This document shows, piece after piece, positions 1-52,172 of a DNA stretch of 52,172 bases. Where the stretch lies: NCBI GenBank assembly GCA_022340425.1, contig JAJDNY010000049.1, positions 1-52,172 of the forward strand. The letters are read 5' to 3'. The notes beneath the pieces are model-generated. The model was given only the letters and a program-made list of their open reading frames with translations, ran no database searches and was not told the DNA's origin. The position numbers were made by a program, and so were the translations under genes. The stretch is from Desulfobacteraceae bacterium. Its GTDB lineage: Bacteria; Desulfobacterota; Desulfobacteria; Desulfobacterales; JAABRJ01. Each line of letters opens with the position of its first letter. Within the stretch, counting starts at the first letter, position 1.

Positions 1-33
1 CTGGGTTGCCGCGCAGAAGGGTGCGGCGTGGCC

Positions 34-1020
34 TCAGACAATCAATGCCAGCAGGCTGTGGCGCTGTGGGTCGGGCCGATCCCCCTGGGTTGCCGCCGGC
101 GTCTTGGCGCTGAGACCGGCGAGCAAAAGCGGCAGGGGTGTCTCGGGCACCAGGGCCAGCTTCAGGGTGAGCCCTTCGTAAGGTGACGGCTCCGCCGGGG
201 GCGGCGGCAGGACCGGCGCTTCGGCCCCGGGCCAGGGGTTCCGGGCGAGGTCGTCAAGAACGGTCAACACATCCCCACGCCACCGGGTGACCGCTGCGCC
301 GTCGGGCCAAGGCCAGGAGGGGACGGGCCACTGGGCCAGCACCACGGTTGCGGGAAAGCGGTCGGTCAGCAGGTCCCACGCGGCCGGGCTGCCCGTCAGC
401 AAAACGGCATCGCTTGGGGGCGCCTGCAGCGCCAGCCATGCCCAGGCGGCAAGGCGCTCGGCGGTCATGTGGGCGCCCGGGTCGGGTGCCGGCGCCGGCC
501 GCCGGGAAGCCCCCGGCGGCAGCTTTTCATAATCGCCCAGCTCCCGCAGCATGGCCTGCTGACGGTCGTCGATGGCCGTCAGCGCCTGGTGCAGCTCGTG
601 CTGCTGGCGGTCAAAGGCCTGGGCCATCTGAAGAAAGACCCGTGCCTGGAAAAGGGCGTCGGCGGGGTCGGGGTCGTGTTTGGCGCCGGCGCCCTGCCCC
701 AGGATCTCCGCGCGCAGTTTCAGGGGCGACTGGTCGTCGAAAAAGGGAATCTCCTCCTGGCGCCCTTTGAAGCGCCCCAGGTCGCCGCCCCCGCGAAGTT
801 CGGCCCACTGCCGATACTCCTGCAAGAGGACGCCCAGGCGGTCTTCATCGCCCTGAACCGGGATGCGGATTTCCAGCGCGCCGCGGTCGACCCAGGCCTG
901 CAGGTCGCCCGTGGGCTCCAGGCGCGACGGGCGGTAGAGCAGCAGGCGCTCAAAAACGGTTGTGGCAGCCGCCAGAAGCGGCTGCGAAATATCGGTGAAG
1001 GGGAAAAAGGTCGCTTTCAT
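34..1020 (-). CDS. Unrecognised 328-residue protein, last gene of the surE-tmk operon
   Basis: I do not recognise a family. The 328-residue product has no signal peptide or obvious membrane segment. Its middle (about residues 110-170) is rich in charged residues, Gln and Leu and looks helical or coiled-coil. It is followed by a Pro/Ala-rich linker near residues 170-185 and a C-terminal half with Trp/Pro-rich stretches. The start is well supported: a GGAGG ribosome site lies five bases before the ATG on the minus strand. The stop of the upstream cysK-cysS fusion is only about 49 bp away, so it is probably co-transcribed as the last gene of the surE operon. No catalytic motif is visible. High GC and frame usage match its neighbours, so it is very likely a real gene of lineage-restricted distribution. 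Confidence 0.75.
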   Translation of the reverse strand: MKATFFPFTDISQPLLAAATTVFERLLLYRPSRLEPTGDLQAWVDRGALEIRIPVQGDEDRLGVLLQEYRQWAELRGGGDLGRFKGRQEEIPFFDDQSPLKLRAEILGQGAGAKHDPDPADALFQARVFLQMAQAFDRQQHELHQALTAIDDRQQAMLRELGDYEKLPPGASRRPAPAPDPGAHMTAERLAAWAWLALQAPPSDAVLLTGSPAAWDLLTDRFPATVVLAQWPVPSWPWPDGAAVTRWRGDVLTVLDDLARNPWPGAEAPVLPPPPAEPSPYEGLTLKLALVPETPLPLLLAGLSAKTPAATQGDRPDPQRHSLLALIV

Positions 1021-1069
1021 AATCCTCCAGAAGAAGGGCTGAGGCCTCGGCCGGACCGGCCAGCGGCTG

Positions 1070-3358
1070 TCATCCGTTCGGGGGCAGCTTGCCGTCCCGG
1101 ACCGTCACGCCGCGGCGCCGGAGCTCCTCCCGCAGGCGGTCGGCTTCCGCCCAGTTGCGGTTGCGGCGGGCGGTTTCGCGGTCCGCCATCAGGCGCTGGA
1201 TTTGGGGGTCGGCCAGCACGTCGGTGAAATCGAAGATCTGCAGCACCGCGTCGATGCTTTTGAAGGCCTCCAGGATTTTGGCGGCGTCCTCTGCGCCGAT
1301 CCGGTTTTGGTAGATCAGGATGTTGATCCGCTTGACATTGCGGAACAGCGAGGCCGCGGCCAGGGCCATGTTGAGGTCGTCGTCGAGGGCGCTGACAAAG
1401 CCCTGGCGGATGTCGTAAAGCAGCTGGTCGCGCTCGGCGAAGGGCGGCCCGCCCTGGACGTTGAGCAGGTTCTGGACGCAGGCATCCAGCCGCCGCAGGG
1501 CCTGCCGGGCATCGGCGATGCGTTCGTCGGAAAAGACCAGGGGTTTGCGGTAGTGGCCCGAAAGCAGCCAGTAGCGAATCTCGCGGCCCGTATAGCCCTG
1601 GGCGATCAGGGTCGCCAGGGTCGGACCGGCGCTGCGGGCGTCGGCCTTTTTGCCGTCGGCCAGGACCCCCTCGCAGAGGGCCCAGTAGCTGGCCAAAGGC
1701 CGGCCGGTGAGCGCCCTGGCGATGGCGATTTCGTTTTCGTGGTGCGGGAAGGCCAGTTCGCGGCTGCTGGCATGGAGGTCATAGCCCTCGCCGAAATACT
1801 TCATCGCCATCGCGATGCGCTGAATGTGCCAGGAGGGCCGAACGTTGCCCCACTCGGTTTTGGTGTACAGCCCGCGCTTGAGTTCCGAGAGCCGGGAGCG
1901 CTTGAAGAGGGTGAAATCGCGGGGGTTGTCCTTTTCATACTCGTCCAGGTCGACGGTGGCGCCCAGGCGGATTTTGTTGATGTCGATGCCCGAGAAATGG
2001 CCGTAATCGGTGGCCCGGGCGATGTTGAAGTAAAGCGAGCGCAGTTTTTCGTAGGCGAAGCCCTTGGAGACCAGCTTCTGGGCCAGGGCGACCATCTCAT
2101 CGGTGTGCTCGCTGGCGCGCGGGTAAAGGTCCGCGGGCTTGACGCCCAGACAGGCCAGGTCTTCCTTGAAGGCCGCGATGTGACCATCGGTAAAAGAGAT
2201 CAGGTCGCTGCCGGCCTGCTCCGAGCCCGCGATGGTCTTGTCGTCCAGGTCGGTGATGTTGACCAGGTGGCGGACCTCGTAGCCCCGGAAGGCCAGGTAG
2301 CGGGCCAGCAGATCGGCGAAGACAAAGCGCCGGCACTCCCCCAGGTGCATCCGCGCGTGGGCCGTGGGGCCGCAGGTGAACATCGAAACCTTGCCGGGCA
2401 GGCGCGGCACGAAGCCCTCCTTGCTGTGGGTCAAGGTGTTGAAGAGCTTGAAGGCCACCTTCTCGCGCTCGGCGAAGAGGGGGGTGCTGAGGTAGCGCTC
2501 GCCGCTGTCGGGGAAGATCACCACGATCAGGCCCTCGCGCATGGCCGCGGCCTCCCGGGCGGCGATGGCCATCGCCGCCCCGCTGCTCATCCCCACGAAG
2601 ATGCCCTCCTCGCGCGCCAGGCGGCGGGTCATCTCGAAGGCCTCCTCGTCGTCGATGTTGACCTTTTTATCCAGCCTGTTTTTTTCGTAGATTTCGGGGC
2701 AATAGGCCTCCTTCATGTTCTTCAGGCCCTGGATCTTGTGGCCCAGGTAAGGCTCGACGCCGACGATTTCGATGGCGGGGTTGTACTCCTTGAGGCGCCG
2801 CGAGAGGCCCATCAGGGTGCCGGTGGTGCCCATGGTGGCCACCACCATGGTGACCTTGCCGTCGGTCTGGCGCCAGATTTCAGGCGCCGTGCCCTGGTAG
2901 TGGGCCCTCCAGTTGGCCTCGGTGTTGTACTGGTCGGCCATGTAGTAGCGCTCCGGGTTCTCCCGGGCCAGGCGGTAGACTTCCTCGATGGCGCCGTCGG
3001 TGCCCAGATGCCCTGGGGTCAGGAGGATCTCGGCGCCCCGCGCCCGCAGGATCTTCTTGCGCTCCTCGCTGGCGGCCTCGGACATGGCCAGCAGCAGCCG
3101 GTAGCCCTTGACCGAACAGACCAGCGCCAGGCCGATGCCGGTGTTGCCGCTGGTGGCCTCCAGGATGGTCTTCTCGGGGGTCAGCTCCCCGGATTCCTCG
3201 CCCGCCGTGATCATCGCAAGGGCCGCGCGGTCCTTGATGGAGCCGCCGGGGTTGAAGTATTCCAGCTTGGCCAGGATCGTGACCCGGGGGTTGGGATTGA
3301 GGTGGCGGATCTCCACCAGCGGCGTGTTGCCGATGGTGTCGAGAATTGAAAAAGCCAT
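1070..3358 (-). CDS. Cysteine synthase fused to a degenerate cysteinyl-tRNA synthetase-like domain
   Basis: This 762-residue two-domain protein carries a PLP-dependent cysteine synthase at residues 1-300. That part has NPGGSIKDR with the PLP lysine K42, the TSGNTG substrate loop at 69-74, the glycine-rich phosphate loop GTTGT at 177-181 and GMSSGAA near 256-262. Residues about 303-760 align along their whole length with cysteinyl-tRNA synthetase (NTLT start, C329GPT, NITDLDD, PHHENE, C-terminal helical domain). Key CysRS motifs are changed: HIGH is HLGE (338-341), the zinc ligand Cys of WHIEC is Arg514, and KMSKS is KADAR (571-575). The first domain should make cysteine from O-acetylserine and sulfide. 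The second is unlikely to be an ordinary aminoacyl-tRNA synthetase, and its role is unknown. It lies 23 bp downstream of tmk. The reading frame is intact, so the changes are not decay by frameshift. Confidence 0.93.
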   Translation of the reverse strand: MAFSILDTIGNTPLVEIRHLNPNPRVTILAKLEYFNPGGSIKDRAALAMITAGEESGELTPEKTILEATSGNTGIGLALVCSVKGYRLLLAMSEAASEERKKILRARGAEILLTPGHLGTDGAIEEVYRLARENPERYYMADQYNTEANWRAHYQGTAPEIWRQTDGKVTMVVATMGTTGTLMGLSRRLKEYNPAIEIVGVEPYLGHKIQGLKNMKEAYCPEIYEKNRLDKKVNIDDEEAFEMTRRLAREEGIFVGMSSGAAMAIAAREAAAMREGLIVVIFPDSGERYLSTPLFAEREKVAFKLFNTLTHSKEGFVPRLPGKVSMFTCGPTAHARMHLGECRRFVFADLLARYLAFRGYEVRHLVNITDLDDKTIAGSEQAGSDLISFTDGHIAAFKEDLACLGVKPADLYPRASEHTDEMVALAQKLVSKGFAYEKLRSLYFNIARATDYGHFSGIDINKIRLGATVDLDEYEKDNPRDFTLFKRSRLSELKRGLYTKTEWGNVRPSWHIQRIAMAMKYFGEGYDLHASSRELAFPHHENEIAIARALTGRPLASYWALCEGVLADGKKADARSAGPTLATLIAQGYTGREIRYWLLSGHYRKPLVFSDERIADARQALRRLDACVQNLLNVQGGPPFAERDQLLYDIRQGFVSALDDDLNMALAAASLFRNVKRINILIYQNRIGAEDAAKILEAFKSIDAVLQIFDFTDVLADPQIQRLMADRETARRNRNWAEADRLREELRRRGVTVRDGKLPPNG

Positions 3359-3381
3359 GTTGGCGTGTCCTTGGTTGACGG

Positions 3382-4047
3382 CTATCGTGAAACGGCGGCG
3401 CCTGGGGTCGGCAGGCGTTTTAAGCGTCCGGTCAGAATATCGAAAATGGCCTGCCGCACGGCCGCCTCGCTTTGGCCGGCGTCGACGACGGCGAAGCGCT
3501 CGGGGGCTTCGGCGGCCAGTTCCAGGTAGCCGGCGCGCACCTTGCGGTGAAAGGCCAGGGCCTCCTTTTCGAAGCGCGACTCGCCGGCGCCGCGCGAGCC
3601 GCTATCCAGCTGGTGCCAGGCGCGGCGCAGGCCCACCGCCGGATCCAGGTCCAGCAGGAGGGTCAGGTCGGGTCGCAGCCCGCCCAGCAGCAGATCGTGC
3701 AGGGTCTGGATCAGGCGTCGGTCCAGGCCGCGGGCATAACCCTGGTAGACCAGGGTGGCGTCGAAAAAGCGGTCGCAGAGCACCGTCTGCCCGGCGTCCA
3801 GGGCCGGAACGACGACCTCCTGGACGTGCTGGACGCGGTCGGCGGTGTAGAGCAGCAGCTCGGCCCCCGGCGCCAGGTGGCGGTGGTCGGGGTCCAGCAG
3901 AATCGCGCGCAGTTTCTCGCCGATGCGGGTGCCGCCGGGCTCTCGCGTCTGCAGGCAGGTCCGGCCGCGTTCTTCCAGAAACCGGGCGATGTGGGCCATC
4001 TGGGTGGTCTTGCCGGAGCCTTCGATGCCTTCGAGGGTGATGAACAT
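3382..4047 (-). CDS. tmk: Thymidylate kinase
   Basis: This enzyme phosphorylates dTMP to dTDP with ATP in the cytoplasm, an essential step of dTTP synthesis. The 221-residue length is normal. Visible motifs are the P-loop GIEGSGKTT at residues 7-15, REPGGT of the dTMP-binding region, DRF (the DRY/H motif) followed by YQGYARG, and a C-terminal region matching the family. It sits inside the minus-strand operon, 57 bp after the OB/HD protein and 23 bp before the cysK-cysS fusion. In many bacteria tmk is followed by holB. Here holB lies about 5.5 kb away on the opposite strand, so that linkage has been broken. Confidence 0.95.
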   Translation of the reverse strand: MFITLEGIEGSGKTTQMAHIARFLEERGRTCLQTREPGGTRIGEKLRAILLDPDHRHLAPGAELLLYTADRVQHVQEVVVPALDAGQTVLCDRFFDATLVYQGYARGLDRRLIQTLHDLLLGGLRPDLTLLLDLDPAVGLRRAWHQLDSGSRGAGESRFEKEALAFHRKVRAGYLELAAEAPERFAVVDAGQSEAAVRQAIFDILTGRLKRLPTPGAAVSR

Positions 4048-4104
4048 GCCCTGTTTTCGCTTTCCGCGGTTTTCTCGCCGGGCCCCTTGCGGGCGCTGCG
4101 CGAA

Positions 4105-5064
4105 TCAGCCCGCCTGGGGGTGTTTGCCGGTGTAAAAATGGCGCCCCAGCAGCCGGTGGTAGGCGGTCCAGGTCTTCTGGGAGGGGTCGCTGTTGATGAA
4201 GTCGCGGATCCCGTTGATCTTGGAGTCCATCTCGTCGATGTAGTTGAGCAGCACGGCCTCGATGGTCTTGGGCGGCTCGGGGGAGCCCAGCTCGCGGGCG
4301 CCGTGGTGGCTGACGATCATGTGCTTCAAGAGGTTGGCCTGCTCGACGGGAAAGTCGGGCACCTCGCGGATCTTGGCCGCCACGATTTCCAGGCCGATGA
4401 CGATGTGGCTGAGCAGCCGGCCCTCGTCGGAATAGTCGATGGCCACCTGGTAGTCGAACTCCCGGATTTTGCCGATGTCGTGAAAAATGGCGCCCACCAG
4501 CAAGAGGTCGCGGTCCACGCCGCTGTAGTGCTGGGCGATCTTATCGGCCAGAAGCGCCATGGACAGCGAGTGCTCCAAAAGCCCCCCGATGTAGGCGTGG
4601 TGCATGTTTTTGGCCGCGGGGGCGGTTTTGAAGAGTCGCACGAATTCGGCGTCCTGCCAGAAGGCCGCCACCAGGGCCTTGAGCCAGGGGGTTTCCAGGC
4701 TTTGGGTGAGCAGGCAGAGGCGCTCGAACATCCGCTCCGGGTCCCGCTGGCCGGTGGGCAGGAAATCCGCCGGGGTGACATTCTCCGCCGGGCAGGGCTT
4801 GATCGACTTGACCACCAGCTGCAGGCTGCCCTTGTACTCGCCGACGCTGCCCTTGACGGCGACAAAATCCCCCGCCGCCACCGTCGGGGCCAGCTCCTCG
4901 ACGCGGTCCCAGAGAACGCCCTTGATGCTGCCGCTGCGGTCGGAGAAGGTCGCGTTGAGGTAGGGGTTGCCGTCGCGCTTCTGGTAAAGGGCTTTCTCGG
5001 CCAGAACGAACACGTCGTCCACCGCTTCGCCGGCCTTGAGCTTTTCGACAAACTGGCGCTTCAT
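4105..5064 (-). CDS. OB-fold/HD-domain protein, YhaM-type 3'-5' exonuclease family
   Basis: This 319-residue cytoplasmic protein has an N-terminal OB-fold-like nucleic-acid-binding region (about 10-95) and a C-terminal HD phosphohydrolase domain. The HD metal ligands are visible as H165 (GGLLEHS), H195-D196 (IFHDIGK) and a later SHHG motif. The architecture is that of YhaM of Firmicutes, a 3'-5' exonuclease acting on RNA and single-stranded DNA, and of related HD proteins in Desulfobacterota. Exonuclease activity is inferred from the family. An AAAGGTG ribosome site precedes the ATG. It lies between surE and tmk in one transcription unit, consistent with a nucleotide or nucleic-acid turnover theme. 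Confidence 0.85.
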   Translation of the reverse strand: MKRQFVEKLKAGEAVDDVFVLAEKALYQKRDGNPYLNATFSDRSGSIKGVLWDRVEELAPTVAAGDFVAVKGSVGEYKGSLQLVVKSIKPCPAENVTPADFLPTGQRDPERMFERLCLLTQSLETPWLKALVAAFWQDAEFVRLFKTAPAAKNMHHAYIGGLLEHSLSMALLADKIAQHYSGVDRDLLLVGAIFHDIGKIREFDYQVAIDYSDEGRLLSHIVIGLEIVAAKIREVPDFPVEQANLLKHMIVSHHGARELGSPEPPKTIEAVLLNYIDEMDSKINGIRDFINSDPSQKTWTAYHRLLGRHFYTGKHPQAG

Positions 5065-5098
5065 GGGGCACCTTTCGCAGGTTGGGGCGCAACCGGCC

Positions 5099-5860
5099 TC
5101 AGCCGAAGGCCAGGGGCCAGGCCCTGAGGTTCTCCAGCAGGTCGTAGGCGGTCATGTCGCATTTCAGCGGGCAGATCGTGACGAAGTTGTGATCCAGGGC
5201 GCCGCCGTCCACCTCGGGGTCGTCGTAGCCGGTCTGCGGGTCGCAGCCCTGCCAGAAATAGACCCGCTCACGGGGATCGGTGCGTTTTTCGAAGGCGTCG
5301 CTGAATACGCCGATGCCCTGTCGGCTGATGCGCACCCCGGCCACTTCTCCCAGCGGCAGGTCGGGCAGGTTGACGTTTAGAAAGGTGCCGCCGGGAAGCC
5401 CCTTTTTCAGGACCATCTCGGCCAGACGGGCGATAAAACCGGCGGCGGCGTCATAGTGCCGCGGCGCGTGGCTGTTGACCGAAACCGCGATGGCTGGCAG
5501 GCCCAGCAGGGCGGCTTCCTTGGCGGCCGATACCGTGCCCGAGTAGTTGAGGTTGATCCCCACGTTGGCCCCCGGGTTGATGCCGGCGATCACCAGGTCC
5601 GGCCGGCGTTCCAGGAGCTCCAGAACCCCCAGTTTGACGCAGTCCGCGGGGGTACCGCTGACGGCGTAGCCGCACATCCCGTCGGGGCTGCGGTGGTGGG
5701 TCAGTCGCAGCGGCTTGTGCAGGGTGATGCTGTGGCTGACCGCGCTGCGCTCGCGCTCGGGGGCCACAACCGTCGCCGCGTAATCCCGCGCCAAGCGCCG
5801 GTAGAGCGCCCACAGGCCCTCGGCCTGAATGCCGTCATCGTTGGTCAACAAGAGGTTCAT
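5099..5860 (-). CDS. surE: 5'/3'-nucleotidase SurE
   Basis: SurE is a metal-dependent phosphatase that removes phosphate from nucleoside 5'- and 3'-monophosphates, associated with stationary-phase survival. The N-terminus LLLTNDDG supplies the Asp-Asp metal ligands (D8, D9). NPGANVGINLNYSGTV with the following AAKEA is the family signature, and the 253-residue length is normal. I place the start at the internal ATG giving MNLLLTNDDG. The frame is open a further 30 residues upstream, but that extension is low-complexity and unlike SurE. It is the first gene of the minus-strand operon, and its promoter is the TTGAAC/TATAAT pair about 100 bp upstream. Confidence 0.95.
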   Translation of the reverse strand: MNLLLTNDDGIQAEGLWALYRRLARDYAATVVAPERERSAVSHSITLHKPLRLTHHRSPDGMCGYAVSGTPADCVKLGVLELLERRPDLVIAGINPGANVGINLNYSGTVSAAKEAALLGLPAIAVSVNSHAPRHYDAAAGFIARLAEMVLKKGLPGGTFLNVNLPDLPLGEVAGVRISRQGIGVFSDAFEKRTDPRERVYFWQGCDPQTGYDDPEVDGGALDHNFVTICPLKCDMTAYDLLENLRAWPLAFG

Positions 5861-5938
5861 CTTTTTCCCGGCGGCTGTCTGCAGGACGCCAACGGGCGCC
5901 CCTGGTCCGGCCGCCCGCGGCCGTTTTGGAACTTCATC

Positions 5939-5968
5939 TTGATTTTTCAACCAAATTAAAATTATACT
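5939..5968 (+). promoter_or_regulatory. Sigma-70-type promoter for lptD
   Basis: TTGATT (5939-5944), an 18-bp AT-rich spacer and TATACT (5963-5968) form a plausible plus-strand promoter, with transcription starting near 5975 about 100 bp before lptD. The -10 hexamer overlaps the minus-strand -10 of the surE operon. Confidence 0.5.
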
Positions 5969-5989
5969 TCATATTCCGCCCGGGTTCAA
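5961..5989 (-). promoter_or_regulatory. Sigma-70-type promoter for the surE-tmk operon
   Basis: Read on the minus strand, TTGAAC (5984-5989), a 17-bp spacer and a perfect TATAAT (5961-5966) form a strong consensus promoter. The start would fall near 5954, about 95 bases before the SurE start codon. It shares bases with the divergent lptD promoter. Confidence 0.65.
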
Positions 5990-6076
5990 CAGGTTATCCG
6001 TTCCTTTCTTGCCGTGGGTAAAATCGCCGCGAAGGGCCGCCGCCAGGGGCTGTGCCGGCCCCCCAACTGGATCCAG

Positions 6077-8467
6077 ATGAGCGCAATCGACAGGTCGGGT
6101 CAAAGATCAGCGGGCCTCGGCCCCCGGAGAGGATCCAGGGCTGCCCCGCGCGCGGTTAGGCTGCTGGCCGCCGCGTTGTTGCTGGTCCTGGCTGCCGGCG
6201 GGGCCGCGGCCCGGCAGCCGTTGACCGACGACCCCGACCAGCCCTGGCACATCACCGCCGATGAGATCAGCTACGACGACCGGCTGCAGGTCTACATCGC
6301 CCGCGGCAACGTCGACATCACCAAGCTGGATCGCCGCCTGAAGGCCGATTTCGCCCGCTTCGACTACCTGAACATGCTAGCCGAGGCTTCCGGCAACGTC
6401 GTCATGACCGTGGGTCAGGACGTCCTCAGCGGCAACCGCATGGAGATGGACCTGCGCACCGAGACCGGTACGGTTTACGGGGGCGGCCTGTTCGTCGAGG
6501 AAAAACATTTTCTGATCACCGGGCAGACCATCCAGAAAGTCGGCCCGCGGGATTTCAAGGTCGCAAGGGCGAGCCTGACCAGCTGCGACGGCGACCCGCC
6601 TGCCTGGAAGATCACCGGCCGCAACCTCAAGGTCACCCTCGAGGGCTACGGCTTCGTCACGCACCCCGTCCTGTGGGTCCGCAACGTGCCGGTGTTCTAT
6701 GCCCCGTTTATGGTCTTTCCAGTCAAGCAAAAGCGTCAGAGCGGGTTGCTGACCCCCGAGGCGGCGATTTCCGACCGTCTGGGAACGCAATACGTGCAGC
6801 CCCTCTACTGGGCCATCAACGACAGCAGCGACGCCACCCTTTACGTCGATTACATGTCCGACCGGGGGGTCAAGACCGGTGCGGAGTATCGCTACATGCT
6901 GGATGAATTCTCCAAGGGGGTGGCGATGTACGACTTCCTGGAGGACCGCAAGGTGGATGACGGCAGCGGCAGTTCCAGTGAGGATTATGGCTACACCGAC
7001 GACAACTACCTGCGCACCAATTCGGACCGCTACTGGTTTCGCATGAAGGCTAACCAGGCGCTGCCCCAAGATTTCTTCGCCAGGCTAGACCTGGATTTCG
7101 TCAGCGACCAGGACTACCTGAAGGAGTTCCAGGACGGCTATGCCGGCTACACCCGGAGCGACCGGATGTTCGAGCGCTTTTTCGGGCGCGACCTGGATGA
7201 CAAGGACGACACCATCCGCAGCAACAGCCTCAACATCAACCGGGTCTGGTCGCGCTACAGCTTCAATGCCCTGACCAACTGGGAGGACGATGTCATCGCC
7301 CGGACCCAGGACAAACAAAACACCGCCGAGAGCACCCTGCCGGCCATCGGCCTCAACGGAGCGCGCCAGCCGCTGCCGGGTTCCCCGCTCTACTTCGATT
7401 TCGCCACCAGTTACTTTCACAACTACACCGAGGACGCCGACCGCAACCAGCGCTTGGACGCCTACCCCCGTTTTTACTGGCCTTTTCGCTGGCAGCGCTA
7501 CCTGGCATTGGAGCCCTCAGTCGGCCTGCGCCAAACCCTCTGGTACATCGACCGCTTCGACGATGGCAGCAGCGAGAATGACCGCACCCTGAGCCGCGAG
7601 CTCTACGACCTGCGGCTGGACCTCTCCACCGACATCTTCAAGATTTACAAGACCGACCTGGGGGGGCTCGATCGCATCCGGCACACCCTCCGCCCCCAGG
7701 TGGTCTACAGCTTCATTCCCGACAGGGACAGCGAGCGCTTCCCCGATTTTGACCGCATCGACAAGATCCTGAAAAAAAACCAGGTGGCCTACTCCCTGAC
7801 CAACACCCTGACCTCGCGTAAACCCAGGGCGCCGCGCGGGGAGGCCGCCGGCGATAGTCCGCCGGAGTTTGACTATCGCGAGTTTTTGCGCTTCAAGCTC
7901 GAGCAGAGGTACGACATCACCGAGGCCGATGAGGGCGACCCCTTGAAATTGCGCAATCAGGAGACCCTCAAACGGGAGCCGTTCTCACCTCTTTCGGGCC
8001 AATTGGAGTTTGTGCCGGGGCGCCACCTGGCTCTTCAGGCCGGTGCCGAGTGGTCCTTTTACGAGGACACCTTTCTCAGGCGCAACATCGCCGCCCGTCT
8101 GACGGATCTGCGGGGCGACCACCTGTTTTTCGAGCATCGCTTCACCGAGCTGTCTCTGCTGCGGGATCTTGAAACGGGCGATGTTACCAGAATCGACCGC
8201 AGTCAAACCCTATACGCCGATGCGGGCGTCCGCCTGGCCGACTGGCTGTGGGCCTACGGCGAATACGAGTACAACCTTGAAGACGAACTGGTGCAGCGCG
8301 CCGGCTTCGGGCTGGTTTACAGCGCCCAGTGCTGGTCCGCCGGTATCGGGTATCTGCAAAAGGATGAGGACCGCCAGATCGCTTTCATGGTCAGTCTGCG
8401 CGGTTTGGGGAGCCTGGGCGAAAAGGCCATAGGGCGTTCCATCCCAAGCCCGCTGGACTGGGATTAA
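6077..8467 (+). CDS. lptD: LPS-assembly outer-membrane protein LptD
   Basis: LptD forms the outer-membrane beta-barrel that, with LptE, inserts lipopolysaccharide into the outer leaflet. The product is 796 residues from the chosen ATG, and a GTG 63 bp earlier is an alternative. It has a basic N-region, a hydrophobic signal segment ending near GGAAA, and an N-terminal periplasmic OstA/LptA-like beta-jellyroll (WHITADEISYDD onward). The conserved LptD middle includes a VRNVPVFYAPF-type segment and GLLTPE. A long C-terminal barrel follows, with alternating aromatic/polar strands and a YSAQCWS stretch. Disulfide cysteines are few. The presence of LptD indicates an LPS-bearing diderm. The gene diverges from surE, and a NusG paralogue follows 138 bp downstream. 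Confidence 0.92.
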   Translation: MSAIDRSGQRSAGLGPRRGSRAAPRAVRLLAAALLLVLAAGGAAARQPLTDDPDQPWHITADEISYDDRLQVYIARGNVDITKLDRRLKADFARFDYLNMLAEASGNVVMTVGQDVLSGNRMEMDLRTETGTVYGGGLFVEEKHFLITGQTIQKVGPRDFKVARASLTSCDGDPPAWKITGRNLKVTLEGYGFVTHPVLWVRNVPVFYAPFMVFPVKQKRQSGLLTPEAAISDRLGTQYVQPLYWAINDSSDATLYVDYMSDRGVKTGAEYRYMLDEFSKGVAMYDFLEDRKVDDGSGSSSEDYGYTDDNYLRTNSDRYWFRMKANQALPQDFFARLDLDFVSDQDYLKEFQDGYAGYTRSDRMFERFFGRDLDDKDDTIRSNSLNINRVWSRYSFNALTNWEDDVIARTQDKQNTAESTLPAIGLNGARQPLPGSPLYFDFATSYFHNYTEDADRNQRLDAYPRFYWPFRWQRYLALEPSVGLRQTLWYIDRFDDGSSENDRTLSRELYDLRLDLSTDIFKIYKTDLGGLDRIRHTLRPQVVYSFIPDRDSERFPDFDRIDKILKKNQVAYSLTNTLTSRKPRAPRGEAAGDSPPEFDYREFLRFKLEQRYDITEADEGDPLKLRNQETLKREPFSPLSGQLEFVPGRHLALQAGAEWSFYEDTFLRRNIAARLTDLRGDHLFFEHRFTELSLLRDLETGDVTRIDRSQTLYADAGVRLADWLWAYGEYEYNLEDELVQRAGFGLVYSAQCWSAGIGYLQKDEDRQIAFMVSLRGLGSLGEKAIGRSIPSPLDWD

Positions 8468-8468
8468 G

Positions 8469-8517
8469 CGCCCAGTCGAGGATTCTGCCCGGTGCCTTTC
8501 GCGGCCCTGGGCCTTTT
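8469..8517 (+). terminator. Possible intrinsic terminator after lptD
   Basis: GCCCAG just after the lptD stop can pair with CTGGGC about 35 bases later. A smaller GGCC/GGCC hairpin sits at the same place, and a run of seven T follows. The stem is interrupted, so this is only a candidate. Confidence 0.35.
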
Positions 8518-8605
8518 TTTGATTCGCGCAGGCCGGCCACGGTCGCGCCGGGAAAATGCGGCGGCCCGCAGATCACCCATCGACAAAGTCTTTGGAAAAC
8601 ACGCC

Positions 8606-9133
8606 ATGCCATCATCGCAACTGGTCCGTTCCTGGTATGTGCTGCACACCAGGAGCCGTTTTGAAAATGTGGTCAACGACGGCCTGCTCAAAAAGTCGAT
8701 CGAGGTCTTTCTGCCCCGGATCACCGTTCCCAGCACCCGCCGGGATCGCAAGCTCATGATCCGGGTGCCGCTTTTCCCGGGGTACATCTTCGTCCGCACC
8801 AACCTGGATCCCAACGAGCACCTGGAGATCGTGAAGACCATCGGGGCGGTGCGCCTTATCGGGACCAAAGATGGGCCCGTGCCGGTGGCGGCCGAAACCA
8901 TCCAGTCGCTGCAGATCATGGTGGCCAGCGACCTTTCGATCGTCACCGGTAGCCGGCTGCGGCGCGGTGACCGGGTGATGGTGATCAACGGTCCGCTGGT
9001 GGGGCTGACCGGGGTGTTCGTCAGCTACCGGGGCAAGGGGCGGGTTGTGGTCAACGTGGACGCCCTGGGGCAGTTCGCCGGGGTGGAAGTCGCCGCCGAG
9101 GACGTGGAGAAAATTCCCCAAATACTGACATAA
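8606..9133 (+). CDS. NusG-family specialised transcription elongation factor (RfaH/UpxY-like)
   Basis: This 175-residue protein has a NusG N-terminal domain beginning RSWYVLHTRSRFE, with the typical PLFPGYIFVR strand. It ends with a KOW domain (RRGDRVMVINGPLVGLTG, then RVVVNVDALG). Such proteins bind RNA polymerase and raise processivity or couple translation in particular operons. Housekeeping nusG normally lies with secE, rplK and rplA, which are absent here, so this is a paralogue. The IGAVRLIG region resembles RfaH/UpxY members. I place the start at the ATG preceded by a GGAAA site; the frame is open 38 residues further upstream. Its location between lptD and the HU gene suggests it may act on an envelope or polysaccharide operon, but no target is visible. 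Confidence 0.85.
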   Translation: MPSSQLVRSWYVLHTRSRFENVVNDGLLKKSIEVFLPRITVPSTRRDRKLMIRVPLFPGYIFVRTNLDPNEHLEIVKTIGAVRLIGTKDGPVPVAAETIQSLQIMVASDLSIVTGSRLRRGDRVMVINGPLVGLTGVFVSYRGKGRVVVNVDALGQFAGVEVAAEDVEKIPQILT

Positions 9134-9137
9134 CTGT

Positions 9138-9166
9138 TTGACATTTTAATAATTTTTTTTTATCTA
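9138..9166 (+). promoter_or_regulatory. Candidate promoter for HU/IHF-holB-ricT-metG unit
   Basis: A perfect TTGACA (9138-9143) is followed by a 17-bp AT-rich spacer and TATCTA (9161-9166). The -10 is a weak match, but the -35, spacing and AT richness in GC-rich surroundings support it. It overlaps the end of the NusG-like gene region. Confidence 0.5.
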
Positions 9167-9209
9167 GATAGATCGCCTGCCAGCGGGCAAAATCCGGGGA
9201 GGAGGGTTT

Positions 9210-9491
9210 ATGAACAAATTGGAACTCATATCCGCCTTGAAAGACAATGCCAATATCTCCAAGGCCGAGGCGGCCAAGGTGGTGCAGCTGTTTTTCGACA
9301 GCATGGCCGATGCCATGGCCCGCGGAGAGCGGGTGGAGATCCGCGGTCTGTGCAGCTTCTTTGTCAAGGAGTACAAGAGCTACACCGGGCGCAACCCCAA
9401 AACCGGCGAAAAGGTCCTGATCAGCCCCAAGAAGCTGCCCTTTTTCAAATGCGGCAAAGAGCTCAAAGAGCGTGTGGACACCCTCGGGTGA
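9210..9491 (+). CDS. HU/IHF-family nucleoid DNA-binding protein
   Basis: This 93-residue architectural DNA-binding protein bends DNA as a dimer. It shows the family signature EIRG-x-SF followed by GRNPKTGE (the beta-arm tip) and ends with a basic KELKERV helix. The usual GFGSF is GLCSF here, placing a cysteine in the signature. Sequence features resemble IHF-beta more than HU, but IHF and HU cannot be separated safely by eye. A strong GGGGAGGAGG site precedes the ATG. It lies 6 bp before holB and is probably the leader gene of the holB-ricT-metG unit. The TTGACA-type promoter just upstream fits high expression. Confidence 0.92.
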   Translation: MNKLELISALKDNANISKAEAAKVVQLFFDSMADAMARGERVEIRGLCSFFVKEYKSYTGRNPKTGEKVLISPKKLPFFKCGKELKERVDTLG

Positions 9492-9497
9492 CCTGTT

Positions 9498-10535
9498 TTG
9501 TCTGGATTTGAAGCCCTCATAGGGCAGGAACGGGCCGTCGAGCGCCTGAAAGCCATGCTGCGCCGGGACGCCCTGCCCCATGCGTTGCTCTTCTGCGGCA
9601 TCGAGGGGGTGGGCAAAGCCCAGGCGGCGCTGCTCTTGGCCATGGCGCTGAACTGCAGCGCCGCGGCCGGGGAGGGGCCCTGCGGGGCGTGTCGCACCTG
9701 TCGAAGCCTTGCGGCGGGTCAGCACCCCGATCTGCTTACGGTCGCCCCCGATGGGCCGCTGATCCGGGTGGCCCAGGTGCGTCAGCTCTGCGCCACCTTG
9801 GCCCTGAAGCCTTACGCGGCCCGCACGCGGGTGGTGATCATCAGGGATGCGCGCGCCATGAACCCCGAGGCTGCCAATGCCCTGTTGAAGGTGCTGGAGG
9901 AGCCGCCGGAGCGGACCCTGCTGATTTTACTGGCCACCCAAATGGGTGACCTGCTGCCGACGGTCGTCTCCCGCTGCCAGCAGCTGCGCTTCGGCCCGAT
10001 TCCCCGACGGACGCTGCAGACCCTGCTGACCGAGGCACATGGAATCGCCCCGGATGCCGCCGCCTTTGCCGCCGCCGTCTCCGACGGCAGCCTGACGCGT
10101 GCGCTGCGCTGCAGCCAGGCCGACTGGCGCGCCCGCCGCAGCTGGCTGATCGCGGCCATCGGGCTGGACCGCCCCGAAACGCTGTCCAGTCGGCCGTTGG
10201 AGCTGCTGCTGGCGGTGGCCGAGAAACTGGCCGGGCGGAAAGACTGGATCCCCGAGGCGCTCGATCTGATCAATGCCTGGCTGCGCGACCTGTTGGTTTT
10301 TCGGCACACACCCGGCCGCCTGATCAACCAGGACCAGGCGGCGCTGGTGGGCCGGGCCGCGGGCCGGCTGCCGGATGAAGCCCTGTTGCAGCGCATCCAG
10401 GCGGTTGCCAGCGCCCAAAGGCAAATCGCCGCCAACCTCAATCCCCGCCTGGTGCTGGAGCGCTTGATGCTGCAGCTGGCGGGTCGCCTGCCGGCAGGGT
10501 CCGGGAGGCCCGGAAACCAATCCCCCCCAATATGA
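9498..10535 (+). CDS. holB: DNA polymerase III delta' subunit
   Basis: This is the clamp-loader subunit that opens and loads the beta clamp. The 345-residue AAA+ fold begins GFEALIGQERAVERL, with a Walker-A-like GIEGVGKA and a zinc-binding cysteine cluster (CGACRTC). The sensor/arginine-finger region is NALLKVLEEPPE, followed by VVSRCQQ. Translation apparently starts with TTG, six bases after the HU stop. The GGGTGA spanning that stop could serve as ribosome site, implying translational coupling. Neighbouring ricT-like and metG reproduce a widely conserved holB-yaaT-metG order seen in Firmicutes and Desulfobacterota. Confidence 0.93.
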   Translation: MSGFEALIGQERAVERLKAMLRRDALPHALLFCGIEGVGKAQAALLLAMALNCSAAAGEGPCGACRTCRSLAAGQHPDLLTVAPDGPLIRVAQVRQLCATLALKPYAARTRVVIIRDARAMNPEAANALLKVLEEPPERTLLILLATQMGDLLPTVVSRCQQLRFGPIPRRTLQTLLTEAHGIAPDAAAFAAAVSDGSLTRALRCSQADWRARRSWLIAAIGLDRPETLSSRPLELLLAVAEKLAGRKDWIPEALDLINAWLRDLLVFRHTPGRLINQDQAALVGRAAGRLPDEALLQRIQAVASAQRQIAANLNPRLVLERLMLQLAGRLPAGSGRPGNQSPPI

Positions 10536-10578
10536 GTCGGCCCGCCGCCGGGTTTACCGCTATGAACTGTGATGCACC

Positions 10579-11397
10579 ATGAAAAAAGTTGTCGGAATAA
10601 GATTCAAACCGGCCGGCAAGGTCTACGATTTTGACAGCGGCGCCTTCGTTCTCAAGCACGGTGACCGGGTCATCGTCGAGACCGAGCAGGGCCTGGGGTT
10701 CGGCACCGTCGCCACCCCGCCGGTGGCGCTGGCCGATGATGCCGTCGCCAAACCGCTCAAGAAGGTTTTCCGGCTGGCCAGCCCGGACGATTTCAAGCAG
10801 CGCGAGAGCAATCTCGAAACCCGCAAAAAGGCCCATGCCTTCTGCCTGCAATGCATCAAGAAGCTTAAACTCAAGATGAATCTGTTTCACGTTGAAAGCA
10901 CTTTCGACGCCAGCAAGCTGACCTTCTTTTTCACCGCCGAGGACCGGGTGGATTTCCGGCAGCTGGTCAAGCTGCTCGTGCGCGAGTTCCGGGTCCGGAT
11001 CGAAATGCGGCAGGTGGGCATTCGCAACCAGGCAAAGATGTGCGGCGGCATCGGCCGCTGCGGCCGGGAGCTGTGCTGTTCGCTTTTCATGGAAAAGTTC
11101 GAGCCCGTGGCCATCCGGATGGCCAAGGAACAGAACCTCTCCCTCAACCCCACCAAGATTTCGGGCCTGTGCGGGCGCTTGATGTGCTGCCTGACCTACG
11201 AAAACCCGGTCTACCACGAGCTGAGGAAGGGGTTTCCCAAAATCGGTAAAACGGTGGACTACAAAAACGGCAAGGCCAAGGTCATCCGCCACAACCTGCT
11301 CGGTCAGCGCTTGACCCTGCGGCTGCAGGACGGAACCGAAGTCGAGACGGCGCTTTCCCAGATCAATTGGGACGCGCCCAAGAAGAGCAAGGAGTAA
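10579..11397 (+). CDS. ricT: PSP1-domain protein, RicT/YaaT-like
   Basis: This 272-residue PSP1-domain protein is homologous to RicT (YaaT) of Bacillus, part of the Ric complex that works with RNase Y in mRNA maturation and carries Fe-S clusters. The N-terminus VVGIRFKPAGKVYDFD and the cysteine-rich pair of segments (MCGGIGRCGRELCC, then GLCGRLMCC) are family hallmarks and likely metal or cluster ligands. It follows holB and precedes metG by 4 bp, the same neighbourhood as in Firmicutes. No good Shine-Dalgarno is visible before its ATG. Its exact role in this lineage is unproven. Confidence 0.88.
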   Translation: MKKVVGIRFKPAGKVYDFDSGAFVLKHGDRVIVETEQGLGFGTVATPPVALADDAVAKPLKKVFRLASPDDFKQRESNLETRKKAHAFCLQCIKKLKLKMNLFHVESTFDASKLTFFFTAEDRVDFRQLVKLLVREFRVRIEMRQVGIRNQAKMCGGIGRCGRELCCSLFMEKFEPVAIRMAKEQNLSLNPTKISGLCGRLMCCLTYENPVYHELRKGFPKIGKTVDYKNGKAKVIRHNLLGQRLTLRLQDGTEVETALSQINWDAPKKSKE

Positions 11398-11401
11398 GCG
11401 A

Positions 11402-13324
11402 ATGGACAGGCCCTTTTACGTCACAACGCCGATCTACTACGTGAACGCCAGGCCGCACCTGGGGCATGCCTATACCACCATCGTGGCCGACGTGGCCTGT
11501 CGTTTCAACGCCATGCGGGGCAGGGAGACCTTTTTTCTGACCGGCACCGACGAGCACGGCGATAAAATCGTGCGCGCCGCCCGCAACGAAAACCTCAGCC
11601 CGCGGGCCTACGTGGACCAGATCAGCGAGCTCTTCAAGGCGCTCTGGCCGGAGCTCAACATCGGTTTCAACCGCTTTATCCGCACCACCGAACCCGGTCA
11701 TATGGCGGTGGTGGAGCAGATCCTGCAGAAGATCTACGATGCCGGCGACATCTACTTCGCCGAGTACGAGGGCCTCTACTGCTTTGGCTGCGAGCGCTTC
11801 TACACCGAGCGCGAGCTGGTGGACGGCAAATGCCCGGACCACGACGCGGCCCCCGAGGTGATCAAGGAGGCCAACTATTTTTTCCGCATGGGCAAGTACC
11901 AGCAGTGGCTGATCGATCACATCCAGCGGCACCCGGATTTCATCCGGCCGGAGCGCTACCGCAACGAAGTGCTCGCCTTTCTGCGCGAGCCGCTGGAAGA
12001 CCTCTGCATCTCACGGCCCAAGGCGCGGCTCAAATGGGGCATCAACCTGCCCTTTGACGACGGCTACGTCACCTACGTCTGGTTCGATGCCCTGATCAAC
12101 TACGTCTCGGCGCTGGGCTACCCGGAGGGCGAGCTGTTCAAGAAATTCTGGCCGGTGGTCCAGCACGTCGTCGCCAAGGACATCCTCAAGCCCCACGGCA
12201 TCTACTGGCCGATCATGCTCAAGGCCGCCGGCATCGACGTCTACCAGCACCTCAACGTGCACGGCTACTGGAACATCGACCAGAGCAAGATGTCCAAGAG
12301 CCTCGGCAACGTGGTCGAGCCCCTGGAGCTCAAGAATGTCTACGGGCTGGACGCCTTCCGCTATTTTCTGATGCGCGAGATGGTGTTCGGTTTGGATGCC
12401 AATTTTTCCGAGGACGCCCTGGTGCAGCGGATCAACTCCGATCTGGCCAACGACCTGGGAAACCTCTTCTCGCGCGTGGTCACGATGGTGCACAAATATT
12501 TCAAGGGCGTGGTCCCGGAAGTCGATCATGAAGCTGAAAAGGAGCTTCAGCCGGGGATCGCCGCCGAGGCCTCGCGGGTCATCGCGGAGTATGAAAGCGA
12601 GATGGAGAATTTCGTTTTCCACAAGGCGCTGACCGCCGTCTGGGAGTTTATCAACCAGCTCAATAAGTACATCGATGTCACCGCCCCGTGGGTGCTGGCC
12701 AAAAAAAAGGCGACCCACAAGCAGCTGGCCGCCGTGCTCTACAACCTTCTGGAGGGGCTGCGGGTCATTTCCGGTCTGATCTACCCGGTGATGCCCGATA
12801 CCGCCCGGACCATGCAGCGCCACCTCGGGCTGGACCCCGACGCGCCTTTCTACCGGCTGGAGACCCTTTTGCAGTGGCGCTATCTGCCGGCGGGAACCCA
12901 GCTGCCCAAGGCGGTCGGACTTTTTCCGCGGATCGAACGCAAGAAGGACGACGCCCCCGGCGACGATGCCGCCGGCGAAGCGGCTGCCGGCGCGCCCCTC
13001 AAGCCGGAAATCACCATCGAGGAGTTTGCCAAGGTGGACCTGCGGGTGGGGACGGTCCTGCGGGTGGCGCCGGTGCCCAAGGCCAAGAAGCTGCTCCAGC
13101 TTGAAATCGATCTGGGGGAAAAGCGCACCGTCGTGGCCGGCATGGCCGCCAGCTACACGCCGGAGGAGCTGGTGGGCAAACAGGTGGTGGTGGTGGCCAA
13201 TCTCAAGCCCGTCAAGCTGATGGGCGTGCTCTCCCGCGGCATGCTGCTGGCGGCCGTGGATGACGTCAGGGGGGCGGTCCTGACGGTGGACCGGCCCATG
13301 AAGCCCGGCAGCGGGGTGCGATAG
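11402..13324 (+). CDS. metG: Methionyl-tRNA synthetase
   Basis: This enzyme charges tRNA-Met with methionine. It is a class I synthetase of 640 residues with HLGH (HIGH motif, 19-22) and intact KMSKS at 296-300. A cysteine-rich knuckle (CFGCERFYTE, KCPDH) lies in the connective domain. The C-terminal EMAP/Trbp111-like tRNA-binding domain (about 530-640: EEFAKVDLRVGTV, MAASYTPEELVG) aids dimerisation and tRNA binding. The ATG lies 4 bp after the ricT-like stop, indicating an operon. An AAGAGCAAGGAG stretch in the end of the preceding gene provides the ribosome site. The intact motifs contrast with those of the CysRS-like domain at 1.1-2.5 kb. Confidence 0.96.
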   Translation: MDRPFYVTTPIYYVNARPHLGHAYTTIVADVACRFNAMRGRETFFLTGTDEHGDKIVRAARNENLSPRAYVDQISELFKALWPELNIGFNRFIRTTEPGHMAVVEQILQKIYDAGDIYFAEYEGLYCFGCERFYTERELVDGKCPDHDAAPEVIKEANYFFRMGKYQQWLIDHIQRHPDFIRPERYRNEVLAFLREPLEDLCISRPKARLKWGINLPFDDGYVTYVWFDALINYVSALGYPEGELFKKFWPVVQHVVAKDILKPHGIYWPIMLKAAGIDVYQHLNVHGYWNIDQSKMSKSLGNVVEPLELKNVYGLDAFRYFLMREMVFGLDANFSEDALVQRINSDLANDLGNLFSRVVTMVHKYFKGVVPEVDHEAEKELQPGIAAEASRVIAEYESEMENFVFHKALTAVWEFINQLNKYIDVTAPWVLAKKKATHKQLAAVLYNLLEGLRVISGLIYPVMPDTARTMQRHLGLDPDAPFYRLETLLQWRYLPAGTQLPKAVGLFPRIERKKDDAPGDDAAGEAAAGAPLKPEITIEEFAKVDLRVGTVLRVAPVPKAKKLLQLEIDLGEKRTVVAGMAASYTPEELVGKQVVVVANLKPVKLMGVLSRGMLLAAVDDVRGAVLTVDRPMKPGSGVR

Positions 13325-13368
13325 CGCCGGCAGCCTTGAATTTCAGCCCATCGGTCAACCAGGAAAAG

Positions 13369-14814
13369 ATGACCCACACACCCAGCTGGAAAGTCTATCA
13401 GGCCCAATTGCAGCGAAAAACGCGGCTGCGTCGGCTGCTGCGGCGCACCCGGCGCCTCTGGGCCCTTTTGCCGCTGCTGCTGCTGGTGGTTTACGGGCTG
13501 ACGGCCGGGTTGAGCGGCAGTGACAGCTCGCCGCTGCCCGCGACGCCCCCGGCCCCGTCGCCGAGGGTCGCCCCTGACCCCCCGCCGGCCCCGGACCCGT
13601 CCCCGGCGCCCGTCGCAAAGCCGCAAAGCCCCCCTGCGCCGGCGCCTGCGGCCCAACCGGCGGAAGCCGCATCAGCGCCGGTGCTCACCAAGGCGGACCT
13701 TCAGGTCCTGATCGACCCCAGCCGCTTCATCAACCTCACCGAGGCCGCCTTTCCCCTGGAAATGGACGGCCGGCGCTTTACTGTTGAAACCAGCCTCAAC
13801 CCCCAGCTGCAGTCCCAGCTGCTCAAACGCATGGATCGCGAGCACTGCCGCTACATCGCCGTCGTGGCCATGGAGCCCGCCACCGGCAGGCTGCTGGCCA
13901 TGGCCGGCTTTGACAAGGACAACCCCGCCAGCGCCAACCCCTGCATCGAAACCCGCTTTCCGGCCGCCAGCATCTTCAAGATCGTGACGGCTGCGGCCGC
14001 CGTCGAAAAGCTCGGCTTCCGCCCCGGCTCCTCCCTGAGCTTCAACGGTGGCAAGTACACCCTCTACAAGTCCCAGCTCAAGGACCAGCAGAACCGCTAC
14101 ACCCGCTACATCACGTTCCGGGACGCCTTCGCCCAGTCGGTCAACCCGGTCTTCGGCAAGCTCGGCGCGCGCACCCTGGGCAAAGACGCCCTCCAGCAGT
14201 ATGCTGAGGCCTTCGGCTTCAACCGTCCGATCAATTTCGAAATCCCGCTGGCCCCCAGCACGGTCTCCTTCTCGGACGAACCCTACCAGTGGGCCGAGAT
14301 TGCCAGCGGGTTCAACCGCCAGACGGTCATCTCGCCGCTGCACGGCGCCATGCTGGCGGCCACGATTTTAAACGGCGGGCAGATGGTGGCCCCCACGGTG
14401 GTGGATCAGATCAGCGACGCGAGCGGCCGCCCCCTCTACCGCCAGCACCGCCAGCCGCTCAACCGGGCGATCTCCCCCTCGACCTCCAAGATTGTCAACA
14501 CCCTCATGGAGGCCACCGTCCTCGGCGGCACCTCGCGCAAGGCGTTCAAAGGCCACCAGCGCCACCGGGTACTCTCCCAGCTCAATATCGGCGGCAAAAC
14601 CGGCAGCATCAGCAACCGCAACAACGAGTTGCGCTTCGACTGGTTTGTGGGCTTCGCCGAGGAGAAAAACGGCTCCGAGAAAATCGCCATCTCGGTGGTC
14701 GTGGCCCACGAAAAATATATCGGCGTCCGCGCCGGCCAGTATGCGCGCCTGGTGATCGAACGCTTTTTCGGGAATTATTTCAGCCAGGCCGCCGCCGCCA
14801 AGGCCAGCGGCTGA
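13369..14814 (+). CDS. Penicillin-binding protein transpeptidase-domain protein
   Basis: This is a membrane-anchored DD-transpeptidase-like protein of 481 residues. It has a basic N-terminus, one membrane helix (about 30-48), a Pro/Ala-rich linker (55-105), and a transpeptidase domain with all three motifs: S201-x-x-K204 (ASIFK), S257VN259 and K410TG. The glycosyltransferase and PBP-dimerisation domains of class A/B PBPs are absent or very short, so it is a compact single-domain transpeptidase. It should act in periplasmic peptidoglycan cross-linking. I prefer the ATG preceded by AGGAAA over a TTG 33 bp earlier. It follows metG by about 45 bp and may be its last operon partner. Confidence 0.87.
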   Translation: MTHTPSWKVYQAQLQRKTRLRRLLRRTRRLWALLPLLLLVVYGLTAGLSGSDSSPLPATPPAPSPRVAPDPPPAPDPSPAPVAKPQSPPAPAPAAQPAEAASAPVLTKADLQVLIDPSRFINLTEAAFPLEMDGRRFTVETSLNPQLQSQLLKRMDREHCRYIAVVAMEPATGRLLAMAGFDKDNPASANPCIETRFPAASIFKIVTAAAAVEKLGFRPGSSLSFNGGKYTLYKSQLKDQQNRYTRYITFRDAFAQSVNPVFGKLGARTLGKDALQQYAEAFGFNRPINFEIPLAPSTVSFSDEPYQWAEIASGFNRQTVISPLHGAMLAATILNGGQMVAPTVVDQISDASGRPLYRQHRQPLNRAISPSTSKIVNTLMEATVLGGTSRKAFKGHQRHRVLSQLNIGGKTGSISNRNNELRFDWFVGFAEEKNGSEKIAISVVVAHEKYIGVRAGQYARLVIERFFGNYFSQAAAAKASG

Positions 14815-14860
14815 AGCGCCCGCCCCCCTCTGCTTGCGCCCAATTCACCGAAGGAAAACC

Positions 14861-14911
14861 CGCCCCAGGGGTCCCCGGACCTCCTGGGGGCGTCTGCGGC
14901 CGGCCGCAGAC
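14861..14911. terminator. Two tandem GC-rich hairpins between convergent genes
   Basis: CGCCCCAGG (14861-14869) pairs with CCTGGGGGCG (14883-14892, one bulged G). Directly after it comes a perfect 20-bp palindrome at 14892-14911 (half-site GTCTGCGGCC). They sit between the convergent PBP and livF stops. No T-tract follows, so bidirectional termination or transcript-end protection is inferred. Confidence 0.45.
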
Positions 14912-14915
14912 CGCA

Positions 14916-15606
<691 letters not shown>

Positions 15607-15614
<8 letters not shown>

Positions 15615-16371
15615 CGAGGCTGCCCCCCAGATAGGCCCGTTTGACGGCGGTGTCGTTGCGGATCCGCTCCGGCGGGCCCCATGCCAGCAGCTGGCCCTGA
15701 TGGAGGACGACGATCTGGGAGGCCACCGCAAAGACGACCTTCATGTCGTGCTCGGTCAGGCAGAAGGTGGTGCCCGAGGTGTCCGCCAGGGTCTTGATGA
15801 GGCGGATCATGCGGTCGGTCTCCTCGGGGTTCATGCCGGCGGTGGGCTCGTCCAGCAGCACCAGTTTGGGCTCGCGCGCCAGGACGATCGCCATCTCCAC
15901 CAGGCGCTTGTCGCCGTAGGCCAGCTCACGCGCCGGGCGGTGGGCCGCGGCCGCCAGGCCGACGCGCTCCAACTGCGCTTCGGCCAGGCGGTAGACCGCC
16001 TTTTCACGGGCCAGCGGGCGCCAGAAATTCCACCCCTGGCGGTGCTGCAGCAGCAGTGGCACGGCCACGTTGTCCAGCACGCTGAGGGCCGGGAAAATAT
16101 TGGTGATCTGAAAGGAGCGCACCAGCCCCAGGGGGGCCACCCGATGGGCCGGCAGCCCGGTGATGTCCCGGCCGTCGAACACCACGCGCCCCTCGCTGGG
16201 GGCGAAACGGCCGGAAACCAGGTTGTAGAAGGTGGTCTTGCCCGCCCCATTGGGACCGATCAGGGCGGTGAGGGCGCCCGCCGGAATTTCCAGCGAGATG
16301 CGGCTGAGCACCTGGAATTTGCCGAAGTGGTGGGAGAGGTCCTGCACCTGGAGCAGTGGTTGCGCGCTCAT
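15607..16371 (-). CDS. livG: Branched-chain amino-acid ABC transporter ATP-binding protein LivG
   Basis: This is the second ATPase of the Liv importer, at 254 residues. Walker A is GPNGAGKTT, and the LivG insertion GLVRSFQITNIF lies between Walker A and the signature. The signature loop reads ELAYGDKRLVEMA rather than LSGGQ, as is normal in LivG, and Walker B is LVLLDEPTAGMNPEET. A terminal helical extension follows the switch His (LTEHDM). ATGA overlap with livM and an 8-bp overlap with livF show tight operon packing. The same reading frame stays open far upstream through livM, but that part is a non-coding shadow. Confidence 0.95.
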
Positions 16372-17342
16372 GGCCGGGGGCTCCGGGTGCGGGGCCGGCG
16401 CGCTGCCAGAAGCCCGGTGATGCCCTTGGGGAAAAAAAGGACCACCACGATCAGGATGGCCCCCAGGACGATCATCCAGCTTTCGGTGACCTGGGTGATG
16501 ATCTGCTCCAGCAGGAAAAAGACGGCGGCGCCCACCGCCGGCCCCAGGAAAACGCCGCTGCCGCCGAGGATCGTCATCAGCGCCGGTTTGGCCGAAAAGG
16601 TCCAGTGCAGGTAGTCGGGGGTCGCAAGACTGTTGAAAAAACAGAACAGGGTGCCGGCCAGCCCGGCCAGCCCGCCGGCAATGACGAAGGCCAAAAGGCG
16701 CACCCGCTGGACGCGCCCGCCGACGAAGGCGAAACGTTCCTTGTTTTCCCGCACGGCCGTCAGAATCAGCCCGAAGGGCGAACGCCCCACCTGCCAGAGG
16801 AGCAGGGCGCCCAGGAGGCTCGCCGCCAGGGTGAAGAGGTACAGGCTGACGGGCGAATAGAGGCTGATGGCGGCCCCCGGCAGCCGCAGGGGCGGCAGCG
16901 CGAAGAGCGGCAGGCCGTCGCTGCCGCCGGTCACCGCGCGCCAGTTGTGGGCGATGGTAAAGAGCATCATGCCGAAACCCAGGGTCAGCATGGCGAAGAA
17001 AATCTCGTCGCGCCGGACGCAGAGATACCCCACCGCCAGCGCCGCCAGGGCCGCGGCGGCGCTTCCCAGAAAGAGCGCCAGCCAGACGGAGCCGCCGCCG
17101 GCCTGAAGGTAAAGGGCGGCGGCAAAGGCCCCCAGGCCAAAAAAACCCCCCTGACCGAATGAGAGCAGTCCTGCGGCGCCGAAGAGCAGGTTGAAGCTCA
17201 GCGCAAAGAGGCTCATGATCAGAATCTCGGTCAGCACCATGGTCCAGTAGGTCGGTAGCAGGAAGGGGCAGAGGATCAGGGCCGCGAGGCCGAGGCAGGC
17301 CCACAGAAGGGGGCCGCCGCGTCTTGGGAAGGTGGCCGGCAT
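16368..17342 (-). CDS. livM: Branched-chain amino-acid ABC transporter permease LivM
   Basis: This inner-membrane permease subunit has 324 residues and about eight to ten hydrophobic helices. The LivM signature region includes LSFNLLFGAAGLLSFGQGGFFG near residues 47-68 and the EAA-like loop MTLGFGMMLFTIAHNWRAVTGG. It pairs with LivH to form the translocation path for the amino acid delivered by LivJ. It overlaps livG by 4 bp and begins 2 bp after livH. The C-terminal tail is basic (AARRPRTRS). Confidence 0.94.
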   Translation of the reverse strand: MPATFPRRGGPLLWACLGLAALILCPFLLPTYWTMVLTEILIMSLFALSFNLLFGAAGLLSFGQGGFFGLGAFAAALYLQAGGGSVWLALFLGSAAAALAALAVGYLCVRRDEIFFAMLTLGFGMMLFTIAHNWRAVTGGSDGLPLFALPPLRLPGAAISLYSPVSLYLFTLAASLLGALLLWQVGRSPFGLILTAVRENKERFAFVGGRVQRVRLLAFVIAGGLAGLAGTLFCFFNSLATPDYLHWTFSAKPALMTILGGSGVFLGPAVGAAVFFLLEQIITQVTESWMIVLGAILIVVVLFFPKGITGLLAARRPRTRSPRP

Positions 17343-17344
17343 GG

Positions 17345-18211
17345 CTACGCCTCGCGCCCAAAAAAGCCGCGTGGCCGCACCAGCAGCACCACCGCCAGGA
17401 GGAGGTAGGGCAGGGCCATCTGGGCCTGGCCGGCGAAAACGGTGCCGAAGGATTCCAGCAGGCCCAGGAAGAGGGCCCCCACGAAGGCGCCGGGGAAGCT
17501 TCCCAGCCCGCCGATGACCACCACGATGAAGCTTTCGATGATGATCCGGTCGCCCATGGAAGGCGCCAGGCTTTGCTGGGGCGCTGCGAGCGCCCCGCCC
17601 AGGGCCGCCAGCCAGGCCCCCAGGGCGAAGACGGCGGTGAACAGCAGCGGAACGCGCACGCCAATGCCCTCGGCCATTTCACGGTCCAGTGCCGCCGCCC
17701 GCACGATCCGGCCCCAGCGGGTGAACTGGAAGAAGAACCACAGGCCGAGGCCCACCAGCGGGCCGACCACGATCAGAAAGAGGCGGTAGACCGGGTAGGT
17801 GTGGCCGAAGAGCGGAAAAACCCCGGCCAACAGCGGCGGCGCCTCGACCACGTGATAGGCCGGCCCCCAGAGCAGCCGAACCGCGTCGTCCAGCACCAGC
17901 AGGATCGCGAAGGTCAACAGGAGCTGGAAGCTCACGTCCCGGGCGTAGACCCGCCGCAGCAGAAAACGCTCCACCACGACCCCCAGGGCCGCCACCAGAA
18001 GCGGCCCCAGCGCCAGGCCGAGCCAGAAGCTGGGCACGATCCGCATGATCTGCATGCAGAGATAGGCCCCCAGCATGAAGAGCGCCCCGTGGGCGAAGTT
18101 GAGAACCCCCAGCACCCCGAAGACCGTCGTGAGCCCCATGGAGATCAGAAACAGCAGCATCCCCCAGCTCAGGCCGTTCAGCATGTTTATGGCCAGTGTT
18201 TCCACACCCAC
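17345..18211 (-). CDS. livH: Branched-chain amino-acid ABC transporter permease LivH
   Basis: This 288-residue membrane permease is typical of LivH. The N-terminal helix carries NGLSWGMLLFLISMGLT, followed by the family motif GVLNFAHGALFMLGAY. A later GGLGSFPGAFVGALFLG segment is also diagnostic. It forms the heterodimeric channel with LivM. It lies 41 bp downstream of livJ in the same transcription unit. Confidence 0.95.
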   Translation of the reverse strand: MGVETLAINMLNGLSWGMLLFLISMGLTTVFGVLGVLNFAHGALFMLGAYLCMQIMRIVPSFWLGLALGPLLVAALGVVVERFLLRRVYARDVSFQLLLTFAILLVLDDAVRLLWGPAYHVVEAPPLLAGVFPLFGHTYPVYRLFLIVVGPLVGLGLWFFFQFTRWGRIVRAAALDREMAEGIGVRVPLLFTAVFALGAWLAALGGALAAPQQSLAPSMGDRIIIESFIVVVIGGLGSFPGAFVGALFLGLLESFGTVFAGQAQMALPYLLLAVVLLVRPRGFFGREA

Positions 18212-18252
18212 CTCTTTATGTCAGGGGCGCCTGGAATCCGGGTGGACCCCCG

Positions 18253-19485
18253 TCAGGGCGTCATCTGGCAGCCGGTTTCGGTTACCGGCGGGGTGATCTC
18301 CGCCCCCGGGAAAACCCGCAGGGGTTTCAGGATGGGGATCGGATAAGCCGGGTCCGCGGAGGTCTTGCCCCAGCAGGCGTCGGTGAGCGCCTGGTGGTCT
18401 TCGGCCCGGATGGTTATGAGCCCCACCGGCAGCTCCAGGCTGAGCCCCTCGAGAGCCGTGATCACGGCCTCCTTGTCCACCGTCGCGGCCTTTTCCACCG
18501 CGGCCTTGTAGCTGTAAACCGCCCCGTAGGCCCCGTGGGCGTTGTAGGACGGGTACTGGCCGTAGCGGTTGTAGTAGTCGTTTCGAAAGCGCTGGTTGCG
18601 GTCCGTATCGTTGGCCAGAAACCAGTAGCGGGTGCCCACCCAGATCCCCTTGGGCATCTTGTCGCGCAGGGCGTCCAGGACTTCCACGGCCCCGCCCAGG
18701 GTCATGAGCACTTCGAAATCCCCGCTAAAAAATCCCATCTGGTCGGCCTGGCGCACAAAATCGATCAGGTTGCCGCCCCACAGCGAGATCAGTACGCCTT
18801 GGGGCTTTGCCTGCATGAGCTTGGTGATGTAGGCGCTGAAATCAGTGGTTTTGGCGGGCGGAAAGGCCGTCTGGGCCTCGGGCAGAAAACGCACCGCGGG
18901 CTTGATCTGCTTGAGGTATTTTTGAAAGTACTCCCAGGACTGATGCCCGAAGGCGTAGTCCGGGCCGATGGTGGTCCAGGTGTCGGCCTTGGTCTCGGCG
19001 GCAATCAGGGCAGCGGCCTTGACGTTCTGGTCGAGATTGAGCGAGATGCGGAAGGCGTAGCGGTTGCAGAGGCTGCCGGTAACATCGGGGGTGGCGGCGT
19101 GGGTGATGATCAGCGGCGTTTTCATCTGCAAAAGGGCCGGTACGACCGCATTGGCCACCCCGCTGGAATCCAGCCCGATCAGGCAGTCCACCGCCTCCTG
19201 GAAGACCAGTTTGCGAAAGACCCGGATGCCCACATCGGGCTTGCCGGTGGAATCCTCGAAGCGTGCCTCCAACTGGCGCCCCAGGATGCCGCCCTCGCGG
19301 TTGATCTCATCGATGGCCATCTCTGCCCCCTGTTTGGCGAATTGACCGTAGGTGGCAAAGGGTCCCGACATGATATAGACGAAACCGAGCTTAATCGGCG
19401 CGGTCGCCGCAGCGGCGGAAGCCGGCAGGCTGATCGCCAGGATAACCAGAACGGCTGCGCACAGCGCACCCCGCAAACGTTTCAT
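18253..19485 (-). CDS. livJ: Branched-chain amino-acid ABC transporter substrate-binding protein LivJ-like
   Basis: This periplasmic receptor has 410 residues: a signal peptide (KRLRGALCAAVLVILAISL, cleavage near ASAAAA) and a Peripla_BP_6 fold starting IKLGFVYIMSGPFATYG. The family's AIDEINREGGILGR and PDYAFGHQSWEYFQKYL segments are present. It is probably specific for branched-chain or other small amino acids, amides or aromatic acids; substrate cannot be read from sequence. The start is fixed by a strong AAAGGGAGGTG ribosome site. It is the first gene of livJHMGF, with a promoter about 185 bp upstream. Confidence 0.93.
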   Translation of the reverse strand: MKRLRGALCAAVLVILAISLPASAAAATAPIKLGFVYIMSGPFATYGQFAKQGAEMAIDEINREGGILGRQLEARFEDSTGKPDVGIRVFRKLVFQEAVDCLIGLDSSGVANAVVPALLQMKTPLIITHAATPDVTGSLCNRYAFRISLNLDQNVKAAALIAAETKADTWTTIGPDYAFGHQSWEYFQKYLKQIKPAVRFLPEAQTAFPPAKTTDFSAYITKLMQAKPQGVLISLWGGNLIDFVRQADQMGFFSGDFEVLMTLGGAVEVLDALRDKMPKGIWVGTRYWFLANDTDRNQRFRNDYYNRYGQYPSYNAHGAYGAVYSYKAAVEKAATVDKEAVITALEGLSLELPVGLITIRAEDHQALTDACWGKTSADPAYPIPILKPLRVFPGAEITPPVTETGCQMTP

Positions 19486-19670
19486 GGGCACCTCCCTTTG
19501 AGAGTGTTCATCAAGCATCGCTTGGGCTGCCCGCGGCGCAGGCACCGCCGCGCAAGCGGCTGCGTTTTGCCGGCCGTCCGGGCCCGCAGGCGCCGGGCGG
19601 GGGGGGCCCGCGGGCCGAAAACAACCCCACGGCCGCGCGATGAATCCCCATAATCAAATGATATTTAGGC

Positions 19671-19699
19671 TTTATACGCCGATTCGAACTTCTTTGCAA
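19671..19699 (-). promoter_or_regulatory. Sigma-70-type promoter of the liv operon
   Basis: On the minus strand TTGCAA (19694-19699), a 17-bp spacer and TATAAA (19671-19676) give a good promoter. The 5' leader would be about 180 bases to livJ. The spacer contains GTTCGAATC, which resembles a tRNA T-loop but is not part of a tRNA. Confidence 0.6.
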
Positions 19700-20038
19700 C
19701 CGCGCTGGTCTCATGGGGGGCTGCGATAACCGGCGGGGTGCGGATCAGCTGGACGGCTGCCAGGGATAACAGGCTCATGTCGGCCCCGGCGAGGAACGGA
19801 GTACGGTAGTTTACCATCCACAACAGGCCGGGGCGTTTTCATCGAAATATGGGCGGCGGAGAGCGGTGGCAGCGCGGACCATCTTCCATAGCAAATTCCC
19901 GCCCCAAAAAGGAAAGCCGGCCGACGTCGCGGCCGTTTCGGAACTTGCAGGCTTAAAAGGCGATGACATCGGGTTTGAAATGGGCTACAAAAACAAAATT
20001 TCAATCAACGGATAGACCAATCGAAAGGACACTGGTGT
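19700..20038. other. Non-coding stretch with a bracketed stem-loop (19783-19834)
   Basis: Together with the liv leader this is a gene-free region of about 550 bp. GCCCCGGC (19783-19790) can pair perfectly with GCCGGGGC (19827-19834), enclosing 36 bases that contain a small GGTA-GTT-TACC hairpin, and GTTTTC follows. It could be a structured leader of the gene at 20039, a terminator or a small RNA. No convincing promoter for the plus strand was found, and a 97-codon minus-strand frame here does not look coding. Confidence 0.35.
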
Positions 20039-20590
20039 ATGACTGCCGCCTATGAACTCGATGAGGACACCCGCCGCTACCTGATTGCGCTGTGCGAGGC
20101 GACCGGCGGAGAGACCACCGCCCAGGTCTCCATGTACGGGATTGGCGAGGCGCTGGGGTTTGACCGCACCGCCGCCGGCCGCCTGGCCGAAACCCTGATC
20201 GGCTGGGACCTGGTGGAGGTCCGGACCCTCTCCGGCGGGGTCGGCCTGACCGCCGAGGGGGTCGCCGAGGGGCGCAGATCCGGGGCCCAACTGCCGGGTG
20301 AGGCCGACACCGGCCCCCGGCTGGGGGACGGGCCGGTGGTGGATGCGGCCGCCCGCCAGGCCGTGGAGGGGGTGGCAGGGGAGCTGAAAGTCGGGCTGGG
20401 GGGCTTCGGCCTTGCGGCCGACGGGCTCAGCGAACTGCTGACCGATCTCAAAACCATCGATGTCCAGTTGACCTCGCCGCGCCCCAAGACCGCCATCGTG
20501 CGCGAATGCCTGGGCTCAGTCGGCCGGCTGCTTAAGGCTGCCGGGCAGGAGGCCGCGGCCGAGCGCGTCCGGCTCTTTCTAGGGGACTGA
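20039..20590 (+). CDS. Hypothetical protein with winged-helix-like N-terminus
   Basis: This 183-residue protein is of unknown function. Residues about 8-75 look like a small winged-helix/MarR-type fold (ELDEDTRRYLIALCEATGG, ALGFDRTAAGRLAETLI, VGLTAEGV), that is, two helices, a recognition-like helix and a wing ending in an AEG motif. The second half is Gly/Ala/Leu-rich helices without catalytic signatures. It may be a small regulator or an effector-domain protein that recognises a partner. A GAAAGGA ribosome site precedes the ATG. It is isolated, divergent from liv and convergent with the phosphatase-like gene. Confidence 0.72.
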   Translation: MTAAYELDEDTRRYLIALCEATGGETTAQVSMYGIGEALGFDRTAAGRLAETLIGWDLVEVRTLSGGVGLTAEGVAEGRRSGAQLPGEADTGPRLGDGPVVDAAARQAVEGVAGELKVGLGGFGLAADGLSELLTDLKTIDVQLTSPRPKTAIVRECLGSVGRLLKAAGQEAAAERVRLFLGD

Positions 20591-20653
20591 GCCCCCCGGT
20601 GTCGCATTCGAGGCGTTCCCTCCCACACCGCCGCCCCTGCCTTGCGGCGTTCG

Positions 20654-21451
20654 TCAAACCGCTTTTTGCAAACAGCGCAGGACCTGCTGGCACGTCTCGG
20701 GAGCGGCCGCCAGCAGGTGCTCGCCGCGCTGCTCGCCGTCGATGTACTCATTGGCCGACAGCGGCCGACCGTCCATTTTGTATATCTTGCCGCCGGCGGC
20801 TTCCAGAATGACCTGAGCGGCCGCCAGGTCCTGATAGGATTCGTTGGCGACGAAGGCCGCCTCGGCGCGGCCCATGGCCACGTAGCAGATATGCGCGGCG
20901 GTGCACCCCAGGTTGCGGATCTTGCCCGGGAAGCTCGTGTGGTAATGGTGGTGGAAGCGGGAGTAGAGCAGCAGCAAGCTCTCGTCGTTGATGCTCTGCT
21001 GGGCTGAGATGGAGATCGCTTTCTTGCCCCAATAGGCGCGCTTGCCCACCTGGGCGTGGAAAATATCGCCGGTGGCCGGCATGAAAAAAACCCCCAGCGT
21101 GGGCCAGAAATTGTCCAGCAATGCCAGTGACATGCCCCAGATGGGAATCCCCGCCAGAAAGTTGGAGACCCCGTCCAGGGGGTCGAAGACCCACAGATAA
21201 CGCGTTTCGTCATGGGCATAGGCCGTGCCGAGATGCTGGGTGTCGAAAACCTGGTGGGCGGGGAAGGCCGCCCGCACCTCTTTTTCGAAGTGTTGACGCA
21301 GGTGCAGCTCCGCGGATGTCACCAGCTCCTCGTCGAACTTGATGCCGTGTTTGCCCTTCCCGTAAAATGTCATCGCTTCCGCTCCGGTCCGGCGGATGGT
21401 CTCGGTTGCAAACCGCATCAAGGCCTCTATTCCATGATCGACAAAGTTCAT
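20654..21451 (-). CDS. Inositol monophosphatase-family protein with altered catalytic residues
   Basis: This 265-residue FIG superfamily (inositol monophosphatase/FBPase) protein has VFDPLDGVSNF with metal ligands D90 and D93, and YQDLAAAQVILEAAGG supplying the later Asp. By alignment with the classical enzyme two positions differ: the catalytic threonine of DGT is V95, and the metal-binding GEE motif is FDT (E70 to D70). Hydrolysis of a sugar or inositol phosphate is the family role; activity here is uncertain. The start is chosen from an AAAGGAG site before the ATG, and an in-frame start 27 bp earlier lacks one. It is a monocistronic minus-strand gene. Confidence 0.85.
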   Translation of the reverse strand: MNFVDHGIEALMRFATETIRRTGAEAMTFYGKGKHGIKFDEELVTSAELHLRQHFEKEVRAAFPAHQVFDTQHLGTAYAHDETRYLWVFDPLDGVSNFLAGIPIWGMSLALLDNFWPTLGVFFMPATGDIFHAQVGKRAYWGKKAISISAQQSINDESLLLLYSRFHHHYHTSFPGKIRNLGCTAAHICYVAMGRAEAAFVANESYQDLAAAQVILEAAGGKIYKMDGRPLSANEYIDGEQRGEHLLAAAPETCQQVLRCLQKAV

Positions 21452-21582
21452 ATGGGCGTCTCCTTTGCTGGGGTTCACGGGTGTCCCTCGATTGGGGCTG
21501 TGGGGTGTGGCGCACGGCCTTTCGGCTTATAGCCCGAATTGCGCCAAAGCTCAACGGTTTCGCCGGGCGGGAGAAGCGGGGG

Positions 21583-21623
21583 TTGACAATTATGACGCAA
21601 TGCGTCATTTTTGATGCCATAAT
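21583..21623 (+). promoter_or_regulatory. Promoter/operator of the PhaR-type gene with a perfect inverted repeat
   Basis: TTGACA (21583-21588) abuts a perfect 8-1-8 inverted repeat ATGACGCA-A-TGCGTCAT (21592-21608), followed by CATAAT (21618-21623). The two hexamers are 29 bp apart, too far for one simple promoter, so the palindrome is best seen as an operator. Autoregulation by the PhaR-type protein is one possibility. Confidence 0.5.
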
Positions 21624-21677
21624 CCCGTTTAGCGGCGGCCGCCCGGCGGACCGCCGCCCGGCCACAGGAGGAGACCC

Positions 21678-22319
21678 ATGCACCAAATCAAGAAATACGC
21701 CAACCGCAAGCTCTACGACACCACCGAAAAGCGCTACGTCTCGCTGACCGAAATCGGGGAGCTGGTCAAGGGTGGAGAAGAGGTGTGCATCGTGGACAAC
21801 GCCACCGGTGAAGACCTGACCTCCGTCATCCTCGCCCAGCTTCTGGCCCGTGACCGGCGGGAGAGCGTCGAGGAGATGTCCTCCGGCTTTCTCGCCCAGC
21901 TGATCCGCAAGGGCGGGGGGACCCTGAGCGGGTATGCGCGCAAGTCCGCCGCCTTCTGGCAACACACCATCACCCTGGCCGAGGATGAAGTCGAAAAGCT
22001 GATCGGCCTGCTGGTGAGGGACCGGGAGATCAGCGAGAAGGAAGGCCGCACCTTGAAAAAAGAGATCCTCGGGTATGCCGACAATCTCAAGGGCTGGATC
22101 GGCGAGAAGGTGGATCAGCGGGTCGCCGAGTTGCTGCAGCTGATGAAGCTGCCCACCCGCGAACAGGTCAACCGCCTGACCGAGGAGGTGGCCGCCCTGC
22201 GCCGCAGGATCGACCAGCTGGCGCCTCCGCCTCCCGATGCCGGTGAGGCCACAGAAGCGGTTGCCGCAACGGAAAACGTCCCCGAAACACCCCCTTCGTC
22301 GGGCGAGCCGGTGGACTAG
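21678..22319 (+). CDS. phaR: Polyhydroxyalkanoate synthesis regulator, PhaR-type
   Basis: This 213-residue protein opens with the PHB/PHA accumulation regulator DNA-binding domain (IKKYANRKLYDTTEKRYVSL, IVDNATGEDLTSVILAQ). A long phasin-like helical/coiled-coil region follows (about 90-185) and a Pro/Glu-rich tail. In PHA producers PhaR represses phasin and its own gene and senses polymer. No PHA synthase is in the window, and in Desulfobacterota such proteins occur without nearby pha genes, so the regulated process is uncertain. An AGGAGGAG ribosome site is present. The palindrome upstream may be its own operator. Confidence 0.9.
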   Translation: MHQIKKYANRKLYDTTEKRYVSLTEIGELVKGGEEVCIVDNATGEDLTSVILAQLLARDRRESVEEMSSGFLAQLIRKGGGTLSGYARKSAAFWQHTITLAEDEVEKLIGLLVRDREISEKEGRTLKKEILGYADNLKGWIGEKVDQRVAELLQLMKLPTREQVNRLTEEVAALRRRIDQLAPPPPDAGEATEAVAATENVPETPPSSGEPVD

Positions 22320-22333
22320 ACGACCGCTGCTGG

Positions 22334-22359
22334 GCGGCCCGCCGGGCGGGCCGCTCTTT
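22334..22359. terminator. Terminator hairpin between phaR-type gene and ETF-QO
   Basis: GCGGCCCG (22334-22341) and CGGGCCGC (22347-22354) make an 8-bp perfect stem with a five-base loop, followed by TCTTT. It lies 15 bp after the phaR-type stop and before the convergent ETF-QO stop, so it could serve both. Confidence 0.55.
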
Positions 22360-22373
22360 CCCGGTTTTGCCTA

Positions 22374-24047
22374 TCACACCGTGCTGTAGTTCGGCCCCTC
22401 GCCGCCTTCCGGGCATGTCCAGGTGATGTTGCGGTAGGGGTCCTTGATGTCGCAGGTTTTGCAGTGCAGGCAGTTGGAGGGGTTGAGCTTGAGGTGGCGG
22501 CGGCCGGTCTTTTCGTCCGTCTCCATTTCGTAGACCTGCGCCGGGCAGAAGCGCGTGCAGGGGCTGGCGTAGGTTTCATAGCAGGTGGTGACGCACAGCC
22601 CGGTGTCGTGGACGATCAGGTGGCAGGGCTCGTCCTCGCGGTGCAGGGTCTTTGAGAGGTAAACGCCGGTGAGCTTGTCCACGTAGAGGACCCCGTCGTA
22701 GGGGGGCTTGGCATCGGCCTGGGGCTGGGCCGCCGGGGCCTTGCCTACGGGCTTGAGGGTGCGGCAGTCCTCCCGGTGGTGCAGGGGGTCGATCAGGCCG
22801 CGGCCGGCGCTGACGTACTGGGCGCCCAGGTGGATCAGTTTGGCGGGCATTTTTTTGGCCAGGGCCTGGGTGAAATTGCGGCCCTCGTAAATTTCGGCCT
22901 TGAGCCAGCTCCCCTCCCCGCGCCGGGGGTAGCGCGCGAGGGTCTGTTCGCCGGCATCGCCGCTGGTCAGCGCCGCCAGGGCGGCCTCGGCCGCCAGCAT
23001 GCCGGATTTCATCGAGACGTGGATCCCCTTGAGCCCCGGCGTGTTCTGGAAGGCTGCCGCAGCGCCCACGAAGAGGGCCCCGTCGGCGGCGAGACGCGGC
23101 ATGGTGTAGTAGCCGCCGGTGGAGACGGTGCGCGCCCCCTGTTCGACCACCTTGCCGTCGCGGATGATGCCGGCAACCAGCGGGTGGCGCTTGAACTTGA
23201 TGAACTCCGCATAGGGGTCCAGCCAGGGGTTTGCGTAGCCCAGCCCCACCAGAAAGCCCAGGGCCACGCGGTTGTCGCTCATCTCGTAGATGAACCCGCC
23301 GCCGGGGGTTTCCATCCCCAGGGGATAGCCGAAAGTGTGGAGGTCGTTGCCTTCGCTGGTGGTGAAATAGTGCCCCTCGGGCAGTTGGATCACTTCCTTG
23401 ATGCCGGTTTCGTAGACCTGGGGCATCTTCCCGGCGGCCAGCCCCAGCTTTGCGGTGAGCGATTTCATCAGGCTGCCGCGGGCGCCTTCGCCGAAAACGG
23501 TCACCGGGGCGTGCAGGTCGATGCCGGGCTCGAAATTGCCCTTGGGGGCGCCGTCCTTGTCCAGGCCCTGGTCGCCGGTTCGCACCCCGGCAACGCGGCG
23601 GCCGCCCTCGGCGTAGAGCACCTCGCTGGCGCTGAAGCCGGGGAAGATGTTGACCCCGAGCTCCTCGGCGATGGTGGCCAGCCAGCGGGTGAAACGCGCC
23701 AGGCTGACGATCAGAAACCCGGTGTTGTGCATGTAGCGTGGCACCAGCGGCAGGCGGTAGGCCTTGTCGCGGGTGAGAAAGTAGAATTCGTCCCCCCGCA
23801 CGGTGGCCTCGATGGGGCAGCCGCGGGCGATGTAATCGGGGATCAGCTCTTCAAGGGCGATGGGGTTCAGCACGGCGCCGCTCAGGGCGTGGGCCCCGAC
23901 CTCGGCCCCTTTTTCCACCAGGGCGACCTCGGGGGTCAGCCCCTGCTCCCCCGCCAGTTGCATCAGGCGAATGGCGCCGGCCAAACAGGCCGGTCCGCCG
24001 CCCACGAACACCACGTCGAAATCAATTCTTTCACGCGCAATCGTCAT
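22374..24047 (-). CDS. Electron-transfer flavoprotein:quinone oxidoreductase
   Basis: This 557-residue ETF-QO passes electrons from reduced electron-transfer flavoprotein to membrane quinone, for example during beta-oxidation or aromatic degradation. It has an N-terminal FAD dinucleotide motif (VVFVGGGPACLAGAIRL), the VEKG strand, and the ETF-QO-type segment GAHALSGAVLNP. Near the C-terminus are the four cysteines of the single 4Fe-4S cluster (C-PAQVYE, then CLHCKTC). No etfAB genes are nearby. It is alone and convergent with the phaR-type gene. Fatty-acid or aromatic-acid oxidation in this organism is an inference. Confidence 0.94.
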   Translation of the reverse strand: MTIARERIDFDVVFVGGGPACLAGAIRLMQLAGEQGLTPEVALVEKGAEVGAHALSGAVLNPIALEELIPDYIARGCPIEATVRGDEFYFLTRDKAYRLPLVPRYMHNTGFLIVSLARFTRWLATIAEELGVNIFPGFSASEVLYAEGGRRVAGVRTGDQGLDKDGAPKGNFEPGIDLHAPVTVFGEGARGSLMKSLTAKLGLAAGKMPQVYETGIKEVIQLPEGHYFTTSEGNDLHTFGYPLGMETPGGGFIYEMSDNRVALGFLVGLGYANPWLDPYAEFIKFKRHPLVAGIIRDGKVVEQGARTVSTGGYYTMPRLAADGALFVGAAAAFQNTPGLKGIHVSMKSGMLAAEAALAALTSGDAGEQTLARYPRRGEGSWLKAEIYEGRNFTQALAKKMPAKLIHLGAQYVSAGRGLIDPLHHREDCRTLKPVGKAPAAQPQADAKPPYDGVLYVDKLTGVYLSKTLHREDEPCHLIVHDTGLCVTTCYETYASPCTRFCPAQVYEMETDEKTGRRHLKLNPSNCLHCKTCDIKDPYRNITWTCPEGGEGPNYSTV

Positions 24048-24386
24048 CTTGGCCCCTCGTGATCGTCATCGGGTCATACCGCCCGCCCGCAGGTGTGCGC
24101 CCGGCCGGCGCCCACCGCTGCGGATAGCGCCCGGCGCGGGTCGATTGGGCGGCGGGGTGGGGGAAATCTTCAGGCTATCGGCAGGGTCGGCGGCAGCTTG
24201 GAAAACGGCCCCTTCTACCATGTGGCCGCCAGATTGTAAACCGCGCCGGTGGGGCCGCAGGCCTCCGGGAAAACTGTTGGCGCCCCGCCGGATAGCGTGA
24301 TAAGGATCCCCCACGGCCGGCGGCGGCGCATGCCGCACCCGGGCCGCAGAATCACAACCGGACAAAATCCCCAGGATGGAGCCGTC
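24048..24386. other. Divergent intergenic region without an identified signal
   Basis: These 339 bp separate the divergent ETF-QO and J-domain genes. The DNA is GC-rich with no convincing -35/-10 pair, tRNA, repeat or long hairpin that I could see. The frame upstream of the J-domain gene is open but low-complexity and basic, unlike coding sequence. Confidence 0.5.
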
Positions 24387-25190
24387 ATGGCACAGAAGGA
24401 CTACTACCGCATACTGGGTGTATCACCCCAGGCCGATGTCAAGCAGGTCAAGGACGCCTACCGCGAACTGGCCCTGAAATACCACCCGGACCGCAACCAG
24501 GGCAACCCCCAGGTGACCGAGAAGATGAAAGCCCTCAACGAGGCCTACGCGGTGCTCTCCAACCCCGAGAAGCGGCGCGCCTACGATGCCCTGCGAAGCC
24601 AATTCGGCGCCTCGGCCTACACCCAGTTCCGGCAGGCCTATTCCGAGCAGGATATCTTCAGGGGCTCGGACCTTTTCCATTTCTTTGACGAGATTTCCAA
24701 GGGGTTCGGTTTTCGCGGCTACGAGGAGATCTTCCGGGAGTTTTACGGCAAGGGGTTCCGCTCCTTCGAGTTTCAGAAGCCGGGGATGAAGGCCCGCGGC
24801 TTCGTTTTTTTCGGCCCGTTGGGGCGCACCGCTCACGGCTCGCGCCGGCTGCAATCCGGCGGCGGGCTGGGGCGGCTGCCCGGCTTGCTGCTGGAAAAGA
24901 TCGTCGGCGCCCGTCTGCCCCAGGCGGGTGGCGACCTGCAGGCGGATATCGAACTGACCCCGGAATTTGCCCGCCAGGGCGGCCCTTTCGCCTATTTTCA
25001 TCGCCCCAAAAACAAACGCCTGGTGGTGCAGATCCCCCCGGGGGTGCGCCACGGGCAGCGGATCCGATTGGCCGGAATGGGCAGAGACGGCAAGGCCGGC
25101 GGCCGGCCGGGCGACCTCTTCCTGCGGGTCCGGATCCGCCTGCCCCTGCTCCAGAAGATCAAGCGCTTTCTTGCCGGCGGCCGGTCCTGA
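24387..25190 (+). CDS. Short J-domain co-chaperone, CbpA/DnaJ-like
   Basis: This 267-residue protein has a complete J domain (residues 3-68, YYRILGVSP to YDALRSQFG) containing the HPD tripeptide ([10 protein letters not shown]) that stimulates DnaK ATPase. The Gly/Phe region and zinc finger of DnaJ are missing. The middle is rich in Phe/Gly/Arg ([16 protein letters not shown]). Only one substrate-binding beta-domain remains, ending [17 protein letters not shown] and [10 protein letters not shown]. It is shorter than the CbpA-type protein at 47986 and shares its DIFR motif. The start is supported by a GGATGGAG site. It likely serves specialised DnaK targeting; its partner is unknown. Confidence 0.85.
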
Positions 25191-25219
25191 GGCCGGGGGC
25201 CGTCGCGCTGTTTGCCCCT

Positions 25220-26053
25220 TCAGACTCCCGCCGGTTCCAGGATGCCGGCTTCTCCCAGAAAATCAAGCAGGTCGGAGCAAAATTTTTCCCAGTCCGGCGG
25301 ACAGTCGTTGTGGGCGGCCTCGTAGGTGATCAACCGCCCCCGGGGGGCCGCCCGGCTGAGGGCCACCCCGTGGGCGTAAGGGATGATGTCGTCGCGGCGG
25401 CCGTGGACCACCAACACCGGGCCGGGGTAGCTGCTGACCACGGCCAGGTTGTCGAATGGGTCCCGGATCAGGAAGCCGGGCGCCAGGAAGCGGTAGGCCA
25501 TGGCGCGCGTGCTTTTAAAGGCCGACAGGAGCACCAGCGCGGCCGGCGGGCGCTCTGCGGCCAGGCTGCAAACCGCACCGGCGCCGATGGAGCGCCCCAG
25601 GAAAACGATGCGGTCGGGGTCAACGTCCCGGAGGCCGCGGAGGTGGTCGTGGGCGGCGATCATCGTCCGGGTGATGGCGGCCTGGGAGGGCGCGCCCTGG
25701 GAGCGGCCGTAGCCGGGGTACTCCACCAGCAGGACCGCGACGCCCCGGCGGGTGATCGACCGGAAGGCATCGGCCCACAGGTCGATGCGCTCGGCGTTGC
25801 CGTGGGCGAAGATGATCGCCGGCCAGGGACCGCTGTGCGGGAGGCCTTGGGCCTGGACCGGCAGAAACCAGGCTTCCACCCGGCCCTCGGGGGTGTCCAG
25901 CCAGAGCACCGCCACGTCCGGTCCCGCCGCGGCCGCCGGCCCGCCGCTGAGGTGGCGCGGAAAGATCATCTGGCGCTGCATCAAAAACAGCAAAGCGCAA
26001 TAGCTTGCGTAGATCAGCACGAGCACCAGGCCGGTCTTGGCGGCAGGGGGCAT
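25220..26053 (-). CDS. Membrane-anchored alpha/beta hydrolase
   Basis: This 277-residue serine hydrolase of the alpha/beta fold is of the YfhR/BEM46-like type. One hydrophobic helix at the N-terminus (TGLVLVLIYASYCALLFL) anchors it. The fold shows the oxyanion HGN strand (IIFAHGNAER), the nucleophile elbow GRSIGAG and the VHGRRDDIIP Asp strand. A His follows in AAHNDCPP. The substrate (ester, acyl or peptide) cannot be predicted. An ideal GGAGG site five bases before this ATG decides the start over two upstream ATG/GTG choices. It converges on the J-domain gene. Confidence 0.85.
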   Translation of the reverse strand: MPPAAKTGLVLVLIYASYCALLFLMQRQMIFPRHLSGGPAAAAGPDVAVLWLDTPEGRVEAWFLPVQAQGLPHSGPWPAIIFAHGNAERIDLWADAFRSITRRGVAVLLVEYPGYGRSQGAPSQAAITRTMIAAHDHLRGLRDVDPDRIVFLGRSIGAGAVCSLAAERPPAALVLLSAFKSTRAMAYRFLAPGFLIRDPFDNLAVVSSYPGPVLVVHGRRDDIIPYAHGVALSRAAPRGRLITYEAAHNDCPPDWEKFCSDLLDFLGEAGILEPAGV

Positions 26054-26191
26054 GGGCGCCTCCGATGTCATGCGCCGCAGGATTCGGCGCGCGTTTGAAT
26101 GGCGTTTGGCGGCCACGGTAACCGATCTGGGGCCCCGGCGTCAAATGTCCAGACCCCACACGAAGCCGGGAAACCGGCCAAAGGAGGCGGG

Positions 26192-26899
26192 ATGAAAACC
26201 ATCGGCATGATCGGCGGTATGAGCTGGGAGTCTTCGGCTGAGTACTACCGGGTGCTCAACACCCGCACCCGCGAGCGCCTGGGCGGGCTGCACTCCGCAG
26301 CCTGCATCCTCTTTTCGGTGGATTTCGCCGCAATCGAGGCCCTCCAGCGCCGGGGGGACTGGGCGGCGGCCACGCGCCGGATGGTGGCCGCCGGACAGGC
26401 GGTGGCGCGCGCCGGCGCCGAACTGCTGCTGATCTGCACCAACACCATGCACCTGATGGCCGACGCCGTCCAGACCGGGGTGGACATACCGCTGCTGCAC
26501 ATCGCCGACGCCACCGCCGAGCGAGTGCTGGCGCGGGGGTTCACGCGCATCGGGCTGCTGGGAACGCGCTTTACCATGGAAAAGGATTTCTACCGCGGCC
26601 GGCTGGCGCAAAAGTACGGTCTGGAAGTGCTGGTGCCGCCGGCGGCGGACCGCCGGGTGGCGGACGCCGTAATTTTTGACGAACTCTGCCGGGGGCGCCT
26701 CCTGCCCGCCTCCAAGGCCGCCTACCTGCGCATCATCGACGGTATGTTGCAGGCCGGCGCCCAGGGCGTCATCCTGGGCTGCACCGAGATCGGGCTGCTG
26801 GTCACCCAGGCGGATACCGCCGCGCCGCTCTTCGATACCGCCCGGATCCACGCCGAGGCGGCGGTGGATTTCGCCATCGACGGCCCGTCGGGCGGATAG
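26192..26899 (+). CDS. Aspartate/glutamate racemase-family protein
   Basis: This 235-residue cofactor-independent racemase-superfamily protein begins KTIGMIGGMSWESSAEYY. It has the two catalytic-type cysteines in ICTNTMH (C82) and LGCTEIGLL (C196), placed as in aspartate racemase (YgeA type). It interconverts D- and L-aspartate, glutamate or related acids; the substrate is not determinable here. A strong AAGGAGG site precedes the ATG. The next gene (TiaS-like) starts 93 bp later on the same strand, so the two may form a small operon. Confidence 0.9.
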   Translation: MKTIGMIGGMSWESSAEYYRVLNTRTRERLGGLHSAACILFSVDFAAIEALQRRGDWAAATRRMVAAGQAVARAGAELLLICTNTMHLMADAVQTGVDIPLLHIADATAERVLARGFTRIGLLGTRFTMEKDFYRGRLAQKYGLEVLVPPAADRRVADAVIFDELCRGRLLPASKAAYLRIIDGMLQAGAQGVILGCTEIGLLVTQADTAAPLFDTARIHAEAAVDFAIDGPSGG

Positions 26900-26992
26900 G
26901 TTGTTCTTGATCTTTTGGAGGCGATTGGTTAATTGGGTCTTCTGTTTCCGACTTTAAATGACCATTTGTGGCAGCGAAACGGGAGAGACGCC

Positions 26993-27736
26993 ATGCGGGT
27001 TTATGTGGGCTTCGACGACACCGACACCATCGATGCGGACCGCGGCACCGGAAAGCTGGCCCGCTGTTTTGAAGACCGGCTGCCGGAGGGCTGCCGCCTG
27101 TGGGGGGTGGTGCGCCAGCAGCTGCTGGTGGACGCGCGTGTGCCGTACACCTCCCACAACAGCTCCGCCTGCGTGGTGCTGGAGCTTGAAGACCCCCAGG
27201 GGTTGAAGGGTATCATCGAGCGGGCCGCAGCCCACATCGGCGCAAACTTTCTGGACGGCAGCGACCCGGGGTTGTGCGTCGCCGCGGTGGGGGCCCCCGG
27301 GCTTGCCGAGCTGGCGGATTTCGGGCGGCAATGCACCTGCCGGGTGCTGAACCAGAAGGCGGCCCTGGCCGCCGCCGCCGGTGTCCATCTCTCCGCCCAT
27401 GGCGGCAGCGGGGACGGCATCATCGGGGCCGCCGCGGCCGTGGGGCTGACCGCCGCCGGCTGGTGCGGGCGGTTCATCGAGTTCGGGCTTCTCAGGGAAT
27501 ATCCCGACATGGTCCGGGTGAAGGATCTGGAGGCGCACCGGATTGCGGTGGTCTCGGTGGATCGCGATGCCGCAGTGCCGGGCCCGGCCGATATGGTGCT
27601 GACCAATCGCTGGGTGCGGCCGCGGCTGATGGGCGGCCGGCCGGTTCTGCTGGTGCGCGGCGCCGGCCGCGGGGCGTGGGAAAATATCGGTGCCAAGAGA
27701 AAGCACCGGATCGAGAAAGCGGCCGCCCGGATTTGA
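26993..27736 (+). CDS. TiaS N-terminal-domain-like DDTD protein
   Basis: This 247-residue protein resembles the N-terminal kinase/TCKD part of archaeal TiaS, the tRNA(Ile2) agmatidine synthetase. It starts VYVGFDDTDT (D8, D9, D11), and the TiaS-like LxxDARVPYTSHNSSACV segment and a DPGLCV segment follow. A later GxGGSGDGIIGAAAAVGL region is Gly-rich. The OB-fold and zinc-ribbon parts of TiaS are absent. Bacteria modify tRNA(Ile2) with TilS instead, so the function is unknown; nucleotide or RNA phosphoryl chemistry is a guess. A GGGAGAG site supports the ATG. It may be co-transcribed with the racemase-family gene. Confidence 0.7.
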   Translation: MRVYVGFDDTDTIDADRGTGKLARCFEDRLPEGCRLWGVVRQQLLVDARVPYTSHNSSACVVLELEDPQGLKGIIERAAAHIGANFLDGSDPGLCVAAVGAPGLAELADFGRQCTCRVLNQKAALAAAAGVHLSAHGGSGDGIIGAAAAVGLTAAGWCGRFIEFGLLREYPDMVRVKDLEAHRIAVVSVDRDAAVPGPADMVLTNRWVRPRLMGGRPVLLVRGAGRGAWENIGAKRKHRIEKAAARI

Positions 27737-27757
27737 CGCTTTGGGCCGCGGCCCGTT

Positions 27758-28153
27758 TCAGCGCGCCGCGTTTTGGTCCAGCGGGGGGGTGTTCATCTCG
27801 CGGTAAATGCGGACGAAATGATCCAGCCTGGCGGCCTGGGCGGCCATGTGCGCCACCCAGAGTGCCAGCACTTCGCGTCCCTCCTGGGTTAAGCGGTACA
27901 TGCGCTTGGCGGGCCCGGTGCCCTCGGTGATCCACTCCGAAACCACCAGCCCGTCCTCCTCCAGCTGCCGGAGGTGGCGGTAGATCATTCCCGGCGGCGC
28001 CTCGCCTTTGACGAAGCCGAATTCCTGCAGGGAGTGGATCAATTCATAGCCGTAGGAGGCTTTGCGGCAAAGCCCCATCAAAATTGAAGGCTGGATGTAG
28101 CGCTCCCGCTTGCCCGATCCCGGCCGGCGTGCTTTTTGGGGGCTTTTTTTCAT
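27758..28153 (-). CDS. PadR-family transcriptional regulator
   Basis: This 131-residue PadR-type winged-helix regulator begins with a Lys/Arg-rich tail. The core is YIQPSILMGLCRKASYGYELIHSLQEFGF, APPGMIYRHLRQLEEDGLV and YRLTQEGREVL, followed by a C-terminal dimerisation helix. Such proteins repress an adjacent gene and lose affinity on ligand binding. No Shine-Dalgarno is evident; a GTG 36 bp upstream is an alternative start. It is divergent from the small gene at 28244, whose promoter lies immediately next to its start, so it is the likely regulator of that gene. Confidence 0.85.
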   Translation of the reverse strand: MKKSPQKARRPGSGKRERYIQPSILMGLCRKASYGYELIHSLQEFGFVKGEAPPGMIYRHLRQLEEDGLVVSEWITEGTGPAKRMYRLTQEGREVLALWVAHMAAQAARLDHFVRIYREMNTPPLDQNAAR

Positions 28154-28157
28154 TTTA

Positions 28158-28186
28158 TTGACATATATCTTTAAAGGATCTATATT
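28158..28186 (+). promoter_or_regulatory. Near-consensus promoter for the 70-residue protein
   Basis: TTGACA (28158-28163), a 17-bp spacer and TATATT (28181-28186) form one of the best promoters in the window. The spacer contains the palindrome CTTTAAAG (28169-28176), and the element abuts the PadR start codon. A PadR operator inside this promoter is plausible. Confidence 0.65.
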
Positions 28187-28243
28187 CACATAAAAAATAT
28201 TTAGGAAGCCGTTGATTAACCCTCAAAATAAAAGGAGGCACCC

Positions 28244-28456
28244 ATGAGCGCAACTATTTTTGTGCGCAAGCGGCGCAAAATCGAAAAGGGGGAGAAGAAG
28301 CCGCGATTCCGCGTGGTCGGCGTCAGCGGCGGCGACGTCAAGCTCTACGTCGAGCACATCCGTAAAAAGGAGCTGGACCAGATTTCGGCCGCGACCGGCG
28401 CCGAGGTGGTGTACCTTGAAGCCGGTCAGGGCGGCCGGGACGGCGGCGGTCAATGA
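28244..28456 (+). CDS. Small basic protein of unknown function next to PadR regulator
   Basis: This 70-residue protein has an Arg/Lys-rich N-terminal half (VRKRRKIEKGEKKPRFRVVG) and a C-terminal acidic/Gly-rich tail. The middle VVGVSGGDVKLYVEHIRKKEL looks like a small alpha/beta fold. It has no signal peptide or metal-ligand cluster. Strong expression signals support reality: a near-consensus promoter and an AAAAGGAGG ribosome site. It is divergent from the PadR gene and convergent with the MoSto-like gene. It may be a small nucleic-acid-binding or regulatory protein. I know of no family. Confidence 0.72.
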   Translation: MSATIFVRKRRKIEKGEKKPRFRVVGVSGGDVKLYVEHIRKKELDQISAATGAEVVYLEAGQGGRDGGGQ

Positions 28457-28461
28457 ACCAT

Positions 28462-28492
28462 CGTGGACGGCGCTTGAGCGGCGGCGTCCACG
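28462..28492. terminator. Hairpin between the small gene and the MoSto-like gene
   Basis: CGTGGACG (28462-28469) pairs with CGTCCACG (28485-28492), with a small inner CGC-TTGA-GCG hairpin. It starts five bases after the small gene's stop and lies just before the convergent MoSto-like stop. There is no T-tract. Confidence 0.45.
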
Positions 28493-28499
28493 ACCGCCC

Positions 28500-29363
28500 T
28501 CAGCCTTTGGTGATGATGGTGCCCACCGGCTCGCCTTCCAGCGCCCGGAGGATGTCCCCGGGGTTGTGGAGGGCATCGATGATCTGAAGCTGCTGGATGC
28601 ATTTGGCGCGCTGCAGCATCGCCAGGATGGGCCTTTCGATGATCAGGTCATCCAGGTCTGTCGCCAGCAGCTCACCCGCTGAAATCCGATCATAAAATTT
28701 CAGGTTCTTCCTATCCTCGGGACCCACCTTCTTGGGGTCTCTGTCAAAGAGGCCCTTCTCATCCTTCAGATAGATCAGCGACCGCGCACCGATGTTTTCC
28801 GCCAGCAAAAACGCGCCGCAATCCGTGCGGTGGGGCGGGATCGAGCCGAATTCGGCGGGGTGCTCGAAAAAGCCGTAAGGCGGTATGCCGTAGGTGATGG
28901 GCAGGTATCCCAGCCGGCAGAACATCGTCAGCTGCTCGAGGTTGTCGCCGTGGCCGATTTTTACCCCGCCGTGTTTGGAGAGCAGCACCGCCAGCATCTC
29001 GGCATTCTGCCAGGACACCTTGTCGCCTAGCTTGGACAGCACCCCGGTGGGCATGCCCAGGTCGACACCGATGTTGTAAACGTGCCGCGCCCGTGTGCCC
29101 CCGCCGGTCATCAGCAGGATCTTGAACTTGTTCTTGGCTTCGATGAGCTTGTCGAGAATCGGAAAAAGGGCCTTGCCGCCCCGATCCATGATGCTCTGAC
29201 CGCCTATTTTGAGCACGTTGATATCCGGGTGCATCCGGAAATACTCCTGGGACTCGGTGGTTTTCAAGAATTCCTTGCTCACCAGCGACTCCCCCATCAT
29301 GGGGGAGTCGATGTGCAGCCGCCCCGTTCCCTTTTCCGCCTCTTCCTTGATCAATTTTGCCAT
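28500..29363 (-). CDS. Molybdenum storage protein (MoSto) subunit-like, amino-acid-kinase fold
   Basis: This 287-residue protein is close to MosA/MosB of Azotobacter, the hexameric ATP-dependent store of polyoxomolybdate or tungstate. It has the amino-acid-kinase/UMP-kinase fold. Matching landmarks are VLKIGGQS (50-57), GGGTRARH (87-94), PPYGFF (161-166), PPHRTDCGAFLLAE (176-189), LKDEKGL (199-205) and GEPVGTIITKG at the C-terminus. UMP kinase itself is shorter and lacks the PPYG and HRTD segments. The diverging neighbours are a HTH/binding-protein regulator and tupABC tungstate transporter, which strengthens the storage call. Only one subunit gene is present, so a homohexamer is inferred. 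Its promoter is about 150 bp upstream, after a long leader. Confidence 0.87.
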   Translation of the reverse strand: MAKLIKEEAEKGTGRLHIDSPMMGESLVSKEFLKTTESQEYFRMHPDINVLKIGGQSIMDRGGKALFPILDKLIEAKNKFKILLMTGGGTRARHVYNIGVDLGMPTGVLSKLGDKVSWQNAEMLAVLLSKHGGVKIGHGDNLEQLTMFCRLGYLPITYGIPPYGFFEHPAEFGSIPPHRTDCGAFLLAENIGARSLIYLKDEKGLFDRDPKKVGPEDRKNLKFYDRISAGELLATDLDDLIIERPILAMLQRAKCIQQLQIIDALHNPGDILRALEGEPVGTIITKG

Positions 29364-29514
29364 GGTCTCGATTCTCCCTTTCGTCCACAGGTCTCACATT
29401 GCCGGTCAAGCGGCGCAACCTGTCTTGCCGGGCCTTTTTGAGGACACCAGATTTTCAAACCGCTTTGGCGGCGGTCTGCTGCGGCCTCTTTTCGGGATTT
29501 CTAAAATGAGCTAC

Positions 29515-29543
29515 ACTCTATGGCGGCTTGACCTGGCTGTCAA
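29515..29543 (-). promoter_or_regulatory. Sigma-70-type promoter for the MoSto-like gene
   Basis: On the minus strand TTGACA (29538-29543), a 17-bp spacer and TAGAGT (29515-29520) give a plausible promoter, with transcription starting near 29508 and a 145-base leader. Confidence 0.55.
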
Positions 29544-29650
29544 TTGGGAGGGTTGGCGGGGTGGGCACGAACGGTTTTCAGGTTATTAATGGTCGTTATT
29601 GGTAAAAATTGGTTCATAAATTTGTTATTTTTTTGATGGGAAGTGATTTG

Positions 29651-29679
29651 TTGACATAAGATAACATAAATTCTATAGT
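29651..29679 (+). promoter_or_regulatory. Sigma-70-type promoter for the tup regulator gene
   Basis: TTGACA (29651-29656), a 17-bp spacer and TATAGT (29674-29679) form a near-consensus promoter, about 80 bp before the regulator's ATG. ATAAC in the spacer may be an operator half-site. Confidence 0.7.
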
Positions 29680-29758
29680 TTGACCCTTATTTCCGGCGGC
29701 AGCCGGCTGCCCCCGCCCGGCGCCGAGGCCCTGCGAGCGGCCGGGGCAGGAGGTGTAA

Positions 29759-30706
29759 ATGGAGCGTAATCCCCAAAACCTGGCGACCAAGAAATTTCTC
29801 TCCACCAAGGAGGTGGCGAAGTTTTTGGATGTCAACGAGAAGATGGTCTACACCCTGATCTCCGACAAGGGCCTGCCGGCCGCCAAGATCACCGGAAAAT
29901 GGCTCTTCCCGCGGCATCTCGTGGAGCAGTGGATCGAAACCAACACCCTCAACTACCCCCGCCCCAACCACGTGCTGCCCCCCTACCACGGCCTGTTGAT
30001 CCTGGCCGGCAGCAACGACCCCCTGCTGGAAAAAACCCTTGCACTCTTCAACGAACGCCACCCCGACCAGGTGGCCGTCTTCGGCAACCTGGGCAGCATG
30101 GGCGGGCTGCGGGCGCTGCGGCAAAACCTCTGCCACATGGCCTCCAGCCACCTGCTGCAGGAGGATGAGACGGAATACAACTTCGATTTCGCCGTAAAGG
30201 AGCTGGACCAGATGCCGGTGGTGATCAATTTCTGCCGCCGGGAGCAGGGCCTGCTGCTGCCCTCCGGCAACCCCAAGGGGATCCAGGCGGTCGCCGATCT
30301 CGGGCGCCCGGGAGTCAGAATCGTCAACCGGCGCCTGGGCACCGGCACCCGGTTGCTCTTTGACCGCGAGCTGCAAAAGGCCGGTCTGCAGGCCGAAAAA
30401 ATCGCCGGCTACACGGAAGAAGTGCTGCGCCATCTGGATGTCGGCCTGGCGGTGTTGACCGGCCAGGCGGATGCCGGACCGGGTATCCGGCCGATCGCCG
30501 CCCAACTGGGGCTGGACTTCATCCCGCTGCGCTGGGAGCGCTACGATCTGCTGGTGACCCGCGAGCGCTTCTTCGACAAGGGGATCCAGCTTTTTCTGGG
30601 CCTGCTGCACGAAGACGCCTTCCGGGCCATGGCCGCCCGCTATGCAGGCTACGACGTCTCCGCCAGCGGGTCCATGCTTTTCCCGCCGCAGGCATCGGCC
30701 GGCTGA
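29759..30706 (+). CDS. HTH regulator with periplasmic-binding-protein-like sensor domain
   Basis: This 315-residue one-component regulator has a MerR/excisionase-type helix-turn-helix at residues 12-60 (FLSTKEVAKFLDVNEKMVYTLI, GKWLFPRHLVEQWI). It is fused to a cytoplasmic PBP-like (substrate-binding-domain) sensor from about 78 to 300 (LLILAGSNDPLLE, GNLGSMGGLRAL, RPGVRIVNRRLGTGTRLLFD). The same sensor fold is found in proteins next to molybdate/tungstate transporters. It precedes tupA by 61 bp and very likely controls tupABC and perhaps the divergent MoSto-like gene in response to oxyanion. The AGGAGG site and the promoter support the start. Ligand identity is an inference. Confidence 0.88.
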   Translation: MERNPQNLATKKFLSTKEVAKFLDVNEKMVYTLISDKGLPAAKITGKWLFPRHLVEQWIETNTLNYPRPNHVLPPYHGLLILAGSNDPLLEKTLALFNERHPDQVAVFGNLGSMGGLRALRQNLCHMASSHLLQEDETEYNFDFAVKELDQMPVVINFCRREQGLLLPSGNPKGIQAVADLGRPGVRIVNRRLGTGTRLLFDRELQKAGLQAEKIAGYTEEVLRHLDVGLAVLTGQADAGPGIRPIAAQLGLDFIPLRWERYDLLVTRERFFDKGIQLFLGLLHEDAFRAMAARYAGYDVSASGSMLFPPQASAG

Positions 30707-30767
30707 TTCCGCTGGCTGAAAGCAAACCACCAGAACCCATCACCCGCTGTTAAGGAGGAAGAGAGAG

Positions 30768-31586
30768 ATGAAACGATTTGGCTTTTTTTTGTTGGCGGCC
30801 CTGTTGATCGGCGGATCGGGGGCCTTTGGGCAGGAGAAGGTCCTCATGATGGCCACCACCACGAGCACCGACAACACCGGTTTGCTGGATTACCTGGCGC
30901 CCGAATTCCAGCAGGACACCGGCATCGTGCTGCGCTGGACTGCCACCGGCACCGGCAAGGCCCTCAAGCTGGGGGAGAACTGTGACGTCGACGTCCTGTT
31001 GGTGCACGCTCCGGCCGCCGAGAAAAAATATGTCGCCGACGGCTTCGGCATCAACCGCCGGGAAATCATGTACAACGACTTCGTGATAATCGGCCCGGCC
31101 GACGACCCGGCCGGCATCCGGGGTCAGGGGGTCTCGGCGGCCCTGGAAGCCATCAAAGGCAAAACGGCGGTTTTCGTCAGCCGCGGGGACAATTCGGGCA
31201 CTCATAAAAAAGAGCTGTCCCTTTGGGAAGCCGCCGGGCTGCCGATCCCCGAAAAAGAGGCCTGGTACATCCAGACCGGGCAGGGGATGCTGACCACCAT
31301 CAACGTCGCCGCCGAGCGCAACGGCTACACCATGACCGATCGCGGCACCTACATCAAGTACGAGGCCGATTTGAAAGGCAACCCGCCGCTCAAGATTTTG
31401 GTGGAAGGCGATGCCGTGCTGCTCAACCAGTACAGCGTGATGGCGGTCAACCCGGAGCGCTGCCCCAAGGCCCAACTGGAACTGGCCACCGCGTTCAGCG
31501 ACTGGATGGCCGGTGAAAGGGGCCAGGGGCTGATCGGCGGCTTCAAGCTGCTGGAAAAACAGCTCTTCACTCCCAATGCCCAATAA
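30768..31586 (+). CDS. tupA: Tungstate ABC transporter substrate-binding protein
   Basis: This 272-residue periplasmic oxyanion receptor has a signal peptide (KRFGFFLLAALLIGGSGAFG, cleaved near AFGQ) followed by MATTTSTDNTGLLDYL, the TupA oxyanion-loop motif TTTS. VDVLLVHAPAAE and SRGDNSGTHKKEL are further TupA hallmarks. TupA binds tungstate much more tightly than molybdate in studied cases. It is the first structural gene of tupABC, with an AGGAGGAA ribosome site, and a strong hairpin separates it from tupB. Confidence 0.93.
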   Translation: MKRFGFFLLAALLIGGSGAFGQEKVLMMATTTSTDNTGLLDYLAPEFQQDTGIVLRWTATGTGKALKLGENCDVDVLLVHAPAAEKKYVADGFGINRREIMYNDFVIIGPADDPAGIRGQGVSAALEAIKGKTAVFVSRGDNSGTHKKELSLWEAAGLPIPEKEAWYIQTGQGMLTTINVAAERNGYTMTDRGTYIKYEADLKGNPPLKILVEGDAVLLNQYSVMAVNPERCPKAQLELATAFSDWMAGERGQGLIGGFKLLEKQLFTPNAQ

Positions 31587-31622
31587 GCCGGCGGAGAAAA
31601 CTGTCCACACCTGATCCGGTGC

Positions 31623-31644
31623 GCGGGGGCCGTCAGGCCCCCGC
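31623..31644 (+). other. Intercistronic hairpin between tupA and tupB
   Basis: GCGGGGGCC (31623-31631) and GGCCCCCGC (31636-31644) form a 9-bp perfect stem with loop GTCA. No T-tract follows. It may protect the tupA message or attenuate tupBC, giving more binding protein than permease. Confidence 0.55.
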
Positions 31645-31704
31645 TCGATTTCGGGGTGCCCGCAGCCGGTGCGCCTCCGCGCACCCCTTTTTCCGGCAGG
31701 CATC

Positions 31705-32391
31705 ATGGATTTTCTGCTCGGCGGTTTCCTCACCGCGATCCAACTGCTCGTAACGGGCGACAGCGAAACCTATTCGGCCGTTTTCGCGACCTTGCGGGTT
31801 TCCAGCTATTCCATGGCGGCCAGCCTGGTGCTCGGCGTGCCGGGGGGCTTTTTCCTCGGCCATTTCGATTTCCGCGGCAAGCGTCAGCTGCGCCTGGTGG
31901 TAGACACCCTGCTGGCCCTACCCACCGTTCTGGTGGGGCTGTTGGTCTACGCCTTCCTCTCCCAGCGCGGGCCGCTGGGGGATTGGGGGCTGCTGTTCAC
32001 CTTGCCGGGGATCGCCATCGGCCAGACTTTTCTGGCCCTGCCCGTCGTGGTGGCCCTCACCGCCACGGCGGTGGAGGCCATGGACCGCCACCTGCGGACC
32101 ACCCTGATCACCCTGGGCGCCAGCCGCACCCATCTGCTTTTCAGCATCCTGTGGGAGGGGCGCTTCGGTATTCTGGCCGCCGCGGCGACCGCTTACGGCA
32201 GGGTGATGACCGAGGTGGGGATCTCGATGATGGTGGGCGGCAACATCAAGTGGCTGACCCGCACCATGACCACGGCCATCGCCCTGGAGACCAACAAGGG
32301 GCAGTTCGGCATGGGGGTCGCGCTGGGACTGGTGCTCATGGCCATCGCCTTCGGGGTCAATTTTTCGGTTTCATTTCTGCGCAGGAGGTGA
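31705..32391 (+). CDS. tupB: Tungstate ABC transporter permease
   Basis: This 228-residue inner-membrane permease has five or six helices. The binding-protein-dependent transport motif lies in TTLITLGASRTHLLFSILWEGRFGILAAAATAYGRVMTEVG (the EAA loop). The GRVMTEVGISMMVGGNI region is typical of TupB/WtpB-type permeases. I start at the ATG giving DFLLGGFLTAIQL, preceded by GGCAGG; the open frame 36 bp upstream is not supported. Its stop lies 6 bp before the tupC start. Confidence 0.92.
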   Translation: MDFLLGGFLTAIQLLVTGDSETYSAVFATLRVSSYSMAASLVLGVPGGFFLGHFDFRGKRQLRLVVDTLLALPTVLVGLLVYAFLSQRGPLGDWGLLFTLPGIAIGQTFLALPVVVALTATAVEAMDRHLRTTLITLGASRTHLLFSILWEGRFGILAAAATAYGRVMTEVGISMMVGGNIKWLTRTMTTAIALETNKGQFGMGVALGLVLMAIAFGVNFSVSFLRRR

Positions 32392-32397
32392 GGGGGG

Positions 32398-33438
32398 TTG
32401 CAGCGGCCGCTTTACTCCATCCGCGCCCTGGCGCATATTTACGGCGACGGGCCGCCGGTGCTGGCCATCGAGCGGCTGAGCGTGGCGCCGGGGTCCATCC
32501 TGGGGCTGGTGGGCCCCAACGGCAGCGGCAAGAGCACCCTGCTCAAACTGCTGGCCTTCGTGGAAAAACCGACCCGTGGCGAGATCCGCTTCAAGGGCCG
32601 GATCGAGGCGCCCTTCTCCGACGCGGTGCGCTTCCAGGTCACCCTCTTGACCCAGGAGCCCTACCTCATGCGCCGCACGGTCCATGCCAACGTCGCTTAC
32701 GGCTTGAAACTCAGGGGACGGCGCCGGGACTGCCGCCGGCAGGTGGCGACTGCACTCTCACTGGTGGGGCTCGCGCCGGAGCGTTTTGCCGAACGCAAGT
32801 GGTTTCAGCTCTCCGGCGGCGAGGCGCAACGGGTGAGCCTGGCGGCCCGCCTGGCGCTGCGGCCTGAGGCCCTTCTGCTGGACGAGCCCACCGCCAGCGT
32901 GGACGCCGCCAGTGCGGAGCTGATCAAGGCGGCAGTCCTGCGGGCGCGCGACCAGTGGGGCACCACCCTGGTGGTCGCCAGCCACGACCGGCAGTGGCTG
33001 CATGAAATCTGCGACGAGAGCCTGCACCTCTTCCGGGGGCGAATCCTGGAAAGCGGAGCCGACAACCTGCTCTTCGGTCCCTGGCGGCCCGGTCCGGACG
33101 CTTACTGGCACAAGCCCCTGGACGGCGGCGGGATGGTCCGCGTGCCGCCGCCGCCCGACGATGAGGCCGTGGGCGTGCTGGATGCCCGGGCGGTTTCGCT
33201 GACCGCACCCGGGGCCGAGTTGCGGCCGGGGCTGAACACCCTGGAGGGGGTGGTTTCCCGCCTGGTCCTTGAAAAGCACAGCCGCCGGATCGTGGCCACC
33301 ATCAGCGCCGGTCCCCTGGCGCTTACCGTCAAGCTCGACGCCGAGCTGCTGCAGGCCCTCGCGCTCTACCCAGGACAAACGGTGCGGGTTGATTTCGCAC
33401 CCGAGGCCGTGGCCTGGTGCGAGCCCCCCGAGGGCTAA
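32398..33438 (+). CDS. tupC: Tungstate ABC transporter ATP-binding protein with C-terminal TOBE domain
   Basis: This 346-residue ATPase has Walker A GPNGSGKST (39-47), signature LSGGE (138-142), Walker B LLLDEP (159-164) and switch His in ASHDRQ. An unusual C-terminal extension from about 265 resembles the TOBE/MOP fold (GLNTLEGVVSRLVLEKHSRR, LALTVKLDAELL, GQTVRVDFAPEAV) that binds molybdate or tungstate in ModC and may give trans-inhibition. Many TupC proteins lack it. Translation starts at TTG after an AGGAGG site. Its stop overlaps the convergent decarboxylase stop by about 3 bp. Confidence 0.93.
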   Translation: MQRPLYSIRALAHIYGDGPPVLAIERLSVAPGSILGLVGPNGSGKSTLLKLLAFVEKPTRGEIRFKGRIEAPFSDAVRFQVTLLTQEPYLMRRTVHANVAYGLKLRGRRRDCRRQVATALSLVGLAPERFAERKWFQLSGGEAQRVSLAARLALRPEALLLDEPTASVDAASAELIKAAVLRARDQWGTTLVVASHDRQWLHEICDESLHLFRGRILESGADNLLFGPWRPGPDAYWHKPLDGGGMVRVPPPPDDEAVGVLDARAVSLTAPGAELRPGLNTLEGVVSRLVLEKHSRRIVATISAGPLALTVKLDAELLQALALYPGQTVRVDFAPEAVAWCEPPEG

Positions 33439-35105
33439 CCCTCCCCACCGGATGTCCCTTCGCCGTCCAATTCCGGGAACGCCCGCCGCAGGATCGCCGC
33501 CTGCTCATCGAGGATCTCCCCCAATATCGCCGGCGTGGTCATGGGATTCATGATCACGCAGCGGAACACCACGATTTTCTCATCGGGGCGGGCGGCAAAC
33601 TGCAGGGTGGTACGCGACACGAAGCTTTTGCCGGCCTCGCGTTGCAGGCGCTGGACGGTGCCGGTGATTGCGTTGAGCCGATCCACCAGCCTGCGGCGCT
33701 CGGCGGGTGGCGCGTTTTGCAGCGCATGGCGCAGGGCCGGGGGGCAAATCCGGTAGGTGAGGATGTTGAGCTCCGGCGGCGTCACCAGCTCGAACAGAGG
33801 CCGCCGCTGGATTTCGGCCGCGAAGCGCCGCGCCGTCTCGATGCCGTGCGCGATCAGCAGGCCGTAGCCCCGGGTGCCCATGATCTTCAGGGTGCTGTCG
33901 AGGATCAGGCTGCTTGCCTCGCGCGAGCCGGCCAGGGTGCGGATGCCCAGATCCAGCGAGCCGGGCCGGTTGACGTAGTTGGCATGGTAGGCGATGGCGT
34001 CCATCAGGGTGGGGTCGCGAAAATAGACCATGCCGCAGCTCATGGGCATGTAGAACTGCTTGTGGCCGTCGATGGTGACTGAGTCCGCCCGGTGGATGCC
34101 CGCCAAAAGGGGGCGGTATTTTTCCGACATCAAGACCGGCCCGCCCCAGGCGGCGTCCACATGGAAATGGATGCCCCGGGCGGCGCAGACCTCGGCGATG
34201 GCCGCCAGGGGGTCCACCGTGCCGGTTTCGGTGGTCCCGGCGATGCCCACCACGGCGATCACGGCCGTTCGGGCCGCCGGCTGGTCCAGGTCTGCGAGGG
34301 TCTTTTCCAGGGCCCTTAGATCCAGCCGGTTGCAACCGTCCACCGGCAGCGGCAGAACGCTGCGGTTGCCGATCCCCAGCAGGCCGCCGGCTTTTCGCAG
34401 GGAGTAGTGCCCCAGCCGGGAAACTAGCACCACCGCGCGCGTGACCCCGTAAGCGGCGTAAGCTGCGGCGACCCCCTCCCGCTCGATGCCGCTGAAATCG
34501 CCGCGGGGCGCGAAACGGCGGTTGCGGGCGACCCACAGGGCGGTGAGGTTGGCCAGTGTGCCGTCCTCGGTGAAGCCGCCCAGGGTGGTGCGGGTGTCCT
34601 GGACGTGCTGGCGGTAAAATTTCTCGCCGCGCCGGAAGATCAGCCGGTGGATCTTGGCAAGCACCTGCTTTTCCACCACCGAGACCACCTTGGATGTTTC
34701 CAGCTTGATCACGTTCTGGTTGAGGGCGGCCACGATGGTTTTGAGGTGAACCATGAAAAAGGGGATCGCCGAGGTCATGTGCCCCACAAAATAGGGTGAG
34801 GCCACGTTAACCGCGTGGGGGGCGATCTCCTCGATCAGGTCGGTGATGACCGCGGCGAGCTTCTTCTCGGGGGTGGGGCTGATGCGGGTTTCGGTGAACT
34901 TTGCGGCCAACTCCCGCAGGCTGCGCTCCTCGGTGATGCCGACATTTTCCTTCAGAAAGTCCTGCAGACCGAAGAGAATCTGCTCCATGTACTTGACCAG
35001 GGTGGCCCGCGCGGCGTCGCTGTCGGGACGCAGGAAGGTGCGCATCAGGGCTTGCCAGTCGGCCACGAGGCGGGTGTGGTCGGAAGCGGACGGGGGCGGT
35101 CGCAT
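33435..35105 (-). CDS. PLP-dependent group II decarboxylase, PanP-like aspartate/glutamate decarboxylase
   Basis: This 556-residue decarboxylase has PLP lysine K349 in TIDGHKQFYMPMSCG, Asp317 (FHVDAAWGGP) to hold the pyridine nitrogen, and His233 (RLGHYS) stacking on the ring. It has a long N-terminal region beginning SDHTRLVADWQALMRTFLRP. Length and the HKQ-MPM context resemble the PanP-type aspartate 1-decarboxylase that replaces PanD for beta-alanine/pantothenate, but glutamate or tyrosine decarboxylase cannot be excluded. The ATG chosen starts the conserved part; 48 upstream codons are low-complexity. It is probably monocistronic and its stop overlaps tupC. Confidence 0.85.
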   Translation of the reverse strand: MRPPPSASDHTRLVADWQALMRTFLRPDSDAARATLVKYMEQILFGLQDFLKENVGITEERSLRELAAKFTETRISPTPEKKLAAVITDLIEEIAPHAVNVASPYFVGHMTSAIPFFMVHLKTIVAALNQNVIKLETSKVVSVVEKQVLAKIHRLIFRRGEKFYRQHVQDTRTTLGGFTEDGTLANLTALWVARNRRFAPRGDFSGIEREGVAAAYAAYGVTRAVVLVSRLGHYSLRKAGGLLGIGNRSVLPLPVDGCNRLDLRALEKTLADLDQPAARTAVIAVVGIAGTTETGTVDPLAAIAEVCAARGIHFHVDAAWGGPVLMSEKYRPLLAGIHRADSVTIDGHKQFYMPMSCGMVYFRDPTLMDAIAYHANYVNRPGSLDLGIRTLAGSREASSLILDSTLKIMGTRGYGLLIAHGIETARRFAAEIQRRPLFELVTPPELNILTYRICPPALRHALQNAPPAERRRLVDRLNAITGTVQRLQREAGKSFVSRTTLQFAARPDEKIVVFRCVIMNPMTTPAILGEILDEQAAILRRAFPELDGEGTSGGEG

Positions 35106-35453
35106 AGGCGCTAAAAGCCTTCGCCGGGAGCGCGGCCGTTCCGGGCCCGCCGGCCCCGGCCGCGGTGGTTGACCGCTGCGCGCCAGGGCGGCGGGGGGCC
35201 GGGTTTTCGGCCAGCGGTTTGAGGGATGCCGGTTAGGTGGGGCCCGCATTCAGCGCGGCTTGCGGGCCAAGAGTCCCGGCCAAAAATCATGCCACGGCTT
35301 GCTTGTCTTTTGGCCCGTCACCGGCGTTACATCCGGCGACACATATCACGAAATGCACCGGTGGACACGCCTTGGTGAGGAACCGAAATTCGGCGCCAGC
35401 CCGTTGAATTACTGGTTGCCGCGACCCCAATGCGATCCGTCTGGCTGCGGGGC
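35106..35453. other. Intergenic region with an 8-bp inverted repeat
   Basis: These 348 bp separate the decarboxylase start from the gdhA stop. The only feature I see is GGCCCGCA (35241-35248) pairing with TGCGGGCC (35261-35268), a 12-base loop and no T-tract. It may terminate gdhA. No clear promoter for the decarboxylase was found. Confidence 0.4.
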
Positions 35454-36803
35454 TCAGACCAGCCCCTGGTCCAGCATGGCCTCCACCACCTTGACGAACC
35501 CGGCGATGTTGGCGCCGTTCATGTAGTTGCCCGGTGTACCGTATTCCTCGGCGGCCGAGAGGCAGACCTGGTGGATGCTCCTGATGATGGCCCGCAGGCG
35601 CTCTTCGACCTCCTGGCGCGGCCAGCTCAGGCGCATGCTGTTCTGGGCCATCTCAAGCCCCGACACGGCCACGCCGCCGGCATTGGCGGCCTTGCCCGGG
35701 GCGTAGAGAATGCCGCTGTCCAGAAACCGGGTGATCCCCTCCGGGGTGGTGGGCATGTTGGCGCCTTCGCAGACCAGGGCGACCTTGTTGCCGATCAGGT
35801 TTTCGGCGTCCCGGGCGTTGATTTCGTTCTGGGTGGCGCAGGGAAAGGCCAGGTCGGCGGGGTGGTCCCAGAGCGGGTTGTGCTCCAGGGTGGGGTCCAC
35901 CGGGGTGTAGACCACGCCATCGTATTTTTCGGCATATTCCGCGATCCGGCCGCGGCGCACGTTTTTCAGAAACATGACGAAGTCCAGCTTGTCGCGGTCG
36001 ATGCCGGCCTCATCGTAGATGTGGCCGGAGGAATCCGAGAGGCTCAACACCTTGGCGCCCAGGGCGATGAGCTTCTCGGCCGTGAACTGGGCGACGTTGC
36101 CTGCCCCCGAGATCAGGCAGCGCTGGCCTTCCAGGCTCTGGCTGCGGGTCGCCAGCATTTCGGCGGCGAAATAGACGCAGCCGTAGCCGGTGGCCTCGGG
36201 CCGGATCAGGCTGCCGCCCCAATTGACCCCCTTGCCGGTCAGGATGCCGGTGAAGCGGTTGCTGAGCTTCTTGTAGGTGCCGAAGAGGTATCCGATCTCA
36301 CGGGCGCCCACGCCGATGTCGCCTGCCGGGACGTCGGTGTCGTGGCCGATGTGGCGAAAGAGCTCCTGCATGAAGCTCTGGCAAAAGCGCATCACCTCGC
36401 TGTCGGACTTGCCCTTGGGGTCGAAGTCCGAGCCGCCCTTGCCGCCGCCCATGGGCAGAGTGGTTAGAGCGTTTTTGAAAACCTGCTCGAAGGCCAAAAA
36501 CTTCATGATCGAGAGCGTGACCGAGGGGTGAAAGCGCAGCCCGCCCTTGTAGGGGCCGATGGCGCTGCTCATCTGGACGCGAAATCCGCGGTTGATCTGG
36601 ATTTCGCCGCGATCGTCCTGCCAGGGCACCCGGAACATGACCACCCGTTCGGGCTCCGCCAGGCGTTCGAACACCTTCTGCCGCCGGTACTCGGGGTTGC
36701 GCTCCAGCACGGGTTGAACCGATTCCAGCACCTCGCCCACCGCCTGATGGAACTCCTTTTCAGCCGGGTCACGGTTGGTGATCCGGTCCACTATCTCGTT
36801 CAT
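35454..36803 (-). CDS. gdhA: Glutamate dehydrogenase, NADP-type
   Basis: This enzyme catalyses reversible reductive amination of 2-oxoglutarate to glutamate. The 449-residue length is that of the hexameric bacterial type I enzyme. The catalytic segment is PYKGGLRFHPSV, then LPMGGGKGGSDFDPKGKS with the active lysine, and the nucleotide-binding region GAGNVAQFTAEKL with C-terminal PGKAANAGGVAVSGLE. An ideal GGAGG ribosome site fixes the start. Its first 35 bp overlap the end of the upstream PEP-synthase-like gene, so the two are co-transcribed and translation is probably coupled. That places ammonium assimilation under the same control as the receiver-domain protein. Confidence 0.96.
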   Translation of the reverse strand: MNEIVDRITNRDPAEKEFHQAVGEVLESVQPVLERNPEYRRQKVFERLAEPERVVMFRVPWQDDRGEIQINRGFRVQMSSAIGPYKGGLRFHPSVTLSIMKFLAFEQVFKNALTTLPMGGGKGGSDFDPKGKSDSEVMRFCQSFMQELFRHIGHDTDVPAGDIGVGAREIGYLFGTYKKLSNRFTGILTGKGVNWGGSLIRPEATGYGCVYFAAEMLATRSQSLEGQRCLISGAGNVAQFTAEKLIALGAKVLSLSDSSGHIYDEAGIDRDKLDFVMFLKNVRRGRIAEYAEKYDGVVYTPVDPTLEHNPLWDHPADLAFPCATQNEINARDAENLIGNKVALVCEGANMPTTPEGITRFLDSGILYAPGKAANAGGVAVSGLEMAQNSMRLSWPRQEVEERLRAIIRSIHQVCLSAAEEYGTPGNYMNGANIAGFVKVVEAMLDQGLV

Positions 36804-39780
36804 CGGTTTCCTCCGTTTGGGGGATTAGAATCGCTGCACAGGACCGTTTGCCGTCAAATTTCAATCTCAGCGTCTGCGCCAGGGCTACGTGGCGCACGAA
36901 CCGGCCGTCCCGGGCGGCCGGCAGGCCGGCGAGAAACGGCCAGTCGATGAAGTCCCGGGGGTCCTTGGAAATGGTGATGTAGCTGATCCCCAGAGACGTG
37001 ATGTTGTGAAAAAAGTGGGTGCCTTGAGAAGGATCGGCATGCAACCGGGGGTGGGTGGTTTCCACAATCGCCCCCACCCCGGAAATGTCCTTCCATCTGA
37101 CCGGGATGCCCAGCCAGCTGTCGGCCGATCCCCAGCGGCCCGGACCGATCAGCAGGTACTTTCGTCCGGCGGCCAGCAGCTGCACGTTGAAGGCTGCGAT
37201 TTCTGCCGCGATCGCCACGGTGCGGGCCGGGTCGAAGGATTCGGGTTTGACATACACCAAGTCCCGGACGGTGTTCAAGCCCCCGGTGCCCATCACCATG
37301 CTGGAGTAGCAGAAGGTGTGGTGCGGTGCAGCGCTGTCGCTCTCTTCTTCGCCCGGCCACGCCGGGGTCTTGGCCATCGGGCGAATCTGAAGCAGCGCCA
37401 GGTTCGGCTGGGGCTGGTCCGCCGATGCCAGGGTCAGGGCGAATTCAATCTCCATCGGCCCGCCCATGCCCCGGTGGCCGAGCGCCAGCAGGTCCACCAG
37501 GATGGCCGGCAGGGGGATTGCGCTGTGTTTGAGAACGTTGGCAAAGGTGACCACCGGATAGTCCCCCCCGCCAAGGCGGTCGCGGATGTGCTGATCCTGG
37601 GGGCTGTAGCCGCTGGCAAAGAAACGTACCGCCGGGTGGTCGGCGGCCTGGTCGATCGTCAGCTTGACCAGCGCGTCTTGCCCTCCAAGCCCCCGTTCTT
37701 CGGAGCGGCCGGTCATCTTGAGGGCGAAAAAGGCCCGCTGGGCATTTTGCAGAATGTCGGCCACCGTCGAAAAATGGGGCAGCAGTTCCGGGTAGCGGGG
37801 GCAGAAGCGCAGCGTCGAACCGCCCTCGACCACCGTTTTGCCCAGTCCCAGGGCAATGTGGGCGATGCCTTCCTCGGGTCGCATGGGCCCCACCGGGTAG
37901 AAATTGTAGGACTGCGCCACGCCCGCCAGGGCCGGATAGAAATAATCGCCGTGCCGGGCGCCGGTGAGCGCCTGGACGATGACCGCCATCTTCTCCTCCT
38001 CGGTGCGGTGCAGGGTGCTGCGGAAAAGGGCGCGCGGGTTCTCGAGGAAGGTCGATGCCCAGACGAGCTTGACGGCGTTGATCAGCCGGCCCAACCGGAC
38101 GTTGAGTTCCTCGTGGCAGTTGGGCAGCATGTAGGTGTTGTAGACCCCCGCGAAGGACTGGCCCTGGGCGTCCTCCAGCAGGCTCGAAGAGCGCACCGCC
38201 AGGGGGTAGGTCACCTGTTGCAGGTAGGCTTTGAGATCCTCGCGCAGCCAGACGGGGAAACGCGCGGCCAGGAAGGTTCCGAGAATGCTGTCGTCGTCGA
38301 GACCCTCAGGGTCGAAATTGCGCAGGGCGTTTTCGTCCAGGAAATCGTCGAAACCCTCGGTGGCGATGGCCACGCTGTGGGGAATGGTGATCCGCACACC
38401 CGGGTACTTGGCCGGCAGCCAGGCGTTTTCGATCAACTGCGTGGCCAGGAAGGCCAGGCCGCGGGCCTTGCCGCCCATGGAACCCAGCCCGATCTTGAAA
38501 AAACCGTTTTCGGTGTCGAATTTGGCCGGCACGAAGTCGGAGATCACGCCGCGCTGGCGTTTCTGTCGGCGCTCGCGCAAACTGGCAATCAAGTAGGCCT
38601 TGATGGCCGCCGCGGACGGGAAATCGCTGGCCTTGATGGGGCGCAGCCGGGAGGCCAGAAGAATTTCACAGCGGGCCATCAGCCAGTTGGAAAAATGGTT
38701 TTGGGTGGCGTGGTAGAGGACCGAGGCGTCCGGCACCGATGGCAGCACCTTTTCCAGGGCCTGCACGCTGTTGGCGCGGGCCACCTCGCGCCCGTCCGGC
38801 ATTCGGAATACAAACTCGCCGAAACCCAGGTAGCGGGTGAAAAACGAGCGGATTTCGGCGTTCAGCGAGGGGGAGTTCTTGTTGACGAAGGCCGCCGGCA
38901 GGGCCAGCGCCCGCTGCCGGTTGCTCTCCTCGCTGCTCAAGACCAGAAAGGGAACCCCCGGCGATTCCCGCTGAATTTTGGACAGCAGCGCAAAACCGGC
39001 CTGGGGGTCCATTTTGCCATGGCGCTTGAAGCGCACGTCGGAAAAGACGCAGTGCATGTAGGGGCGGTAGCGGCGAAAAATATCCAGGGCCTCCTCGTAG
39101 GTTTCCGCCAGCAGGATCTTGGGCCGCGCCCGCATCCGGCGCAGCCGGTGCTCCGCGTTGATGGATTCCTCCATCACCGCCTGGGTCTGGCTGACGATCT
39201 CACGGTAGAGCAGAGGGAGAAAGGAAGAGTAGTAAAAGGGGGAGTCCTCAACCAGGAGAATGACCCTGACCCGTGCCCGCGTGGTGTCGTGGGCCACGTT
39301 GAGGAGGTCTTCGACGCTCTTGATGATGGCCAGGAAAAGGTCGGAGTTGCCCAGCCAGACGAACTGTTTGTCGATGGCGCGCTGGTCGGTGCCGCGTGGG
39401 TCGTCTAACAGATCCGTGCTGTGGGCCAGCAGAATGACGGGCAGATCCGGGTGGTGGCGCTTGATCCGGCGCCCCAGGTCGTAGGGGTCCCGATCACCCA
39501 GGCCGGGGTTGAGGATGACCAGATCGAGGGGTTCCTTTTCCAGGGCCGCAAGGGCTTCGGCGGCGGTGGCGACCCAGGTCAGACGCGGCGGACTGGAGAG
39601 GTTCAGCCCTTCGTATTCATTCACGATCCGCTCGGCCAGGCGGCCGTCCTCCTCCATGATGAAAGCCTCGTACGGGCTTGAGACCAGAAGGATGTGATGC
39701 ACCTTGCGGGTCATCAGATCGTAGAAGACCTTGAAGGAGAGGTCGAAGTCGTCCAGCTCGTTTTGCGGTTCGGTCGCCAT
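36769..39780 (-). CDS. Two-receiver-domain PEP/pyruvate-binding (PEP-synthase-like) protein
   Basis: This large 1003-residue protein has a degenerate CheY-like receiver (about 26-165; phospho-Asp position is N91 in VILNPGL) followed by a complete one (about 172-318) with D179, D248 (FSDVR) and K301. A PEP/pyruvate-binding ATP-grasp domain like PPDK/PpsA follows (about 430-790; LGSMGGKARGLAF, then VRSSSLLEDAQGQSFAGVYNTY at 529-550). A C-terminal domain of unknown type ends near residue 1000. The swivelling phosphohistidine and PEP-binding TIM-barrel domains of PPDK are missing, so full PEP synthesis is unlikely. It is immediately upstream of, and overlaps, gdhA. A role as phosphorylation-controlled regulator or partner kinase is inference. 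Confidence 0.8.
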   Translation of the reverse strand: MATEPQNELDDFDLSFKVFYDLMTRKVHHILLVSSPYEAFIMEEDGRLAERIVNEYEGLNLSSPPRLTWVATAAEALAALEKEPLDLVILNPGLGDRDPYDLGRRIKRHHPDLPVILLAHSTDLLDDPRGTDQRAIDKQFVWLGNSDLFLAIIKSVEDLLNVAHDTTRARVRVILLVEDSPFYYSSFLPLLYREIVSQTQAVMEESINAEHRLRRMRARPKILLAETYEEALDIFRRYRPYMHCVFSDVRFKRHGKMDPQAGFALLSKIQRESPGVPFLVLSSEESNRQRALALPAAFVNKNSPSLNAEIRSFFTRYLGFGEFVFRMPDGREVARANSVQALEKVLPSVPDASVLYHATQNHFSNWLMARCEILLASRLRPIKASDFPSAAAIKAYLIASLRERRQKRQRGVISDFVPAKFDTENGFFKIGLGSMGGKARGLAFLATQLIENAWLPAKYPGVRITIPHSVAIATEGFDDFLDENALRNFDPEGLDDDSILGTFLAARFPVWLREDLKAYLQQVTYPLAVRSSSLLEDAQGQSFAGVYNTYMLPNCHEELNVRLGRLINAVKLVWASTFLENPRALFRSTLHRTEEEKMAVIVQALTGARHGDYFYPALAGVAQSYNFYPVGPMRPEEGIAHIALGLGKTVVEGGSTLRFCPRYPELLPHFSTVADILQNAQRAFFALKMTGRSEERGLGGQDALVKLTIDQAADHPAVRFFASGYSPQDQHIRDRLGGGDYPVVTFANVLKHSAIPLPAILVDLLALGHRGMGGPMEIEFALTLASADQPQPNLALLQIRPMAKTPAWPGEEESDSAAPHHTFCYSSMVMGTGGLNTVRDLVYVKPESFDPARTVAIAAEIAAFNVQLLAAGRKYLLIGPGRWGSADSWLGIPVRWKDISGVGAIVETTHPRLHADPSQGTHFFHNITSLGISYITISKDPRDFIDWPFLAGLPAARDGRFVRHVALAQTLRLKFDGKRSCAAILIPQTEETDERDSGPDHQP

Positions 39781-39838
39781 GGGGTTCACCTGTTGGGGGT
39801 GGGCTACGGCACCGGGATCCAACCGTCGGCTTGACGAT

Positions 39839-39867
39839 GGTATATACGCCGCCGCCCCGGTTGACAA
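39839..39867 (-). promoter_or_regulatory. Promoter for the receiver/PEP-synthase-like gene and gdhA
   Basis: On the minus strand TTGTCA (39862-39867), a 17-bp spacer and TATACC (39839-39844) fit sigma-70. It shares its -35 bases with the divergent nadE promoter. Confidence 0.5.
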
Positions 39868-39890
39868 CCGCAAAGGCGCTGTAGTATTTT
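39861..39890 (+). promoter_or_regulatory. Promoter for nadE-aroC
   Basis: TTGACA (39861-39866), an 18-bp spacer and TATTTT (39885-39890) fit sigma-70, with start near 39897 and about 105 bases to the NadE ATG. The -35 overlaps the opposite-strand -35, so the two promoters may compete. Confidence 0.45.
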
Positions 39891-40002
39891 CAGCCGACTC
39901 GCCAGGGTGCCGGTTCCGGCCACGGCGCCTGATTGCACCTCATCCAACCGGCCGCGACCTTGTGCGACCTGTCCCCGCTGCCCTGGAGCAGACGATCCTG
40001 CC

Positions 40003-41658
40003 ATGAAAATCGCCCTCGCCCAAATCAACCCGATTGTCGGGGATTTCGATTACAATTTCAAAAAAATAAAAGACTTTGCCGGCGATGCCGCCGGTCGCGG
40101 GTGCGACCTGGTGGTCTTTCCCGAGCTGGCTATTTCGGGCTACCCCCCCCGGGACCTTTTGGAGAAAAGAGATTTTGTCGTCGCCGGCCTGGCCTGCCTG
40201 GAACGGCTGATCGACACCCTGCGGGGCATCGGGGTGGTCTGCGGGGTGGCCGACATCAACCCGGCGGCCGCGGGCAATCCGCTCTTCAACAGCGCGGTCT
40301 TGTTCGAAGACGGCCGGGTGCTTCAAAAAGCCGCCAAACGGCTGCTGCCGACCTACGACGTCTTTGACGAGGGCCGCTACTTCGAACCCGGTGCGATCTA
40401 CCGGACGGTCGCCTTCCGCGGGCGCCGGCTGGGGCTGACGGTCTGCGAGGACGCTTGGAACGACAAGGACGTCTTCAAGCGCCGGATCTACCCGGCCGAC
40501 CCGGTGGCCCTGCTGGTGGAAAGCGGGGCGGAACTGATCATCAACATCTCGGCCTCGCCCTTTCATGTGGGCAAAGACGCCTTCCGCAGCCGGATGCTGG
40601 CCACCATCGCCGGCAAGTACCGTCTGCCGCTGGTCTTCGTCAACCAGGTGGGCGGCAACGACAGCCTGCTTTTCGACGGTCTCAGCACGGCCTTTGCGGC
40701 CACCGGCGAGGTGGCCGCCCGGGCCTCGGACTTTGTCGAGGACCTCGTTGTCTACGATCTGGAGACCGGCCGCGGGGAATGCCACCCGGCCGCCGTCTCG
40801 GATGTCGCCGCCGTGCGCCGGGCGCTGGTCATGGGCACCCGCGATTACGTCACCAAGTGCGGCTTCGCCAAAGCCGTGGTGGGCTTGAGCGGCGGGGTCG
40901 ACTCCGCCCTGACCGCCGCCATTGCGGTGGAGGCCCTCGGGGCCGAGAACGTGCGCGGGGTGTTCATGCCGTCGCGCTACACCTCCCCCGACAACTTCGA
41001 GGACACCGCCCGGCTGGCCGCTAACCTCGGCATTGCGCTGAACACGGTGCCTATCGACGCGATCTTCGACCAGTTCCTGGGGCAGCTCGCGCCCGGTTTT
41101 GACCCCCGGGCGCCGGGGGTGACCGAGCAGAACATCCAGGCCCGGATCCGGGGGGCGATCCTGATGGCCTACTCCAACCGCGACGGCTCACTGCTTATGA
41201 CCACAGGCAACAAGTCGGAGCTGGCCGTGGGCTACTGCACGCTCTACGGCGACATGAGCGGCGGCCTGGCCGTGATTTCGGATGTGCCCAAAACCATGGT
41301 CTATGAACTCTCCCGGCACCTCAACCACGGGCGCGAGGTGATTCCGGCGCGCATCATCGCGAAGGTTCCCTCGGCCGAACTCGCCCCCGGCCAGACCGAC
41401 CAGGATGACCTTCCGCCTTACGCGGTCCTGGACGAAATCCTGAAAGCCTTCGTCGAAGACCTCAAAACCGTCGATGAAATCGCCGCCCTGGGCTATGAAC
41501 GCGCCCTGGTGGCGGATGTTGTCGGGCGCATCGTGCGCAGCGAGTACAAGCGCCATCAGGCCGCGCCCGGGCTGAAAGTCACCTCCAAGGCGTTCGGCTA
41601 CGGCCGGCGCTACCCCATTGCCCACGGGTTCCGGCCCGGCAGCGCCTTCGGTCGCTAA
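40003..41658 (+). CDS. nadE: Glutamine-dependent NAD+ synthetase
   Basis: This enzyme makes NAD+ from nicotinate adenine dinucleotide, ATP and glutamine. The 551-residue product has an N-terminal nitrilase-type glutaminase ([25 protein letters not shown] with catalytic Glu, and nucleophile C148 in TVCEDAW). The C-terminal N-type ATP pyrophosphatase domain carries the PP-loop SGGVDS at 296-301. The ATG chosen begins the nitrilase fold; the open frame 32 codons upstream is not homologous. aroC follows 22 bp later, so the two form an operon. Confidence 0.96.
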
Positions 41659-41680
41659 CCGGCCAGCGAGGAAATTTTCC

Positions 41681-42760
41681 ATGTCCAGCACCTTCGGCAC
41701 CCTATTCAGGGTCACCACCTTTGGCGAGTCCCACTGCAAGGGTGTCGGCGCGGTCGTCGACGGCTGCCCGCCGCGGATGGCCCTCAGCGAGGCCGACATC
41801 CAGCCCCAGCTCGACCGGCGCCGGCCGGGTCAGAGCCGGCTGACCACCGACCGCCGGGAAGCCGACGCCGTGACGATCCTCTCCGGCGTCGAAAACGGCC
41901 GCACCCTGGGGACTCCCATCGCGCTTTTCGTGGCCAACCGCGACCAGCGCCCGGACGACTACCGGGACCTGCAGTCCGTTCCGCGCCCCTCCCACGCCGA
42001 CTTCACCTACCAGATGAAATACGGCATCCGCGCCGCCAGCGGCGGCGGCCGCTCCAGCGCGCGCGAGACCGTCGGGCGGGTGGCGGCCGGTGCGATTGCC
42101 GAGAAATACCTGCGGGAGGCCTTCGGGGTGGAGATCGTCGCCTGGGTGCAGGCGGTGGGGGAACTCGCCGCCGAGGGGATCGACCCGGAAACGGTCAGCC
42201 GTGAGGCGGTGGATGCCAGCGCGGTGCGCTGCCCGGACGGTCGAAGCGCCGAAGCGATGCAGGCCGCGATCGTGGACGCGCGCGAGGCGGCCGACTCCCT
42301 GGGCGGGGTGGTGGCCTGCGTTTGCCGGCGGGTGCCGGTGGGGCTGGGCGAGCCGGTCTTCGACAAATTCGAGGCCCGCCTGGCCCAGGCCATGCTGTCG
42401 ATCCCGGCCACCAAGGGGTTTGAAATCGGCTCCGGCTTTGCCGGCAGCCGGATGCGCGGCTCCCGCCACAACGACCCGTTCGTTTTCAAATCAGGGCGCC
42501 TGGGGACCGCCACCAATTACAGCGGCGGCATCCAGGGGGGCATCTCCAACGGCGAGCCGGTTTTTTTCCGGGTGGCCTTCAAGCCGCCGGCCACCATCGG
42601 GCTGGCCCAGGAGACGGTGGATTTCGACGGCAACCCGGCCGTTCTGGCGGCCAAGGGGCGGCACGACCCGTGCGTCGTGCCGCGGGCGGTGCCCATCGTC
42701 GAAGCCATGGCCGCCCTGGTGATAGGTGATCTCGCCTTGCGGCAAAAAATGCGTGCCTGA
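41681..42760 (+). CDS. aroC: Chorismate synthase
   Basis: This enzyme converts EPSP to chorismate, using reduced FMN as a catalytic (not consumed) cofactor. The 359-residue product has the three signatures: [18 protein letters not shown] near the N-terminus (GESHG-type with Cys for Gly), [17 protein letters not shown] in the middle, and RGSRHNDPF near position 270. An AGCGAGGAAA site precedes the ATG. It is the second gene of the nadE operon and the only shikimate-pathway gene in the window. Confidence 0.96.
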
Positions 42761-42810
42761 AAGGCGCGTGTGTCAGAGGAAAACAACTCAACCCCAAAAG
42801 GAGGCGCAAC

Positions 42811-43257
42811 ATGAAAAAGGTAGTCGTGGCCTACACCAGTCGGACCGGCAAGACCGAAACCATGGCCAATTTCATCGCCGAGGGGGTCCGCATGAGCGGG
42901 CACACCGCGGATGTCAAGAAATTGGGGGATATCAAAAGCGAAAAGGACCTGGAGGGCTATGACGGTTTCATTTTCGGCTGCCCCACCTACCACCGGGACA
43001 TGACCGGCAACATGAAGACCTTTCTTTTCCTGGCGGAAAAGGCCAACCTGCTGGGCAAGATGGGCGGCGCCTTCGGCTCCTACACCCACAGCGGGGATGC
43101 CCCCGGCCGAATCTACGACACCATGATGCATGTCTTCAAGATGGACATGGTGGACCTGGGTTCGCTGAACCTCTTGGAGCACGTGGTGGGCACCCCCGAC
43201 GGCAACCGTGCCTGCCAGGACTACGGTCGGGCTGTGGCCGCCAAACTGCCGGCCTGA
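42811..43257 (+). CDS. Flavodoxin-family FMN protein
   Basis: This 148-residue flavodoxin-like protein has the phosphate-binding loop VVVAYTSRTGKTETMANFIAEG, with TSRTGKT replacing the classical T/S-x-T-G-x-T, then the CPTYHRD and GSYTHSGDAPGR (W/Y loop) segments. It should bind FMN and act as electron carrier or NAD(P)H:quinone reductase (WrbA-like); its partner is unknown. Strong AAAAGGAGG site. It follows aroC by 50 bp and may be its operon partner, ending before a strong terminator. Confidence 0.88.
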   Translation: MKKVVVAYTSRTGKTETMANFIAEGVRMSGHTADVKKLGDIKSEKDLEGYDGFIFGCPTYHRDMTGNMKTFLFLAEKANLLGKMGGAFGSYTHSGDAPGRIYDTMMHVFKMDMVDLGSLNLLEHVVGTPDGNRACQDYGRAVAAKLPA

Positions 43258-43300
43258 TCCGGCCCCTGGCCACGGTGGCCCGGGAGCCGTGAATCGCGAC

Positions 43301-43335
43301 AAGCGCAGGGAAAAAACGTTTCCCTGCGCTTTCTT
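43301..43335. terminator. Strong intrinsic terminator, likely bidirectional
   Basis: AAGCGCAGGGAAA (43301-43313) pairs perfectly with TTTCCCTGCGCTT (43319-43331) over 13 bp with a five-base loop. The end continues into T-rich sequence, and the A/T flanks suit both directions. It follows the flavodoxin gene and precedes the convergent radical-SAM stop. Confidence 0.8.
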
Positions 43336-43369
43336 GCGCGGCCTTCCGGACCTTTCCGTTCCAAGCGGG

Positions 43370-44302
43370 TTATCTCCCGATGGTCCCCCTTTGCTGGCAT
43401 CGTTTGCCCTGCCAGGAGTCCCGCTGCGCCAGCGCGGCCTGGATCAGCGCCCGGGTCTCCGATTTTTTCAGGGACCACCGGGGAGCCACCAACTCCTCCG
43501 GGTGGGGGTCGCCGGTCAGGCGCTGGATCACCATCTCCGGCGGCAGCCGTTCGATAAAATCGCAGACCAGATCCACGTAGGCGGCCTGTTCCAGGCAGGT
43601 GTAGCGCCCCGCCCGGTAGAGGGCCTCCAGCGGGGTGCCGCGCACGACGTAGAGCAGGTGCAGCTTGATGCCGTCGATGCCTAAAGCCGCGACCGCGTCG
43701 GCGGTGGCCAGCATCTGCTTGCGGGTCTCCCCCGGAAGCCCCAGAATGACATGCGTGCAGATGCGGATGCCGCGCTGCCGGGTCGCCGCCACCGCCTTTG
43801 CAAACCGGCCGAAGGTATGCCCCCGGTTGAGGCGCGCGAGGGTGGTGTCGTGGGCGGATTGCAGGCCGTATTCGATCCAGATCAGGTGGCCGCGGGCCAG
43901 CTCTTCCAGCAGCTCGAGAACGCCCGTGTCGACGCAGTCGGGGCGCGTGCCGATGGCCAGGCCGACGATGTCCGGCACACCCAAGGCTTCGGCGTAGAGC
44001 CGCCGCAGGGTTTCAAGCGGCGCGTAGGTGTTGCAAAAAGACTGGAAATAGGCCAGGAATTTCCTGGCCTTGTAGCGCCGGGCAAGGGCCGTCTTGCCCT
44101 GCCGGAGCTGCTCGGTCACGCTCAGGCCCCGCCCGTGGGCGCCGGTGCCCGAGCCGCGGGCGTTGCAGTAGATGCAGCCGCCGGTGCCCACCCGGCCGTC
44201 GCGGTTGGGGCAGGTCAGGCCGGCATCCACGCTGATTTTCTGCACCCGGCAGCCGAAAAGGGCCCTCAGGTGGGTGTTGAAATCTCGGTAGCGCTCCGGC
44301 AT
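43370..44302 (-). CDS. Radical SAM protein, YhcC family (TIGR01212-type)
   Basis: This 310-residue radical S-adenosylmethionine protein has the YhcC-type cluster motif CPNRDGRVGTGGCIYC (Cys-x10-Cys-x2-Cys), followed by GRGLSVTEQLRQGK and YFQSFCNTYAP. It ends in a basic tail. E. coli YhcC family members are of unproven function, probably tRNA- or protein-modifying; the location next to mnmG is suggestive but not evidence. An AGGAGAC site precedes the ATG. It diverges from mnmG with about 80 bp between them. Confidence 0.92.
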   Translation of the reverse strand: MPERYRDFNTHLRALFGCRVQKISVDAGLTCPNRDGRVGTGGCIYCNARGSGTGAHGRGLSVTEQLRQGKTALARRYKARKFLAYFQSFCNTYAPLETLRRLYAEALGVPDIVGLAIGTRPDCVDTGVLELLEELARGHLIWIEYGLQSAHDTTLARLNRGHTFGRFAKAVAATRQRGIRICTHVILGLPGETRKQMLATADAVAALGIDGIKLHLLYVVRGTPLEALYRAGRYTCLEQAAYVDLVCDFIERLPPEMVIQRLTGDPHPEELVAPRWSLKKSETRALIQAALAQRDSWQGKRCQQRGTIGR

Positions 44303-44381
44303 GCCGTCTCCTGCTGGGGAGGGGGGGTCAAAAACGTGCTCATTTTAGCACAAAAAGGCCAAATAAAAAGGGTTGTTGGAA

Positions 44382-46274
44382 ATGGTTGCGGATGCCAGAT
44401 CTTATGATGTCATCGTCGTGGGGGCCGGCCATGCCGGCTGCGAGGCGGCGCTGGCCGCCGCTCGGATGGGCTGCCGCACCCTGCTGATGGCCATCGACCT
44501 GGACAAGCTGGCGGCCATGCCCTGCAGCCCCTCCATCGGCGGGATGGCCAAGGGCCAGCTGGTCAAGGAAATCGACGCCCTGGGCGGGGAAATGGCCCGG
44601 GTTACCGATCAGACCGCCATCTCCTACCGCACCCTGAACACCAAGAAGGGGCCGGCGGTGCATTCCTCCCGGACTCAGAACGACAAGGCCCGCTATCACA
44701 TCGCCATGAAGGCGGTGGTCGAAAAACAGCCCGGGCTGGATCTCAAGCAGGCCATGGTCGAGCGCCTGGAGGTGGCCGGCGGGCGGATCGCGGGGCTCAC
44801 CGACCAGACCGGCTTCGGCTACAGCGCCAAGGCCGTGGTGCTGGCCACCGGTACTTTCCTGAGCGGGCTGGTGCACATCGGCTTTACCGCCGTGCAGGCC
44901 GGCCGCGCCGGCGAATTCGCCTCCTACGGTCTGCCGGACCACCTCAAAGCCCTGGGCTTCGAGCTGGGGCGCATGAAAACCGGGACCCCGCCGCGGATCC
45001 ACCGCCGCAGCATCGATTTCGAGGCCTTCACGCGCCAGGAGGGCGAGGCCGACCCGGCGCCCTTCTCCTTTTTCCCCCGTGGCCGCCTGCTGCCCCAGGT
45101 GGCGAGCTACATCGGCCACACCAACCCCGCGACCCACCGGATCGTCCGGGACAACCTGAAATTCTCCGCGCTCTACGGCGGGGTCATCCAGGGCGTCTCG
45201 GCGCGTTACTGCCCGTCTTTCGAAGACAAGATTGTGCGCTTTGGCGACAAGGACAGCCACCAGGTGATCCTCGAACACGAGGGGTTGGAGACCGACGAGA
45301 TCTATGCCAGCGGGCTGGGCAACAGTCTGCCGCTGGAAATCCAGATTCGGGTGGTGCGCTCGGTCAGGGGGCTTGAAGAAGCCGAGATCATGCGGCCCGC
45401 CTACGCCATCGAGTACGACTACGTCAACCCCGTCCAGCTGACCCCGACCCTGGAGACCAAGCGGGTGGCCGGTCTTTTTATGGCCGGCCAGATCAACGGC
45501 ACCTCGGGCTACGAGGAGGCCGCCGCTCAGGGGCTGTGGGCCGGGATCAACGCCGCCTGCCAGGTGCAGGGCCGGCCCCCGTTCGTCCTGGATCGCTCCC
45601 AGGCCTACTTGGGGGTTCTGGTGGACGACCTGGTCACCCGCGGCACGCGCGAGCCCTACCGCATGTTCACCTCGCGCGCGGAGTACCGCCTGATGCTGCG
45701 CGAGGACAACGCCGATCTGCGCCTGATGGAAATCGGGCACGACCTGGGCCTGGTCGATGCGGCCGCCAGCCGGGAGGTTCGGGAACGCAGACGGCGGATC
45801 GCCGCCGAGATCCAGCGCCTCAAAAACAAGGTGGTCAAACCCGGCCCGGCGGTCAACGCCTTTCTCGACCAGGCCGGCACCCCGCCGATAACCAGCGGGG
45901 CCACCATGGAGCAGCTACTCAAGCGCGCCCAGCTGGACTACGGTGCGGTGGAGGCCCTGGCCCCCGGACCGCAGCCCGTGGATCCCAAGGTGGCCCGCCA
46001 GGTGGAGATCGAGATCAAATACGAGGGCTACATCCAGAAGCAGCAGAAAGAGATCGAAAAATTCAAAGGCTTTGAACAGCGGCCGATCCCGCCGGACCTG
46101 GCCTACGATCAGATCCACGGCCTCTCCACCGAACTGCGCCAGAAGCTCTCGGCGATTCGCCCGACCTCCCTGGGGCAGGCCTCGCGGATCGACGGCATGA
46201 CCCCGGCGGCGCTATCGGTCCTGATGATCGCCATCAAGGCCGCCGGCGCCCGCCCGGAAACGGCGGCATCGTGA
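44382..46274 (+). CDS. mnmG: tRNA uridine-5-carboxymethylaminomethyl modification enzyme MnmG (GidA)
   Basis: MnmG works with MnmE to modify the wobble uridine of several tRNAs. The 630-residue FAD protein has GAGHAGCEAALAAARMG (FAD), PCSPSIGG, the ATGTFLSGLVHIG segment and FTSRAEYRLMLREDNAD. The C-terminal tRNA-binding domain (EGYIQKQQ, IDGMTPAALSVLM) is complete. Two starts are open: ATG at 44382 with AAAAAGGG nine bases before it, and a TTG nine bases earlier; I prefer the ATG. mnmE is not in the window. Its stop overlaps the fetA GTG, so the three genes mnmG-fetA-fetB are coupled. Confidence 0.96.
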   Translation: MVADARSYDVIVVGAGHAGCEAALAAARMGCRTLLMAIDLDKLAAMPCSPSIGGMAKGQLVKEIDALGGEMARVTDQTAISYRTLNTKKGPAVHSSRTQNDKARYHIAMKAVVEKQPGLDLKQAMVERLEVAGGRIAGLTDQTGFGYSAKAVVLATGTFLSGLVHIGFTAVQAGRAGEFASYGLPDHLKALGFELGRMKTGTPPRIHRRSIDFEAFTRQEGEADPAPFSFFPRGRLLPQVASYIGHTNPATHRIVRDNLKFSALYGGVIQGVSARYCPSFEDKIVRFGDKDSHQVILEHEGLETDEIYASGLGNSLPLEIQIRVVRSVRGLEEAEIMRPAYAIEYDYVNPVQLTPTLETKRVAGLFMAGQINGTSGYEEAAAQGLWAGINAACQVQGRPPFVLDRSQAYLGVLVDDLVTRGTREPYRMFTSRAEYRLMLREDNADLRLMEIGHDLGLVDAAASREVRERRRRIAAEIQRLKNKVVKPGPAVNAFLDQAGTPPITSGATMEQLLKRAQLDYGAVEALAPGPQPVDPKVARQVEIEIKYEGYIQKQQKEIEKFKGFEQRPIPPDLAYDQIHGLSTELRQKLSAIRPTSLGQASRIDGMTPAALSVLMIAIKAAGARPETAAS

Positions 46275-46918
46275 TTGCCGTGGCAGAAGAGGGGTTGCCA
46301 CCGTCCCTGGCGGCGGGCGGGAGCGCGGCGCGCCTGAGAGTCGAAAACCTCTCTTTTCTCGACCTGGGGCCGTTCCAGTTCGGCGTTGCGCACGGGGAGT
46401 GCCTGGGGATCACGGGCCCTTCGGGCAGCGGCAAGACCCTTCTGCTGAGGGCCTTGGCCGATCTGGACCCGCACACAGGCGAGGTATACCTGGACGGGGT
46501 CGCGGCCGGGGCGCTGCCCGCGCCCCACTGGCGCCGCCAGGTGGGTCTCCTGCCGGCGGAAAGCGCCTGGTGGGCGGACACGGTGGGCGCCCACTTTGAC
46601 GGGGTTGCGCCCCCCTGGCTCGACCGGCTGGGGTTTGGGCCCGAGGTGCTGCACTGGGAGGTTGCGCGCCTGTCCAGCGGCGAGCGTCAACGCCTGGCAT
46701 TCCTGCGGCTGCTGGTGGGGCAGCCGGCGGTGCTGCTGCTGGACGAGCCGACGGCCAATCTCGACGCCCAAAACACCGCTCGCCTGGAGGATCTGGTGCG
46801 CCGCTACCGCGAGGCGCGGGGCGCCGCCGTGGTCTGGGTGACCCACGATCTGGACCAGCTCAGGCGGGTCGCAACCCGCTGCCGCCGCCTGCAAAATGGC
46901 CGGCTGGAGGGCTCCTGA
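46271..46918 (+). CDS. fetA: Iron-export ABC transporter ATP-binding protein FetA
   Basis: This is a 215-residue ABC ATPase of the FetA/YbbL type. Walker A is TGPSGSGKTLL, the signature region is LSSGERQRLAF, Walker B is VLLLDEPTANLD and the switch His is VTHDLDQ. It begins with GTG overlapping the mnmG TGA by four bases, and its own stop overlaps the fetB ATG. FetA/FetB export iron and aid oxidative-stress tolerance in E. coli; the iron role is transferred by homology and pairing. Confidence 0.85.
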   Translation: MIAVAEEGLPPSLAAGGSAARLRVENLSFLDLGPFQFGVAHGECLGITGPSGSGKTLLLRALADLDPHTGEVYLDGVAAGALPAPHWRRQVGLLPAESAWWADTVGAHFDGVAPPWLDRLGFGPEVLHWEVARLSSGERQRLAFLRLLVGQPAVLLLDEPTANLDAQNTARLEDLVRRYREARGAAVVWVTHDLDQLRRVATRCRRLQNGRLEGS

Positions 46919-47718
46919 TGCACGTCGTGCCCCTGAGCCCGCTGGATCTCGGCCTTGCCGCGCTGCTGGTGGTGCTCCTGGCTCTGCTCAGCCTGCGCTT
47001 GCGGCTCAACCTGGCCGGCCAGATCGTGATCGCCGCCGCCCGCACCACGGTCCAGCTCCTGCTGGTGGGTCTGGTGCTGAAAACCGTTTTTGCGCACGTC
47101 GACCTGCTCTGGATCGGCCTGATGGCCCTGGTCATGCTGCTGGCCGCGGGTCGCGAGGTCATGGGCCGGCAGAAGCGGCGGTTTGCCGGCTGGTGGGGCT
47201 TCGGCGTGGGGACGGTCTCCATGTTCGTGTCCTCTTTTTCAATCACCCTGCTGGCTCTCACCGCCATCATCGACATCCAGCCCTGGTACGCGCCGCGCTA
47301 TGCCGTGCCGCTGCTGGGCATGGTGCTGGGCAATACCATGACCGGCATGGCGGTTGGTCTGGACCGCCTCACCCAGGCGGCCTGGTCCCAGCGGGCCGCC
47401 ATCGAGGGGCGGCTGATCCTGGGCGAAGAGGCCCCAGCGGCTATCGCCGGCATCCGCCGTGACAGCATCCGCAGCGGTCTGATCCCGATCATCAACGCCA
47501 TGTCGGCGGCCGGGATCGTCAGTCTGCCGGGCATGATGACCGGCCAGATTCTCGGCGGCTCGCCGCCCCTGGAGGCCGTCAAGTACCAGATTTTGGTGAT
47601 GTTTCTGATCGCCGCCGGCACCGGGTTCGGCACCATCACCGCCGTATGGCTGGGGGGGCAGAGGCTGTTCGACGAGCGCCACCGCCTGCGCCTGGAGCGC
47701 CTCAAGTCCGCCCCCTGA
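46918..47718 (+). CDS. fetB: Iron-export ABC transporter permease FetB
   Basis: This 266-residue permease has about seven hydrophobic helices and the FetB/YbbM family segments QIVIAAARTTVQLLLVG, PLLGMVLGNTMTGMAVGLDR, and [26 protein letters not shown]. The MMTGQ region is the conserved core of the family. It is the last gene of the mnmG-fetAB cluster; a 267-bp gap follows. Confidence 0.9.
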   Translation: MHVVPLSPLDLGLAALLVVLLALLSLRLRLNLAGQIVIAAARTTVQLLLVGLVLKTVFAHVDLLWIGLMALVMLLAAGREVMGRQKRRFAGWWGFGVGTVSMFVSSFSITLLALTAIIDIQPWYAPRYAVPLLGMVLGNTMTGMAVGLDRLTQAAWSQRAAIEGRLILGEEAPAAIAGIRRDSIRSGLIPIINAMSAAGIVSLPGMMTGQILGGSPPLEAVKYQILVMFLIAAGTGFGTITAVWLGGQRLFDERHRLRLERLKSAP

Positions 47719-47882
47719 GGCCGCGTCCGGCACTCGCCGGCAGGCAGCGGCGGTGCGGCGCCGGAAGCGGGTCGCGGAGCAGGGGGTTTGACTCGCCGCG
47801 AAGAGCCAAAACCTCTCCGCCAACGGTGCCCAAGCCCGCTTAAAAATATCTGATATATTTAGAATTATTAGAACAAGCGCGC

Positions 47883-47911
47883 TTGACAGCTTCCGGCTCT
47901 AACCTTAGTTT
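47883..47911 (+). promoter_or_regulatory. Possible promoter of the CbpA-type gene
   Basis: TTGACA (47883-47888) with TAGTTT 17 bp downstream (47906-47911) lies in an AT-rich zone about 75 bp before the DnaJ-like gene. The -10 is weak. A nearby palindrome ATATC-T-GATAT (47846-47856) might be an operator; no sigma-32 or CIRCE element was recognised. Confidence 0.35.
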
Positions 47912-47985
47912 AACCTGTTAAATATTGTTTCAAGTTTCAAGCAAACCATTCCGATTAACATTGTTTATCAGATAGGGTAGCGACA

Positions 47986-48921
47986 ATGTCCGAGACGGAT
48001 TACTACGCCGAACTGGGAGTCAGTAAAAACGCGACCGAAGCAGAAATTAAGAAGGCTTATCGCAAACTGGCGATGAAATACCACCCCGACCACACCGAGG
48101 GGGACAAGCAGGCCGAGGAGAAGTTCAAAAAGATCAGCGAGGCCTATGCCGTACTCAGTGACAAGGAAAAACGCCAGCAATACGACACCTTCGGCTCAGC
48201 AGGCTTTCAACAGCGCTATTCGCAGGAAGATATTTTCCGCAATTTCGATTTTTCAGACATATTCCGCGAATTCGGCTTTGGCGGCGGCGGCGCCCGCGGC
48301 GCCAGCTTCGGCGGACCCGGGCAGGGCGGCGGGTTCCGGTTTTCTTTCAACCCCGGCGAGCCTTTCGGCGGCGGTCGTCACCGGCAGCAGGCGCCCGTCA
48401 AGGGCGGCGATCTGGTCTACGAACTGCCGCTGACCCTCAAGGAGGTGGCCACCGGCGCCAGCAAGACGATTTCGTTCCAGCACGAGGGGCGCAGCGAAAA
48501 AATCACTGTCAAGATCCCCAAGGGGATGACCACCGGGAAAAAGCTGCGGCTGGCGGCCAAGGGCGATCCCAGCCCTTACGGGGGGCCGCCCGGGGACCTC
48601 TTCATCCGCTCCCGGGTGATGGACGATCCGGTTTTTGGGTTCGAAGGTCAAGACCTCTACGTGGTGCGCGAAATCAAGCTGACCGAAGCGCTCCTGGGGA
48701 CCACGGTGGAGGTCCCGACCCTGGAGGGCAAGAGCCTCAAACTCAAGATCCCGCCGGGAACCCAGCACAAAACCAAGATGCGGCTGGGCGGCCGCGGCCT
48801 GCCGCAGATGCAGGGAACTGGCAAAGGCGATCTTTACGTGCACGTGCATGTCATCATTCCCGGCAAGCTGACGCGGGAACAGAAGGAACTGGTTGAAAAA
48901 CTCGCCCAAACAGGCCTTTAA
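47986..48921 (+). CDS. DnaJ-family co-chaperone, CbpA type
   Basis: This 311-residue J-protein has a J domain ([31 protein letters not shown]) with the HPD motif, and a Gly/Phe-rich linker ([21 protein letters not shown]). Two C-terminal substrate-binding domains follow: [25 protein letters not shown], and [30 protein letters not shown]. The zinc finger of classical DnaJ is absent, as in CbpA. It assists DnaK in folding. It is separate from the truncated J-protein at 24387. An AGGGT site precedes the ATG. Confidence 0.93.
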
Positions 48922-49017
48922 GTCCTTTTCAGCCGGCCGCGAGCCTGCAACACCGGCAGCGACCCGATGGCTTTGGTGAGGCCGCCGCCGGCGCTTCGGA
49001 TACAGTGAAATCCCGTC

Positions 49018-49536
49018 ATGCCCGAACTACTCCCAGTCTTCACCAAAGATCAAATCCAGCGGATGGTCGCCGCCGCGGCCCTGCGCATCTCGCGCGATTA
49101 CAAGGGGCGCAAGCTGGTTCTGGTGGGGGTTCTCAACGGGGCTTTCATCTTTCTGGCCGACCTGGCCCGCGCGCTGAGCATCCCCGCCCAAATCGATTTT
49201 GTCCGGGTGGCCAGCTACGGCGCCGGCACCACCTCGTCGGGGAAACTCTCCCTGACCAAGAACCTCGAACTGGATATCCGCGGCAAGGACGTCCTGATCG
49301 TCGAGGACATCGTCGATACCGGCCTGACTCTCTCCTGCCTGATGGACCACCTCCGATCATTCGGGCCGCTTTCGGTGAAGGTCTGCGCGCTGCTCGACAA
49401 GCGCGAGCGGCGCGAGCGCACGGTGCCGGTGGATTATGCTTGCCAGGTGGTGCAGGAGGGGTTTTTGGTGGGCTACGGCCTGGATTATGCCGAGGACTAC
49501 CGGTGCTTGCAGGAGATTTATCACCTGAAATTATAA
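49018..49536 (+). CDS. hpt: Hypoxanthine phosphoribosyltransferase
   Basis: This purine-salvage enzyme converts hypoxanthine or guanine and PRPP to IMP or GMP. The 172-residue product has the PRPP-binding motif VLIVEDIVDTGLTL near residues 92-105, the VLNGAFIFLADLAR segment at the N-terminal side, and the C-terminal FLVGYGLDYAEDYRCL. Its start ATG has no strong Shine-Dalgarno. It is 16 bp upstream of the zinc-ribbon protein gene and probably co-transcribed with it. Confidence 0.95.
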   Translation: MPELLPVFTKDQIQRMVAAAALRISRDYKGRKLVLVGVLNGAFIFLADLARALSIPAQIDFVRVASYGAGTTSSGKLSLTKNLELDIRGKDVLIVEDIVDTGLTLSCLMDHLRSFGPLSVKVCALLDKRERRERTVPVDYACQVVQEGFLVGYGLDYAEDYRCLQEIYHLKL

Positions 49537-49552
49537 CCCGCGAGGATCTGTC

Positions 49553-51394
49553 ATGATTATTACCTGCGAAGAGTGTGATACCAGTTTCAACCTGGACGAT
49601 AAAGTCGTCAAACCGTCCGGTTCCAAGGTGCGGTGTTCCCAGTGCCGGCATGTCTTCACGGTCCACCCATCGTCTGGCCTGGCGGCGGATCAGGCCGGGC
49701 TTCCCCCGCAACCGGCGACCCACGGGGCGGATGCCCCGGCTGGTGGGGGCGCCGAAGCGGCCCAGGCTTCAGCAGCCGGGGCGGTGGCAGCCGGCGGGGC
49801 CCTGAGCTTTGACGAGGAGTTCGACCCCGGGGCCGAGCGGGCCTTCGAGAAAGCCCTGGAAGAGCTGGGGCTTGAGGACGACAGCGTTGCGGGCAGCAGT
49901 GACATGGACCTGGGCGAGATCGAGAACCTGCTGGAACTGGAGGATGATGCCGGGACTCGCGAAAAGCGGCCAGCGGGGGCTTCTCAAACCGCCGGGAGCG
50001 CAGCCGAAGGCCAAGGGGCCTCGGCCGACGATGAAGGCCTGGACCTCAGCGGTCTGGATGAGTTGTTCGATATTCCGGAGGAAGCCGAGGCCAACGAGGG
50101 GGGGGAACACCCGGTGGCGGCCGCCGAAGGGCAGGAGGCCGAACCCGCTGAGGATGAGGCCGATGAAGACGAGATCATCGATCTCTCCGATCTCGAGGAA
50201 ATGCTGGATTTCGAGGAGGATCAGGATGCGCTGGAACCCCAGGAGGTGGAACTCACCTTGAGCGAGGATTTCGGCGCAGAAGAGGATCTGTCGGCTATTG
50301 ATGAAGGCGGCGGCGAGGAGGATGACCTGGACCTCTCGGATCTGGAGTCGCTGCTGGAAACCGATGAGGCCGAAGGCGGCGATACCGATGCGGCCACCGG
50401 TGATCCGCAGCGGGGCGAAGCGCCAGAGGCCCTTGATGCCGACGGCGATGACGTCGAATTGATCGATCTCTCCGATGTCGGGGGGGCCTTCGATGACGAA
50501 GGTGACGGCTCATCCGCTGACGGTGCCGAGACCGCCGATGCCGATGATCTGGAACTCGAGCTGGACTTTGATTCGGCTGCCGATGAGGATCAGGAAGCCG
50601 CGGCCGATGGTTTCGAGCTTGAATTCGAAACCGACGAGAGCAAGCAAGCCGCCGGCTTTGGGGCTGCGGCAACGGCAGCGGTCGCGGCCGGCGGGGCGGC
50701 CACGCCCGTTGGCGCCGAGACGCCGGCTGAAAAGGGCTTAGCCGAAACCCGGCCGGCCGAGCGTAATAAGGTTCGCAAGTCGGAGCCCTACAGGGCCGCC
50801 GCTGGCGCCCAGAAAAAGGGCAGCGGCGCACCGGCCCTGATCCTGCTCCTGCTGATTCTTCTGATCGTCGGTGTTCTGGCCCTTCAAAAATTTCTGGGAG
50901 TCCACATCCCCTATGTCACGGATCTCACCCGGAGCATCCCCTTTATCGGCGAGTTTGTTCAGCCCCAGGGGCAGGTGAGCGATCCTGCCGGGAACCTGTA
51001 TCTCTCGACCCTCAACATCAACAGCCGGTTTATCGAAAACGATAGCGCCGGCAGGCTCTTCATCATCACCGGTGAGGTCAAAAACGGCTACACCGTGGCC
51101 CGCCGTGACATCGCGGTCAACGGCAAAATCTACTCCCAGGGAAAGCAGCTGGTGAAAAGCGAGAACGTAGTCAGCGGCAACATTCTCGCCGACCTGGATT
51201 TGAAAAACCTGAGTTTCGAGGAGATTCAGGGCCGCCTGAACACCAAAGGCGAAATCGGCGTGGCCAACCTCGAGGTCAAGCCCGGTGCCACCATTCCCTT
51301 CATGCTGGTTTTCTCGGACCTGCCGGAAAACCTGGAAGAGTTCACCATCGAGGTGACCGGCTCCGCGGCGGTTACCGCCCCGACGGCCAACTAA
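49553..51394 (+). CDS. Zinc-ribbon/DUF3426 membrane protein with acidic repeat region
   Basis: This 613-residue protein has an N-terminal MJ0042-type zinc ribbon (CxxC at 5-8 and 28-31), then about 350 very acidic residues. These hold five copies of a short D-L-S-x-hydrophobic motif at 118, 163, 209, 259 and 304, spaced 45-50 residues. A single membrane helix lies at about 427-445 and a C-terminal DUF3426 domain at about 460-605 (TLNINSRFIEND, DIAVNGKIYSQGK). Topology is probably cytoplasmic acidic head with periplasmic DUF3426. Function is unknown; FimV- or scaffold-like roles are conceivable. It follows hpt by 16 bp. Confidence 0.88.
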   Translation: MIITCEECDTSFNLDDKVVKPSGSKVRCSQCRHVFTVHPSSGLAADQAGLPPQPATHGADAPAGGGAEAAQASAAGAVAAGGALSFDEEFDPGAERAFEKALEELGLEDDSVAGSSDMDLGEIENLLELEDDAGTREKRPAGASQTAGSAAEGQGASADDEGLDLSGLDELFDIPEEAEANEGGEHPVAAAEGQEAEPAEDEADEDEIIDLSDLEEMLDFEEDQDALEPQEVELTLSEDFGAEEDLSAIDEGGGEEDDLDLSDLESLLETDEAEGGDTDAATGDPQRGEAPEALDADGDDVELIDLSDVGGAFDDEGDGSSADGAETADADDLELELDFDSAADEDQEAAADGFELEFETDESKQAAGFGAAATAAVAAGGAATPVGAETPAEKGLAETRPAERNKVRKSEPYRAAAGAQKKGSGAPALILLLLILLIVGVLALQKFLGVHIPYVTDLTRSIPFIGEFVQPQGQVSDPAGNLYLSTLNINSRFIENDSAGRLFIITGEVKNGYTVARRDIAVNGKIYSQGKQLVKSENVVSGNILADLDLKNLSFEEIQGRLNTKGEIGVANLEVKPGATIPFMLVFSDLPENLEEFTIEVTGSAAVTAPTAN

Positions 51395-51486
51395 CCCGTT
51401 TCTCCCGGCGGTCCGGGACCCGCACCACCGGGTTCCGGACCGCTGCCGCCACGGCCCGCCGGCTGGATATTTTCGCCAATTTCGCC

Positions 51487-51515
51487 TTGACTACGGCGTT
51501 CGGAACTGGTATCAA
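51487..51515 (+). promoter_or_regulatory. Promoter of the tRNA(CAT) gene
   Basis: TTGACT (51487-51492), a 17-bp spacer and TATCAA (51510-51515) fit sigma-70, placing the start near 51522, about 50 bases before the tRNA. Confidence 0.5.
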
Positions 51516-51572
51516 CCCCGCTGTTAATTTTCGGTGGAAATGTTCCAGCCTCCGCGGTAATATCCAATAAAT

Positions 51573-51649
51573 GGCGATGTAGCTCAGTCGGTCAGAGCAT
51601 GCGGCTCATATCCGCAGTGTCCGGGGTTCAAATCCCTGCATCGCCACCA
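51573..51649 (+). tRNA. tRNA with CAT anticodon, elongator tRNA-Met (tRNA-Ile2 possible)
   Basis: A full cloverleaf folds: acceptor GGCGATG with CATCGCC, D arm AGCTCAGTCGGTCAGAGCA, anticodon stem TGCGG/CCGCA with loop CTCATAT (anticodon CAT) and T arm CGGGG-TTCAAAT-CCCTG. A genomic ACCA end follows. The first pair is G-C and the anticodon stem lacks three consecutive G-C pairs, so it is not the initiator. Elongator Met and the lysidine-modified Ile2 tRNA share this anticodon and cannot be separated by eye. An integrase gene starts 122 bp downstream. Confidence 0.95.
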
Positions 51650-51663
51650 TCTTTTCAGTATAA

Positions 51664-51689
51664 CCCACTGTGAAAACAGTGGGTTTTTT
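51664..51689 (+). terminator. Intrinsic terminator after the tRNA
   Basis: CCCACTG (51664-51670) and CAGTGGG (51677-51683) form a 7-bp perfect stem with a six-base loop, followed by six T. It lies 15 bp after the tRNA 3' end. Confidence 0.85.
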
Positions 51690-51726
51690 ATTGGTTCGCC
51701 CACCCTTTAAGGCTCGACTCCAACTC

Positions 51727-51752
51727 TTACACAAATCGGTTACACAAACCGA
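51727..51752 (+). repeat. Tandem 13-bp direct repeat before the integrase
   Basis: TTACACAAATCGG (51727-51739) is followed at once by TTACACAAACCGA (51740-51752), 11 of 13 positions identical. Its position between the tRNA and int suggests integrase arm-type sites or a regulatory operator; this is inference. Confidence 0.6.
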
Positions 51753-51770
51753 GGGATTGGAGGCGAGCAT

Positions 51771-52172
51771 ATGCACCAGATCACCAGGTCCCCCTCCTAT
51801 TTGATCCGCAATCCGCACTCGTACTGTTTCAGGATGAGCGTGCCGGCAGATCTTCGACCGTTTATCGGAAAAACGGAGTTGCGCTTCTCCCTCCAAACAG
51901 GGTACCTACGAACCGCAAAATCGAGGGCAAGGGTTCTTGCCGGACAGGTTCAGTTACTATTCCAGGGGATGAGGAGGAACCACAGAGGATTCATGAAACT
52001 GACCGATCACCAGATCCGCGACATGGTCACGAAATACCTTGAACGGGCCAAGGCATTAATGGATGAGCCGTTCGGGCCGAATGATGGCGACAGGCCTTTT
52101 GATGACGCCCCCTCCCTGACCGACTACATAAATGGTCTTGACGACGTTAAGAGGGACATCCTTGAAGAGATG
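51771..52172 (+). CDS. Tyrosine-type site-specific integrase, N-terminal part (truncated by window end)
   Basis: This open frame of 134 codons runs off the end of the window, so the length is unknown. The start HQITRSPSYLIRNPHSYCFR, followed by MSVPADLRPFIGKTELRFSL, is typical of the N-terminal domain of a class of tyrosine integrases (SAM-like, DUF6538-type). The catalytic Arg-His-Arg-Tyr core lies beyond the edge and cannot be seen. A GGAGG site at 51759-51763 supports the ATG. Location just after a tRNA and tandem repeats supports an integrase of a genomic island. Confidence 0.78.
   Translation, partial: MHQITRSPSYLIRNPHSYCFRMSVPADLRPFIGKTELRFSLQTGYLRTAKSRARVLAGQVQLLFQGMRRNHRGFMKLTDHQIRDMVTKYLERAKALMDEPFGPNDGDRPFDDAPSLTDYINGLDDVKRDILEEM

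Follow-up and report, generated by a model that had tools for sequence, protein, structure and literature searches.

The window analysed here, a stretch of 52,172 nucleotides from a Desulfobacteraceae bacterium, makes up all of contig G000:C49 in a draft assembly of 3.97 Mb and 209 contigs. Near its right-hand end, a forward-strand zinc-ribbon/DUF3426 gene (49553-51394; Pfam PF13717 and PF11906), which is a conserved host neighbour, lies to the left of a tRNA-Met(CAT) gene on the same strand (51573-51649; ARAGORN; Rfam RF00005, 69.8 bits). This tRNA gene, the putative insertion target, is left intact, and the 17 bp of its 3′ end, TCCCTGCATCGCCACCA (51633-51649, + strand), form the attL core predicted from the relatives G011, G069 and G273. 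It is followed, still on the forward strand, by an intrinsic terminator (51662-51691) made of a 10-pair stem at 51662-51685 and a T run, with a predicted RNA fold of -19.6 kcal/mol (z -5.5) that none of 200 shuffles equalled. Further on, two tandem 13-bp repeats, CTTACACAAATCG and GTTACACAAACCG (51726-51751), are enclosed between the arms of an inverted repeat found by repeat search and RNA folding: the left arm (51712-51723) is an anti-Shine-Dalgarno sequence and the right arm (51757-51768) contains the integrase Shine-Dalgarno TTGGAGG (51757-51763). The ATG of a tyrosine-type integrase gene stands at 51771, separated from the tRNA end by 121 bp, and its frame is open through all 134 codons to 52172, where the contig ends. 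The integrase N-terminus is a DUF6538 domain (PF20172, E 2.4e-18; 51798-51977). The PF00589 catalytic domain is found in full-length relatives from G011 and L143, and the window copy ends before that region.

The two tandem copies are identical at 11 of 13 positions, or at 11 of 12 in another register. When the 122-bp leader is shuffled, a tandem of this quality arises with P ~0.0008 (0.006 when any period from 11 to 19 is accepted), and the pattern TTACACA-N6-TTACACA, with at most one mismatch, occurs a single time in the whole 3.97-Mb assembly, at the window locus. No sigma-70-like promoter was found at the window junction. The tRNA(CAT) gene, the terminator and the tandem repeats had all been called in a first-pass annotation and are confirmed here, as is the drop in GC that it reported, from 0.649 before the tRNA to 0.512 behind it; GC as low as 0.512 occurs in 0.4% of equally long segments across the contig. 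Its description of the integrase as truncated needs a correction: the gene is indeed incomplete, but since the window is the complete contig and the gene runs off its end, the cut reflects the contig end and not decay. That annotation did not list the inverted repeat (51712-51723/51757-51768) that encloses the tandem.

The same annotation placed a genomic-island boundary at the tRNA gene, and the relatives support an element boundary there through empty sites, a variable integrase and a repeated tRNA 3′ end in G011. Of the relatives' 29 loci, 21 have tRNA-Met next to the best DUF3426 homologue (some loci being cut by contig ends). G001, which belongs to the same genus, has an identical tRNA, and its sequence diverges directly behind the CCA. 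Six relatives without the insertion (G007, G014, G016, G021, G025 and G026) have a DUF1992 gene ~0.2-1.0 kb behind the same tRNA-Met, which we take as the empty site; in the window's own genus DUF1992 lies elsewhere, beside a leuB-like gene. With a DUF6538 integrase in place, tRNA-Met and DUF1992 lie further apart, at ~21, ~30, ~47 and ~133 kb in G327, G069, G011 and G273, respectively. Far from being conserved in all relatives, this integrase was seen in 3 of 30 genomes, the window's own included, and is thus not a fixed gene at tRNA-Met. At this tRNA-Met, G011 carries a full-length integrase of the same family, and the tRNA 3′ end recurs ~13.6 kb further on; the 17-bp attL core is contained in the repeated tRNA end of G011, G069 and G273 at this gene.

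The tRNA-Met site is also used by unrelated integrases, since in G028 (G028:C78, locus L057) a P4-like integrase directly behind the same tRNA-Met, 182-1411 bases from it, shares target and orientation with the window integrase but is not a DUF6538 protein; its N-terminus presumably resembles that of DUF4102 integrases. In G273 (L183), two DUF6538 elements are apparently arranged in tandem, the second ~13.5 kb behind tRNA-Met, with attL and terminator near-identical but with only the 17-bp tRNA end. Six loci without a DUF6538 integrase (L042, L049, L053, L055, L057 and L059) show another motif in the first 60 bases behind tRNA-Met, consisting of GTCC and TGTCCAAAA-like words and then often a terminator, which may be the site of a different element family or else be native to these loci.

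We surveyed PF20172 in 389 genomes of the order and found it in 51 of them, at 70 listed places; six places below the Pfam cut-off were dropped, leaving 64 from 49 genomes, with an identifiable start in 60. Several of the 64 starts come from one genus and their counts are not independent, so non-redundant sets of 54 and 48 leaders were used. As controls we chose 40 tyrosine recombinases of relatives among the listed PF00589 matches by frame length (~340-540 aa), two of which had no usable upstream DNA, leaving 38. A complete same-strand tRNA gene ends 83-284 bp before the DUF6538 domain in 53 of the 64 cases (Met 20, Leu 16, Ala 11, Phe 5, Ser 1) as opposed to none of the 38 controls; among the remaining 11, one tRNA is masked by N and several cases, judged by eye, have the tRNA 3′ end only. 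Exact 7-mers recur at an offset of 13 in 32 of 54 non-redundant leaders, where 0.5 were expected, versus 0/38 controls, and no other offset between 5 and 40 exceeded 5 of the 54. The 22 leaders without an exact 7-mer at period 13 include G011, with a spacing of 24 bp, and a 12-bp period in 5 of the 38 controls suggests that other integrases may have a spacing of their own. The repeated core itself varies among elements (TTACACA, GGTACA, TTGTCCA and others). In 20 of the 53 tRNA-linked cases a terminator with a perfect stem comes after the tRNA, compared with 2 of 530 shuffles and 2 of 38 control integrases. Viral contigs yielded no relatives, and phage and plasmid records gave distant matches only, below 31% identity among the matches listed.

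For 24 relatives' elements we read ~8-60 kb of downstream DNA each, G259 (1.5 kb), from a set of 20 stretches, being left out as too short. In 12 of the 24 elements the tRNA 3′ end recurs as a direct repeat of 17-46 bp, giving element sizes of ~7.4-18.8 kb; for the other 12, no attR was found within the stretch read. In G011, the 14 kb that follow the tRNA contain exactly four copies of TTACACAC, one pair per element end, with 24 bp between the members of each pair. Just inside the far repeat, an element's own motif recurs as pairs 13 bp apart in G273a, G377, G380 and G251 and as single copies in G350, G184 and G345 (partly identified by eye). When attL and attR were swapped among elements, the longest matches summed to a mean of 88.6, against 111 for an element's own ends, a value reached in 1 of 20,000 permutations; in 8 of 12 elements the arm motif is itself the longest match, the exceptions being G069, G273b, G378 and G380. 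Target choice, the repeated tRNA end and the tandem motif inside both ends are thus observed in relatives, while the window displays the attL side. Because of the relatives' tRNA linkage and far-end repeats, the window is taken to hold the attL of a tRNA-Met element, with the tandem best read, from its sequence, as arm-type sites.

Phage-like genes recur in the relatives' elements and the other genes differ among elements. The phage protein phrog_2467, with a P-loop-like start and no assigned function, is present in L058:14374-15705 (G011) and L183:11503-12843 (G273), and phrog_4756, a phage protein without assigned function, in L247:11987-13600 (G377) and L250:9112-10245 (G345). The first-pass annotation judged accessory systems likely beyond the right edge of the window; in the relatives' elements, defence models matched 1 of 10 proteins scanned: L180:8672-9580 (G069), inside a tRNA-Met element, is a strong match to the candidate anti-phage defence model PDC-M03A (E 5.8e-111). 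In G345 (locus L250) the far end of the element, ~7.6 kb beyond tRNA-Met, seems to hold an entire second copy of the tRNA-Met gene and not its 3′ end alone.

Scored against shuffled sequences, 21 of the 48 non-redundant leaders have an inverted repeat around the tandem above the 95th percentile, compared with 3 of 38 controls. The window leader has a predicted RNA fold of -26.1 kcal/mol (z -4.2, unmatched in 200 shuffles) in which the Shine-Dalgarno is paired, and for a transcript begun within the loop the fold is on a par with that of shuffles (z -0.5). The window sequence is therefore predicted to contain both a terminator and a hairpin over the ribosome-binding site, and since IS200 has the same two devices, as described in PMC3196728, we infer that together they could shield the integrase from tRNA read-through.

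As for the DUF6538 domain, which Pfam lists as of unknown function, two models predicted from 5 sequences (mean pLDDT 73 and 75) showed, at moderate confidence, a strand-helix-strand-helix order. A search of solved structures with both models returned no match and did not connect them with known arm-binding domains, which does not exclude a shared fold; profile searches gave no useful DUF6538 match and did not tie its sequence to the N-terminus of any other integrase, and the name 'DUF6538' was not found in the literature searched. Since the motif at both ends corresponds to an arm-type layout, we propose that the integrase, and by its position DUF6538, binds the tandem; on these sequence grounds DUF6538 is probably the arm-binding part.

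The same repeats could have other roles. The inverted repeat might work as DNA, as a symmetric protein site whose overlap with the Shine-Dalgarno is incidental, a reading with which a 13-bp inverted copy of the inverted-repeat arm near the far end of G069 agrees. We find this possible but somewhat doubtful: the right arm overlaps the Shine-Dalgarno in 21 of 26 non-redundant stems, stem sequences vary widely among elements while the pairing is kept, and the imperfect positions in the 26 stems (G-T 17, A-C 2, other 10; G-T versus A-C, p 0.002) follow the prediction for RNA. RNA pairing is thus favoured by the excess of G-T over A-C, although this argument is weakened by the fact that 12 of the 17 G-T positions face the Shine-Dalgarno, in which the G is fixed on other grounds; this partly explains the excess. 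In a further alternative, the tandem and the inverted repeat would serve an excisionase or repressor of the element as operator or excision sites, and DUF6538 would do something else. The sites do sit where the integrase promoter would be, inverted attL/attR matches are also enriched (98 versus 85.5; 77 of 20,000 permutations), and the DUF6538 models lack a match among solved folds. However, the motif tracks the DUF6538 integrase family whichever tRNA is used, and it is present at both ends, as arm sites are, whereas the other genes of the elements differ, so that we regard operator or excision sites as unlikely.

A last question is whether this genome holds a complete element or only a decayed remnant, an attL with an integrase stub. 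The first-pass annotation had proposed a downstream repeat of the tRNA end as a check; probes of 23 and 15 bp from the tRNA end found no match at any tRNA gene of the 3.97-Mb assembly beyond the window locus, the 15-bp probe giving five 15-mers with one mismatch elsewhere, none at a tRNA gene. A second tandem was absent from the assembly, and the full-length G011 integrase matched the window locus only, apart from a weak 37-aa match (E 0.19). The C-terminal part of an integrase, encoded close to one end of contig C10, was rejected as the continuation, the G011 integrase having no match there, and contig C177, which carries DUF1992, was rejected as the right flank, as it lacks the tRNA-end repeat and its leuB-like neighbour is common to G001. 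Nothing else of the element was thus found in the assembly, as a remnant would have it, and remnants do exist, for example in G232, where an 87-aa integrase frame at tRNA-Met lies only ~1 kb from DUF1992. Nevertheless, the window's frame is open for 134 codons with an intact start region, and a remnant of 1-2 kb would presumably assemble more easily than a multi-kb element; we therefore consider a remnant quite improbable.

Taken together, it is our fairly confident reading of the sequence that the window ends in the attL of an integrative element inserted in the tRNA-Met 3′ end, with the tandem as putative arm-type sites and a hairpin that would shield the integrase gene. Such an element would insert into the tRNA-Met 3′ end so that its integrase gene begins ~120 bp inside. 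The integrase would bind the tandem pair as arm-type sites, most likely via DUF6538, would bridge both element ends through such sites and, when bound to the tandem, may also block its own promoter region. Transcripts coming from the tRNA gene would be stopped by the terminator; those reading through would fold the inverted repeat and hide the integrase ribosome-binding site, while a transcript begun within the loop, being without the left arm, could be translated. The junction repeats and the RNA hairpin would in this way probably keep the integrase in check. More tentatively, and at somewhat less than even chances, DUF6538 could be an undescribed arm-binding class whose element family carries a terminator and a Shine-Dalgarno-hiding hairpin looping out the arm sites, combining RNA silencing of read-through with DNA self-silencing.

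This would suggest how elements located behind highly active tRNA genes escape unchecked integrase synthesis, and the analysis proposes a testable function for DUF6538. The combination of tRNA end, terminator, enclosed 13-bp tandem and DUF6538 start could also serve as a rule to mark elements lost from drafts. The element is of a known kind, but its junction architecture was not found described in the literature searched, where we looked for tRNA-linked integrases with Shine-Dalgarno hairpins and arm sites and found nothing of this kind among the papers listed. A close arrangement in attL is that of prophage KplE1, with intS at argW (the 'STI' arrangement), where a tRNA gene is likewise followed by an integrase in the same orientation and where arm-type sites overlap the integrase promoter, leading to self-repression (PMC2951348). 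KplE1 differs in its integrase family, and the excerpts of that paper describe no terminator with a Shine-Dalgarno hairpin and no 13-bp tandem (PMC2951348). Integrases with an arm-binding domain, known from Tn916, BPP-1, SXT, P2, lambda and other groups, similarly have an additional domain at the N-terminus, ahead of the core-binding and catalytic parts, and arm sites on the element, but their domain has a fold of three strands and a helix, in contrast to the strand-helix-strand-helix of our models, and DUF6538 is unnamed in the excerpted text (PMC8138268). At the 5′ end of IS200, a first stem-loop ends impinging transcripts and a second hides the ribosome-binding site (PMC3196728); both devices, likewise placed before a recombinase gene and in matching order, are predicted from sequence in the window. 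IS200 is, however, an insertion sequence and not an element that targets tRNA genes, and the second hairpin of the window encloses the tandem sites.
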